Below are positions 1 to 64,000 of a stretch of 64,000 bases of DNA, in pieces. Below the pieces are notes generated by a model. It was not told where the DNA came from and made no database searches. It saw only the letters and a program-made list of their open reading frames with translations. Position 1 is the first letter of the stretch; every line of letters starts with the position of its first letter. The position numbers and the translations under genes were made by a program. Source of the stretch: Yponomeuta sedellus (lineage: Eukaryota > Arthropoda > Insecta > Lepidoptera > Yponomeutidae); assembly GCA_934045075.1 (NCBI GenBank), contig OW203732.1, forward strand, positions 2,769,501 through 2,833,500. Direction: 5' to 3'.

Positions 1-499
1 TGGGTGCCACCCTTAGAATAATAAACCAGAGCTCACCAACTAATGCATCATTGGCTGGCCGCAGATGTGTTAGGTTTTATGACTCTTTTACGTCCATTTT
101 GTGGACGTCTCTTCGGAGCTGGCACTGTTATTCTGCGGTTAGGGATATTTGTTCGAAATTCAAATCGTGGAAAAGGTTTGAAAGCGATTTTTAAAGTAGG
201 TACTCAAGTGTAAAAGTTAGTACAGCTTTTTCAGTATGAATGTTACGTAGGTAACTATTTTATTTTCTATTTATCTATATTATTAGATTAGATTAGATAT
301 TTTATCGTTCATTAAGTAAACAGTTTGTTTTATAGTGGATATTTTTTTTTTGTCTTTGACTTTATTTCTGATTTTCCAAGTGTTCTTAGTTCTTTCTCCG
401 GCGGCTTATAGGGTCCTTAAATTGTTATCAACAGTAGTTTTTGATGGACATTCTCATGACACACCGCAACTTATGTTAGTAATAAGTAAATAATAAAAT

Positions 500-708
500 A
501 TATAAATATACTAAGTACAACTAAATGACTTGTGTTATAGGTGCTAACTCGACGATAGATTTAATACGATAAATACATAGATAACATCCAAGACCCGAGA
601 CAAACTAGAAAAGTTCGTTTCCTAGTTTGACCCGGCCGGGGATCGAAACCGAGACCTTCGGTTTTACAGTCAGCGTGCCACACCGCTGCGCCACCGAGGC
701 CGTCGAAG
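500..708 (-). mobile_element. SINE D, tRNA-like head
   Basis: On the minus strand a head CTCGGTGGCGCAGCGGTG has an A box, with B-box-like GGTTTCGATCCCC. A body with GTCTCGGGTCTTGGATG follows, and an AT-rich tail. Related copies lie at 27722, 36770 and 53650. Confidence 0.7.
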
Positions 709-752
709 TTTTTTTTTACCTGTTTATTGTTTAAGATTTTATGTTGTAACGT

Positions 753-793
753 TAAAATTTGTCCTTAGCACGGGTTAGTGCATTAACAAGAAT
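753..793 (+). mobile_element. SINE C tail fragment
   Basis: AAATTTGTCCTTAGCACGGG and TTAGTGCATTAACAAG form the shared 3' segment of family C. Confidence 0.55.
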
Positions 794-974
794 ATAACGT
801 TAAAAATTTTAAAACAACTATGGTTAGAATAAATCAATTATTTTTTCTCCTTCTAATAGACTCACTCTCCTGGCAGTTTCTCTTAGCTGCCCCACCTAAA
901 GTCCCTACTAAGTACCACCTCTTTTTCTCTAATAAATATTTAGTCTCTCATATCTGGTTTGATAAGATGAGGAT

Positions 975-1331
975 AAGAAAGCGCTCGTGGCCTAGTCAAA
1001 CCAAGTCAATGGACAATCACTTGAGTTAAGCAACAACAGGCGCCGTATGGGAGACCAACAGTATATCACTAATGTAATTTTTCCAAGCGCTTCCGTGCTT
1101 CGCAAGGCACGTTAAGCCGTTGGTGCCGGCTGTCATGTAATTACAGTCGTTAAACCATGTCAGAGGATTTATAGGCAGCTTGATAACTTCATACAGTAAG
1201 GCCCGCCACTGTCTTACTATCCTCCACCAACCCGGACTTGGCCCCCGTGGTGGAGTACGGCCTAACCTTCCTGCGATGCAGGAAGAGACCCGTGCTCCAG
1301 CAGTGGGGACTTAAAAGGGTTGATATCGATA
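975..1331 (+). mobile_element. SINE B, near full length
   Basis: Reads from GCGCTCGTGGCCTAGTC through GCACGTTAAGCCGTTGGTGC to GGGTTGATATCG. Imperfect direct repeats (ATGAGGAT core) flank it at 967-974 and 1331-1339. Copies truncated at many different left points all keep the GGGTTGAT end, so that end is 3'. Confidence 0.75.
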
Positions 1332-1339
1332 ATGAGGAT

Positions 1340-2520
1340 GTAACTCATGACTATTTGATTGAGCGAAGATTGAGAGCATCGCAAAGGGAATGCAAATATC
1401 TCTTGTAACACAATACGACCTTCGAGTGGTAATGTAGGCCGGGAACTCATGTAGTTAAATAAAATACCGTATTTTTCTATAGAAAGCGGCGGAAACTCAA
1501 TGGACTACATGGGGTAGGATAGTTAACTCGGAAGCGAAAGACTTAGGTTCAAATTCCAGTGTAAGTTTGAGATTATATTATATATTAAATACAATGAAAT
1601 TTGATGGCGCATCAACTAAATCAACATGGCATTTATCACAGGAGTGTCACACTCATACAAACAGTTCTGACTGAGAATTTTCTTATTTATCTTGCACCAT
1701 GTATAATTATGGGTAATTTGTATTATTGACTTTATCTCTAAATAAATATTGACTTATTTATTCACTTATCCTCGCGGCGCAAGTAGGCTTAAGTGGGTAA
1801 GTGTGTAAAGTGCATTGCGCAAAGTTTCCCATCGCAAATTTCATTTCACTCGTATCTCAATAGTTCCTGGTCCATCTGCACATGAATTGTTCCTTATGGT
1901 AACCAAGTAAGGAAGCGGCTTCATCGATCATGACAATACGTCGATAAATGTTGCGTCATTTCGCGTCACGTAATTTCGCGTCATTCTGTGTCGTTTACTG
2001 TCGCCTATAACTTTGAATAGGTATGTACCTAAACTTTGTTATGCAATCATGGATTATCAACTCTATGGAAAGTGAAAGCCAATAATGTGTGATTGCATTT
2101 TTTAACTCGATCGATGTTTTTGTTTAATAGTTGCAACAAAACTATTACAGGTTCTATTTTTCACCAATGATTGTTTGAAAGAAATTACTGTTGCTAATAA
2201 GACCGCCAAGTGTACTTAAACTATTTTTGAACTACATGCAATTACTGTAAATGAGTACAAAATAAAATCGGTAGAGTTTTGAAATTCAGTCCTCTCGCCT
2301 TACGAAAAGTCACCTACTAAACTTTGGTTCACTACTAAAACTTTGTATTAGTAGTGAAGCTTCACTACTAATAGTTTCACTAAGTTTCACTACTAAGCCC
2401 TATCCTTTTTATCACAATTATTGTCTTTATTTTTCCATAGTATTCATGTGTTCTCTAATCTGTGTGTGATAAATAAAGATTTTTCAATATCAATTTCATA
2501 TAATAGTCCGCTATCATACT
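1340..2520. other. Unassigned AT-rich sequence
   Basis: No gene recognised. 2310-2400 has a local cluster of TTTCACTACTAA-like units in both directions. Confidence 0.4.
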
Positions 2521-2639
2521 TTGTTAGCCGTCCCAAATCTCGTCAAGGCACCAACTTTGTCACTCCGTGTATTTACCTCGCACACAAGCGCCTTAATTAC
2601 AGTCGAGAACTGCTCCCGTCATGAGCATGTGGGCCCTGT

Positions 2640-2870
2640 TTGCGCTGCAAACAATACTGTATTTGACACAAACAAGTGGCTGAAGCTGAAGCAGCAAATA
2701 GCTGAAGCAGCTGTGGGCTGGTCACATATGCCGAAGAACCGATGGGCGATGGGGTTTGAAGGTTCACGAGTGGAGACCACGAACTGGTACATGAAGTGGC
2801 TGGTTGAGGATGGCCATGGACAGAGGGAAGTAGCGTGCCTTGAGCTAGTTAGCCTTATATCCAGCAGTAG
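2640..2870 (+). pseudogene. RTE-like ORF2 C-terminal relic
   Basis: In the frame WAGHICRRTDGRWGLKV followed by HEWRPRTGT the segment matches the end of RTE-type polyproteins. A longer open frame (2521-2943) in a different register is accidental. The reading frame is broken shortly after. Confidence 0.65.
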
Positions 2871-2985
2871 TCGAGTACAGCTTGATTGTTTCACAAAAAC
2901 AAGCAAGAAATGTAAGGATGAAGAACGGAATGTAAGAATGTAAGCTTACATTCCATTCTTCTGAGGAAGTACGCAATTAAGGTTG

Positions 2986-3135
2986 ATAGGTCTCGCAAGG
3001 CACGTTAAGCCGTTGGTGCCGGCTGTCATGTAATGGCAGTCGGTAAGCCATGTCGGAGGCCTTATGGGCGGCTTGATAACTTCTGACAGTGAGGCCCGCC
3101 ACTGTCTTACAATACTCCACCATCCCGGATGGTAA
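2986..3135 (+). mobile_element. SINE B, internal fragment
   Basis: Covers the GCAAGGCACGTTAAGCCG to ACTCCACCA part of the family and lacks the 3' end. It follows an RTE-like relic. Confidence 0.75.
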
Positions 3136-3428
3136 TTGAGGTTTACATTAATAAACACACAATCACATCAAAGGAAGACTGAAAGAAACAAGTACTTCTG
3201 GATGTATATCAATTTACTTTACCTCACCCTCTTAGCCGCATCTTTAATTGCTGCCGAGGGACCAGGTCTTTAAGTACGAGCGTCCCCCGAGTTCATTAGG
3301 CTAGGTTAGAAGTCAATTCTGTGGAACGATTAACGAGATTGGATTAGAACGAAATTAATGTAACTATGAGAATAATTAAGCTACGGAACTCATGCTCGAA
3401 AAAAAAAGCTGTTGGCCAGCTCCGGTTC

Positions 3429-3530
3429 GGTGAAATGAAATGAAATCAATGTGTTTCAACGTAAAAAAATTACATTCTGTTTGCTGAATGACAATACACA
3501 ATGTATAATGTAAGCCGAAGGTGTTCTACA
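3429..3530 (-). repeat. LINE 3' tail copy with CATTT repeats
   Basis: On the minus strand it reads from a TTCAGCAAACAGAATGTAAT segment to TTACGTTGAAAC and ends in ATTTCATTTCATTTC. It is the same module as at 32870-33000 but with a different simple tail. Confidence 0.6.
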
Positions 3531-3594
3531 TCTTCGGATCTTTGGCAGAGAGCTCCGTTCTGGGTTGTCTGTATGCTGGATGCGGCCAGCTGAA

Positions 3595-3645
3595 GACAGG
3601 GCGCTATGGAGCTCATTAGGGGAGGGCTATGTCCATCAGTGGACT
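3595..3645 (+). mobile_element. SINE A-like 3' fragment
   Basis: GGGCGCTATGGAGCTCATTAG followed by GGGAGGGCTATGTCC is the SINE A 3' region. The preceding 60 bases are related RTE-type tail sequence. Confidence 0.55.
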
Positions 3646-3869
3646 ATAAAGTGTAACTTTGTACTGCACTGTGGAATCTCCGTGCAAGCATTAGTATGTT
3701 TAAGATTATGATGATACAGAAGTGCTTTCTATTGGAGGTGTTATAAATGACTTATATTAGCCGGTTATAATCCGATCCTGACACATGACTGACACCCATT
3801 TAAATATCGCTAGGTCACCATTGTTTGTTTGTTATGATGACATGGCACTTGCAGAAAATTATCAACCAA

Positions 3870-4250
3870 TATCATACATACATAACCTCATGCCTGTATA
3901 CCAAAGAGGTTGGCAGAGACCAGGGACTGCCACTTGCCACGATCCGGACGGATCACCTTCGCTTCATCGAAGTTCATAAGTCGTATGCACGCCGGTTACA
4001 GGTACTTTTTATCTACCCATTTGCTAACACATCCCCTATTGGTCGATGTATGTCCGCCTGAGACGCACCAGCCCTTCCACTCACATACGCAATATATATT
4101 TATCATCAATACCACTTTCTATCTATATCATCCAGTATCGCTTACTGTCCCCAGAATTGACCCTCAACTGGCCTAACTTGCGACTCGACAAGGATACCGT
4201 GAGCCTACCAGTTAACTTACAACACGGTGACAAATAGCGGTCCGTGTTAA
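3870..4250. repeat. Probable retroelement remnant
   Basis: CATGCCTGTATACCAAAGAGG to GCCTGAGACGCACCAGCCC resembles degenerate LINE sequence. Open frames here are short and mutually exclusive. No family assigned. Confidence 0.35.
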
Positions 4251-4375
4251 ATCGCCTAACCGATCACCAGGGACCCCTGAATTCCTTGAGGGATTAGTGA
4301 GGACAGCAAAGCTTAAATTTCATATACTTAATGCACACAAAACACTTTACTGCACCCTTTGGTCCATTGTAACGT

Positions 4376-4530
4376 AACATAATATGACATGACATGACAT
4401 AACGTGACGTGACGTGACGTGACGTGACGTGACGTGACGTGACGTGACGTGACATGACGTGACGTGACGTGACTTGACGTGACGTGACGTGCGTTGATGT
4501 GACGTGACGTGCGGTGACGTGACGTGAGAT
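4376..4530 (+). repeat. Pentanucleotide microsatellite (TGACG)n
   Basis: About 30 units, first TGACA/TAACG variants then TGACG. It abuts a SINE E. Open frames across it (RHVTS repeats) are not genes. Confidence 0.95.
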
Positions 4531-4533
4531 GGG

Positions 4534-4662
4534 AACCAGAAATAGTGACATCAAAAACATGTAAGCATCCAATACCTGGGCTTTTTGTCCCCAGTCGGGA
4601 TTCGAACCCGCAACCTCTTGCATGGTAGGCAGATGCGCTACCGCTGCGCCACGGAGGTGGTC
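4534..4662 (-). mobile_element. SINE E, tRNA-like head
   Basis: The minus strand reads CCTCCGTGGCGCAGCGGTAG, then GGTTGCGGGTTCGAATCCC, and a body CCAGGTATTGGATGCTTAC-like. It directly follows the TGACG microsatellite. Confidence 0.75.
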
Positions 4663-5154
4663 AATGTCGTCATTTTTACTGTAGGACTCTAAGATTAAAC
4701 TTTACCAAACTCTACTTATTAAAATGTTTATTTTAAAAGAATACTATATTTTTCTTTTTTTCTTTTTAATCGAAACCCTAGCTACGTCTCGACAAGCCTA
4801 GCTGCATCTCGACTGACACCTTAAAAAAACGTAAAGATTTCCTTTAAAATAATTCAAACTTGACTGGAACGTTGCGAGGCAGCTATTATAAAAAAGTATC
4901 GCTACAGTGCGTAGCAAGCGTTAAAGTATTTTAACACTTTGAACACAAGGGCTATTTTCCACCACCTTTAGCAAGTGGTGTTGCTGGTATAATTTTCTGG
5001 TGCACCTCAGACTAGCCAAAATTGGCAATTATCCATTTTTCGTATGGCATGCAGCAAATCATCTGGCGCAGAAATCTGCCCTAATAACCAACGAGATAAA
5101 CTGACTACCTGCGAGAAGTGGTAAAAAAAAAAATATTGGAAAAGTCTAAGACAT

Positions 5155-5512
5155 CAATATCAACCCTTGTATGTCCCCACTACTGGGGCACGGGTCTCTT
5201 CCTGCATCGCAGGAAGGTTAGGCCATACTCCACCACGGTGGCAAAGTACGGGTTGGTGGAGGATTGTAAGACAGTGGCGGGCTCTATTGTCAGAAGTTAT
5301 CAAGCCGCCCATAAAGCCTCCGACATAGCTTAACGATTGCTATTACATGACAGCCGAGACCAATGGCTTAACAGCCTTGCGAAGCACGGAAGCATTCGGT
5401 TAAGGTCACCCATCCTGCACCTGACCGCGCCTGTTGTTGCTTAACTCAAGTGATTGGTTTCAACCACTCGATTCGACCAGGCCGCGAGCGTTTCCCAACA
5501 AGGCCACGAAGC
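5155..5512 (-). mobile_element. SINE B, near full length
   Basis: Begins (on the plus strand) ATATCAACCCTTGTATGTCC and runs to GCCGCGAGCG. About 100 bases left of the DUF7869-like transposon. Confidence 0.8.
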
Positions 5513-5612
5513 GCTCCCAATTTTCCAAATACGATGGATCAAATAGACCCAGAGTATTTTAGTACTGATGTCATAATAATTATACTTATACTGTAATAGT
5601 ACTTAGAGACGC

Positions 5613-5644
5613 AATTGAAGGGTTTTTTACAAAAACAATGTAAC
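5613..5644 (+). repeat. Left terminal inverted repeat of DUF7869-like transposon
   Basis: It begins AATTGAAGGGTTTTTTAC and pairs with the reverse complement of 8190-8221, 30 of 32 bases identical. The two differences are T/C changes near the inner end. Confidence 0.9.
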
Positions 5645-5721
5645 TAACAAATTTGTTCATTTTTCGTTTCTGGTATCACTGAAATCTTTATCCAATATTT
5701 CATCGACAAGTAAAATCCCCA

Positions 5722-5848
5722 TTTTGCAAAAACGACGTAATCAACAACAAAAACGCTGGAGAAAATCAGGTGGTTTTACAAAAACCACGTAATTTTTCTT
5801 ACTTTTTACAAAAATGACGTATGTGATGAATTTGCGTTGTTTTTGCAA
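5722..5848 (+). repeat. Subterminal repeat cluster, left end
   Basis: Four copies of a motif close to TTTTACAAAAANNACGTAA occur at 5722, 5774, 5804 and, inverted, 5832. They restate the inner part of the terminal repeat and are likely transposase binding sites. Two further copies lie at 7964 and 7994 near the right end. Confidence 0.75.
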
Positions 5849-5963
5849 TAACTAAACAGATTGACATGTGTCACTTTAAAAAGTGAAATGGGAGGTAGCT
5901 TATTAGGTTGGGAGGGAAAACCAGCTCAATAAATTGAAGGTTTTTTTGTGGTTTCGCATCATA

Positions 5964-7838
5964 ATGGAGAACGAGGTTGATATCAATAAAAATAACAGAA
6001 GAGCTAAGAAGCAGAAGAAAGAAGACGTGGTAAAATCAAAAAAAGCAAGAGGTGAAGAACACTTCAACCATAAAAACCAGTTGGTTCTAGCTCGTCAAAC
6101 CGGAGATGATTGCAGGTTAGTACCATAATTTTTTATCGTGTTTTCTGTTTCGTCGTTTTATGTTTCTGTTATGTTGACTAATTATTGTTTTTTTTCTAGG
6201 TGCACTCGCTTACAATGTTTCTCGAAAACATCTGCAGCTGAGAGACAAAACATTTTGGACCATTTCAACAGTATTGGTAACAAAAATGATCAGGACGCTT
6301 ACTTGATGGGCCTGATTTCAACGTCACCAGCCGAACGACATACCAACAACAATCCTCAGGTATTCCGTATGTCAACATTCAAATATAAAATACGTATAGG
6401 GCTGCAAGAAATTCCCACGTGTTTTACAGCATTCTGTAGTGTACATGGAGTCGGCAAAAACCGTGTTCGCCGCCTGCAACGATTGTTATCAGCAAATGTG
6501 GCAGTGCCTAAAGATCAAAGAGGAAAACACACTGAGAACAGAGCAAAGAAAACACCTGAACCTATACTGAAATTGATAAGATATCACATATCTTCATTCA
6601 AAGCAAGACAATCTCATTATTCAAAAAGAGATAATCCTAACTGCTTGTATTTACCAGAAGATTTGACAGTTAACAAAATGCATGAGATGTTTTTAAAATT
6701 GTTTTGGATTAATGTTAGCTACATTGTTTACTGGACTGTTTTTTCAAAGGAATATAACCTTAAGTTTGGGTTGCCACGCACTGACACATGTGCGATTTGT
6801 GATGCTTACAAGCTCAAGATTCAATGTGCAGCTCTGCCAGAAACTGCCAACATTCTACGAACTGAACACAGCTTACATCTTGCTAAAGCAGAAAAGTTTA
6901 GAGAAATAAAAAAAAGCCTAAAACAAAGAGCACAGAGAGGTGAAATCATGTGCTTAAGCTTTGATTACATGCAAAATCTTCCGCTACCTCACATTCGGAC
7001 AGGTGATGTTTTCTACAGTCGACAACTGTGGAATTTTGTTTTCGGAATTCATGACTTGGGACAGAATAAAGTTTGTATGAATAGTTACTTGGAAACAGAA
7101 GGGAAGAAAGGACAAAACGATGTGACATCCCTCCTACTAAAGTACTTTAATGAGCATGAAATACATAGTGAAAAGCTTGTACTCATTAGTGATGGATGTT
7201 CTGGGCAAAACAAAAATTATGTCATGATAAATTTCTTGTACGCCTTAGTTCATATTTTTGAACTATTCCAATCCATAAAATACATATTTCCAATACGGGG
7301 ACACACATACCTTCCAAACGATCAAGATTTTTCACTCATCGGTAGATTAAAGAAGAATAGTACTGTGGAAACTGATGAAGAATGGAATGACATAATCACA
7401 TCTGCACGCAAGAATCCTTCACCTTTTGAGGTAAAAACCGTGAAGCATGGTATGTTTTATGACATAAAAAGAGCTTTGGAACCATATTTTCTTAAACAGA
7501 GTAAGCCTGCAATGCGTATTAAAGAGGTACGTATGGTGAAAATAAAGAAGGATTCTCAATTTGTATATGTAAAGTATAACTTTACTGGAGGATGGACAGC
7601 AATAAACATCAGAAATAGGAGAACTTTACCAAGTGAAGTTAACTTCCATCCGCTTTATACTTCCAGCTTACCGATAAACCCATGCAAAGCCCAAGACCTA
7701 CAAAGGCTGAAAAGCTTTTTGTCTTCACCAATGAAGTGTGATTTCTATGACAAAATTTTGAATGGCCACATTGATTCAACTTTACAAGATGTAGATATTG
7801 ATATTGACCCAGAAGATAACAGTAGTGGAGAAGAGTAA
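5964..7838 (+). CDS. Probable transposase of uncharacterised family (DUF7869-like)
   Basis: Exon 1 is 5964-6115 and exon 2 is 6200-7838, joined across an 84-bp intron (GTTAGT donor, tttttttctag acceptor). The spliced product is 596 residues from ATG at 5964. The N-terminus is basic (KNNRRAKKQKKEDVVKSKK), a likely nuclear signal. A Cys cluster CRCTRLQC at 50-57 leads into a helical QNILDHFNSIGNKNDQDAYL stretch. HTH-like VGKNRVRRLQRLL follows. LPRTDTCAICDAYK holds a CxxC pair. The core has FDYMQNLPLP (D306), a conserved-looking VFYSRQLWNFVFGIHD, LISDGCSGQNKN (D382) and RGHTYLPNDQDF (D425, D427), which I read as an RNase H-like acidic triad. The tail is acidic. The family is common in insects; I recall it as DUF7869. 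Transposase function is inferred from the terminal repeats around it. Confidence 0.8.
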
Positions 7839-8189
7839 TCAAAATTTAATGTAGGCTAAGTAATAATAATATTAGTTTGTAGATTAATAAATAAGTTTCA
7901 TAAGTGTGAAAATAAACAAAAAATAGTACCAAAGTATGTTGTCTTATTTCACTTTTTTACAAATTTTGTGACAAAAACAATGTACATGCAATATTTTTAC
8001 AAAAATGACATAACTACTGCACATTTATCCTCATTTATTTCAAAAACTATAATCAGGATCATAGTCAAAATGTAGCACAACATCACTAATTAACATAGGT
8101 ATATTATCAAGTTAAATTAAGTCACACAAGAGAAAATTTGTTGACTCCAGATAATTTTTTGTTTCTCCTGTATAATAGTCCTCTAAAAA

Positions 8190-8221
8190 GTTGCGTTGTT
8201 TTTGTAAAAAACCCTTCAATT
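8190..8221 (-). repeat. Right terminal inverted repeat of DUF7869-like transposon
   Basis: Reverse complement of the left repeat with two mismatches, ending ACCCTTCAATT. It is followed by CAATTGC, which resembles the left flank GCAATT, so the exact element border is ambiguous by a few bases. Confidence 0.9.
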
Positions 8222-8229
8222 CAATTGCA

Positions 8230-9260
8230 AGTGCTTTTACAATGTATGATTTGTAATATATCATCGGGGAAAAGAAAGGTTTCCTTGATCGAGGGAAAAT
8301 TATCTATTTATTTAGAACACAAAACAGGTACAGACATATTTACCAAATTGACATACACATAGATCAGATCTGGCCCATAACGCTGAACTTGTGTACCTAG
8401 CATGCACTTAGAGTAACTAGACTAGACTGAAAACTTATATTAATCTCTCAGGGTGCCCTGAGAGCGCGTGAAATACGTGAAATTTATGAAAAATATCTAT
8501 GTCCACACCTGTGTTATCTGCCACCAGATCGTCGTTAGTACGACGCATCCTAACAATGGGGTTGAAAAAGAAGTATTATTTTCGTAAGTTTCTAAAGGGA
8601 AGGTAGAGGTTTGCGACTGCGATATCTAATATTAAATTTTATCAGAGACACGAGGGAGGGAGAATCTATTTTCGAAAGAACAATTTGAAATTGTACATAT
8701 CGAGCGAAGATATCGGTTTAACCTGTCAGGACCAAACTAATGAGGTATAATAGGTTACCTTAACTTATCTTGTATCTTAAACGCCTCTAGTGAAGACTTA
8801 TCTAACCGATCATTGGCAGGGAATTTATAGATATCATTAGTATTACATAGGTATTAATGTATTTTGAAAGTCAGTTAGAAATTACGATATTATTATCGAG
8901 ATAAAAAAAGTCGAAAAGGTAGCTGGAGATATACCATATAATTCATAGTGCGTTGATGAAACAGCTAAATTGCAAAGAGCCTTGTAAAGCTAACAGTTTT
9001 ACAATGAAACGTTTAAAGAAAACACTACAATTATAGTAATAGAGCGAAGGAAACACGTCATTAGTACCAATTTATTGCCACTGAACGATATTTTCTTGGA
9101 AATGTTCGGTGCAGTGGTGCAGTTGCCAAATAACGTTCACATCACGAAGCGACGAGCGTCGAGCGGTCGTAGCCTATCGCGTATCTCAGCTTTAGTAATG
9201 CGAAAACAGAAAGAATAGTGGTTAAAAGAACTACATGAACTATCATTTATACATGGACTT
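8230..9260. other. Unassigned intronic sequence
   Basis: Between the DUF7869-like transposon and a SINE C. I see no gene or repeat I can name. Confidence 0.4.
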
Positions 9261-9269
9261 TCAGACTTC

Positions 9270-9535
9270 TAAAAGTAGGTGCTCGGGGCTGCAAGTGATG
9301 AAAATTACTTCAACCAGATGTTGCTGCCTGTCCGTAATACAGAGATTATTGTAAAGAGGTTCGAAATTTCACTGATGCCGGTAATTCGCCCATTGGCTCA
9401 ATTGGCAGAGCGCTGGCACGGATAGCCAGAGGTTGCGGGTTCGAATCCCGGCATGGGTGAAATTTTTAGCCTCTAAATAGGTTTTTAAATTTGTCCTTAG
9501 CACGGGTTAGTGCATTAAAAATAAAAATAGTATAT
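9270..9535 (+). mobile_element. SINE C, full length, tRNA-like head
   Basis: A 5' extension (GGGGCTGCAAGTGATG) precedes a tRNA-like part with A box TGGCTCAATTGG and B box GGGTTCGAATCCC at 9390-9460. Then come GCCTCTAAATAGGTTTTTAA and the tail TTAGTGCATTAAAAATAAAA. The anticodon-like loop reads GGA but lacks the invariant T33, so it is not a working tRNA. Confidence 0.85.
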
Positions 9536-9539
9536 TTTT

Positions 9540-11040
9540 ATTTGTCAAACATGCGTATTGAAAGATGGTACATTTTATGTTGTGTCCTACATGCTTTGCC
9601 ATTTTAGACATACAATTTTTTTCGGTGTGAGAGCGCCTTGTTGGTATGGACTTGTCTTTAGTTTTCTTATACACGTTATTGACAATAATATATCAAATTA
9701 TACATAATATTAATTTAGCAATTAATATTAAGTAAGCTAAAATTATCTGTGTTAATGTCAAGTTAGATCGTGAGTCAATGTCTTTCAGTCAAAAAAATCT
9801 ATCATTCGTATAAAAAAACATACTCGTATACATAGGATAAAGTTCTATTAAATGATGTACCATCAAGTACCATGCATACAAAAAAAAGTACATCGATAAT
9901 GTCTTCTTAGATACGAGCTGAGCTTCTAACAAATTTACTTGCGAACCATCTCCTCGCATAAAGACCCATCTGTGTACTAAACTGCCAAACTATAGTAGGT
10001 ACAAAAACAGAGGGCACCGGAGTCTCGTGACTAGTGTAAGCGCTAAAACGTCGCTCTGTCGCAACAAAGCGTGATATTCAAACAAAAAGCCCACTAACAT
10101 CTTGTTATAACGAGAATCAGCAATTTTGCCTTGCAACATTTTAGCGGTTTTTAGAATAGCTATAATCGCCCGTGGTGCAATGCCAGCAAATATGCGAGCT
10201 ATAGTTTAATTAGAGAACTGCTGTTAGCTTCGAGTATTGACTAATAGTAATAGTTATTACATTAGTAAGCACCCACACTCGTGGATGCTAAAGATTTGAT
10301 GGGATTATTTACACAAATTATTGTAATAAATCCTTGTAAATTGAATCGTTACCAGACTCGATTCGCTGTTATGGAAATGAAATGAAATGACAAACGTTTA
10401 TTATGTACTAAAAGTTACAGTGTTTGTCCTGGCTCCCAAACTAGGATACCCTGTGCTATGGGCAGCCAGGCACTTTCGTAGTTGCATGTACAACGTGCAT
10501 AATTGCAGATTACTTAGATCTAATTAAATTACCTTTATGCTTACCTTAAGTTCAACACGGTCGTGTTAAAATCAATTAAAAAAATAAAAAAGAAAAGTAG
10601 CTCCACACAGTAGTTTTTTTGGTTTTTATTTTATACTAAGCACAATAGATTGATCTCACGAGATCATTCAGTCTAAGTTTACTAAGATCATGGCTAAGTT
10701 TACTAGACTGAGAAAAATATTTAGGATAAGGGCATTCGTAGGATAATATACATTTAAGGAAAACTACTAGCCGGACTAGTACAGCCTGACGATGACGATG
10801 ACTAGCCGATCCCATAAACAATGAGGTCCTTTCTGAGGATAGACTATCTTTCTTGAAGATTTAGACTGGAAAAGTAGCTTAAGATCCTTAGTAGGGATGT
10901 TAGAGGCATTTTACGCGCTTAAAACCAAAGTAACATTATAAAGTGTTTTATTATAAAGCGCTTACTAATATTATAAAGTAAAAGATAAGTTAAGTAAGAT
11001 AAGTTTTTTTTTTTGTTTCAACTTATACGATGCGATTTTA
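9540..11040. other. Unassigned intronic sequence
   Basis: Apart from the LINE tail at 10375-10500, nothing recognisable. Confidence 0.4.
10375..10500 (-). repeat. LINE 3' tail with CATTT repeats
   Basis: The minus strand reads CTGGCTGCCCATAGCACAGG, ATCCTAGTTTGGGAGCCAGG, then AATAAACGTTTGTCATTTC. Confidence 0.6.
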
Positions 11041-11049
11041 TTAAATTAT

Positions 11050-11213
11050 GATAGTTTATTTACTAGGTATAACTCTCTTCGGGCACTACCCGCACTAATA
11101 TCCACATAACCCAAGGTTGATTGGAAGAAAATACTCATTAGTATTAAGCTCGCCTTTGTACAAATATGCTTATTGTGCAATAAAGAATTTTCTAATCTAA
11201 TCTAATCTAAAGA
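11050..11213 (+). repeat. LINE 3' tail with TAATC repeats
   Basis: ACTCTCTTCGGGCACTACCC to GTGCAATAAAGAATTTTC followed by four TAATC units. Confidence 0.55.
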
Positions 11214-11404
11214 AACTATTATAATATTAGCAAGCGCCTCCTGATTTTAAACTACTCTAAGCAAGGAATATGTCATAGGATAAATAAGTCTGTATCCAAT
11301 ATCGTAAAACCGCAAACATTCATCATCTTAGGCAATATGTTTAAAAAAAAATCCTATCTTGGGTAACCAAAAACTTGGGTAGGTTTACTCTATAACCAAC
11401 CGGT

Positions 11405-11640
11405 AGTAGTTCGATGGGTCGAACAGTAGACTCGCAAGCAAGAGACCCAGGTTCGAACCCCAGTGCGGGCATGTATGACTTTGATGACTTGACAATGACT
11501 TTGTTTAATTTTAAATTTGCGTACATTTGCGAATTTGTAGTCGCAATACCACACGCTGACGGCGAAGGAAAACATCACGAAGAAACCTGGAGCTTGGTTG
11601 GCTCTGCACGTATTGACTAGTCTTTCTTGTGGGCTAGGCC
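11405..11640 (+). mobile_element. SINE F/G-like copy
   Basis: tRNA-like head with CAGGTTCGAACCCCAG at 11448-11463, then GAATTTGTAGTCGCAATACC and GAAGGAAAACATCACGAAG. The middle differs from the 33.4-kb copy. Confidence 0.6.
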
Positions 11641-11805
11641 GACTATTATAACCCATCATTATGGTATAGGTGCTAGGCAAGCCTGCAGTATCTGAAACCA
11701 TGTCATTACAGCATCCGAGTGATCCCTTCACCCATCTAGTGTTAGTGAAGATGCCACTGGACGCTATATAAATCATCTCATTATGTAGATGCAGAGGCCA
11801 ATCAA

Positions 11806-11930
11806 ATCCAAACAATTTATTTCAACGTAAACAATTTAAATTCTGTATGCTGAATGTCAATGTACAATGTAAAATGTAAGCCGCTGCCTTCGGGCCGTAT
11901 TGTAGTGGAGAAAAAGGCGGCATGTGCAGA
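11806..11930 (-). repeat. LINE 3' tail copy next to chitinase exon 5
   Basis: Reverse complement of the module at 32870-33000, including the GGCCGTATTGTAGTGG and TTTCAACGTAAA segments. It ends about 25 bases from the exon 5 donor site. Confidence 0.7.
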
Positions 11931-11955
11931 AACGTACTCTATAGCGGACACTAAC

Positions 11956-12135
11956 CTTTAAGCAGCAGAACGAAGTTCTTCTTATCGTCCCCGCCCTTCG
12001 GGTACTCCCAGTCCACGTCCAGGCCGTCGAAGTTTCTGTCCCGCAGGTAGGGTATAGCTGAGTAAATGAAGGTCTGGCGGGCGTAGCGGGTAGCAGACAT
12101 CTCCTTGAACTTCTGCGTGCCGAAGGACCAGCCGC
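11956..12135 (-). CDS. Cht7: Chitinase coding exon 5: active-site exon
   Basis: The 180-nt exon has acceptor ccacag at 12136 and donor GTTAGTGT ending at 11955. The product runs GWSFGTQKFKEMSATRY to FDGLDVDWEYPKGGDDKK and LLLK. D215, D218, D220 and E222 form the family-18 DxxDxDxE motif. Repeats press on both sides: a LINE tail ends about 25 bases beyond the donor, and a SINE A copy starts about 40 bases before the acceptor. The next exon (expected to begin with ELREAFE-like sequence) is not found to the left. Confidence 0.95.
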
Positions 12136-15100
12136 CTGTGGAAGATTTCCGATTTCAGTTCTGCGTTTCAGTGGATTTAGGTGGATCATGTAAGGGACAC
12201 AAACCAGGGGGTGGGCGGCAGCGCCCCCTGCAGTACAATTCCACCGAACTGCGATCCCCAACCCGCATGCCCAGCGTAGGGATTATGGGCATTATCCCCT
12301 ATGATAGCACAACATGGCGCTCTTTAGGGGAGGGCTATGTCCAGTAGTGGACTAGTATAGCCTGACGACGACGACGAGGCTATACATACAAATTCCAGTT
12401 CTAAAGGCGAGGTTGATAATTAAGGTGAAAATTAAAAAAAATACCAATAGTTGCTTTCTTACTCCAAATCATCACCAGCAACATTAAAGCAAATTTGTTT
12501 GTTGGTATAGTTTTTAAGTTCTCCAACTTAGCTATCCAACTTTTTCTAAATAAAAAAGTGTTTTGTTGTTCATTGACTACCTCTCATTTAATTGACTGAA
12601 ATAAACTGTTGTCCCGTTTTGAGTTAAAGAATAAATGGTCAAGTAATGTATAGCTAACCATCTCAACCGTGCCCCAGCGGTGGGGACATACAAGGTGGAT
12701 CTAAGATACTTCTTCTTTTTCAGGCTATATTAGTCCCCTCCCCTAATGGCGCAACGTTGTGCCATCATTGGGGAGTAATGCCCATAATCCCCACGCTGGG
12801 CATGCGGGTTGGGGATCGCAGTTTGGTAGAATTGTACTGCAGGGGGCGCTGCTACCAACCCCCTGGTTTGTGTCCCTTAGTCGCCTTTTACGACACCCGC
12901 GGGAAGAATTTGGGTTGGTGCTATTCTCTAGGCCGACGATCGAAGATACAAAGTGACTCAATTGATTAACCTTAACCAGGCATGGGGAGTGTGACTTTTT
13001 CATTGGTTTTGGACTTTATTTCAAGTTGAAAGGGTTCAATTTAATGTGGTCATTTAAAGTACATTGCTTGGGTTTGGTAAGGTAGCTTAGAAAAGTTCAG
13101 GAACGAAACTTGTCTGCAGGAAGAAGACATAATTAAAACTGTTTTCATACGGATTTATGCTCGTTTATTACATTTTTACAATTTTCCAACGTTTCGGCAC
13201 TTTTTCAGGTGCCGTGGTACCGGATGACTACCACGGGTGACCACGGCACCTAAAAAAGTGCCGAAACGTTGAAAATTGTAAAAATGTAATAAACGAGCAT
13301 AAATCCGTATAAAAACAGTTTTAATTATGTCTACTGCTCGTGTTAACCTTAGAAAATACTAGGAAGAAGACATTTCATGGGTATGGACCAATTTTCCTGG
13401 ATCTCTTCTTAAGGGAAATATAACGAAACTTCGTGCCATAGAGAGTGTATGATAAATGATAATGGAATATAATTTTATTATTAATTAGTCATTAAATTTC
13501 TCATTCAACAATTCATAATTAAGAAAATCTTCGAAGAACACTTCTTCATTGCTTCGATATCAACCCTTGCGTGTCCCCACTATTGGGGCACGGGTCTCTT
13601 CCTGCATCGCAGGAAGGTTAGGCCATACTCCACCACGGGGGCCAAGTCCAGGTTGGTGGAGGGTTGTAAGACAGTGGCGGGTCTTACTGTCAGATGTTAT
13701 CAAGCCGCCCGTGAGGCCTCTGACATGGCATAACGACTGCCATTACATGACAGCCGGCACCAACGGCTTAACTTGCCTTGCAAAGCACGGAAGCGCTAGG
13801 AAAAATGCCATTTGCGGTAGTCACAGGACTGTCACCCATCCTGCACCTAACCGCGCCAGTTGTTGCTTAACTCAAGTGATTGATTCCAATCACTCGGTTC
13901 GACTAGGCCACGAGCGCTTCATTGCTTATAATGCGATAATAATTAATGCCATATTAAAATCTAGAATGTTCAAAAAGTACTGATACATTAACAAAAAAAT
14001 TGAGGATGCTCTTCTACTAAAATTAATACGATCTTTTAACTTATCGTTATCAACCCTTGTATGTCCCCACTGCTGGGGCACGGATCTCTTCCTGCATCGC
14101 AGGAAGGTTAGGCCATACTCCACCACGGGGGCCAAGTCCGGGTTGGTGAAGGATTGTAAGACAGTGGCGGGCCTTACTGTCAGAAGTTATCAAGCCGCCC
14201 ATAAGGCCTCTGACATGGCTTAACGACTGCCATTATATGACAGCCGGCACCAACGGCTTAACTTATCGACACATCGTAATTTATTTCATTAACCAATTTT
14301 CCAAGGCAAAAGATCGCAATAACCTCTGCTGAGTAAGGTCTGTACTAAAGGGAGTCTTTTGAATTTTTCGAACGAATTTTCCTAATAAAATGTTCTTCAT
14401 CTCAATGGTTAAAAGATAAATAATCTTGGTGATTTTATTTCTTTACGACTAAAACCCTTTCAGTCATTCTAGTCATGTTGTACAAAAACGCGTGATAACG
14501 ATGCTAATACATACAATACTTCGTAGAGTCTGTTTATGTGCTTAGTTTACGAGTCAGGAGACTCCTAAACTAAGGTATTTGGATAAGAGTCTTTGATACC
14601 GAAGATGGTTCTTTTCATATTCAATATTTTTCTGTCCTCATATTCCTATCGGATTTTGACGATTGTTATTCTATCCCGTATCTTTTTTGATCATCCGCTC
14701 TTTACACTTCTTTCCGGTATTATTTTTTAAAATCCCTTCGCATGGTTTATCACTAACCCAGTTAAATTTCTGAATTCTTAGTCAGCCAATGCCAGTAATA
14801 AGAGAGTGAAGCACAGTCCAGGCGCCTAAAGCGATTCCTATTAGCAATTTAGTTCATTAACACCAATTAATCTTATTGAATTGAACAGCTACCGAGTTTC
14901 ACAACGCGCCACACGTGACAATGCGGTGAAACTAAACAAAACGCCGTAGTTTCAAAACTAGTGTTGTGCGAGGCATTATGGAACCTATTCTTATAAAGAA
15001 CCTCTTCTATTATTTGTTACCCATCACGCAAAAACGACTAAACCTATAAACGACTAAACGTAAAATTCGCGTTTACAGATATAGACAAAGATCTGAATTG

Positions 15101-18100
15101 CGACGTTGGATGATGTTCGCTGGGTCAGCTAATTGAAATTGAATTGAAATTGAAAAATGGTTTAATTATCGCAAAAAAGAACAAAAACAACTTAAAATTG
15201 ACTAAGTCAATTACATGCTCAGTTAATTTGGTGAATACTCAGTTAAATAACGCTATGCGATAGTAAGGATATGCAAACATGATGTGCAAACATCAACGCA
15301 GCGCTGATTTTCAGCACATCCCGAGTATTTGCTAGCAATTGACACGTTGGTAGCTAGACATGAAACTTGCCAATATTAGAAATAAAAAAATACTTTACAC
15401 AGAATAGGTCTAAAGTAGACTGCATACACACATAACACATTGCGCAAATGAAGCACAATTAAGCAAGTAGGCACTATGATTATTAAGAGTAATAATAAGA
15501 CTGTAAGTAGCATGTGGGTGGCACCACTGGAATCGGAAAATCCCTGAGGAGAGGAAAAGTACAAATTTGTGACCGGCACCCAAGTGTTAAGTAATACGTC
15601 ATCACTGATGATAATAAAGTAATTGATAATGATAGCCACACGGCTGTATGTTAATTGGCGGCCATTGACTAAATGAAATTAAATGAAAAGGTTTTGTTCA
15701 AAGTAACGCAGAAACTGCGTCTTAATGAACGTTACCAGTCAAACTAGGTGACTATTTCAATATCGAGGTTATTTTGGAGAAATAATGGACAATAAAACTC
15801 CAAACTTAGTCTTTTTGAAGTCCTTAATTGAGTCCTAAGTCAAGTATTAATGATTAATAAAGATAATAAAGTAACTGTTGGTGATAGTCAAAACGGCCGT
15901 AGGTTAATTGGCGGCCATTGACTAAAAGCCTACACTCGAGTTTCCCCATTTACGAGTAGACACCAAAGTTAATAATTTTCTCAAAGTTAGTCGAACTATT
16001 GAATCGAATTCAAATTAAAGTAATGTAAAGATTTATTCAATTACCAATATAAGGATACATTTTTGAAATTACTTAACATGATAAAGTGATATATGTAGTG
16101 TGTTTAATGTAGTGAAAAGTGATAGTGATATGTGTAAACAACATAAAGTGAATGCGGATCTTTTTTTTTTTGCGACCTTGACGAAGTGTTGAATTAATAT
16201 TATCAAAATTATTTTTAAGACGTCGTATTACGCTATCAACCCGTCTATGTCCCAACTTCTGGGGCACGGGTCTCTTTCTGCAACGGTTAGGCACCACCAC
16301 GGGGACCAAGTCCGGGTTTTAGCTTCTGACATGGCTTAACGACTGTCATTACATGACAGCCGGTACTAATGGCTTATCGGACCTAGCGAAGCACGGAAGT
16401 GCTCGGAAAGATGCCACTAAAGGTAGTCAAGGAGCGGTCACCCATCCTGCACCTAACCGCGCGTAATGTTGCTTATCAAGTGATGATTCCAATCACTCGG
16501 TTCTACTAGACCACGAGTGCTTTGACGTCGTATCAAATTGTTAAAAATGGAAAAAGAGAAAGATTCAGACGAATTGGGAACCGGAATAAAGTTAATGAAC
16601 CCGGTTCTCATTTCGTTGGTTTAATATGTAGTGTTTAGGAAAATATTTGTTTAAAAAATGAGAGCTTTCTTAATTTTTGAAGCAAGTTCAAAGGGAGCTA
16701 CAATTCCGATCAAACACGCGTACCTATTGTATAAGCCTTTATGTATGTAGTTGTTTCCACCTCTTATGCAAGGGGTGTTTTTGTGTAGGTTTCCCTGAAA
16801 AGAGGTGAAAACGTGGCAAGTACGCTTTGTGCCGTGGGAAAGCGAGCACGGCGGCGGGTTATGCACATTCCGTAGTGTGGTACCGATGTTTGTCGATACC
16901 GATAAAATAATTTTAGAACTAAAACTTTCGTAAGCACATTTTTTTCATGTAGCCTCGATTGTATCCCACTGCTGGGCAAAGCCTCCCCTTTTTTCTTCCA
17001 CTCCTCCCTGTTCATGGCCACCTCCCGCCGCTAGCCCGGCAGAAAGGTCGTGCGGTCGTTCCGCCATCTCCGCTTGGGTCGGCCGCGTTTGCGATATCCG
17101 TCGCGCGGAACCCAGTCAGTGACGATTTGCCCACCTCTCTGGGCCCATACGGCTTAGATGGCGTCACATTACTGATTTAAAACGGATCGAGTTACTAGAC
17201 TATTTGTCGGAAGTGTCCGACCAGGTTTTAAGCATGTTTATGCTTAAATTTTGACAATAGGTTCGTCAGATCCTCAAGAAATGACGTTTTTGTTTGCGTA
17301 ACCGCCGACCACCCTTAGGATAGTACTTTTTCAGGTATTTTTAGGTCGCATTTCTTGTTAGCTGTGTGGTGTCAGCCTAGAGAATAGCACCAACCCAATT
17401 CTTCCCGCGGGTGTTGTAAAAGGCGACTAAGGGACACAAACCGGGGGGTGGGCAGCAGCGCCCCCTACAGTACAATTCCACCGAACTGCGATCCCCAACC
17501 CGCATGCCCAGTGTGGGGATTATGGGCATTACCCCTTATGATAGCACAACGTGGCGCTCTTTAGGGGAGGGCTATGTCCAGCAGTGGACTAGTATAGCCT
17601 GACGACGACGACGATTTCTTGTTGAAATTTTATAGAATCTCCTCACCCAGCCAATTTGAAACGTATAAAGAACCAAATTTTGCACGTTTCTGTATGTTTT
17701 CTGAGATCTTAAGTTTTCTGATTCCTTATCCAATGACTTCATTTGGAGCCACATACGAGTATGCACTTCAGAGGCCTGTGGCTGATAATTTTTTATACTA
17801 TGTATGTTCCTGTTGAGGAACATACACTTATACTACTTACATTACATACATAGCATAAAAATATTATCATGGAATTGTGAAATTAGTATTAGAAGTCTAT
17901 TTTGAAGTCTACTTATACTATAGTACTTCAATTGAACTAAACGCTGCTGATTTCTCAAAATAAAATGTATGATTGTTTAGAATATAAGTTTGATTTTTGA
18001 ACGCACCCATGACGGGCGGAACTACTTAACATCTGGCAGATCGCGTGAAGTGCAAGATAAGTTAAGGATGGATCCCAGTGTTGACAGTGTTGTGGTCGGG

Positions 18101-21100
18101 CGACGGATCGTCCAAAATCGTAAACATCTCTTTTGGTGAGAACGTGGTGCCTTGAAGGTGCATTGTAGGTGGCTTTCAGGGAAAAGAGCCTTTGGGATAG
18201 ACGGGAAAGTCTAGGGATCCCCAGCCTTTCCAGTGCACCCATTCCGAACGGCGCCGGCTGCCAAGTCGAGAGGCCTCGACGAAGACAGACTTTGTAAGTG
18301 CCTTGTTTTCTCATTAGTTTTTAAGTATTAGTATTTATGAGCACTTACCAATAGCCAGAAGAGTCTTCATTTTGGGGTTGGCCTTCTTCAGCGCATTGAT
18401 CCTGTCATAGAGGCCAGTCTTCCCGTCTTTGGTCTCGTCGTTAGACTCAAACGAGCTGAGCTTCCCTTTCTTGAGCCATCCGAAGGCGAAGATGACGTGA
18501 GTGCAGAGTTCCGGCTGGATATCTTCGGGTGTAAATTTGCCGATCTTCGTTCGGTACTGGGACCAGTTTGTGTAGTAGCAAACGATCTGCGGACGAAGGA
18601 AAAAGGTTTGTTAGATTCTAAGAAATAGATTTGTGTGTGAAGAATATTATAATAATATTTGTGGTTTGATGGGAGAAAAATTAACAGCAATTTGAAAAAG
18701 ATACGCTTGCACAGTCCCATATCCATGCGACCGCCTGCCATGCAGGGGCGGCGGCGTCCAACGCAGAGTCGAATAAGAGGCACAAATATGCAGCCATAGG
18801 GCAGGGCTATATATTTGTGCCTTTCGGAGTCGAGACTCTGGGGCCATGGGGTCAGGAGGCGAGACTCCTCTTTAAGGAGATCTCGTCGCGCCTAGTCGAC
18901 GCTTCAGGAGACCCGAGGGCTGGTGCTTACTTTGGCCAAAGAATAAGCCTAGCCATACAGCGAGGCAATGCCGCCAGCCTTCTTGGTACTCTGCCGCCCG
19001 ACAGCGATCTGGCTCAAATATTTTATTTAAATTAGAATGTTTTAGGTTTAGTTCCATTTTTTTCATTAATTATTATTATTATAAATATTTAAGCTATCAT
19101 AATTTTTGTATAATATTTAGCATAACCTCAGAGTCTCAGATTTTTTCCGTATCTATCATGCCACTGCTAATTCCGTGATGCCAAATTAATATGTACCCAT
19201 TTGAAAAATATTGGTAGCCATCATAATAATGATACTAGGAATAAACATAAATTGTCATTTCCACGATACAGACTTGCAAAACTTAAAACATCCTGTGTGG
19301 AACACTGTATACAGTTCTACGATAAGATTCATAAGATAAAATTTAATTGTTACAATACTCTTTCGTCGTCGTCAGGCTATACTAGTCCACTGCTGGACAT
19401 AGTCCTCCCCTAAAGAGCGCCACGTTGTGCTATCATAGGGGGTAATGCCCACAATTCCCACGCTGGGCATGCGGGTGGGGATCGCAGTTCGGTGGAATTG
19501 TATTGCAGGTGGCGCTTCGCCTTTTACGACACCCGCGGGAAGAATTGGGTTGGTGCTATTCTCTAAGCCGACACCACACAGCAATACTCTGTAGCCGTAC
19601 ATATTTAAAATGGTCAGTTATTTGTTCCAACCCCATGGGACAGGCATCGCCTAGTGTAGGGGTCTGTCCCTTTGTACCGATGTACTATTTTACAAGGCAA
19701 TAAACGTTTTTATCTATATCTTATCTTTTAGATCACCGACGCGGTTTAAAAAGTTTGTTACACATATTCTTTGCAATACCAACCGGACTTGGCCCCCATG
19801 GTGGAGTATGGCCTAACCTTCCTACCATACAGGACGAGACCCGTGCCCCAACAGTGAGGACATATAAAGAGTCGATATCGATTCTTTGCAAAAAGTCCTA
19901 TTATAAAATTAAGGATTATTTGGAAGACAAACATGTCAGGTATTCAAATAATGGTTGATACTGTGGACGATTATATCTAGTGTAATATAACTTTAAGTTG
20001 GCCTTTTTTTGCATCTACTTAATGTGATGATTTATACAGCGTCCAGTGGCATCTTCACTCACACTTGATGGGTGAAGGGACCACTAACACGCTGCAGTGC
20101 CTGGGACATTGTTTTATAGATGGTGTAGCTTTAAGTTGACAATTCTGTTAATGAAGTTAAAATCTCTTTTGAATAGACTAAATGCGTAGTTTCTTTGTTG
20201 GTTTTTTCTCCACCAAATCTATTAATTGTGAAAGTAACAGAGTAAACATTTTGTTTTTTTAGTGAACTAGCTGACCCAGCGAACTTAAAACCGCCTAACA
20301 GTTGATTCTTTGATTTTTTTATTTTTCTTTCCGTAAGAACCATCCACGTACTTCAAGGAATATTCTAAAAAAAGAATTAGCGAAATCGGTTCAGCTAGAA
20401 CCGATTTCGCGAGTTCGCGCTTCTAAGTTATGTACTCTCGAGATTTGCGCTTACCAACACATTTAGCGATTCATTTTTATATTATAGATTACATTTTTTA
20501 CTTTGACTATGAATTTACGTTCCTGATAAAAAGTTTTCAGTATCGTTTCATGGCGATAATGTGTAATGAGTACATACTTAATAATATATTTAACGTCTCT
20601 CCTCAAAAAGGTCTCTCAAATTCCAAACACCAGTTTACGAAGGCCAGCCGGTGCACACACTCGCCGCGTGCGTAAAACAATAATGCACTATGCGTCCGGG
20701 TTTCAAGCCGCAAAGCAGTTTTTTTCTTGGTGACAGACAGTCTTTCCTTATAGGTACCCTATTCCAAATAAACACTATCTACAGTTCTGAGGTAAACAAA
20801 CCAATTTAGGGTTATCACAACTCACGTTTTACAAATCTTCTATTGTTTACATGATTATAGCCTTTTACTTGCTAACTATTTATTAACAATTCCTATTGCA
20901 GCATATTTAACTAGAATCACTCAAATAACATGCATATTACCTTGTTATTTCGAAAAACTATAAAAAAATCGACATTAATTTTACGCGACAGCCCTACAGA
21001 AAAAGAAACATGGATGAAATTCAGGTGTGACAAACATTTTGGGAAATTTAGTTTATGTCAACAAGTGAAGTTTAGTCGTTTGTCAATACGTGTATATGGC

Positions 21101-24100
21101 ATAAGTATATAGCATATATGTGTGACAAAATGGCACAAGACAAAAAATAATATAGATTGCCCCCATATCATTGTGAATTAAATCCGATAGAAATCACATG
21201 GGGCCCCATGTGATTTCTGCCAAAAATAAAACTTTTTAAATGGCTGAACTAAATAAAGGTCCTGTTAGGTGAGGCAATTAGTAAAATTACTCCAGCAGCA
21301 TGGCAACGTTGTGTTGAACACTTAATTAAAGAAAAGAAGAAAACGCCGAATTTGTTGGTGTAATGAATAATGTCATGGATGAATTTATAATTCAAGTCTC
21401 CGGAGACACAAATTCATCCTCCTCTTTGGCCAGTGACAGTGATGATTAGTGTGAACATCTGAATTAAAATATATACAAAGAACTTTCGTTTATTGCAATA
21501 TTTGCAGTAGGTCCCAATCTACTCATTTTCATAGTAGCATCTATAGGTACTTATATATATTATAAAGTTGAAGAGTTTGTATGTTTTTTGCTTAAACGTG
21601 CTTAATTCTATTAGGAAAATTATGCGGCATGGCTCGCGTAGATGTTTGTTAAATCTGTGTTTCAAATTTCATATTTCAGTGTTGTCATATGTCATATTAA
21701 AATCGGTTAAGCCTTTCACTATAAAATCATAAACATATGAACATAAAAAAGCATTTTACATTAGTAGGAGGAACGATTATTATTTGTATGAAAACGATTT
21801 CTAGAAAAGGTTGTTAACATCTGCCTTTAAGGTGTAAAGAAGTCGTTGCCTAGCAACGGTTTGTTTATCGCCATTCGTTATCGAATTTGGCTCAGGTATA
21901 GTTAACGATTCGCGATACTCATACAAAATTATATATTAAACGGGTCTAAACGCGATTATTTATTAGGTAAAACGTAATTAACTTAACTGCAAAGTAGGTA
22001 CTGGGGGCTGCAAGTTATGCAAATTACTTCAGCCAGATGTCGCTGCCTGTAATACAGAGAGTATTGTAAAGAGGTTCAAAATTTCACTGATGCCGGTCAG
22101 TCGACCATTAGCTCAGTTGGAAAGAGCGCTGGCACAGATAGCCAGAGGTCGCGGGTTCGAATCCCGGCATGGGTGGAATTTTTAGCCTCTAAATAGCTTT
22201 TTTAAGATGCAGGCATTCCTGGACGAACAAGGGTGCAACTCATATTAAAGTTTTAACTTATATTAAAGCAAAAGCGTGCATTACTTATTGTTCAAAAGTA
22301 TAAGACGTATTCAATCTCACCTTATACCCATCCTTGTCTTTCAGCTCGTCGGTGGCGACGGAGTTGTCGATGGCAGCCGACGACTTCCGACTGGCTATGC
22401 TCGGCCGACCGCGGATCTTTGGCCTGTTGACGCTAGCTGATATGACTTGGTCCGAGGACCTCGATACGCTGGACGTGACTGATGTGGACACTTTCGCCGT
22501 CGGCTTCCTGAGTCTTCTTCTAGCGGCTGCTAGAAGAGAGGAGAAAATGCAATTATTTTTTGGTCCTAAGTTGTAAATGCTGTGAAGTGCTGACCTTACA
22601 TTCGATAGGTCGTGTGTTCGAATGGCAAATTATCATATTGCTTGCTTCTGCCCGCGACTCCGTTCGCGTGGAATTTTGTTATTCAGCAAAATTTTGCAAC
22701 CCCGTTCACTCACTTAAGGGTTAAATTTAGAAAAACGGTGAAACACGTGTTTTATCAATTGTGTTGAAGAGTATTTATTTTAAGTTGAAAATTAGACAGC
22801 AATCTTTATACCTCCCATACAAATTTTGGCAACCCGTTTCGCCCCCCGGGGATTTAACTTCAAAAACTTCGGTCTTATTGCTTGCCTACATTATATACAG
22901 ACTCTTTGTGCAAAATTTCGAAATGAAATGAAATGAAAAGGTTTTATTCAAAGTAGCGCAGATACTGCGGCTTAATGAACGTTACAAGTCAAACTAGGTG
23001 TCCATTTCAAAATCTGGATAATTTTGGAGAAAAAATGGACAAAAAAACTCCAAACTTAGTCTTTTCAAATTCCTTAATTAACAGAATTTACACAGATTCT
23101 ACAAAACTCGTGAATTTTACATGCTTGAATTCCAGACATAATTGTCATCTAAATAATCCTTAATATTATAGTAGCTCTTTTGGCACAAAGTGTACTTTAC
23201 ACATTTTTTGATTTCAGCTTTCTAGGTCCAACGGCTTGGACTGGGCGTTGATAAGTGAGTCAGGAATTTGAATTTAATTTATATAGATTGTACTTTATTG
23301 CACACGATACATTTAACACAACATTACATAAGAAATAGCACGTACATGACTGTATTATGTACATAAAGGTTTGTTTTCGAAGACAAATACATTTGTGAAT
23401 TTGTTGTAGCAACTGTGAAGGAAAACATCGTGAAAAAACTCAAGTACCTGAAGTGTTGACATACGTTGGGCCTTAAAACCAATCACTAATTAGCAGATGG
23501 CACGCGTTGTGATTAAGCCTATTTCTCCAGAAAGTCTGTACCATGCATTTTTTATTACAGACTGCTAAGCTTTCACATTCAAACTTTTATTATCATTGTA
23601 AGGAAAATTTGAAAACCTATTTAGAGGCTAAAAATTCCACCCATGCCGGGATTCGAACCCGCAACCTCTGGCTATCCGAGCCAGCGCTCTTCCAATTGAG
23701 CCAATGGGCGACTCACCGGCATCAGTGAAATTTCGAACCTCTTTACACTATTCTCTGTATTACGTACAGGCAGCGACATCTAGCTTAAGTAAATTGCATC
23801 ACTTACAGCCCCGACTACCTACTTTGCAGTTAGGTTTTTACATCGGAATGATATCACTGTACCCACATGATTATACTATGGCATGGAATCCCGGCATGGG
23901 TGGAATTTTTAGCCTCTAAATAGGTTTTTAAAATTGTCCTTAGCGCGGGTTAGTGCATTAAAAATAAAAATAGTATAAGGAAAATTTGTCCAAATCAAGT
24001 AGTTAGTGCTAAATGCTGACCTTACATTCAACAGATTGTAGGTTAAAATCCCGAAGGATTCGTCTTCTAAGTTATGTATATTTTAAAAACCTATTTAGAG

Positions 24101-25695
24101 GCTAAACATTTCACCCATGCTGGTACGGATAGCCAGAGGTTGCGGGTTCTAATCCCGGCATGGGTGAAATTTTTAGCCTCTAAATAGGTTTTTAAATTTG
24201 TTCCTTAGCACGGGTTAGTGCATTAAAAATAAAAATAGTGTAATTATGTAAATTTGAAGTGGCTATATTATTTACTAACTGTAAACGAAAAAAAAAAACA
24301 GCGTGAAAAAATACAAGAGTCTATTGTACTCATACTGCACTTAAAATCAGTCACTAATCAGCAGTTGGCTCGAGTGGTGATAAAACCCATTTCTCTCTCC
24401 CTGAGAGAAGCCTGTGCCTTGCAATAAACTGCTTAAACATTTTTATACAGTCTGTTCATTCTTTTAGATCCTTATTTTTACATAGTTATAATAATATATA
24501 AACCGGGTCTAATCGCGATTATCACCGGACCTGTCCGCGGGCGTAGCGAGCATTGTGGGTCGGTCAGCTGCGAAAAACTAAAAGTGACTACCTAAAATAA
24601 TTGTCTGTACTCGCCACTTCAGTCTACCCGTGACCACGGCAACTGTAACGATGCCGAAACGTCGGGAAATAAGGTATTACGTTTTACCTAATAAATAATC
24701 GCGACTAGACCCGTTTAATATATTACTATGTATGAGTATCGCAACTCATTAAGAAATACTATTCTTACTTTTAATATGATTGTAAGGAAATTTACTTAAA
24801 GACTGGTGACGAAGTGTTTGAAATATAACAGGACGTCGATTCTTTAAGTGCATTATTGCACCATGACAGATACATGTTCCGGTCCCGTGGGGTATTTTTT
24901 CATACCATTGACGCCTAGAAGGCTCGAACGAAGTATGTTCGCTCGTAGACTTGAAGCAGCAACGAAATTAAATCACCACGTTCATGCAGTTGTCATTATA
25001 CCACAATACACTAGCAGGGCCCAGCAATATTGTTGAAGATTGTTAGTTTAGGGGAAACCTTGAAAAAGTTTATGGTCTAAACTTACTTGTGGAATCTGAC
25101 GAGGGTGCCAGCACGGCGATTATTAGTAGCACGGTGAAGCTCCACCGAAGTAATCTGGGTGGCCACTGCAACAATGAAAATGTTAATATTAGTATTGTTA
25201 ATAACTGAAATAAGAGTATTGAAGATGATGGGTGGGATGGGATAACAAAGGTTTTAAGTCGAATGCTCAGAAATTGGGTTGTTGTTTATTTTTATTATAT
25301 TTTTTTTATTTTGGTCTTTTTAGAGTCTTTTTAATGCTTATTTTATTAGCCAATTACACCCGTGCAAATACGACGAATCGATTGATACCTTATGTCAAAA
25401 TGTGACCACTGATTAAGAAGTTTTGAGGGAATATAGAATCGGACATACATACATACGAACCAAACACATTATTCCATTTTTATAAATAAAAATGTAGTGG
25501 AGTCTTCGATCCACAAAATGACGCAATATCAAACAATTGATAGGTATATCGATAATTGTCCCTACTAAAACCTGTGGTAATTTGATAGTAATGAATATGG
25601 AATTTGACAGACGCTAGTAATCGCCCAGGATTTGATATGCATAATATAGAAGCAGATCGGGAAAAGTATTTTCATTTCGCTCTTACCACCCTCAT
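11956..25695 (-). CDS. Cht7: Chitinase, GH18, Cht7-like, five exons, 3' part outside window
   Basis: The gene cleaves chitin beta-1,4 links; group III chitinases are membrane-anchored enzymes linked to cuticle organisation. Coding exons on the minus strand are 25687-25695, 25087-25165, 22321-22529, 18349-18586 and 11956-12135. All have GT/AG borders and phases agree (9, 79, 209, 238 and 180 nt, giving 238 residues plus one base). The product starts MRVWPPRLLRW, has one hydrophobic signal anchor (about residues 12-23), a basic Ser/Arg-rich linker (30-99), and the barrel start IVCYYTNW at 100. LLAIGGWSFG (beta-3 motif) spans the exon 4/5 junction. The catalytic motif DGLDVDWEYP lies at 215-224, with E222 the expected proton donor. 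The remaining barrel, second catalytic domain and chitin-binding domain usual in Cht7 are not seen to the left. Introns are 521, 2557, 3734, 6213 and more than 11955 bp, full of transposons. GH18 is certain; the Cht7 assignment is from remembered family sequences. Confidence 0.9.
12176..12377 (+). mobile_element. SINE A beside chitinase exon 5
   Basis: GGGACACAAACCAGGGGGTG to GTATAGCCTGACGACGACGA. The head is missing. The tail of GAC repeats marks the 3' end. It lies in intron 4, about 40 bases from the exon 5 acceptor. Confidence 0.8.
12666..12697 (+). mobile_element. SINE B 3' fragment, abutted by SINE A
   Basis: ACCGTGCCCCAGCGGTGGGG and ACATACAAGG are the SINE B 3' end. The sequence is interrupted at once by the target duplication of SINE A at 12698. 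Confidence 0.6.
12710..12937 (-). mobile_element. SINE A, full length with 12-bp TSD
   Basis: GATCTAAGATAC (12698-12709) and GATCGAAGATAC (12938-12949) flank it. Its tail is GAA-rich rather than GAC-rich. It inserted at the 3' end of a SINE B fragment. Confidence 0.88.
13118..13373 (+). mobile_element. Penelope-like terminal palindrome with 13-bp TSD
   Basis: AGGAAGAAGACAT repeats perfectly at 13118-13130 and 13361-13373. The insert holds arms at about 13128-13219 and 13240-13329 that are near-perfect inverted copies (GTGCCGAAACGTTG core), then GTCTACTGCTCGTGTTAACC and TTAGAAAATACT. The same 3' sequence ends the Penelope fragment at 47.4 kb. Confidence 0.75.
13555..13917 (-). mobile_element. 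SINE B, full length with 11-bp TSD
   Basis: Flanked by perfect CTTCATTGCTT at 13544-13554 and 13918-13928. The 363-bp insert runs CGATATCAACCC to CCACGAGCG on the plus strand. It fixes the family borders. Confidence 0.9.
14047..14257 (-). mobile_element. SINE B, 5' truncated with 11-bp TSD
   Basis: Flanked by perfect TTAACTTATCG at 14036-14046 and 14258-14268. It retains the GGTTGAT end and stops at CCAACGGC, as expected of 5' truncation during target-primed reverse transcription. Confidence 0.9.
14290..15670. other. Unassigned intron 4 sequence
   Basis: No coding segment or named repeat. GCTGGGTCAGCTAATTG at 15118 may be a fragment of the 187-bp repeat family. Confidence 0.4.
15675..15835 (-). 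repeat. LINE 3' tail copy
   Basis: AAATGAAATTAAATGAAAAGG and CGCAGAAACTGCGTCTTAATG match 22920-23090. Confidence 0.6.
16229..16523 (-). mobile_element. SINE B, internally deleted, 10-bp TSD
   Basis: GACGTCGTAT flanks the insert at 16219-16228 and 16524-16533. Internal deletion has removed the GTAAGACAGTGGCGGG segment. Confidence 0.85.
16936..17175 (-). repeat. RTE-type 3' end fragment
   Basis: TCCCACTGCTGGGCAAAGCC, TTTCTTCCACTCCTCCCTG and GCTTGGGTCGGCCGC are the inverted RTE 3' end (AGCGACCCAAGC-type GRPRRR coding). Confidence 0.6.
17360..17613 (+). mobile_element. SINE A, full length with 10-bp TSD
   Basis: ATTTCTTGTT at 17350-17359 and 17614-17623. The body runs GTGTGGTGTCAGCCTAGAG to GCCTGACGACGACGACG. 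It is the reference copy in this window. Confidence 0.92.
18349..18586 (-). CDS. Cht7: Chitinase coding exon 4: start of GH18 barrel
   Basis: Acceptor (cgtccgcag) at 18587 and donor GTAAGTGC at 18348 bound 238 nt. The product opens IVCYYTNWSQYRTKIGKF and continues through LCTHVIFAFGW to LLAIG, the first barrel strands of family 18. It joins exon 5 to give LLAIGGWSFG. The NWSQYRTKIG wording resembles insect Cht7 domain 1 rather than Cht10 or Cht5. Confidence 0.93.
19201..19344 (+). pseudogene. Non-LTR ORF2 C-terminal relic, left half
   Basis: NDTRNKHKLSFPRYRLAKLK and VEHCIQFYDKIH align by eye with NTRNRNKVACTKSRLAKVGTS and GYCVRFYNKIPERV of the element at 29.6-32.4 kb. The relic is cut by a SINE A at 19362-19581 and resumes at about 19880. 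Confidence 0.75.
19362..19581 (-). mobile_element. SINE A, 9-bp TSD, inside ORF2 relic
   Basis: CAATACTCT at 19353-19361 and 19582-19590. It has an internal deletion near GGTGGCGCTTCGCC and splits a non-LTR ORF2 relic. Confidence 0.92.
19778..19873 (+). mobile_element. SINE B, 5' truncated
   Basis: AACCGGACTTGGCCCCCATG to GAGTCGATATCGA. It lies in the gap of the split ORF2 relic (19201-19965). Confidence 0.75.
19874..19965 (+). pseudogene. Non-LTR ORF2 C-terminal relic, right half
   Basis: SILCKKSYYKIKDYLEDK corresponds to SLCNKAYYRIDDYINDP at the end of the 32.4-kb ORF2. It continues the relic at 19201-19344 after two SINE insertions. Confidence 0.7.
20267..20490 (+). repeat. Single copy of the 187-bp repeat, with insertion
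   Basis: CTAGCTGACCCAGCGAAC to TATATTATAGATT. An extra segment forms a perfect 13-bp hairpin GCGAAATCGGTTC/GAACCGATTTCGC at 20380-20410. Confidence 0.8.
21158..21449 (+). pseudogene. Tc1/mariner-like transposase C-terminal relic
   Basis: LPPYHCELNPIE is the C-terminal DDE signature, and later AISKITPAAWQRCVEHLIKE and MDEFIIQVSGDTNSSSS continue it, ending at a TAG near 21449. Frameshifts lie between and a 30-bp palindrome sits at the IE end. Located in chitinase intron 3. Confidence 0.75.
21189..21218. repeat. Perfect 30-bp palindrome
   Basis: AGAAATCACATGGGG followed at once by its inverse CCCCATGTGATTTCT, within a transposase relic. Confidence 0.95.
21993..22205 (+). mobile_element. SINE C in chitinase intron 3
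   Basis: GTAGGTACTGGGGGCTGC to GCCTCTAAATAGC. The tRNA-like part is at 22110-22175 with B box GGGTTCGAATCCC; the tail is missing. It ends 116 bases from exon 3. Confidence 0.85.
22321..22529 (-). CDS. Cht7: Chitinase coding exon 3: basic Ser-rich linker
   Basis: Acceptor (ctcttctag) and donor (GTGAGA) bound 209 nt that continue exon 2 and end in phase 0. The product AARRRLRKPTAKVSTS... is rich in Ser, Arg and Lys and probably disordered, connecting anchor and catalytic domain. No catalytic motif is present. Base composition is far more GC-rich than the surrounding intron. Confidence 0.85.
22640..23289 (+). repeat. Helitron-like repeat split by a LINE tail
   Basis: GCTTCTGCCCGCGACTCCG to TGCAAAATTTCG (22919), then an insert at 22920-23214, then TTTCTAGGTCCAACGGC to TATATAGATT. 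An uninterrupted copy is at 48884-49234. Confidence 0.75.
22920..23214 (-). repeat. LINE 3' tail with CATTT repeats
   Basis: The minus strand ends CTTTTCATTTCATTTCATTT. The body GCGCAGATACTGCGGCTTAA matches 15675-15835. Confidence 0.65.
23390..23560 (+). mobile_element. SINE F/G-like body fragment
   Basis: GAAGGAAAACATCGTG to TTTCTCCAGAAAGTCTGTACC. Confidence 0.6.
23609..23845 (-). mobile_element. SINE C, near full length
   Basis: AACCTATTTAGAGGCTAAAA to CTACCTACTTTGC, with the tRNA-like part at 23636-23708. An opposite-strand fragment follows at 23884. Confidence 0.85.
23884..23977 (+). mobile_element. SINE C 3' fragment, inverted to its neighbour
   Basis: GGAATCCCGGCATGGGTGG to the TTAAAAATAAAAATAGTATA tail. 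Confidence 0.8.
24082..24240. mobile_element. SINE C inverted pair
   Basis: 24082-24120 is the minus strand of the post-tRNA segment and 24121-24240 the plus strand from the anticodon-like region to the tail. The two meet head to head with no spacer. Confidence 0.75.
24290..24440 (+). mobile_element. SINE F/G-like body fragment
   Basis: AGCGTGAAAAAATACAAGAG to CTCCCTGAGAGAAGCCTGTG. Confidence 0.55.
24495..24724 (+). mobile_element. Penelope-type terminal repeat, inverted ends
   Basis: AAACCGGGTCTAATCGCGAT at 24500 is the inverse of ATCGCGACTAGACCCGTTTA at 24697. CGTGACCACGGCAACTGTAA and GATGCCGAAACGTCGG lie between. A related segment is at 21930-21990. Confidence 0.55.
25087..25165 (-). CDS. 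Cht7: Chitinase coding exon 2: signal anchor
   Basis: The acceptor (ttgttgcag) at 25166 and donor GTAAGT at 25081-25086 bound 79 nt. The product is WPPRLLRWSF followed by TVLLIIAVLAPSSDST, a basic flank before a 12-residue hydrophobic core, as in a type II membrane anchor. It ends one base into a codon, which exon 3 completes with two bases. Confidence 0.85.
25166..25686 (-). other. Chitinase intron 1
   Basis: 521 bp of AT-rich sequence between the MRV exon and the signal-anchor exon. I see no gene, tRNA-like head or recognisable repeat in it. It is the only intron of this gene that looks free of mobile DNA. Confidence 0.5.
25687..25695 (-). CDS. Cht7: Chitinase coding exon 1: nine coding bases (MRV)
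   Basis: On the minus strand ATG AGG GTG is followed directly by GTAAGA, a good donor, and ends in phase 0. Exon 2 begins in phase 0 with TGG, so the join gives MRVWPPRLL, a sensible type II anchor N-terminus. The base at -3 is A, matching a favourable start context. This is the only start exon I could find close to exon 2. The alternative is a start exon further right with this ATG fortuitous. Upstream ATGs at about 25718-25840 on the same strand argue that transcription starts within roughly 60 bases of the start codon, or that the 5' leader is regulated. Confidence 0.65.
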
Positions 25696-25900
25696 CTTAG
25701 GGCTGACTATCAAACGAAAAGCTGTTGGCTCGCTGACCACCGGCAATTCATGTAATCTGCTGCCATGACAGCAGCATGAATAAATGCATGAAAGCACCAC
25801 GTGTACTGCGGATTGTCGCGCGATACCGCATTAGCATGGTATTGGATTGTGTATTGAGTTATTCAGCTCTAGTGTGTTGAGGTTTGCTCGTATTGAAACG
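25696..25900 (-). promoter_or_regulatory. Putative chitinase 5' leader and promoter
   Basis: This is non-repetitive sequence directly upstream of the MRV start exon, more GC-rich than its surroundings. TCAG-type initiator cores occur close to the start codon on the minus strand. No TATA box is obvious. Several upstream ATGs lie beyond about 25718. Placement is by position only. Confidence 0.35.
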
Positions 25901-25943
25901 GTTTGTTATCCGAAGTTAAGGTTTTTTTATACATTGCGTATTA

Positions 25944-26226
25944 TTGAATGAATGAATGATTTAATAAATGAATGAATGAAAAAATGAATGAACGAAAAAA
26001 TCATGAATGAATGAATGAATGAACAAATGAATGAATGAACGAACGAACGAACGAACGAACGAACGAACGAACGAACGAACGAACGAACGAAGGAACGAAC
26101 GAACGAACGAACGAACGAACGAACGAACGAACGAACGAACGAACGAACGAACGAACGAACGAACGAACGAACGAACGAACGAACGAACGAACGAACGAAC
26201 GAACGAACAAACGAACGAATGAATGA
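25944..26226 (+). repeat. Tetranucleotide microsatellite (GAAT)n then (GAAC)n
   Basis: GAAT units at 25944-26039 change to about 44 GAAC units, then back to GAAT. It lies about 250 bases upstream of the chitinase start. Apparent NERT/SFVR proteins are frame artefacts. Confidence 0.97.
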
Positions 26227-26662
26227 AAGATTAAATTAATTAATTATTCACATATATTGCTTGCAAAATTATTGATAAACTGCGGGCGACAGACTTTGAT
26301 TGATACACATTCATTTTTAATAAGTTCATTAAAGCCCCACGTCAGGCGCCAGTGCAAGAGTTTATGGCGTAGAAATTAATAAAAATGTATAGGACTTCAA
26401 TATTGTGGTTTTATTCCAATGATGAACAGTAAAATTTTTGATCAAAAACAGAATAAGAGATGTGCGTACTAAGCCTATGACGATATAAAATATTATCTTA
26501 TCTTCGTGGTGTGTGAGGTCCAAATAGGCGTACGCATCACGATTTTGCATCAAACGTTTTTTTCCGAAAAAAATCTGTGAGACATGAAAAATGTATCAAG
26601 GTGCACGCACTTACGTAAAAACCATCGAGCGAAAATAGTTTCCCAACCAAATCAGTGGGGTT

Positions 26663-26940
26663 TAGGCCTGCACCATCACGGGGTCCTAGTCCGGGTTGGT
26701 GGAGGATTGTAAGACAATGGCGGGCCTTACTGTCAGACGTTATAAAGCCGCCCATAAGGCCTCTGACATGACAGCCGGCACCAACGGCTTAGTGTGCCTT
26801 GCGAAGCACGGAAGCGCTCGGAAAAATACCACTAGCGGTAGTCACGGGATGTTGACCCATCCTGCACCTGACCGCGCCTGTTGTTGCCTAACTCAAGTGA
26901 TTGACTGCAATCACACGGCTCAGCTAGGCCACGTGCACTT
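26663..26940 (-). mobile_element. SINE B, lacking its 3' end
   Basis: Runs from CACCATCACGGGGTCC through the GTAAGACAATGGCGGG segment to GGCCACGTGCACTTC. It is unusual in missing the shared GGTTGAT end. Confidence 0.75.
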
Positions 26941-27185
26941 CAAGAATAAAAAAACGCCATAAAATGCCAACGAACCAGAATTATAGACGACAGAGTCCAA
27001 AGCCTGGCTTAATATAATCTTTTTGAGTAAATAATAAGGGTCATCAACCAAATAAAAGACAATACCGGGAGGCGGTAATAAATTGTCCGGGAGAGTCCCG
27101 GTTTTAAAATATCTGCGTGAACAGACACACTGTTGTAGCTCAGAACTCTGTAGGGAATTACCAGTTCTTACAACTTATTCATTTT

Positions 27186-27402
27186 TAAAAACCTATTTAG
27201 AGGCTAAAAATTTCACCCATGCCGGGATACGAACCCGCAACCTCTGGCTATCCGTGCCAGTTGGATACCACAACCTCTGGCACGGATAGCCAGAGGTTGC
27301 GGGTTCGAATCCCGGCATGGGTGAAATTTTTAGCCTCTAAATAGCTTTTTAAATTTGTTTCTTAGCACGGGTTAGTGCTTTAAAAATAAAAATAGTATAA
27401 CT
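27186..27402. mobile_element. SINE C palindromic pair
   Basis: 27186-27269 (minus) and 27277-27402 (plus) form arms of about 75 bp with one change, joined by TTGGATACCACAACC-type spacer. A strong hairpin would form. Confidence 0.8.
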
Positions 27403-27721
27403 TATTCATTTATTTATTTTCTTTGTTTTCTATGTTATATACATTTGTGTGGAGCACGCCTGTTAAATCAGCCCGTCCTCTCTCTCTGAGAGAAAGTCTG
27501 TGCCCTGCTGCGTTTGTAGACTTCATTGCGACAAGCAATTTTTTTCAGACGACCCTGTGATGTAAATTGGCTGAAGGAATAATGATACGCTTAGTCGGTG
27601 CAAATACGAATATTAGTCATACGCACTACCGTAAATAGGATAGTTCTTGATTCCAATACCTTAACGCCAGTATTATCAAAAACGTATATTAAAGTAGAAA
27701 AAACATCACGCTTTTTTCTAC

Positions 27722-27835
27722 TTTAATATATAAAATCTATCGTGGAGTTAGCACCTTTAAACAAGTCATTTAGTTGTACTTAGTATAGGGCTAACGAGAT
27801 CTGTGTTATATGTCCATGAATATTTATTTATTATT
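27722..27835 (+). mobile_element. SINE D 3' fragment
   Basis: AAAATCTATCGTGGAGTTAGC to ATGTCCATGAATATTTATTT, the shared 3' half, just upstream of the non-LTR element. Confidence 0.7.
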
Positions 27836-27969
27836 ACTTTTTTCACAGCACACGAGCGCCATTTTGTTTAGTGTTTCTTCCAAAATATGTAATATTTTGG
27901 TCCACCAACAATAAGTTGTGCATATGCATAGAATTGCTCTAGGGTACCTTTAATATCTAAAATAATTAA

Positions 27970-29610
27970 GGGCGCAGTGATAAAAGCTCGCACAGGTCGC
28001 AGAAAAGGCTTTTTCCGACACTGGAACTTCAAGCAACCAAACAGCAATGCGAACAGCTATTAAAGGAGCGGGAGGAGAGTGAGTTCGAGGTTCAAAGAAT
28101 TGTGGAAAAGAACACCAAACTTAAAAATGATCTTGCTGAACTGGACATCATCTGCGAGGACCTCCGTGGACAGCGAGATGAACTCCAAAAAATTGTTTAT
28201 AAATATGATCAGTGCCGTGATACCCACGAAGTAGCCCTTCAGCGCATAAAGCTACTGGAATATCAGCTTTCTGAAGCGCATAAAGAACTCAGTGTGCTAC
28301 ATCAACAAAACCTTGACAGAGAAAGTGAAAATATATCATGTCTGTACAATGACTTAATAATCAACAATAGCACTAGTTGTCTTTCCTCACAAACTGAATC
28401 CTCCCAACCCAAAATGCCACTTCAAGGTTCCAACAAAATAAAACGGTACATTCGTACAAAAAGACATATTAAACGCATCAATAAAGCCTTGAAAAGCAAT
28501 AACCAGATTATGAAGTACATGGGTATTAAAAAACTTAATATTAGTCTGCAGAAGGACCTACTGGGAAACACAATGGAACATCAAGTAATAACAAGTGAAT
28601 ATGAGGAAAAAATTCAGGATCCTCACTCCCACATTCATAGTTTAGAAAAATCACTCAGTGACTTAGGCAAGCAGTACACTGAGGCACAAGAGGAAATGGA
28701 GGCATACGCAGCAGAACTAACAGCCTTAGGTACATATAATATGGATAGATTTCAGTCGCTAAGCAACAAAATATCAGCGGGTTCTTCATGTGCATCTTGT
28801 ATAATTCTACAAGATCAGCCACCAGCATCAACATCATGCCTCACCACACGACTGCATGGCACCACTGAGGATACAAGTCCAGCTGCGTTGCGTCTACCTC
28901 TAAGCACTACTGAGATAACTCACAGCCAGCCTGAATCAACCACCATTAGCATGACCGGCCCGGCAGTAAAACAAGAAAGGAGGACTGTAATCTTCTCTGA
29001 TAAGATAGGTGCAGGGTTAGGTCCTTTGTTGAATGACAGGCTGACACAGAATGTGCTGAATAAATGCTATCCCCATTCAAGTTTTACTGACATTGTTAAA
29101 GAGCTGTTTAAAAGCCCAATACAGAACGACACAACCTACATTTTATTAGTAGGAAATAGCCAAGGTGTTAAAAAGACTGATATAAACAATATATTTGAAT
29201 TATATGGTCAAGCTAAAGATGTCAAACCGTGGATGGGAAAATTAGTGTTTTGCGCTTTCCCATATTCTCAGTCCCTGTCAGCAAAAGAAAATAATGACAT
29301 CCATAGCTTGAACATACACATTCACCATTTGACATGTCGTCATAGTGACATATCATTTTTTGATCTTAACAAATTTGTTAAGAATTACTTTTTGACGCGA
29401 GATACTGTGTACCTCACGAAAAATAGTCGACGTAAGTTAGCTATTTTGTTAGCTTACAATATTTTTGACTCTGTGGCTATAGGAATTATAACACAACCTG
29501 ATAAGAATGACAACCGTGTTACTAGTATTAGTAATAATTCAAAATCGGGCTCAAACACACAGTCAGTGGCTTTAAACTGCCATCGCAGACAAAGGAAAAC
29601 CCTAAGTTAG
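27970..29610 (+). pseudogene. Non-LTR ORF1: coiled coil plus esterase-like domain
   Basis: The frame is open from 27970 to a TAG at 29608-29610 with no in-frame ATG near its start; an apparent start at 28102 is GTG. The first 120 residues are heptad-rich (LEYQLSEAHKELSVLHQQN), a coiled coil for trimerisation or RNA binding. A basic stretch (KRYIRTKRHIKRINKALK) follows, then a Ser/Thr-rich linker. The C-terminal 170 residues resemble the SGNH esterase of CR1-type ORF1 proteins (TYILLVGNSQG, PYSQSLSAKENNDIHSLN, FFDLNKF). Where relatives have a Gly-x-His-Leu ending motif this copy has DTVYL, so the catalytic His appears missing. ORF2 overlaps its end in another frame. Confidence 0.7.
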
Positions 29611-32433
29611 GTATCAATTTAGTTGCACAAAATATACAGGGTTTTTCCGGCAAAGACAATTTAATTGAACTATTTTTAGCAGATTTCAATGTAGATATTT
29701 TGTGTTTAACAGAACATTGGCTGAAACATTCTGAAATGTCATTTACTTTAAAAGACTATTTAGCAGCAAGCACTTTTAACCGACAACACTCAATAAGAGG
29801 AGGTTCAATGATCTTTGTCAAAAGTAGTTTGAAAATGAAAGAAAGAAAAGATATTGTCAGTCTATCTGTTGAACGTTTAATTGAGATATCGTGTGTGGAA
29901 TTGGATAGGTATATAGTTATGTGTGTTTATAGGCCGCCACAATCAAATTATAATGAATTTGAATTACTTATGGAGGATGCCTTAAAACGCCTATTCAGTA
30001 CTACGAAGAGCATAGTGGTGTGTGGGGACATCAATATAGATTTCTTAGTTCAAGGTCCACTTAAAACTAAACTCGCAAGCCTTTTCAGGTCATATAATTT
30101 AGATAATTTATTTACAGAACCCACTAGAACAACTGCTACTAGCGCTACCTGCATAGATAATGTCTTTTGCAATTGTGAATATTTAGATAAAGAAGTCATA
30201 TATAAATTACAGTCGGACCATAGCGGGCTATGGGTAGTCCTACCGTCAGTACTGGAAGCAAAAAAATGCAATGAATTAAATTGTAGGCCAATAAAAGAGA
30301 AAAAAATTGAATTATTTAAAAGAAATATAAATATAAAGTTAAATTCGTTGAATTTCGATAGCAATGATCCGAATACGTTATATCAAGTATTGTTTTCAAC
30401 CATATCAAAAGAATTTGAACATGTTTTTAACGTAAAAAAAATTACAGAGTTAAAAAGCGGGTTTTCAGAATGGGCAACGCCAGGTATATATAGAAGTAGG
30501 AAAAGGCTTTATGAATTGTATGAAGAAAAACAATTCAATCACGATCCGACGTTCAAAGAGTACGTAAAAAAATATTCAAAAACTTTTAGACAAACTTGTT
30601 TAACAGCCAAATCGATTAGTATAAGTAAAACAATTATGGCGTCTACTAATAAAATAAAAACAGTCTGGCAAGTAATTAACAAAGAAACAGGTAAAACGAG
30701 ACCTAAGGACCAGGGATTTGCGTTGAAGATCGAAGGTAAGTTAGTTAATTCGAAGAAGGACATAGCAGAAATATTTCAAACTTTTTTTAAAAACATGCCA
30801 CTGCATATAACGGCTAGCTTAAATTCTTCCTCCCAAATAGCCGATACCTTACTTTTGGAAAGTACAAATCCATGTAAAGTTGACTTCCAATTCTCCCATA
30901 TAACTACCTTAACTATTGTCAAAACATTTAAAGAGTTAAACTTAAAAAAGACTGAAAATTTGTGGGGGTTATCGGTTAAATTAATATCCACTGTAATCAA
31001 TATTCTAGCACCTTACCTTGCTTTGATTTTTAATAAATGTGTTGACCAGGGAACCTTTCCCAATCTATTAAAGTTAAGTAAAATCGTACCCTTGTTTAAA
31101 TCTGGTGATAGTGAAGATCCAAATAATTTCAGACCTATAGCAATACTGCCGGTGCTAAGTAAAGTTTTTGAGAAAGTAATATTACATCAATTGCAAACTC
31201 ATTTTAGTATAAATAAGCTCTTCCATAAGAAACAGTTCGGGTTTACAAAAGGCCGCTCAACGACGGAAGCAGGCATAGCGTTAGTAAAGCATATCTTTGA
31301 GGCGTGGGAGGAGTCGCAGGATGCCATTGGGGTTTTCTGTGACCTTTCTAAGGCGTTTGACTGCGTTGACCACGAAACACTTCTCATAAAATTGCACCGA
31401 TATGGTTTAAGTAACTAATCACTAAGTCTTCTTCGATCTTACTTAACAGACAGAATTGTAAAGGTTGATATTAATAGAGTTAAATCCTTGGGTTCTGATG
31501 TAAAAGTAGGAGTCCCTCAAGTTCTATACTGGGTCCGTTCCTTTTTTTGGTATATATAAATGATTTGCCCTACCTAGTAGAAAAGCTTTCGCAGATAGTG
31601 TTGTTTGCAGATGATACTTCCTTAATTTTTAAAGTAAAGAGAGGTATAAGTAATGTAGACGATGTAAACAATGCTTTATCTACTATTCTAAACTGGTTCA
31701 CTATAAACAATCTGATGCTAAATGCAAAAAAGACAAAATGCATCAAATTCTCACTACCCAATGTTAAAAATGTTGACACGAGTTTAAAAATATCTGGTGA
31801 GAGGCTAGAGCTGGTAGAGTCCACGCTTTTTTAGGCATAACGATAGACTCAAAACTGCAATGGGGTCAGCATATTGGAAAACTGTCGGGTCGGTTGAGTT
31901 CAGCAGCGTTTGCAGTCAGAAAAATTAGACAACTTACAGACGTGTCGACGGCGAGGCTGGTCAATTTTAGTTATTTTCACAGCGTCATGTCGTATGGTTT
32001 GTTATTATGGGGACGGGCAGCAGATATAGAAAACATATTTGTCTTGCAAAAAAGAGCAATAAGAGCTATTTACAACTTAAACAGTAGAGAATCGCTAAGG
32101 GAGCGCTTTAAAGAAATAGGCATTCTTACACTGGCTTGCCAATATATATTCGATACTATAATGTATGTCCGAAAAAATATAACAATGTTCAAATTAAATA
32201 GGGACGTTCATAACGTAAACACAAGGAATAGAAACAAGGTTGCTTGTACTAAATCCCGATTAGCCAAGGTAGGCACATCATTTGTAGGTTACTGCGTTCG
32301 TTTTTACAACAAAATTCCGGAACGTGTTCTATGCTTGTCTGAAAATAAATTTAAAACTTTCATTAAAAATTCGCTATGTAATAAGGCATATTATAGAATA
32401 GACGACTATATAAACGATCCTAATCCGTGGTAG
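29610..32433 (+). pseudogene. Non-LTR ORF2: endonuclease and reverse transcriptase, damaged
   Basis: The reading starts near INLVAQNIQGFSGK (29613), the first strand of an apurinic-type endonuclease, with LTEHWL, VYRPPQSNY and DINIDF following and SDHSGLWV near 30210. The reverse transcriptase has FRPIAILPVLSKVFEK, GFTKGRSTTEA, DLSKAFDCVDHETLL and the catalytic FADDTSLI near 31610. A C-terminal domain ends YYRIDDYINDPNPW. Damage: a stop at 31416-31418, a one-base loss near 31519 just before the SILGP motif, and a one-base loss in a T run near 31830. Family: jockey superfamily (Daphne/CR1-like); the exact clade needs a tree. Confidence 0.88.
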
Positions 32434-32869
32434 TAAACCAATTCCACCGCGATTTTATTGTTAAGTATAACTAAGTATAACATATTTTATAATACAAGTG
32501 TGTACAGACGACGTGATTGCATATTAATAACTATATGATACCTTATATAACTGACAAAAACTTAACTGCAAGTTTGCTAAAGGTCATTCGAATGGTAGCG
32601 TGGTGTTCGGGTCATCTATCTCCCTCCAAAATGGTTGAGACTGATGATGGCTGAGCACTGCGTTATGCTCGTGAACGAGTGCTGTTCGTGTGTCTGGCCG
32701 CAGCACTTATGTTTTCCCCTATTATTGTGAGACATTTGACTAATGCTTTGGCATTTAGGGTTGTTAATGGCAATCATGAAATCTTATTAGGTTTACATAT
32801 GGCAACTGATGTATTTGGTTTGAAGATGATTTGAGAAAAGATGGTCAGAGTGGAGTTTTTTTTTTCCGC

Positions 32870-33000
32870 TGCCTTTTTCTCCACTACAATACGGCCCGAA
32901 GGCGGCGGCTTACATTTTACATTGTACATTGACATTCAGCAAACAGAATGTAAATTCTTTACGTTGAAATAAAATTATTTGAATTTGAATTTGAATTTGA
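32870..33000 (+). repeat. LINE 3' tail module with GAATTT repeats
   Basis: It contains GGCCCGAAGGCGGCGGCTT, a run of ACATT-like units, TTTACGTTGAAATAAA and three GAATTT units. Related copies occur inverted at 11806-11930 and 3429-3520. Confidence 0.6.
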
Positions 33001-33404
33001 CTGGTAATATGTACATAATATAGTATAATTTCAAGTTCATTGCCGTGTATTAAATATCCATTATGACGATGTCTCTAGATTATTATGGGGTGGGATGGGA
33101 CGTTTAATGATGGAATTGTTTTACGTGGCGTTGTTACCGAAACTGCTGAAGGATTACGCAAGCAATTTAGATGACACAGATTGAAATTGATTTTCCGTAA
33201 TTGTTTATTTATTGCTTAGTCTTGTAGATTATTTTAATGATCGCAGGCTTAGCTTTCAAATTGTATACCTTTTATGGAGGTGATTGTATTGTTGATTTGT
33301 AGATAGAAAACACATTATTGAAACCCTATTGTTTACAAGAGTTTACAACCTGAAAAAAAAAGTTTCAGCTTATATACGTCCCAGTGCAGGGTGCAGGTCT
33401 TCTC

Positions 33405-33720
33405 TCAGAGAGCGGTGGTAGCGGAGCAGTAGATTACCGACTTTTCAATCGGGAGGTCGTGGATTCGAATCCCCGTATGTAGCAATGACCTTGTTTTTTA
33501 AGTTATGCACATTTGTAAAGTTATACGTAGTAGCAATACTATTTGATAACTGTGAAGGGAAATGTTGTGAGTAAACTTGAGTGACTGAGGTGTTCAACTA
33601 TCACAGCGCTTGTAATTGCCAATCGGCATTGAGCACGCGTGGTGATGGGCTTACCTATACCCTCTTTCTCTCTTTGATAGAAGACCTGTGAAATACAGTG
33701 GGACGTATATGCTGCATTAT
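33405..33720 (+). mobile_element. SINE F/G, tRNA-like head and GGGACGTATA tail
   Basis: Head at 33409-33480 (GCGGTGGTAGCGGAGCAGTAG, then GTGGATTCGAATCCCCG). The body has CTGTGAAGGGAAATGTTGTG, and the end is CAGTGGGACGTATATGCTGC. Body fragments recur at about 11490-11640, 23390, 24290, 36000, 37475, 38395 and 57655. Confidence 0.65.
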
Positions 33721-34079
33721 TTTTAGTCTACTTTTTCTGGCGTGATACGTGGAAGTCATTATTAAGATACCAAGCAACTATTTAAACAGCTATATACGTC
33801 CTACTATAGGGCACAGGCGTTATCTTGGACAGAGGACGGGCAATAAAATACTCTTAGTATTTTCCGTATTAAAAAGATTTCATTGAAAAATATGTGTAAC
33901 CGCTGTTTTCAATTTGAGTTTTAAATTGTTTTGTCAACCGTCTGATGAAAAAATCCGCACCGGTATTACTTCACACTATTTCCACAAAAAGACAGTGTCT
34001 AGGTTAAATCTTCACAAAGAAATAAAAATTGAGGCGAGATATTCTAATTTGTATATATCTAATCCCGATAAGCGATAAA

Positions 34080-34205
34080 AAAAACCCAGATCTTGGATGT
34101 TTACATGTTTGTGATGTCGTTGTTTCTGGTTTCGACAACACAAGGTATTCTAGTGTGGGGCCCAAGCAATGTATGTGCCTATATGTAAATGTTATGTTAT
34201 ATCCT
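34080..34205 (+). mobile_element. SINE E body
   Basis: CCCAGATCTTGGATGTTTAC to TGTAAATGTTATGTTAT, without the tRNA-like head. Confidence 0.7.
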
Positions 34206-35440
34206 GAGGGATTTTCCGAGGGATTTATATGTCCTGAGAGATTTTTAGCCTCCACTGTGCAGTTACTGGATCCAAAAGATTGGTTGTCAGTTTGTTAAGA
34301 TGGTTGTAGATTCTATTTCTACAAGTCTTAAGTCTTTTTGTGATTTCTTCCTTGATTGTTGGGGATATAAATTATTGAATATTGCAAATGTGAAAGTTTG
34401 TGATGACGTTTGTATTTGTTTCTCAATCCTCAATAATGTCTGAGCGCATTTCCATGAAAATTGGCGAACTGAAAGACAAAGACCTGAATTGAGACATAAA
34501 ATACTTGATATCTCGGTAAACCTGTGCCAACACCAGCTAGAAAAAAAAGTCATTTCGTGTCAAGATGTATCGGACAGAATTTTTTGACATCAGCTGGTTG
34601 CCATTTCAACAAAGAAATAGAAAAGTATATTCAGCGCATACAAAGTTCTGATTCCGGTCACTCTTCGGCGGTTTCCACGCTCGTTCCTGGCTATTTTCAT
34701 AATGGGCACCCGTGAGCCAGCCAAACTTACTTTATGTAAACGGTAGATTTGACCATGATAGATGACCTAGGGTTGAGATTGAATTAGAAATGTAAGTTTT
34801 CATTCATTGTTAGCAAAATTTTCAGGAAACTTTCAGTAAAATTTCTGTGGATTTCCTGATAAATGTTGATAGGTATGGTCATACCTTTCCTGCGTTTTTC
34901 AAGTTAATCTTTAAGATTTAGCTAGGATAGTTTCGTCAATATCAAAATATAGCTCTGGTACTTTAATAGCGTGCTCCTAAGCATAGATTGATTTATAAAT
35001 AAATTTTAAAAGTATTAGTTTTAAGTACATTAACTGTTATTATCCCCCAACAAATTGCTACGCAGTTTGACGATTTTTTTGGGATACCACCATTTACTTG
35101 TACTGAAATACCTTCCGCTCGATCTCAGAACTCAAGACGATGGCTGAATAAAGGCTTGTACCTCTGTTCAGCCACCGTTTTGAATTGAAATGCATGCCAA
35201 ACGAAGATGCACGTTGTCATACTACGAGCACCGGTTTTATTACTCGTAGGGAAACTGCGAGTATCAGGCAGAAATGAGGAATTTATATCCCGATCGCACA
35301 TCGAGATATTTTATTACCTGACGTAAGTACCAACGTTGAGTTGGTACTGCACTTCCGACTATGAAGCTTTTACACCGCGGTCATCTGCGTAAAAAGTCCA
35401 TGAAGTCGTTGATATTGCTAAATGTACACATACATCCGTG

Positions 35441-35669
35441 CTTCGCAATGTACGTTACGTTGTTGGTGCCGGCTGTCATGTAATTGCAGTCGTTAAGCCA
35501 TGTCAGAAGCCTTATGGGCGGCTTGATAACTTCTCACAGTAAGGCCCGCCACTGTCTTACAACCCTCCAACAACCTGGACTTGGCCCCCGTGGTGGAGTA
35601 CGGCCTAACCTTCCTGTGATGCAGGAAGAGACCCGTGCCCCAGCAGTGAGACATACAAGGGTTGATATC
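35441..35669 (+). mobile_element. SINE B, 5' truncated
   Basis: From CCGTGCTTCGCAATGTACG to AGGGTTGATATCGAAG, with the typical GCCGGCTGTCATGTAATTGC centre. Confidence 0.8.
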
Positions 35670-35994
35670 GAAGCGATTAAAAGCAACTTTGCACTCTTCT
35701 ATAACCACTATTGTACCAGAATCAACTCCTTTTCAAATTTTGTTCTCGGTGAATTCTGTGTGCACAATAAAAAAGAACTTTTATTCAGATCCCACATTAT
35801 TTATCAGACATTCTGTACCAAGCATAGAGGTGTGTGGGCGGCGGGCGTGGTCCCATATTTCAACCTAGCACCAGCCCGCGGAGACAGTATTTATGGCTAA
35901 AAATATTGTCTTATTACTTACACGCAAATGTACTATTCGGTGAAAGTAGGCACATATTTTTTATGGGATCCCCATCGCGAGGATGTACCCAATT

Positions 35995-36155
35995 ACTTTG
36001 TTTTCTATGTTATGGCCAATTGTGAAGTTATGGTAGCAATACCACTCGCTAACTCGCGTTCGAATACTTCAGCGCTTGAATTTGTCAATCGACCGTGGGC
36101 ACTCGGGATAATTAAGCCCATACTCCCTCTCTGAGGGAAAGTCTGTGATTAGTAA
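35995..36155 (+). mobile_element. SINE F/G-like body fragment
   Basis: AATTGTGAAGTTATGGTAGC to CTCTCTGAGGGAAAGTCTGTG. Confidence 0.6.
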
Positions 36156-36302
36156 TACGTTACATACATAAAATACGTTACACAGCAAATCACTATACGA
36201 CTATCCACAGTTCACTGCCTCGCCATTTGTACTATATTTTTTATTTAATTTCTGTTACTGTAATTTCTGTGTAGAATAAAGAATTTTCTATCTATCTATC
36301 AG

Positions 36303-36497
36303 ACGGCCTGTGTGGCGCAGCGGTAGCGCATCTGCCTACCATGCAAGAGGTCCCCGGCTGGAAAAATAAAAACCCCAGGTCTTGGATGTTTACATGTTTG
36401 TGATGTCGTTTTTTCTGGTTCCCACGACACAGTGTATCCTAGTGTGGGGCCAGAAGCAATGTATGCGCTTGTATGTAAATGTTATGTTATCTATTGT
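36303..36497 (+). mobile_element. SINE E, near full length
   Basis: Head ACGGCCTGTGTGGCGCAGCG, anticodon-like region, then a deletion over the B box, and the CCCAGGTCTTGGATGTTTAC body. Preceded by a TCTA-tailed LINE end. Confidence 0.75.
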
Positions 36498-36769
36498 AAA
36501 TTCCTTCATTAGGAATGTCCATCAAGTAAAAGGCTAATTAGGTATCTGTGTTATGTACACTCAGAAATAATTCATAAACTAATGGCTAATTAGTGTGTCT
36601 AGCTGTTATGTAACTCCATCTTGCCCATAATAACGTAAAGTAGTCGGTGTGTTGTGAAAAGAAGGAACCACGACGCTCAGAAAAATCAGGTAATGGACGG
36701 ATGTAGGGACCTTCAAGACCTATTACGCTTGGCAAGAATCAATCAAGAATAAAATAAAAATAAAAAATC

Positions 36770-36965
36770 ATGGACATATTACACAGATCTCGTTAGCCCT
36801 GTACTAAGTACAACTAAATGACGTGTGTTACAGAAGCTAACTCGACGGCAGATTTGATACAATAAATACATAGATATCATCCAAGACCCAAGACAAACTA
36901 GAAAAGTTCGTTCACTAGTTTGACCCGGCCAGGTATAAAACCCAAGACCTTCTGAGCTGAAGGCC
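36770..36965 (-). mobile_element. SINE D copy
   Basis: ATGGACATATTACACAGATC to GACCTTCTGAGCTGAAGG on the plus strand; the tRNA-like head is diverged. Confidence 0.7.
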
Positions 36966-37321
36966 AATCTCCATTAATGAAGATGCACAGGAAGCAGAAG
37001 AAGAATTCATGTTACTCATTTGCTGTTTCATTCACGCCACACTGCTGTGGCATTTAATTCATAAGACTATCACAAGACCAACTTTAACTCATCCCTTATA
37101 TTTCTCATACAGACGGGGGCAAGTTTTAAGATGCTTTATTAAATCTGTATGCTCATTAAGCTATGCCAACAGTGTCTGTGTGCCGAGCACACACTGTCAG
37201 CTATAGCGTTGTAAAACGAAACAAGTAATGTGACATAAATAATTTAAATTAGCAATTGAGTTTAATTACACTGGTCTTTCTACAATGAACATGCATATGG
37301 CACAATATCAAATAATATTCA

Positions 37322-37447
37322 CATAATAACGACATCACAAACATGTAAACATCCAAGACCTGGGTTTTTTTTTGTCCCCAGCCAGGAAACGATCCCGGAA
37401 CCTCTTGCATGGTAGGCAGACGCGCTACCGCTACGCCACAGAGATCG
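37322..37447 (-). mobile_element. SINE E copy
   Basis: ACGACATCACAAACATGTAA to CTACGCCACAGAGATC on the plus strand. Confidence 0.72.
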
Positions 37448-37474
37448 TCGATAGTATAATATATGCGTAATTAC

Positions 37475-37610
37475 CACGCGTGCCCACGGCTTGGCAATAA
37501 TACAACACCATTGGCTAAGAGTGAAGGAAAACATCGTGAGGAAACCTTAGTAGTATCTGAGGCGTTCAAATATTTCAACGCTTAAAATTGCCACTATAAC
37601 TTCACAAAAT
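37475..37610 (-). mobile_element. SINE F/G-like body fragment
   Basis: On the plus strand it contains CCATTGGCTAAGAGTGAAGG and AAAACATCGTGAGGAAACC. Orientation follows the SINE E beside it and is uncertain. Confidence 0.5.
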
Positions 37611-37823
37611 ACTTAACTAAGAAAAGAAAATCATTGGTAAGGCCCGCATTGTAGGATTACTGGTTCCTTTTACAGGCTTTAGCGAGCGGATGAGATGAGA
37701 TATGTAAAACGGTCGGGGACCGCTCCGGGGGCTTTTAATTTCACATCACTAGTTTGTCCGGGGCTTAAATTTTGTACGGTCAGCAAGCGAAGAATACATA
37801 ATTATACATCATTAATTTATGGT

Positions 37824-37908
37824 ACATGCCCCCGTGGTGGAATACGGCCTAACCTTGCTGCAATGCAGGAGAAGACCAACAGTAGGGACATACAAAGGGT
37901 TGATATAA
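37824..37908 (+). mobile_element. SINE B, short 5'-truncated copy with 11-bp TSD
   Basis: Perfect TAATTTATGGT at 37813-37823 and 37909-37919. Only the last 85 bases of the family are present. Confidence 0.88.
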
Positions 37909-38163
37909 TAATTTATGGTGGTTTGAAAGCCGTAGCAAAATGAACGTACCTTAACAATCTATCGAATATGCCTGTTTTTTTTCTCGAAAGAAACTCAAAC
38001 TCGAATTTATGAAAACCAGTAAGTAGTAGCCAGTCAGCTGGGTCAGTAGTTGATTGTTCTGATATACGGAGAGGGTGTATTAATTGTTCGCTTTTTTAAA
38101 CATGTCTTTTTAAACATTTCACAACTCAATTTTTTATTGGTATTGCAATTGGTTATGGCATTT

Positions 38164-38243
38164 GAAAAACCTATTTAGAGGCTAAAAATTGCACTCATGC
38201 CGGGACTCGAAACCGCGATCTCAAGCTAACCGTGCCAGATAGG
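38164..38243 (-). mobile_element. SINE C fragment
   Basis: AACCTATTTAGAGGCTAAAA to CTAACCGTGCCAG, diverged in the B-box region. Confidence 0.7.
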
Positions 38244-38394
38244 AGTAATCATGGTTTTGGTATGTTTATTCTTTTTTTTAAGTACCGTCTTCTGTGGGTC
38301 GACTCATACATTGTTTTGTAGCTACCCATGATTAAAAGGAGTAAAGTACACAGTATGTAAAACCATTGTGATGTCGATTGTGAATAAGTTTTTT

Positions 38395-38530
38395 TTATAT
38401 AATAGCCTATACTTATTCTCTCAGAGAGAGTGAGAGATAGTATGGGTAAAAACCACACGCTCCCACCGAGGATTATCAAATTCAAGCGCTGACATATAAA
38501 AACGTCAGACTCAGGTTTGCTCACGATGTT
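38395..38530 (-). mobile_element. SINE F/G-like body fragment
   Basis: CTATACTTATTCTCTCAGAG to CAGGTTTGCTCACGATG on the plus strand. Confidence 0.6.
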
Positions 38531-38562
38531 TTATTGCACAATTTGCACGTGATAAGGCTACT

Positions 38563-38610
38563 AAAAAGAGACCCGTGCCAAGCAGTGGGGACATACAAGG
38601 GTTGATAACG
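38563..38610 (+). mobile_element. SINE B, 48-bp copy with 9-bp TSD
   Basis: AAGGCTACT at 38554-38562 and 38611-38619 flanks AAAAGAGACCCGTGCC to GGGTTGATAACG. This is the shortest dated copy and confirms which end is 3'. Confidence 0.88.
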
Positions 38611-38937
38611 AAGGCTACTGCATCTTCACAAATGAACGTGACTTAGAAAAATAAGTCATTGATACATGCATGATTCAAACCCACGACCTCTCTTATGTAA
38701 AGCTGGCGCTGCTTAGTTAGTAATTAATTACCACACATAACACAGGAACTTGTCCTGATCCCAAACCACATACAAATGGTACAATTGGTACAAATGAAGT
38801 ACGTCGACATCCAACGAGAATCAAATCTACGACCTCTGTTTTTTTTAGTGCATCTCTGCACTAAAACAACACTGCGCTAACCATTACACCAACGAAGTAG
38901 TGAAATATTTGAAAAATCCCCCAATATAGAAGTGGCT

Positions 38938-39175
38938 ATGATTGAAAAACCAGCGAATCTCTGTGTCTGTACTTGAAAAACCAAGTAATATTTGCACTTA
39001 TACTTTAAAATATAATTGTGTTTGTAGTTGACAAATCTCTTGATGGGTCTCTGCATCTTTATTTAAAAAATCAGCAAACCGTACCTGTTCTTCAACCCTC
39101 AACGAAACTTTGCGCCTATACTTGAAAAATCTGCAAATCTTTGCAGATGCACTTGAAAAATTAACTATTATTTTT
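38938..39175. repeat. Degenerate tandem repeat of about 35 bp
   Basis: Units resemble CTTGAAAAATCWGCAAATCT followed by YTGYGCCTRTA, seen about six times with decay. Confidence 0.55.
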
Positions 39176-39388
39176 CTGCCAACCGTCCCGAGTAGTTGAC
39201 AGTGCAAATATTAGCCCCGTGCTACCACGCCCTGCAATAATTATAAACGCTGGCACGTTCCACTAATCTGATGGAGCGGATCAGTCCAGTAAATTATGTA
39301 GGTATGTGAGGCTGAGTAGGCTAACCGGAGAGTAAACTTATTTGTTCAGGGTTGTGGAGATTGAACATCGCTTTAGTTCTTGGAAGCG

Positions 39389-40062
39389 AAAACCAGTCAA
39401 GTGCGAGTCGGACTCGCTCACCGAGAGTTCCGTACAAATATGAAGATTTATAATTTTTTGAACTGAATTGAATTTTGAATTTGGTAACTTCCGACACAAC
39501 AACACCCGTAAGTAGATCCGGATTAAAAGTCTACAATTTTATAAATTGTTTAGGAATCGAGAGTCAGTTTTTTTTGAGCTTTTTCAGAAGTTCAAATACC
39601 TACTATTTTTTAGTATTATATAGTAAATTTATAGTTTTCGGAATTTTTCCTGTATTTGTAGCATAAGATGATTATTTGACAAATTTCATTGTTATAGGTC
39701 ACTAGGAAGATGAATTTTGATTCGCTTGAGTCACAATACAGGTTTTTTTTGCAGCATAAACGGCCGTTTTTTGTGTCACCTTAGAAGTTTGTATTTTTTA
39801 CAACAAGTAACTATAATATTAAGTAATTCGATACCTCTACGCATTTCAGACATAAAGAGTCTTGACATTCAGACGGACGGATGGACGGATATGATGTAGA
39901 ATAAAATGAGGTACGGGTTCCGTTTTTCATTTTTGCTACGGAACCCTAAGTTCGGGACTAGCTTGGAAAAACTGAGAGTTTTAATTCCTAAACTTGTTAT
40001 AATATTTTTAAAAACCTTGTTATAATATGTGCAAGTAACTACTGAACCTTGGCCGGTTTTTT
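39389..40062 (+). mobile_element. MITE-like element (GTGCGAGTCGGACTCGC family)
   Basis: Starts AAAACCAGTCAAGTGCGAGT and ends GCTACGGAACCCTAAG then CTTGGCCGGTTTTTT, so the ends are inverted. The AAGTGCGAGTCGGACTCG...GCTACGGAACCC pattern is widespread in Lepidoptera. No coding capacity. Confidence 0.7.
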
Positions 40063-40747
40063 TAGAGAAAAATGACTTATTGTGTACAGCAATTATTTAG
40101 TATTCAGTATAAAATCTGTTATTCTAAACTAGATAACCGATAATACAAACATTTTTTTTTACGTCACCCTTCATACCTTCCACATAAACTCCTACATAAC
40201 TCGTCATTTTATTCTATTTTATTTATTTGGTGTACAAAACAGGTTACAACCATTACACGACTATTAACATAATTATTTCCTTTTCTTTAATCCTTTTGCT
40301 AACATAATTTAACAAGGATACATTGTTTGCAATACATTGTTAATTCCGGATACATTTTTATCGGAAGAGTCCGTCAAAAAATAAGCACAAGACAATGTGT
40401 AGTGCTTACCAAAAGCTTAATTCGAAAATACCTTGAATCGTTTGAAATTTCCGGACTAAGACTCCCTACCTTGAGCCGTGCGTATGCGGGATGTAATGTT
40501 AGTCTATCAGTGCTTTATTGCAGGTTTGTACGTCAAGAACGCGTTGGCCACAGTCTGCCCGGCAGGCCGCTGTCGGCAAGGCCGTTGGAAAGGAAAAGGA
40601 GCGGCAAAAACTTGTGAACGCGATACTGTAGAGCTCGCAAGCAAGTAGAGGGGGCAGGTATTGTTGATACAGCAGCACATCGACCTATATTGCTCTGTGA
40701 GTTTGTTTACACTTTATTTGCTCGCATCGTGTTTACACCGTATACTT

Positions 40748-40995
40748 TCGTCATCAGGCTATACTAGTCCACTACTGGACATAGACCTCCCCTAAAGAGC
40801 GCCACGTTGTGCTATCATAGGGGGTATTGCCCATAATCCCCATGCTGGGCATGCGGGTTGGGGATCGCAGTTCGGTGGAATTGTACAGCAGGGGGCGCTG
40901 CTACCCACCCCCCGGTTTGTGTCCTTTAGTCGCCTTTTACGACACCCGCGGGAAGATTGGGTTGGTGCTATTCTCTAGGCCGACACCACACACCG
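40748..40995 (-). mobile_element. SINE A, near full length
   Basis: CGTCATCAGGCTATACTAGTC to CCGACACCACACA. Imperfect flanks CCGTATACTTT and CCGAACACTTT suggest an 11-bp TSD. Confidence 0.85.
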
Positions 40996-41009
40996 AACAC
41001 TTTATTGCA

Positions 41010-42700
41010 CACGAAATATTAGCCAGGACGTTACATAAGGGAGATTTCCCTTAGCAAACCTTGGCAAGTCGAAACAACGGTAAAAAGCTGGTCTATATAC
41101 GTGTACAAAATAAACTTCATAAACTACCAAAATCCTTAACAATGAAAGAAATACATTCTATTATGCGAACAAGACACAACACACAAACAAAATAACGAGA
41201 TAAATTAATATAGTGAGCATAACAGAAATAAAAAAAATACAAAATAAATTAAACAAAAAAAGACATAGGTTTAGCCTCTAGTGTGTCTAAATTGCCACAA
41301 AAGGCAGCTGACGCAGCGTTGTGCTGAGAGAGTGGGCCGTAACCAGAAAAAATACACTAAGTACATAGAGTAAATACCGGACTAAAACAAGTATACGCAA
41401 GTCAGGTACAGTCAGGACATTATAGGTAATTTTGCTAATATACTCTTATTTGAGTGTTTTAACCAACTTTGAGCCGACCAGAAAGGTTTTGTTTTTTTTT
41501 TATAATGTAGTAAGTAATTATTTTCTTGTGTATACAATAATAACCTTATCTAATTTAAAGACGAAAATAAGAATGGTGCCTACATTAAATATTTTACATA
41601 CTGGCCTACATACCTATTCATCAATTTACCTTGAATTTAAATTTAAACAATAAATGCTTCAAACTTGACACAAACCTTGAACTCCAATTCAAGGTTGAAA
41701 TACTAAATGAAAAAAAAATTATTTTAAATAGAGGTACAAAAAAAGTCAACTAGAAAAATTAAACCGATGAGTGTCACAGCAAATAGGTTTTACACTTAAA
41801 AAAGTCCATTAACTTTAAAACATCACACGCTTAGCAAAGCGTTTATTTTAGTTAACTATTTAAATAAAATCCATAATATTATTCAACACAAATAAGCACC
41901 GATGTAACATTTCATAACTCCACTCACAAATTATGCGGAGGTTTCGAATTTTTAAATATCCACCTCTGCCATTTCATTTATCTATGCCACCGGACACGCA
42001 GATAAGGTCAAGCGTTGATACTGATTGTAATCGTTTACAAAATATTTATACATTTTTCGATTTTCGATTGTAATAATGCATTGAATCACTATTGTATTTC
42101 TCCGCACTTCTGATAAAGAGCACTGTAAATATTAAGGGATTTCATGTATTACCGTCACCGACAAAAATGCATACCCATCTTAAGCTGACACAATCATACT
42201 CATATACTCACACTCATAAACACATATACACTCTACACATTGAGAGAACTACACTAACATTTACGTTTTAATTAATTGAAACTTTTGGTTTTCTGAGGTA
42301 ACCTTCGTTATTAAGCGGGTCCATTCTAAGAAGAATTGAGAAATAGGACAATGGGCCGCGATTTTAGGTCCTAAAATAACCATTTAAAATTATAACTGAA
42401 TTACTATAATAATTGAATGAAAACACGATAATTGAGTACTCTACCGCACGACCGCGATCTGGCTGAAATATTTTATTTGAATTAGATAAAAGATATTGTA
42501 TGGAAACAATAAAGGTTTTGTATGTGTCGGTGGTCGTGTGTTCGCGTCTTGCTTCTGCTTGAAAAAGTGGGACTAACTAACCGCTTGGTGCTTGTGGGAT
42601 TTATGGCGGAATTTAGCAAAGTAATTTTCACATTTTAGATACCTAAAAGGTTTAGGTTCGTTTTTACATTAAAAAGTAATTTATTATATTGTAAAAATTA
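41010..42700. other. Unassigned intergenic sequence
   Basis: AT-rich, with no gene or clear repeat. Confidence 0.4.
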
Positions 42701-42716
42701 GCCGTTATCAACATAA

Positions 42717-42847
42717 ATTCACAAAGCAGTTCATAGATGACACGTCTGTCAAATTTTGCTTAGCGCAAACTCATACATTTTGACAGCCGCATTCCGGTTC
42801 TTCTTTGGCCATGCCTGTCAGCGCCATCTATGAAGAGCTTTGTGAAT
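42717..42847. mobile_element. Small MITE
   Basis: Ends ATTCACAAAGCAGTTCATAG and its inverse CTATGAAGAGCTTTGTGAAT, with inner TCTGTCAAA/TTTGACAG also inverted; 131 bp. Confidence 0.7.
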
Positions 42848-43559
42848 GGGATTAAAAACTGCCTAATGCTCACTACAGATGTCACCACTGTTGTGTGTAC
42901 CATTAATTTAATAGTTCTCCGTAGTATTTTTATAAACAAATTAATTGTTCTACTAACATATTATCGCTCTTTGTGCATCCGTTGATTGCAAAAATACGGG
43001 AATTAATTTATTTCTCAAGAAACCTAAAAGTGGAAAACTGGAAGGAAGCTCTTCGTATAAAAAATTGAAAGTCTCTGTCATAGTAAAGAGAATTATTTAA
43101 ACGGACTCTATGACAGTATGAAAATCGACGGGATAGATAAATAGCACATTCTTTATTTCATGTACACCAGACATGTACTCATGTAATATGTACTTGTACA
43201 TAGGAGACTTAATAAATAACATAGTACTGTATAGTTGGCGGCCTCTTACTAAAAGTAATTTCTTCCAGACAACGTTAAATGAAAAAAAAAAAATCTGAAA
43301 GACGGGCAGTTGGCGCAACTAAACAACATATTTTTGTAATACACATACATAAACGGTACATAAATATGAAATAAATGCGAATAAACATACTTAAATAGAA
43401 AAATGAGGTGCCACGTCCGCTAGTATCATAAAAATAATTGATCCGAGCATTGATTTACAACTTGATTGTGGCCTTAATTAAGGCTGTTCAAAGTTGAGCT
43501 GTTCAAAAAAATTCAATGTTGGTAACCACAATAAACATAGAAACATGGCTGGACTGACA

Positions 43560-43690
43560 ATCTGCCACTGCCATCAGATGATGGCAGTGGCTGAATGAGG
43601 ATGGTCGAGGAGAGGAGGTAATAGTGTATCTTGGGAGAGGCCTATGTCGAGCATTGGAGTACGTGTATAGGCTGATTGATTGAAGATATG
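43560..43690 (+). repeat. RTE-type 3' end fragment with GATT tail
   Basis: CTGAATGAGGATGGTCGAGG to GAGGCCTATGTCGAGCATTG and GTATAGGCTGATTGATTGAA. The left 20 bases form a TGCCACTGCCATCAG hairpin with 43560. Confidence 0.55.
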
Positions 43691-44589
43691 TAGAAACATT
43701 CATTGTACCGAAATACCTTTTTCTATAGGCGGGAATCTGTTGTTAGCTCTTAGCTACCTATTTTTATTCTACTAGCACAATGTAAGCTGATGATTCTCCA
43801 ATCTGAATAAATAAATAAAATCTATAGAAATAAAATTGAAAGTCCTGACTGACTCGCTCATCAACGCCCAGCGCTAGCCGTTGCACCTAGGACGCTGAAA
43901 TTTTACACAGGGCGTCCCACGGCTATGCCACATGGAGGGAAAGTACCTTTAATATTATAGATTGAACATTTTACTGAGACAAGACATTATTTTAATTTAA
44001 AAAAAAAACTAAACATTCATAGATTTTTAAATAACTACACGGTTGAACCGGGCATCGAACCCGAGATGAAACCCATAGAACACGAGAAAAAAAATTACCC
44101 TGTAGCTTTATCACACCGATTGGAAGGCTTCATCATAAGGATTAAATTTTGCTAAATAACATTCTATCAGAAATAAAAGGGAGACCATGAATCTTAACAT
44201 TTTTAATACAATTAATCAATTTATCAAATGCTCAAAATGAGTCCCCTCCTGTTGAATACAAAGTCGCACAATTTTCACTGGCGTGACTTCCAGTGAAAAT
44301 TGTTTTTTTCACTGGAGTGGTCACGGCCATCCTCATCCAGCCTCTGCCAGCAGCCTCTATCAGACCGTCGGTCCAGAGAGCTGATAGGCGTCCTCCTCGA
44401 GTACCTCTGAGAAACTTTTTCTAAACAAGGCAAGTGCCAACCCCTGGCATTGTTACCACAAATGTAAATATATATCCTCCTCGACCGATTTCGGCCACAG
44501 CGACCACTTCAGACTTAAAAACTAAGTCATTGGCTGTCTGCGAAGCATATGCAAAACGCCACGGGCTGCTGTATAATGTCAAATAAGCG

Positions 44590-44760
44590 AAGTCATGGTC
44601 TTTGGTGTCAGGGGAAAGGACACGGCCGATTTACTACCAATAAGAGTTAATGCAACGCCTCCAATACAGAAGGTATACAAATTTAAATATCTTGGCCGTC
44701 TCCTAACATCTGACTCAATTAAAATGAGTGCCTCCCACCGCTGAGTGCCATGTTGGCGAC
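44590..44760 (+). pseudogene. RTE-like reverse transcriptase relic
   Basis: VMVFGVRGKDTADLLPIRVN and IQKVYKFKYLGRLLTSD follow the pattern of the region after the catalytic motif of RTE-type reverse transcriptases. It is cut by a SINE B at 44793. Confidence 0.7.
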
Positions 44761-44792
44761 AGACCTTTTTATTCTTTAGTTTTCCTTTTCAT

Positions 44793-44972
44793 CAATATGA
44801 ACCCTTGTGCGTCCCCACTACTGGGGCACGGGCCTCTTCCTGCATCGCAGGAAGGCTAGGACATACTCCAACACGGGGTTTCAAGTCCGGGTTGGTGGAG
44901 GTTTGTAAGACAGCGGCGGGCCTTACTGTCAGAAGTTATCGTACCCCCTCTAGGGCTTTTGAAATGGCTTGA
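44793..44972 (-). mobile_element. SINE B, 5' truncated
   Basis: ATATGAACCCTTGTGCGTCC to GGGCTTTTGAAATGGC on the plus strand. It interrupts an RTE-like reverse transcriptase relic ending near 44760. Confidence 0.75.
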
Positions 44973-45034
44973 CATGTATCTGAATTAAAAATATACGACT
45001 GCATCGACAGGCTAGCTGTTAAGAAGCTTATCTG

Positions 45035-45200
45035 CTTAAGCAGAGGTCGTGGGTTCGATTCCCACTGGAGACCGCCGTACTAGATGTGTACAAGCGGCCT
45101 GAGTCTGGGTGTATTTCTTAGTTTGTGACGTCTTTCCCTGATTTCTATAGCACAAGGCATCCTAGTTTGGGATCGGGAGAAGTAATTGTGTTGTCTGAAA
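45035..45200 (+). mobile_element. tRNA-like SINE copy
   Basis: GGTCGTGGGTTCGATTCCCAC at 45045-45065 serves as B box. GTCTGGGTGTATTTCTTAG and CATCCTAGTTTGGGATCGG follow, the latter shared with LINE tails at 10425 and 47300. Confidence 0.6.
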
Positions 45201-45740
45201 GTTGGATCAGTATGGCGGGTCAATGGTCCGAATTCCCTTACTGAAAGTATTAAAAGTACGAAAGCATAAGAGGAGGCCTTTGCCCAGTGAACACAAAAGA
45301 GGGGTTCAAAAAATTACAATTTGCATATGCCACAAATTTGCCACAAAAGTGAACTCACAGTCCTGCTAAGTGCAATGACCCAACAATTATGAGGCTCAGT
45401 GCGGAAACCACGGGACAGACTCAACTATGTCTGAAATATTTATCCAGTATTCGTTCTCAAGTATTTTTCACGTCTGACCCAATTAGCTTCACAATCAGTA
45501 ATAATTCAAAACAAATTTCTTTGTCAATTAATCAAATCAGCGTCGCGTCCCCTTAAAATAGCGCGATAAATAAGCTCCACTTTTCAGCAGAAATCAATGC
45601 GCATAACAGAAGGTACAATTGGAAGATGATTAAAATTCGTCGCACACAAATACTAATAAGCCCTGGTATCCTAAAGAAACCATGAAGTGGTCTGAAAGCC
45701 ATAGCAAATTTAACGTGCCTAAATAAGAACTATCGTATTT

Positions 45741-45967
45741 TTAAAAACCTATTCAGAGGCAAAAAAATCCACCCATGCCGGGATTCGAACCCGCGACCTC
45801 TGGCTATCCGTGCCAGCGCTCTTTCCAACTGAACTAATGGGCGACTCACCGGCATCAGTGAAATTTCGAACCTCTTTACAATATTCTCTGTATTACGTGG
45901 GTGGAATTTTTAGCCTCTAAATAGGTTTTTAAAGTTGTCCTTAGCACTGGTTAGTGCATTAAAAAGA
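45741..45967. mobile_element. SINE C inverted pair
   Basis: 45741-45898 (minus, with tRNA-like part and CTGTATTACG head) is followed directly by 45899-45967 (plus, GGGTGGAATTTTTAGCC to tail). Confidence 0.8.
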
Positions 45968-46350
45968 ATAATAACTGTCGTATATGCCAATTTTTTCAAA
46001 TTCTACATGCGCTTTCCAAAAATATCTCGACACAAGATCCGTGAAGCCGTTTAGGAGGAGTTCAATAATAGGTACTTTGAAACGAAATATTTATGATTTA
46101 TTAGATGTGAGGTTAATATTATTAATTGTTACCGATAAACATTTTTCATCCACAGATTGATAAATAAAACAACTCTTTGAGCTTGTCGACTACACGTTAA
46201 ATATTAAACTGTCATGGTAAACTACAAATTGTAGTTTTATGTATCTAAATTAAAATTATCATAAAGTGAACAGAATCTAAATGCGTCAATTCTATTAGAG
46301 GAATGTGTAGAGACAGAACTATACTATACTTCAGTACTTAGTTAAGCTCT

Positions 46351-46485
46351 CAGGGCTGGTTTCTGAATTGAGGATTTTACTAAGTAAATATTTAAGTAGC
46401 GTTCTATCACGCTCTTTTCTGGGAAATTCGACGGAACAGCACTACTGATATCTATTTACTTAGGGAAATTCTCCATTCAGGCCTG
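46351..46485. mobile_element. Small MITE
   Basis: Ends CAGGGCTGGTTTCTGAATT and, inverted, CAGGCCTGAATGGAGAATT, both leading to TAAGTAAATA; 135 bp. Confidence 0.65.
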
Positions 46486-46530
46486 TGTTTTTTTATTTAC
46501 AAGTTTTTACTACCACCCTTTGAAACAAAT

Positions 46531-46970
46531 GTGTTGTTTATGGCAAATATAATATTATCATCACTTGGTCGGCCTTCAGCTCATTACTGCACGCGCTCCA
46601 GCTCTACATCCTCATTCATACACACTCTTTCTAATTTATTATCCAAGCGACGTAAGCAACCTTTTGCTTTGACAACCGTCACTTCCGCCCTCAGCTTTTG
46701 CTCAGCCTCGCGTTTCACAGCCGTACTTCTATTTCCTTCCGGACTCTCTGTACTAGCACGGAACTCGTTTAAATTTCATTAGCGAAAAGCGCTGCATCTG
46801 ACCGAATGCAGGCGGGTGCAAAAACAGCATTAGAGTCTCGACCAGTGCAGATAAATTTCCAATGAGCACCGGCTTTTTTTGTTATGTCGGCCGGCGAAAT
46901 GCGGACTGACCCAAAATGTCGGGTCGTAGGGCTGTGATAGGTGATCATTTGTTTTTGCATCGACAATGGA
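46531..46970. other. Unrecognised GC-richer segment
   Basis: More GC-rich than its surroundings, with overlapping open frames on both strands (83 and 65 residues). Neither product shows a motif I know. It may be an old retroelement fragment. Confidence 0.3.
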
Positions 46971-47004
46971 CAGAAAAATAATTTAAGATAAGATTGCTTT
47001 TAGT

Positions 47005-47190
47005 AATAAGGCCGTCATTTGTACAATATTTTTATATAATTTCTGTTACTGTAATTTCTGTGTACAATAAAGAATATTCTATGTGTCTATCTATCTATAA
47101 GAATATTCTTTATTGTCCACTAGAAAAACAACAAATACAAAAATATTACAAATATACATAGTACAATTGCCAGCCTTATTGCTAAAATCA
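47005..47190. repeat. Inverted pair of TCTA-tailed LINE ends
   Basis: 47005-47095 (plus, TAAGGCCGTCATTTGTACAA to ATAAAGAATATTCTATG and TCTATC units) faces 47098-47190 (minus, AATATTCTTTATTGTCC). Similar ends at 36235-36300, 48715-48775, 57955-58035 and 58500-58600. Confidence 0.65.
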
Positions 47191-47383
47191 ATCATTTAAT
47201 CATTCATTGAGACATTTTTCAATCAATAATTGAAATAATTTACATACTTTATGTTTGTATTAGTTAAAACGTACTAAGATTACATAAAATCCACACATGA
47301 TAGTCCTGGTCCCAACTTAGGATGTTCTTTGGTATAGAATTCATGCTGCAAAAGCTATCACAGACATGAAAAAAAAAGAGTTT

Positions 47384-48028
47384 AGTATTTTCTAAGGTTA
47401 ACACGAGCAGTAGACATAATTAAAACTGTTTTTACACGGATTTATGCTCGTTTATTACATTTTTCCAACGTTTCGGCACTTTTTCAGGTGCCGTGGTCCC
47501 GGATGACTTAGGTGACAGGCGTCTTTAAGAAAGCATTAACGATTAGTTTACTACCCTCGGCAAAAATTACAAAAGTTAATTATGAAGTTACGTTCCAAAC
47601 TATTTTGGAACGTAACTTCCAAACCAATTATTCTTATATAAAGTCAACAATATTGATTATTAGTAATTGAAGTTAATATTAAATTTATAAACTAATTACT
47701 TTACATGAACTTAAAAATACGGATTATTAATAAAAATTAAAAAAAATTAACTCTACAGTCACACTTCTAGCAAGGGGGTCTCATGTACTTAAGCACTGGT
47801 TCCAATGCTACCGGTATGTTGCAACCACGATCTCTATTAAAATTTGGATGCCGGCGGATCTCTATTGCCTCGCGTATCATTCTAGGGAAGAAACGGTCTT
47901 CTCGGGCTAGAACTTTAACTTTATCGAAATGTATAAAGTGGTTGGTACAGCTAAGTGTATGTTCGCTGACTGCAGATCTACCAGAGCGTTTATGTTTCAC
48001 ATCCGCGGTATGTTCCTTCACCCACTCA
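47384..48028 (-). mobile_element. Penelope-like element, 3' part with GIY-YIG end
   Basis: A coding end (48028-47767) is followed on the minus strand by an untranslated 3' region with CACGGCACCTGAAAAAGTGCC, and the tail ends GTTAACCTTAGAAAATACTA at 47384. A perfect 16-bp hairpin (GAAGTTACGTTCCAAA) lies near 47587-47622. SINE B cuts the left part of the gene. Confidence 0.75.
47767..48028 (-). pseudogene. Penelope-like ORF C-terminus (GIY-YIG nuclease tail)
   Basis: VKEHTADVKHKRSGRSAVSE followed by HTLSCTNHFIHFDKVKVLAR, REAIEIRRHPNFNRDRG and NIPVALEPVLKYM matches the H..FD...VLA..REAIEI..H..N.NRD pattern of Penelope endonuclease ends. Only the last 87 residues remain, closed by a natural stop at 47767. 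Confidence 0.8.
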
Positions 48029-48030
48029 GC

Positions 48031-48110
48031 TATGGAGTATGGCATAATCTGCCTGCGATGCAGGAAAAGAACCGTGCCCAAACAGTGGACATGTACAAAG
48101 GGTTGACATC
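48031..48110 (+). mobile_element. SINE B, inside a Penelope fragment
   Basis: TATGGAGTATGGCATAATC to AAGGGTTGACATC abuts the GIY-YIG coding end of a Penelope-like element on the opposite strand. Confidence 0.75.
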
Positions 48111-48883
48111 AAATGCTTGAGTTCGCAAAACATCGACACCAATATTAAACTATATCATCGACGTAATTACCGCCCTACCAGCGACAAAACCGAGCAGGAA
48201 AGCATTGCAGAGTCTCTGCAGGGCCTCTGTAAGTAATTTGAAATTAGTTCACCGCTTCTGTGTCGCATGAATGTTGTATAAACCACCTGATTGGTGCATC
48301 TAATGGCAACGCGGATTCTCTCTGAAATCTCACAGCTCCATGGAGCCCGCTAGGGAAATGTAGGCAAAAATGACTAGAACTGCTGGCTTGTAAGCCCATT
48401 TTAGATAAATAGATAAATTTAATTTAAAAAAAAAACAAATGATAAAAACGGCACAATGCTCAAACATGACATAAACATTCTACATCTGTTAGTGATAAGG
48501 CCGCTCACAGTACTCTTAGGTTAAGAAATATCCTCGGCTACTATCGGATAGAATCGGATATATTCGTGTAATAGAAATATTGGAACTAATATGAAATTTA
48601 ATTTCACATAACTTTTCAAAATAGTGAAGACAAGTTTTATACAGAGTAGGAAGTAGTATTATACTCGTGTGCTTTCGGCTAAAAACAAAAGCCTACTTAG
48701 AGCTCGAGGTATATTCTAAAAACTAACAGACTTAATTTCCTTTTTCATGTACAATAAAGTGTTCTCTATCTGTCTATGAAACAAACGGAAGTGCAAAAAT
48801 AAAAATTAAACCGTAACATTATAACGGACACAGTACACTGATAAAATTCCTTCGTACATTGGTACATTTTCATATATATATTG

Positions 48884-49234
48884 AACTAGCTTTTGCCCGC
48901 GACTCCGTCCGTGTGGACTTTTTTTGCAACCCCGTTCACTACCTTAATGGTTTAATTTAGAAAAACGGCGGAACTCGTGCTCAATCAATTATGTTGAAGA
49001 GTATTTATTTTAGGTTTCAAGAAAATTAGACAACATTCTTTATACTTCCCATACAAATTTTGGCAACACTTGGCCCCCTTAGGGGTTGAATTTCAAAAAA
49101 TTCGGTCATATTTCTTGCCTACATTATACATAGACCCCGCGTGCAAAATTTCGGCTTCCTAGGTCCAACGGCTTGGGCTGGGCGTTGATGAGTGTGTCAG
49201 TCAGTCAGGACTTTGAATTTTATTTATATAGATA
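48884..49234 (+). repeat. Helitron-like repeat
   Basis: ACTAGCTTTTGCCCGCGACT to GTCAGTCAGGACTTTG and a TATATAGATA end, the common layout of a family also at 22640. Confidence 0.7.
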
Positions 49235-49537
49235 GATTTTGTACGTGTAAGAACAAAGACAAATGACGTAGTTGTCAATGAAGATTACTAGCTGTGTTGT
49301 ACGACGTCCCGCAAAATCCCCGAGAGCAAAGTTCAATTCATCAGGTCATAAATCATCCACTGCCGGACTTAGAGAGCTGCCCTAAGGCTTTTGGAGTTCT
49401 TGCTTATTTCTTTCCAACCTCCGCCAGCCTCATCCATCTGCATCCAGTTAATACATAGACTGATAAATATACAGAATATAAACAGAATAGGACATTGTAC
49501 ACAGAAATTACAGTAACAGAACAGTATTTTTAAATTC

Positions 49538-49578
49538 TTCTTCTTCAGGCTATATTATGTAGTCTACTGCTGGACATT
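49538..49578 (-). mobile_element. SINE A 3' fragment beside piggyBac
   Basis: TTCTTCTTCAGGCTATATT and CTACTGCTGGACAT are the inverted SINE A 3' end, 11 bases from the piggyBac TTAA. Confidence 0.6.
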
Positions 49579-49592
49579 TTTAAATGACTTAA

Positions 49593-52582
49593 CCTCGTAA
49601 GGCCCAAGGTAAAAATTGCTCTTTATGCATAACTACCCAATGTGCTTAATTGAGGACATAAACATTTGAAATGCTTCAGACCCACACATATTTTATAGAA
49701 AAAAACAACCTTAGCTATATCTTAATAGGTTCCCCTATTAGTTACATGTGTAAATAGGTTAGGAGAACATTTTCACATGAGCAAAATTGCGTTTTATTTT
49801 GTTCTCAAATGAGTGCATTGGGCGTTAGTTGTAAAAATAATCTTAATTTTGATGTCATCATTCAAGAACACTGGGTCTTAATACAAACATCACAAAGTAA
49901 ATGAAAAAGTGGTTTATTCTTCTGTTATTATTTATAATCTTATTAATAGCAAACAAAAATAAACAATCAAAACACAATAACATAATCAGTCTCTTATAAT
50001 TATCATAATCAGTCGAATACTTATTTTAAAAAACCTGAAATAGTAGAAACAGTTGTACGTTTTTCAAACGCTAGGAATAATCTTAATCTAATCATTAATT
50101 AAATACTTTTATTTAAGCAACTCTATTAAATAAAGTGCCTTTCACAACCAGATTGTAGGAACTTAAAATCCTCTTAGTACCATGACTAGTATCTAGGAAA
50201 AAAAATCTACTCATGAAATTCTTTATAACAATTTCTTTGTTTATTGAGACACAAGAATACATTGCAAGTGCTGCATTTGGTCCGAGATTTGTTATAGTGG
50301 CAATTACGGCATCGTGATTGCTTTGTTTCATGTAGAGGCATATGTTTTGAGCTTTGCTGACGGCGTTTCTTCGATGGTACTTCAGTAGAAGGTCTTCCTT
50401 TCTTCCGTTTTAAGATTGATTCTGATTCATCTTCGTTGATTGAATCAGTGCAGTCTTCTTCTGTATTCTGCTCAATAATTTTTTCGCCTAATTCCATTTT
50501 AAAATTGCGCAGTTGCTGTATCTTCTTTACTGGCACGCCTTTTGTAATCTGCTCATTTTTATATTGTATCCATGAATTAGATACCGCTAAATCGAGCATG
50601 TGCGAGAAAAAACGTTGAGTCCATTTTCTTGTCCTGTATCGAAAAGGACAGACAGATAACATTCTGTCAGCCAAATCAACGCCCCCCATGAAAGCGTTGT
50701 AATTGCGAATGACTCTCGGCCTGCTGACATCGACATACCTTTTATCGTGCTTGCACCACCGTCGGCATAGGTCTTCAGGATCTTTAGCCTCAACTGTAGA
50801 CAGCATGAGTACCGGTTTGTTGTCAAACCATTTAGTTAATGCAACCTTGTCGTCTTCCCTAACAATTGAGCTCACACTTCCTCTGCCACGTCTTTTTAGG
50901 ACTTTGTCGTCAATCAACTTATCTCTGGCAACAGCTGGTACTCTGTTTTTTTGGATAGTTCCCGTACACCCAATACCGTCCTGAAGGAGTCTATCAGCCA
51001 ATTTCACTGTGGTGAAGTATCTGTCAATGTATAGGGTATGTCCAGGAACAAGAGACTCAGCTAAAGACAGTACTGCCTTATCTCCTAACCCAAAACTTGT
51101 AGATTCGAATTGCGGATAGGTCGTATTCCCTTGATATACGTCAAAGTCGCAAACTAACCCATTGGGATTGGCAAGCACAAATGCTTTTACACCTACTGGA
51201 TTAGGCTTTCCAGGGCAATATTGCTTGATTCCACACGAACCCGTGAAAGGAATTATCATTTCGTCGATTGATAATTTATTTTCTTTATGTTGTCTTTTGC
51301 AACCGGCTTGAATTTTGTCAATAAGTGGTCTCACTTTCCAGAGTTTATCCTTAGCCCGAGCGTCAGCAGCAATATCATCGTCATAAACAAATTTAAGTGC
51401 GTTTCTCAATTGCATGTAACGATTACGAGGCATATTGTCAGCGATCACAGCTACTCGCCATTTTCCTTCCCAATATTTCCTCAACCAAGGATAGTTTATA
51501 GTTGACATCACAAATGATATGCCAATGTGCGCATACAGTTCTGCTTTGGTCAGATTCAAGCTTTTACCGTGTATTTTTATGCCTGTTTGATTTGTGCATT
51601 GAACAATAGTATTGATAAGATCATCATCAATATACTGCCTAAACAAACTCATCATATCGGTCGCCTCTAGAACGTTGGGTAAGTAACTAGGTTGTAGCAC
51701 TTCTAATTCCTGAGGAGCGAAGTTTTTTTGTGACCAACCTGTATTCATGGAATGGTGCTGAGCTGGTATGGTTTGACCTTGACGTCCTCTATTTGAAGAA
51801 CAGCTGCCCCTGGTCCTACCGCGTGCTGTTCCCGGTCGTGTAACTGTCACGTCATGTACAGTTTCAGGTTCAGGCTCAGAGTCCGATTCGCTGGTGTCAT
51901 CACGTTCCTCGGTGAGTACAAACTCTGGGTCAGAATATATGTCACCCCCATATTCTTGTCCGATATCTTCTAAATCTGATTGATCCAGCAGCAGCTCCTC
52001 AACGTCTTCATCTCTCAAATCTATAAAACAAACGAAAATATGAAACCAAAGTATATACTAAAGTACAACCCAATGTGATCAAATAATCACAAAAAAAAAC
52101 ACAACATGTATGATAAGTAATGCCCACAGTGAACAAATGATCACATAATTTTACGATGTAAAGTTTTGACCTTTGAAAACTTACTAGTGATAAAACTATT
52201 CCTGATACAATAAACTCCTACATTTTGTCTCTCAAATTAATGTATTGCATGTCTTGGCAGATCAAAGATTTCATAGATAAATCATGATAAATACTTACTT
52301 CGTGTGCGCCGATGCTCCCGGTTCGCCATTTTGCAAGGAAAAGACAGATTTCACGTGATTGGTTAGTAAATCTACTCCTGTGAAACTGACGTATACGTTC
52401 GAACCAATCAGGAAATGATGTTTCGAGTAAGATTTACGCGCCAATTTTCAAATTATCTTTGAATGATTTATTTGTTATCAAATGATCACACTGGGTCTTA
52501 ACTCGCACGAAAAATAAATAAGCCTTGGGTATGAGGGATGTCTTTAATTCAGGATCAAATGAGTACATTGGGCCTTACGAGG
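49593..52582 (-). mobile_element. Complete piggyBac element
   Basis: TTAA duplications lie at 49589-49592 and 52583-52586. The terminal inverted repeats share CCTCGTAAGGCCCAA, then diverge by one base and share GTA. Subterminal motifs related to the ends (ATGAGTRCATTGGGC, CACTGGGTCTTAA) occur at 49807, 49867, 52486 and 52559. The 2990-bp element carries one intact gene on the minus strand and looks potentially autonomous. It landed next to a SINE A fragment at 49538-49578. Confidence 0.93.
50207..52329 (-). CDS. piggyBac transposase, intact, two exons
   Basis: Exon 1 (52299-52329) encodes MANREHRRTR. A 278-bp intron (GTAAGT donor at 52293-52298, ttgttttatag acceptor at 52021) joins it in frame to exon 2 (50207-52020). 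The product is 614 residues, the usual length for the family. The open frame from 52018 alone starts with TTG, so the upstream ATG exon is needed. An acidic N-terminus (about residues 12-65) precedes the DDE_Tnp_1_7 core. Catalytic aspartates expected from piggyBac biochemistry are D263 (LSIDEMIIP), D343 (LYIDRYFTT) and D459 (MGGVDLADRM). A basic patch (KKRRQ) and a C-terminal Cys-rich finger (CRNCHYNKSRTKCSTC) bind nucleus and end DNA in relatives. No frameshift or stop is present. A polyadenylation signal lies at about 50109-50114. Confidence 0.94.
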
Positions 52583-52848
52583 TTAAAAGAAAAAGGAGGT
52601 TCTCAGTTCAAAGCGTATTTATCGTTTTTACATATCTGCAAGCAAACGAGGAATCATAGCGTATTGTTTATGCATAATTGTTTATTAATGCATATAAGGT
52701 TAACAAACTTCTCTTATATTCTATATTTGATAAATTCCTCTTTTTAGCGTGTTTTCAAGGCTGGTCCCAAGTTTAATAAATTAATCGATCGAGATCTAAC
52801 GGCAATGTTAGATCTCGAAATTATTTATATAAATGCGTCTTTCTTAGT

Positions 52849-52882
52849 TTTAGTGCTCGTGTTAACCTTAGAAAATACTATA
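52849..52882 (+). repeat. Penelope-like tail fragment
   Basis: GTGCTCGTGTTAACCTTAGA and AAATACTA match the 3' tail at 13340 and 47384. Confidence 0.55.
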
Positions 52883-53023
52883 AAAAATACACTTTTGACA
52901 TTGCAATAACTTCTTACGTGCACAAGATATACTTTATATTTAAAAAGATTTGAAAAAGAGTTTAATTTTGTGTATTAAATCTTCATTGTAGGTAAACTTA
53001 TTTCAAGACAGGTAACCTTTTTC

Positions 53024-53189
53024 AGATGCCTTATGGGTGGCTTTATAACTTCTGACAGTAAGGCCCGCCACTGTCTTACAATCCTCCACCAAGCCGGACT
53101 TGGCCCCCGTGGTGGAGTATGGCCTAACCTTCCCGCGACGCAGAAAGAGACCCGTGCCACAGCAGGGGGACATACAAGGGTAAATATCA
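53024..53189 (+). mobile_element. SINE B, 5' truncated
   Basis: Begins AGATGCCTTATGGGTGGC and ends ACAAGGGTAAATATC. AACCTTTTTC and AACCTTCTTC flank it at 53014 and 53190, a probable 10-bp TSD with one change. Confidence 0.8.
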
Positions 53190-53649
53190 AACCTTCTTCT
53201 TGGGTAGTTTAAGATGAAACTATACTAAAACTATAGTACTTAGCTTTGCAGTGCAGTGTAGTCTTATTTTTACGGAACAAGACCTTTAGACACATTTTCG
53301 AAACCTCTTTAAGTCACTCATCACACCGTTTAGTTTCTTTTCTAGCATAAAAGTAGGTCGAATCGTGATCTAAATAGGTCACGAAGCCGATTATTCTCAA
53401 TAGCAGACGTGATTTACTATAATTCCGTTATTTGGGCGAGACGAGCGCTTTGAATCGGTTGATGATCTCAATGACGATGCATTTCTGCGCTTTGAAATAT
53501 CATCTCAAGTTTTTTATTTAGACTCTTTGACTTGTGAAGAGGCTTTTGAGTGCGCTTTCAATGCAAAGTTGATGAGAGAAAATGGTTATCACTTCTAATA
53601 CTCAAGTTTTCCAATCGATTTGTCTTTGTTTTTTTAATATATTCATTTA

Positions 53650-53880
53650 AAATATTTATGGACATATTACACAGATCTCATTAGCCCTATACTAAGAACA
53701 ACTAAATGACTTGTGTAATAGGTGCTAACTCGATGATGGATTTAATACAATAAATGCCTAGTTAACATCCGAGACCCGAGACAAGCTAGCAAAGTTCGTT
53801 TCCTAGTTTGACCTGGCCGGGGATCGAACCCGAGACTTTCGGTTTTACAGAAGCGTGGAAAACCGCTGCGCCAGCGAGTT
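53650..53880 (-). mobile_element. SINE D copy, near full length
   Basis: ATGGACATATTACACAGATC to CCGCTGCGCCAGCGAG, including GGGGATCGAACCCGAG as inverted B box. Confidence 0.75.
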
Positions 53881-54189
53881 GCTTGCTGTTGCTGCGCCGT
53901 CTGGACATGATATGTACTTCGACCAAACGTTTACAATATAACAATAGTGAGGTGCTAACTAGTGCCATCGATGGAATAAAAATCATATAAACATGTTTTT
54001 TTTTAAAAGTAAACTTAAAAAAAAATAATATCTGTGAAAACTACGGGTATTATCTGTTTTTGGCGGAAACGGGTTAAAGTCTTAGTTAAAGTGATGTTGA
54101 CACTAATATTGGCAGTATGCTCTAAAATTTGTTACCACAGACATTATGATTATTTTATGTTTACGAAAACAACGTATTAAAATTATACT

Positions 54190-54436
54190 ACTTTTTTATT
54201 TTTAATGCACTAACCCGTGCTAAGGACAATTTACTTGTAAGTGATGCAATTTACTTCAGCCAGATGTCGCTGCCTGTACGTAATACAGAGAATAATGTAA
54301 AGAGGTTCGAAATTTTACTGATGCCGGTGAGTCGCCCATTAGCTCAGTTGGAAAGAGCGCTGGCACGGATAGCCAGAGGTCGCGGGTTCGAATTCCGGCA
54401 TGGGTGAAATTTTTAGCCAATAAATAGGTTTTTAAA
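54190..54436. mobile_element. SINE C tail inverted beside a body
   Basis: 54190-54232 is the tail on the minus strand. 54233-54436 is the body on the plus strand with tRNA-like part at 54336-54405 and B box GGGTTCGAATTCC. Confidence 0.8.
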
Positions 54437-54800
54437 ACTTCAGACAAAACCACTTCAGTAAGGTTCGTTACGAAATTTTCCTTCCTTTATCGTCAACGAG
54501 TGGTATTGCTACAGTAACTTCACAAATATATACCTTTAACTTAGAAAACAAGTCATTGGTATATGGCCGCACTGGGAATCGTGCCGGGACTCATGTCAGT
54601 GAACTTAGCAGATCATACGGATGTCGACACATGTTACCAATTCATGTTAAGTTATTTTTTTTTTAATTAAAGACCGTATTTAAAAACGTATAATAACATT
54701 CTAAGAATATATTTATTTGCCATAAAATAAATAAAAATTGTTTAAATTGCATTATTTATACCCATTATCACGTGACTGCGAACGTCAATCAAAGCGCGGG

Positions 54801-55459
54801 TGACGTCACTGACCGCTAAACAAAACAAGCTCACGTAGTCAAAAGTATCACCGGCGAACGAATTTCAACGATATTATTATAATATTATTGTAATATTATA
54901 ACAATGGAGACTGGATTCGTCAAAAGAAGTAGTTCTAACTTACCGAAGATAGATTCGTTGATGGTGGCAAGTTATTTTGCCCGAAATAAGAATTTTTGTG
55001 CAGCGGAGCTTAGAAACGTAAAAATGTCATTGTAAGTACGTTTGAAATACCTATGGTTGGTGGGTAAAGTCAAAACTACCTATCTAAAACTATTTTGTAC
55101 CTAAGTACATACTTACTCGTATTTAAATTTTATCGTACAATACTTTTAGAATATTTGGCTTACCTACATCAAAGTGGTCTTCACAAAAATAGCTGGTAGG
55201 TACTTGTAGATGTCAATGATGTTGAACATCTTCTAGCAAGCGTTAGCCACTTTCTCCTTATTTTAGCAATTTTCGGAACATTTATGAACATTTTTTGCGG
55301 CGTACTTACTGACGTACTTTTACACATAGGTACTGCACAGCATTTGTACATCGTATTCATTTTTACACCTTTCAGAAAACTTATTTATTCGTAAGAATTC
55401 ACTGAATATCAGGTTAACTTTCATAGAGCGCGAGATTGTTTATCGGTCTGTGACGTCAT
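54801..55459. repeat. Inverted repeat pair around orphan exon
   Basis: TGACGTCACTGACCGCTAAA-CAA at 54801-54823 is the inverse of 55437-55459 with two mismatches. It may delimit a non-autonomous element of about 660 bp. Confidence 0.55.
54904..55031 (+). CDS. Orphan first exon, SWIM/YqaJ-type protein
   Basis: ATG at 54904 opens METGFVKRSSSNLPKIDSLM then VASYFARNKNFCAAELRNVK and MSL, ending at GTAAGT (55032). The NLPKID..MVA.FF..N.DF..AE.R.VK pattern resembles the first exon of a large insect family of SWIM-finger/YqaJ-exonuclease proteins often carried by repeats. No second exon is seen to 55.9 kb. Two pairs of inverted repeats surround it. It could be the stub of a deleted transposon or a host exon whose partners lie right of the window. 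Confidence 0.5.
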
Positions 55460-55629
55460 CATACTCACGCGTTAGTTTAGAACGTTTTGGCGGGAATTTT
55501 AAAAAGTAGTTTTAAATAAGTATTTTTTTAGTAAAATGTGACGTATTTTTTCATGAAATTATTTTTTTCGTGTTTAAATAGCGTCTATCTATGAAACAAA
55601 ATCCATTCCGAACATTAGTCCACATCCCT

Positions 55630-55917
55630 ATTGTCCAGCAGATGAAGAAAAAATGAGAGTTCTTGTCGCATGCAGCAGAGTTCTATAGTTCCTGATAGAT
55701 CTCAGAAATAGTTCAATAACTCAACTGCATGCTGCGAGAGCTCTCATTTGTTTTTGATTTGCTGCAAAATGATCTGCTACGGGAAGTTAGCAGATCATTT
55801 TTTCAATTAAGTTTTTTTAAGGACAAAACGCCAGAACTATTTCTGAGACCTATCAGGAACTATAGAACTCTGCTGCATGCGCCAAAACTCTCATTTTTTC
55901 TTGATCTGCTGGACAAT
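55630..55917. repeat. Foldback element with 85-bp arms
   Basis: Arm 55630-55714 (ATTGTCCAGCAGATGAAG...) is the inverse of 55833-55917 with about six changes. The spacer contains a further degenerate copy and a perfect 13-bp hairpin (AAATGATCTGCTA) at 55767-55800. Confidence 0.8.
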
Positions 55918-55992
55918 GATCTGCTAAGTTCACTGACATCCGAGACTCTCGATGAAGAGAAGAGATCTGTGTGGTTTCGTTTTTTATCCACA

Positions 55993-56550
55993 ACTAGGCG
56001 ACCCAGCGAACTTCGTACCGCCGTACAGTCGATTCGTTAATTTAATTTAATTTTTCTCTCCGTAAGAACCACTCTCGTACTTAAAAGAATGTTCTAAAAA
56101 AAGACTTAGCGAAATCGGTAGAGCTGCTCTCGAGATTTGCGCTTACCAACACATTCAGCGATTCATTTTTATATTATAGACTAGCTGACCCAGCGAACAT
56201 CGTACCGCCTATCAATCGATTCTTTCAATTTTTTTTATTTTTCTCTCCGTATGAACCATCCTCGTACTTCAAGGAATATTCTAAAAAAATAATTAGCGAA
56301 ATCGGTTCAGCTGCTTTCGAGATTTGCGCTTACCAACACATTCAGCGATTCATTTGTATATTATAGACTAGTTGACCCAGCGAACTTCGTACCGCCTAAC
56401 AGTCGATTCTTTAATATATTTTTTTGTTTCTTTTCGTAAGAACCATCCTCATACTTCAAGGAATATTCTAAAATTAGCGAAATCGGTTCAGCTGCCCTAG
56501 AGATTTGCGCTTACCAACACATTCAGCGATTCATTTATATATTATAGATA
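55993..56550 (+). repeat. Three tandem copies of a 187-bp repeat
   Basis: Units begin CTAGNNGACCCAGCGAAC at 55993, 56181 and 56368 and end TATATTATAGA. A single copy lies at 20267-20490. It is probably a Helitron-like non-autonomous repeat. Confidence 0.85.
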
Positions 56551-56559
56551 AAGTAAACA

Positions 56560-57650
56560 AAAAAAGATGCCCACTGTTGGGCGTAAACCTATCCACCGTC
56601 AACCTTACCGGTCCTCTGCTAATCTCGTCCATTGTTTCACAAGTCCCTTAGAAATTATCAGATTCTAAAACTTATAAACAGTAACAAGAAATCTAACTGA
56701 AGGAGCAGTCACAATCATTTTATTATCTTTCCACCCTGGTTCCGAGCAACGATTCTCACGAATGCATTGGGGGAGGCAACATGCAACTGCAAACTAGTGA
56801 TGCGCCGTTGCCGGCAATATTGCCCAGAGTAAGAACATTGCCGGGAAAATTCTTGTCTGCTTCAGTAGATATTCGATTATAGAGACTGTAAGCTTCTCAC
56901 ATCCTGTTTTTTTACAAGCACAATCTGATATATGTCTTCTATCACATAAATCAGTATTATAACCATCGTATACAAAATAGATTAATTTTAAGATAAGTAT
57001 TTCTTATTTAATGTCCTTTTCAATGTTTCGTGTGGAATAAGTACAAATTCCAATTTTCTAGAATTTTCGGGAGAGCGAACCTGATGTAATAATGCCGAAA
57101 AATAAGCCTTTTCATGTACTACAAAATATTCTCTATTTTCCTGTAACCAAGCTTGAGTACTATTAGAAACAGATCTTTAACTCTGTATACACGCACCCTT
57201 TCCGATAATTCTGTTCAATCAAGGAAAAGGTTTTCTCTTCTAAGTCATCATCATCATCATCCATTTGACACCCACTACATAACTTATGGTTCTCCAAGCT
57301 TCCCGGTCTTGTCTGCATCCTGTGACTCCCCACCACCCCGTAACCAAGTCCTCACACCATTTGGTGCCCTTCTATGTAAGTTGCTTATATTGCTGGCAAT
57401 ATTGCGACTAGACCTGGCAATATATCGCCGACCGGCACATCACTAACACATATGATTCGATCTTTACAGTTGGCAATTACAGCACAGCACAACAGGCGGT
57501 GCAATAAAACGAAATATTTCCTTAGAAATTGACAAGTGTTATAGCCGGTAAGTAGAGCGTAGTAGATTCCGTCACGCGAGGTTAGAACGACAACCGCGTA
57601 CGGTGCAAAGCGTAACCGTTGAGACCACAGAACAGACTCTGTTCTGTGGT
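56560..57650. other. Unassigned intergenic sequence
   Basis: Only short fragments of LINE ends (for example TCATCATCATCATCC near 57245). No gene. Confidence 0.35.
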
Positions 57651-57654
57651 TATT

Positions 57655-57840
57655 CGTACCACTACAGGGCACAGGCCTTCTCTCACAAAGAGAGAGTACG
57701 GGCTTAATCACCACACGTGCCCTTCGTGGGTTGGCAATTTGCTATTATAAAAAAAAAAATTTAATTGCCAATCCGTGACTAAACGCATATTCTCTCTCTA
57801 AGAGAAGGTCGCCCTGCAACGGGACATATATAGGCTATAA
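57655..57840. mobile_element. Inverted pair of SINE F/G ends
   Basis: The minus-strand copy (57658-57745, ACTACAGGGCACAGGCCTTC) meets a plus-strand copy (57762-57840, GCCAATCCGTGACTAAACGC to GGGACATATATAGGCT) across an A run. Confidence 0.65.
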
Positions 57841-57954
57841 TTATATGTAACTTTTTATGTAGGCATATTGTTATTTGTATAAGTAGTGGGTTAATATATT
57901 CATGTTTACACCGAAGTTGCTGAAGAACTTTCCGTCGTGAGGTTGTCTGCTTTT

Positions 57955-58035
57955 AGCAATAAGGCCGCCAATTGTACTTTGTATCTTTACATGTTTTACA
58001 ATATGTATTCTGGTGTACAATTAAGAATATTCTTA
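57955..58035 (+). repeat. LINE 3' end fragment
   Basis: AATAAGGCCGCCAATTGTAC to GGTGTACAATTAAGAATATTC. Confidence 0.55.
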
Positions 58036-58496
58036 CCTTATCTTGTCTTAAAAATTGGAACCAGTTCGCTCCTGTGCGCCTCTGTCTTGCGCCAATGTTG
58101 TCAAGTGTGGCTGATAATTTACTCATACGTACGTAAGACAATGGGTGTCCATTTCCATCTGTACCATTAACTTGCTTTCGCTTTTCCTCTGCGTCTCTTC
58201 CTAGAGCATTTCTGTTACTCACTCTGTATTTGTGTCATTACGCAAACAAACTGTTTTATTTATTACTTTTGACATTTGCAATGTTTTATCGACTTTCTCG
58301 ATTGGGTTTTTAACGTCAGTGCTATATACTGTAATTATTTCCGGAAACAATTTTTTTGTCATGTTGCCAATCATTGTGAGGAACAATAAATTGATTTAAT
58401 TATTTAAAGGAATAATACAAACACGCACGATACGTTATGTAAAAAGTGGTAAATATTCGTAAAAGAAAATAAGAAGAAAACAGAGGTAAGAAGAGA

Positions 58497-58610
58497 CAAT
58501 ATTCTTTATTGTACACAGAAATTATGGTAAAAGAAATTATATCAAAATATAGTACAATTGGCGACCTTATTACTAAAAGCAAATTCTTCCAGGCAACCAT
58601 AGACGGAGAC
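58497..58610 (-). repeat. LINE 3' end fragment
   Basis: CAATATTCTTTATTGTACAC to AAGCAAATTCTTCCAGGC, the inverse of the 57955 family. A relative is at 43140-43275. Confidence 0.6.
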
Positions 58611-58849
58611 AAGAAAGAAATTAGAGACGTGTAGTCGCTGCAGTTTAGACATAAATTTAGACGTCAACATAAGAACGCAATCCCAGGCGGACAAGTAGGT
58701 ACGCCTGGGACGTCGATATACGTCGAGTTTCGCCCATTTATTCGGGTGCATTCGACTGACATGACCATCTCAGCTCCACTTCAGTTTCGGCGTCTGGGCA
58801 TCCACGTAAAATAGTTATTTGTTATACAAGAGTGCAAAGTTGCTTTTTA

Positions 58850-59060
58850 ACTGCGTGTTCAATTTTGATGACCGAGCAAGCGAAGGATTCAAAAATTTAA
58901 TCACGAGCGCAGCGAGTGATTCAAAATTAGAATCCTGAGCGTTAGCGAGGGAATCAAAAGAGCACGAGGTGAAAAATCTTTGCACTCGAGTGCAACACGT
59001 AACTTTTCATTCCACCTCAGCGAGGAAATGACTAAATGCAAAAAAAAACGTTTACAATCA
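58850..59060. repeat. Dispersed repeat of SINE/MITE type
   Basis: Contains CGAGCGCAGCGAGTGATTC and GAGCGTTAGCGAGGGAATC, with a GCAAAGTTGC/GCAACACGTAAC pair at the ends. The family is not recognised with certainty. Confidence 0.4.
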
Positions 59061-59069
59061 CAAGATAGG

Positions 59070-59935
59070 TACACTTTTTTAATTCACAAACTTAGTGCAC
59101 ACGATGTTCTAAATTCAATTTACTTTATCCTTTAGAGAATAAAAACGGCTTTTCCACTCAGAGATTAAAAATACTCTTTCCGAGATGGTGGGATGAAAAA
59201 TATATTTTATATTAAGTGAGGGATCAAATACATTTCAACCAACGAGAGCAACACAATTCCCGGTTATTACACTTCGAGTTGCTGTTCCCGATGTTTCTTA
59301 TTTTCCTTCCTCCTTCCTTGTTTCTGAGCGTTTTTAGGGAGAACTACGATTTCACAGAATGTGCCAGCAAATTAACAAAAGAACCGAGTCCATTCTTTCG
59401 TTAATTTTGTGCTGGGCACAGCTCAATAAATACTTAGGCTAAGAATTTTGGTTCTTTTGTGTTATTATTATTGAAATTCTCTATTGCATAAAAAATTTGC
59501 TCATAGGTGAGCTTACTGCTGCTTAGCATTATATTCCAGCTAACCTTACTTTTGGAGACAAGATTTAGCAAGCAGTGCAATTTACAATATCTCGTATGTT
59601 AAAAAAGAAAATTTGTAAATATTTTTCAGATATATTATTATTATTATTAATACGTTCACTGCACATAAGTAAAAAACATACAATGGCAATGTGGCGGACT
59701 TCATGCTATAAGCATTTTCTACCAGTCAACCACAGGTGGTGCAAGAAATTAAATGGTAGGCATTCGAAACAAACGGAAAAAAAAAACTTAAAAAGAAAAG
59801 TTAATTAGATTTTAGTTTAGTTATTATTTTAGATTTACTTTAGATGTTTTGTTCATTGTAATAAAGTATTAAAAACGTAACTACATCAAAAAAAAGTAAA
59901 AAGGAAAAAAAAAGTATTATTATAAAGTATGAGAT
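59070..59935. other. Unassigned intergenic sequence
   Basis: No gene or named repeat; several short frames without motifs. Confidence 0.35.
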
Positions 59936-59940
59936 TGATA

Positions 59941-60282
59941 TCAATATATCTGCTTTACGTCCCCACTGCTGGGCACGGGTCTCTTTCTGCATTGCAAGAA
60001 GATTAGGCCATACTCCACCACGGGCTGAAAAACTGACTAAACAAGGTAGGAATCTGAGGTATGGCGTCTTTACCAACAATACAACTGAGTGTAAGAATGT
60101 TACATTAAGCCATGTCAGAGGCCTTATGGGCGGCATAACTTCTGACAGCAAGGCCCGCCACTGTCTTACAATCTTCCACCAACCAGGACTTGGCCCCCGT
60201 GGTGGAGTATGACCTTACCTTCCTGCGATGCAGGAAGACGTGCCCCAGCAGTGGCTACACACTAGGGGTGATATCGATATCG
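59941..60282. mobile_element. Two SINE B fragments in opposite orientation
   Basis: 59941-60026 is on the minus strand and 60112-60282 on the plus strand, with the 3' ends outward and 85 bases of unrelated sequence between. Either two insertions or an inverted (twin-primed) copy. Confidence 0.7.
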
Positions 60283-60458
60283 AAGTAAATATTATAAAAG
60301 TGAACATAAAAATATAATAAAAGATTATGAGGTAATAAAAAACGTAACCGAAATTCCAGACGAGAACCGATTATATTATCTTCTACAAAATTACAATTAT
60401 AGTTGAAATTACGTCCCATCGCCAACTGTCGACAAATACACTCTCCCTATTCTGGTCA

Positions 60459-60770
60459 GAGTGCTTAGTGCGAGTTTGACAGATCCAATCGAATAACTTT
60501 ACTACCGCGTTAATCGAGCATTGAGTACTGAGTATGAGTAAGTTAACCGTTCGAACTGGCAAAACGCTGTCACAGTACAACTCGCACTCGCGTTTATTCG
60601 TGTTTTAGCTGGTAAACGTAAACCACTCACTTCTCAACGTAAACCATTACAACTCGCACTCAGCAATTTTAATTTCCATAGTTGTCGCTAGGTGGCGCTT
60701 CCTCGATGCCATAGAAATATGAGTTTACGTTAACGCGATCGAGTAGTTAAAAAACTCGCACTAAGCACTC
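60459..60770. mobile_element. MITE with 19-bp terminal repeats
   Basis: GAGTGCTTAGTGCGAGTTT at 60459-60477 is the perfect inverse of 60752-60770. Inside, ACAACTCGCACTC is repeated. 312 bp, no coding capacity. Confidence 0.75.
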
Positions 60771-61205
60771 AGAGTACAACTCAACATTTCAGTCGCATTG
60801 ATTTCCTCATTCACAAAATCCGGTTGTGAACAACGAATATGGCTCACTTCGCATCCCAATTAAAACAGTCTGTAATGCCAGACCCTCAGGGTTGCGTTTT
60901 GGTTGAATGATAGCGATTGGTCCAGTCCGGCGAGTGGCCAGTTTCTGGTTGACATTTAAATACTCGACAAGTTTTGCGTCATTACATTTATTTGTGTGTA
61001 CATGGTTAAAATTATGAGGGAGGCACTTTTAAAAATAATTGTGAAGTCAATTTAGTAATTGCTTTTGCGTAAGTCGCAGATGTATCTGTCGCTAATTGGG
61101 CAGGTCATACAAGTCCGGTTATCATAGACCTTGTTATGCTACATATGAAAACTTGATTCCTAAAACACTTTTCGAATTCAATTTAGAGTCGTCTATGGCT
61201 TTACC

Positions 61206-61342
61206 TGATCCCCAACCCGCATGCTCAGCGTGGGGATTATGGGCACTTCCCCTCAATGATGGCACAACCTTGCGCTATGGAGCTCATTAGGGGAGGGCTA
61301 TGTCCAGCAGTGGACTAATATAGCCTGAAGAAGAAGAAGATT
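61206..61342 (+). mobile_element. SINE A, 5' truncated, GAA tail
   Basis: GATCCCCAACCCGCATGC to TAATATAGCCTGAAGAAGAAG. It has the GGAGCTCATTAGGGGAGG variant also seen near 3610. Confidence 0.8.
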
Positions 61343-61460
61343 GCTTTACCCGAAACGAAATAGGGGAAAATAATAAGTGTGAGGTTTTGCAAAAGGTGGA
61401 CCTGATAAACCTCAAAGATTCATTTTCATCATCGACAGTCTTTATAATTGATCATTTTAA

Positions 61461-61638
61461 TCAACCCATTATGTCCCCACCGAGGGGCACGGGTTTCTTC
61501 CCTAAAGAAGGTATAGGCCATACGTCAACACGCTGGCCAATTCCAGATTGGTAGAGGCTTGCAAGACCAGTGGCTTGTCTTACTGTCAGAAGTTTTCAAG
61601 CCGTCTTAAGGCCTCTGACTTGGCTAAACGACTGCCAT
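61461..61638 (-). mobile_element. SINE B, diverged fragment
   Basis: TCAACCCATTATGTCCCCAC to CTTGGCTAAACGACTGCC, with several small deletions. Confidence 0.7.
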
Positions 61639-61848
61639 CTATCGACTTCGTTATGAATTTCCCGATTGTGATATTTTCTCCAAACTCTAAAATAAATAAT
61701 TTTGTATGTATATTTTGTAGCCATTCGACTCCGACTAAAGGACATAGGCTACCCCATGGTTTTTTAAGCATCCAGGTCTCGCACCACCAGCATCCAGCGA
61801 CTCCCTGCCAAAGTAGCAAGTCACTGGACAATGTTAATAAAATTAATA

Positions 61849-62120
61849 TTATTGGATGGGTGGTAGCGGAATGGATATCCCGATACGATACATTGAATGA
61901 GATATGAGATACATTCGTTTGTAAACATATCTATCAAATTTTCTTTGCACCCTTTCTATCATCAGAATGTATTTAGCATCCCGTGGCTCCCAGGTAAGGG
62001 CACTATATTCTAATTTGCTACGAACAAACGCGTTGTACTACATGATGGCCAAGATGTCATAGTCGTCCCACTTTCTTTCACTTGCAGGGCCATATAGTTA
62101 GCTTTTTTATTTTCTGATGT
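61849..62120 (-). pseudogene. Jockey-like ORF2 C-terminal relic
   Basis: NAFVRSKLEYSALTWEPRDA then KYILMIERVQRKFDRYVYKR matches the VRSxLEYAxxVWxP...LExVQxKFxRY region that follows the reverse transcriptase in jockey-clade elements. It runs to a stop near 61849. Confidence 0.75.
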
Positions 62121-62564
62121 TGCAAATGTATCCGTAAATAATATAAGCCTCATGTAAAAGTAACCAACTAAGAGCTGGCTGGCTGTACCTCGTATTATAT
62201 CATGTGACGAGAAGTCAAAATTATTGTTCTCTAATTTTTATTCTGTTAACTTTTGCCAGCTCATGCTAAACAAGACAAATTCCTTAGCCTATTCTAAAGT
62301 AATTTCCTGGAAATATATAATTTGCCTTGCTCTAAGTACTTTTGCATGTAAAATTTCGTTTACTTTCGCTGTTGATTCCCTAACAATAAATACAAATTAA
62401 GCATCAAAGTTTACTACAAAAAACAATACCGCACATATGCGCCAACGTTCCACAGTTACGACCTTTTCCATTCACTTTTATGCTCGTATGTCATGGCGGA
62501 GGTCAGTAACATACACGCAAAGAGGCAGCGGCTCTGTTGCGTTCAGAAGCACTGAATTTAATGC

Positions 62565-62724
62565 ATAATACAGAGAATATTGTAAAGAGGTTCGAAATTT
62601 CACTGATGCCGGTGAGTCGCTCATTAGCTCAGTTGGAAAGAGCGCTGGCACGGATAGCCAGAGTTCGCGGGTTCGAATCCCGGCATGGGTGGAATTTTTA
62701 GCCTCTAAATAGGTTTTTAAAATT
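62565..62724 (+). mobile_element. SINE C, tail missing
   Basis: ATAATACAGAGAATATTG through the tRNA-like part (62625-62690) to GTTTTTAAAATTGCC, where it meets an RTE-like coding fragment without a gap. Confidence 0.8.
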
Positions 62725-63150
62725 GCCATAGTTACTTACGGTACGGAAACATGGAAGCTCACCATGCAAAATATGCACAAAATAAAAGTTGCACAAAGAG
62801 CGATGGAGCGTGCCATGCTGGGCATACCGCTTGTGGACCGCGTACCCAACGTAGAAAATCGTCGAAGAACAAAGGTCGAAGACGTTGGTGATCGGATAAC
62901 AGACTTAAAGTGGAGATGGGCAGGACACTTGGCTAGAAGGAAAGACGGCCGGTGGACCAGGGCAGTATCGGAGAGGTGGCCAAGGGAGGGAAGGAGGTTG
63001 GTAGGCAGACCACCGACACGATGGTCAGACCACATCGTGAGTGTTGCGGGTCAGAGATGGATTAGGTTAGCACAGGACCGTGAGGAATGGCGCAATAAAA
63101 AGGAGGCCTATGCCCAGCAGTAGGTGGATGTGGGCTGATTATAGATAGAT
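62725..63150 (+). pseudogene. RTE-like ORF2 C-terminus
   Basis: AIVTYGTETWKLTMQNMHKI then VAQRAMERAMLGIPLVDRVP, WRWAGHLARRKDGRWTRAVS and GRPPTRWSDHIVSVAGQRW, ending KKEAYAQQ and a stop. This is the standard end of lepidopteran RTE elements. 5' truncated and joined directly to a SINE C. Confidence 0.88.
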
Positions 63151-63154
63151 ATAG

Positions 63155-63585
63155 ATTATTTATTTTATTTATTACAACTACCAAAAAGATATACACCAAT
63201 ACGTTTGCAATAGACAATAACCAGAAATAAACTAAGCGTTACCTCACTTACAGGCAGTCACAACATGCACCGTTAGTATGAAGTTACTTGAGGACTTAAT
63301 AAAATTATAGTTTACACTGATTTATAGTTAAGTTTAAAAACTCAAGAGATAATTTAACAATAATAAAATTACTTTACTTATAAAATGTATAAGATTAGAC
63401 TAGAGATTGGATAGATGTAGGTGATAAGGTTCAATTTATGATGAAAACTATTGTACCGTTTCCTGGTAAAGAACTACAATCATGGTAGTAGTCCTTTCTT
63501 TTCTGGTGGTGCAATAAATTGTTCTCTATCTATTTATCTATCACACGTGTAAAACATTACACTGTATTTACAACCACTTCATTCG
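63155..63585. other. LINE-tail debris
   Basis: Contains TGCAATAAATTGTTCTC with TCTATC units at about 63510-63542. Nothing else is recognised. Confidence 0.4.
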
Positions 63586-63593
63586 TTATCGTT

Positions 63594-63922
63594 ATCAACC
63601 CTTGTATGTCCCCACTGCTGGGGCACCAGTCTCTTCCTGCATCGCAGGAAGGTTAGGCTTAGGCAAGTCCGGGTTGGTGGAGGATTGTAAGACAGTGGCG
63701 GGCCTTACTCTCAGAAGTTATCACGCCGCCCATAAGGCCTTAACGACTGCCATTATATGGCACCACCGGCTTAACGTGCCTTGCAAAGCACGGAAGCGCT
63801 CGGAAAAATGCCACTAGCGGTAGCCACGGGACGCTCACCCGTCCTGTACCTGACCGCGCCTGTTGTTGTTTAACCAAGCAATTGATTCCGATCGCTCGTT
63901 TCGCCTAGGCCACGAGCGCTTC
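63594..63922 (-). mobile_element. SINE B, near full length
   Basis: GTTATCAACCCTTGTATGTCC to GCCACGAGCG. A decayed duplication beginning CTTCA flanks it (63578 and 63919). Confidence 0.8.
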
Positions 63923-64000
63923 ACTCATAACTTTAAATTACCTCATATATTAAACTTTCGCGACTTGTACACATAGTTAGAATATTTTCGGGGCTTAATC

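Follow-up and report, generated by a model that had tools for sequence, protein, structure and literature searches.

The window analysed here (the whole 64-kb stretch, C12:2769501-2833500 of a genome of 657.5 Mb in 57 contigs) contains a gene of the DUF7869 type enclosed by repeats, which raises the question of whether this gene belongs to a transposon and, if so, to which kind and whether this copy could still move. A discrete element lies between window positions 5613 and 8221. Inside the AATT that borders it, a single gene is enclosed by 29-bp terminal inverted repeats and by subterminal repeats that share their core, and its features are as follows:

5613-5616, no strand: left target site duplication, AATT; among relatives, the duplication is seen in the C20 sister copy against single-AATT empty sites
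5617-5645, plus strand: left terminal inverted repeat, GAAGGGTTTTTTACAAAAACAATGTAACT; its end is placed by AAAT and ATAT duplications in relatives
5723-5820, plus strand: left subterminal repeats; a TTTRCAAAAAYNACGT-like motif occurs three times, at 5723, 5775 and 5805
5932-5947, plus strand: internal end-like sequence, AATTGAAGGTTTTTTT, directly upstream of the start codon; a similar sequence occurs in the C20 copy
5964-6115, plus strand: exon 1 of the putative transposase gene; the splice junction aligns with homologues
6116-6199, plus strand: intron, GT..AG, at the same position in several homologues
6200-7838, plus strand: exon 2 of the putative transposase gene, including the predicted DDE-type core (D306, D382, D425)
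7886-7916, plus strand: two polyadenylation signals, AATAAA, at 7886 and 7911
7966-8016, plus strand: right subterminal repeats, in which the left motif recurs in direct orientation
8189-8217, minus strand: right terminal inverted repeat, with two mismatches against the left one
8218-8221, no strand: right target site duplication, AATT

Without its target duplications the element spans 5617-8217 (2601 bp), a correction to the initial annotation, which had given 5612-8226 and thereby set the right end 5 bp outside the right target duplication. The terminal inverted repeat starts GAAGGGTTTTTTACAAAAAC, and the two arms with their target duplications (5613-5645 and 8189-8221) match at 31 of 33 nt, against a maximum of 22 of 33 in 40 shuffles of both end regions in which two-base blocks were moved. 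The 32-bp repeats with two mismatches described initially are therefore real, but they take in the AATT of the target duplication. Subterminal repeats at both ends had also been claimed and were recovered: a TTTRCAAAAAYNACRT-like motif occurs at 5723, 5775, 5805 and 7996 and nowhere else in the 64-kb window, and its shorter core is found eight times in the 2.6-kb element versus 17 times in the remaining 61.4 kb. The end-like sequence at 5932-5947 could act as a false or alternative element end.

Several other repetitive features lie in the same window. A complete-looking piggyBac-type element (49589-52586) has TTAA on both sides and inverted repeats identical over their first 15 bp (CCTCGTAAGGCCCAA); on the minus strand, its stop-to-stop frame of 616 codons (50207-52057) matches PF13843 at 3.8e-66. 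A LINE-type retrotransposon (27970-31418) has two long overlapping frames, the second of which contains an endonuclease domain and a reverse transcriptase domain, the match to the latter being truncated where the frame ends. Seven tRNA-like matches (4586, 9389, 22105, 23640, 45772, 54335 and 62620) are probably tRNA-derived SINEs, and a 187-bp unit is present in about three tandem copies at 55993-56548.

A whole-genome nucleotide search with 5600-8240 recovered a second full-length copy (C20:14381236-14383800), a broken copy on C16 interrupted by other DNA, and six relatives with 65% nucleotide identity over about 640 bases. The C20 copy differs from the window copy at 19 of 2561 aligned sites (<1%) and is missing 48 bases across three gaps, at 6496-6498, 7857-7860 and 7969-8009, the third of which falls in the right subterminal region. 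Its similarity to the window copy ends at the same boundaries. Similarity running past the ends, or homologues never flanked by these repeats, had been named at the outset as grounds for abandoning a transposon reading; in the C20 copy, and at the C16 copy's left end, no similarity was found beyond the element, and these repeats do flank the closest homologues in the genome. The exact 25-nt end, with C or G allowed at one position, occurs at 15 genome sites (reversed control, 0), which form seven convergent pairs, each enclosing a DUF7869 match, with one unpaired end from the broken C16 copy. The initial annotation had proposed to seek further copies with identical ends in the same genome, and other copies do stop at the same ends. 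Of the window subfamily itself, three copies were found in 657 Mb.

DUF7869 genes are numerous in this genome, since a protein search gave at least 81 matches from the 80 of 452 candidates scored. Three loci on C4, C16 and C18 belong to a DUF7869 family that is more remote (protein identity, 34%), are 99.97% identical to one another over about 3.46 kb and also have AATT-GAAG ends; they probably represent a very recent burst. Another recently copied family is apparently represented by five equal-scoring matches in 1107-codon open frames (C9:17624263, C10:22495060, C11:16389860, C15:8706817 and C36:19949982). No convincing terminal repeats were found within the 1.5-kb flanks of nine more distant loci (L026, L029, L030, L037, L039 and L043-L046), whose ends may lie further out. 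Searches for relatives in viral contigs and in bacterial and archaeal genomes gave 65 and 10 pattern matches, respectively, none of which was confirmed.

Target site duplications were counted in the 14 copies with both ends, leaving aside the one-ended C16 copy, C16:2904093 and two more members of the C4 family. A perfect 4-bp duplication stands directly outside GAAG...CTTC in 12 of the 14: AATT in ten (window, C20, C9:24422674, C9:7894161, C6, C25, C14, C30, C20:14282017 and C4), AAAT in one (C12:3252623) and ATAT in one (C26:542731). The duplication is mismatched in the other two, C13:18317489 (AATT/ATTG) and the C18 copy at 322400-327400, the ends of which are changed. All 12 perfect duplications fit AWWT and none is TTAA; AATT occupies 675 of the window's 63,997 tetranucleotide positions. 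Because AATT is palindromic, insertion without any duplication, at ends that themselves carry AATT, would be conceivable from AATT copies alone, but the non-palindromic AAAT duplication and the ATAT duplication fix the element end at GAAG, and empty sites hold one AATT where filled sites hold two, which rules that reading out.

Those empty sites were found by joining the flanks of an insertion with one target copy and searching the genome with the join, which gave single-copy targets for four insertions (C20, C6, C12:3252623 and C9:24422674). The C20 copy sits in a multicopy repeat, many copies of which match the join across the junction, and the four such loci that were inspected (L066-L069) are continuous there with one AATT. 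The C6 relative (L014, C6:12697206) has an empty counterpart with one AATT 11 kb away (L065, C6:12685906); the filled and empty flanks differ at 0 of 1010 positions on one side and 1 of 1137 on the other (1 of 2143 overall), which points to a local duplication that predates the insertion or, alternatively, to the adjacent assembly of two haplotypes. For the relative at C12:3252623, also in a repeat, 9 of 11 examined loci show the exact junction with one AAAT, and for that at C9:24422674, in another repeat, 21 matches of 90-100% identity cross the junction, as judged from the alignment table. Insertion of relatives, including the close C20 sister, thus duplicates a 4-bp AWWT target. For the window copy, the right flank of which is repetitive from about 80 bp outside the element, only its own two halves reach the junction among the 40 of 114 candidates scored. 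The same holds for C9:7894161 and C25:7427165 (40 of 182 candidates scored), with one short match to the C9:7894161 flank lying clear of the junction. The search for C26:542731 and C4 gave no paralogous empty site, all four scored candidates being the insertions themselves. In the combined search that included the C30 and C20:14282017 joins, a single repeat filled nearly all of the 40 candidates scored.

The gene is intact: exons 5964-6115 and 6200-7838 splice to a 596-aa frame without stop or frameshift, and both this lesion-free two-exon structure and the polyadenylation signals at 7886 and 7911 agree with the first description. When the protein is aligned with 12 homologues, its splice junction (DDC/RCTRLQCF) agrees with those from Blattella, Colias, Callosobruchus and others. 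Several homologues that look unspliced read into the same acceptor site, which suggests that the family has kept the intron at this position. As had been suspected before any database search, the protein is DUF7869-like (Pfam PF25273, E 3e-15, 56.7 bits against a curated cut-off of 26), a domain to which Pfam assigns no function and which 71 of 72 aligned homologous sequences match.

The predicted fold is RNase H-like with a DDE-type core partly covered by DUF7869. A DDD triad, D306, D382 and D425 when numbered along the full protein and D255, D331 and D374 within the exon-2 piece, is present in 71, 70 and 72 of the 72 sequences, respectively, and falls at RNase H positions in the model: on a strand (250-256), just past another (325-330) and in a helix (372-385). 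At every column conserved in at least 90% of homologues, the exon-2 piece of the window copy has the consensus residue. A Foldseek search with the model gave no match at E<=0.001, the best being TnsB of Tn7 (1.1e-3), followed by NurA and Argonaute, and a sequence search of solved structures gave no match (best E 1.7). Shared ends among copies, empty sites for relatives and the DDE-type core of the predicted fold together make it very probable that the DUF7869 protein is the transposase of the element, as first proposed; this assignment does not hinge on whether the element belongs to Sola2.

The initial annotation had added that the copy may be active. Recent mobility of the lineage is supported by the C20 sister, and the window copy, which comes from this lineage, is complete in structure; for the copy itself only the "may" stands, and present activity is no more than possible. 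A competing view, to which we give rather less than an even chance and which is compatible with any identity of the element, is that the copy is a structurally intact but silent relic, mobile recently and now no longer transposing. The finding of only three subfamily copies in 657 Mb points that way, as do the coding differences between the two full copies, all nine of which are non-synonymous with none silent, and an in-frame 3-nt deletion in the C20 gene, both expected of unselected decay. A silent relic sits less well with the open gene, plausible splice sites and matching ends of the window copy, its complete set of conserved residues in the exon-2 piece, and the divergence of less than 1% between the two copies. 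Because every coding substitution changes an amino acid, no purifying selection is visible since the two copies split; these changes fit drift after insertion, with no sign of host use.

The combination of these traits suggests an autonomous cut-and-paste DNA transposon that very probably belongs to the Sola superfamily, most likely to its Sola2 group, which is established but has received little study; the assignment is by anatomy, with the transposase compared with descriptions rather than with named Sola proteins. Sola elements, according to PMC10741241, have DDD transposases, 4-bp duplications, lengths of mostly 2-9 kb and terminal inverted repeats of 11-1124 bp. The element studied here has the 4-bp duplication (perfect in 12 of 14 copies, with single-copy targets at empty sites for four insertions), a conserved DDD triad at RNase H positions of the predicted fold, for which catalysis is predicted, a length of 2601 bp and 29-bp repeats. 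Its AT-rich AWWT duplications (AATT in ten, AAAT in one and ATAT in one of 12) also agree with Sola2-type elements: PMC3627910 reports AWWT in one amoebozoan, for three Sola2-type families, and ATAT, AAAT and ATTT for those in a second, and calls a 4-bp duplication consistent with Sola2, with AWWT given for particular families and no group-wide rule. The Sola2 group is also described in PMC4455052. Among insects, Sola2 MITE families have been reported, PMC7822920 records Sola/Sola2 elements in a parasitoid wasp, and PMC8634313 lists Sola families of Trichoplusia ni among those found in earlier studies inserted in baculovirus genomes. The view that the element represents an undescribed superfamily is therefore probably wrong.

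In such a Sola2-type element, the single spliced gene would encode a transposase with an RNase H-like core carrying D306, D382 and D425. This protein would probably bind the TTTRCAAAAAC motif repeated in the terminal and subterminal repeats, and its DDD core may cut at the GAAG ends, as suggested by where copies stop. The element would then be joined, at AWWT with AATT preferred, to target strands offset by 4 nt, and the staggered target would become the duplication seen through the empty sites of relatives.

Alternatively, the same mechanism (DDD, 4-bp AWWT duplication) could belong to a separate superfamily, as yet undescribed, whose target came to resemble that of Sola2 by convergence; we consider this unlikely. 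The term DUF7869 had no match in the literature searched, DUF7869 is the only Pfam family that matches more than 2 of the 72 homologues at E<=1, and the Sola2 likeness comes from descriptions rather than protein alignment. Against separation, the triad, duplication length and size agree with published Sola, AWWT agrees with Sola2-type elements, and Sola2 is reported in insects. The bolder version, in which DUF7869 elements form a separate superfamily that uses AATT as piggyBac uses TTAA and supplies the transposases behind many "uncharacterised" insect proteins, seems, if anything, slightly less likely still; if true, its young and intact copies might be developed into a new tool for insertion.

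Domestication of a transposase as a host gene, the repeats being mere remnants, is very improbable: the intact frame and conserved residues would suit it, but it is contradicted by the near-identical copy elsewhere, by ends intact on both sides, by the single-AATT empty sites for the sister copy, and by the lack of any sign of purifying selection (9 of 9 coding changes non-synonymous). Hardly credible at all is a piggyBac-like element with a 4-bp AT-rich palindromic target, since piggyBac shares a 4-bp duplication and a DDD triad with this element but the targets here are AATT, AAAT and ATAT, and PF13843 has no match to the DUF7869 protein at E<=10, yet matches the piggyBac-like gene in the window at 3.8e-66. 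Tc1/mariner elements duplicate TA, whereas 4 bp are duplicated at the empty sites of relatives, and the Sola3 group targets TTAA, found in 0 of the 12 duplications.

DUF7869 gains a likely role as part of a DDE-type (DDD) transposase core, in elements that duplicate an AWWT target. If so, many "uncharacterised" proteins of insects and other invertebrates would be transposon genes and not host genes. The locus also provides, for a transposase group that targets AATT, an element that is small, complete in structure and recently mobile, and whose ends and target are defined; we know of no biochemical study of Sola2.

Relative to known systems, DUF7869 (PF25273), a Pfam family without assigned function, here overlaps a predicted DDE-type core inside a transposon. 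The likeness to the Tc1/mariner transposase Mos1 is one of fold only (10% identity), and piggyBac has in common an AT-rich 4-bp target, which is TTAA there and AATT/AWWT here. The amoebozoan Sola2-type elements described in PMC3627910 are larger, with an 888-aa transposase and a 7-kb 5' part common to one group, compared with 2.6 kb and 596 aa here, and have a Fanzor partner gene that is absent from this element. With the Sola2 group, the element shares a DDD transposase, a 4-bp AWWT-type duplication, inverted repeats and a size in the 2-9 kb range.
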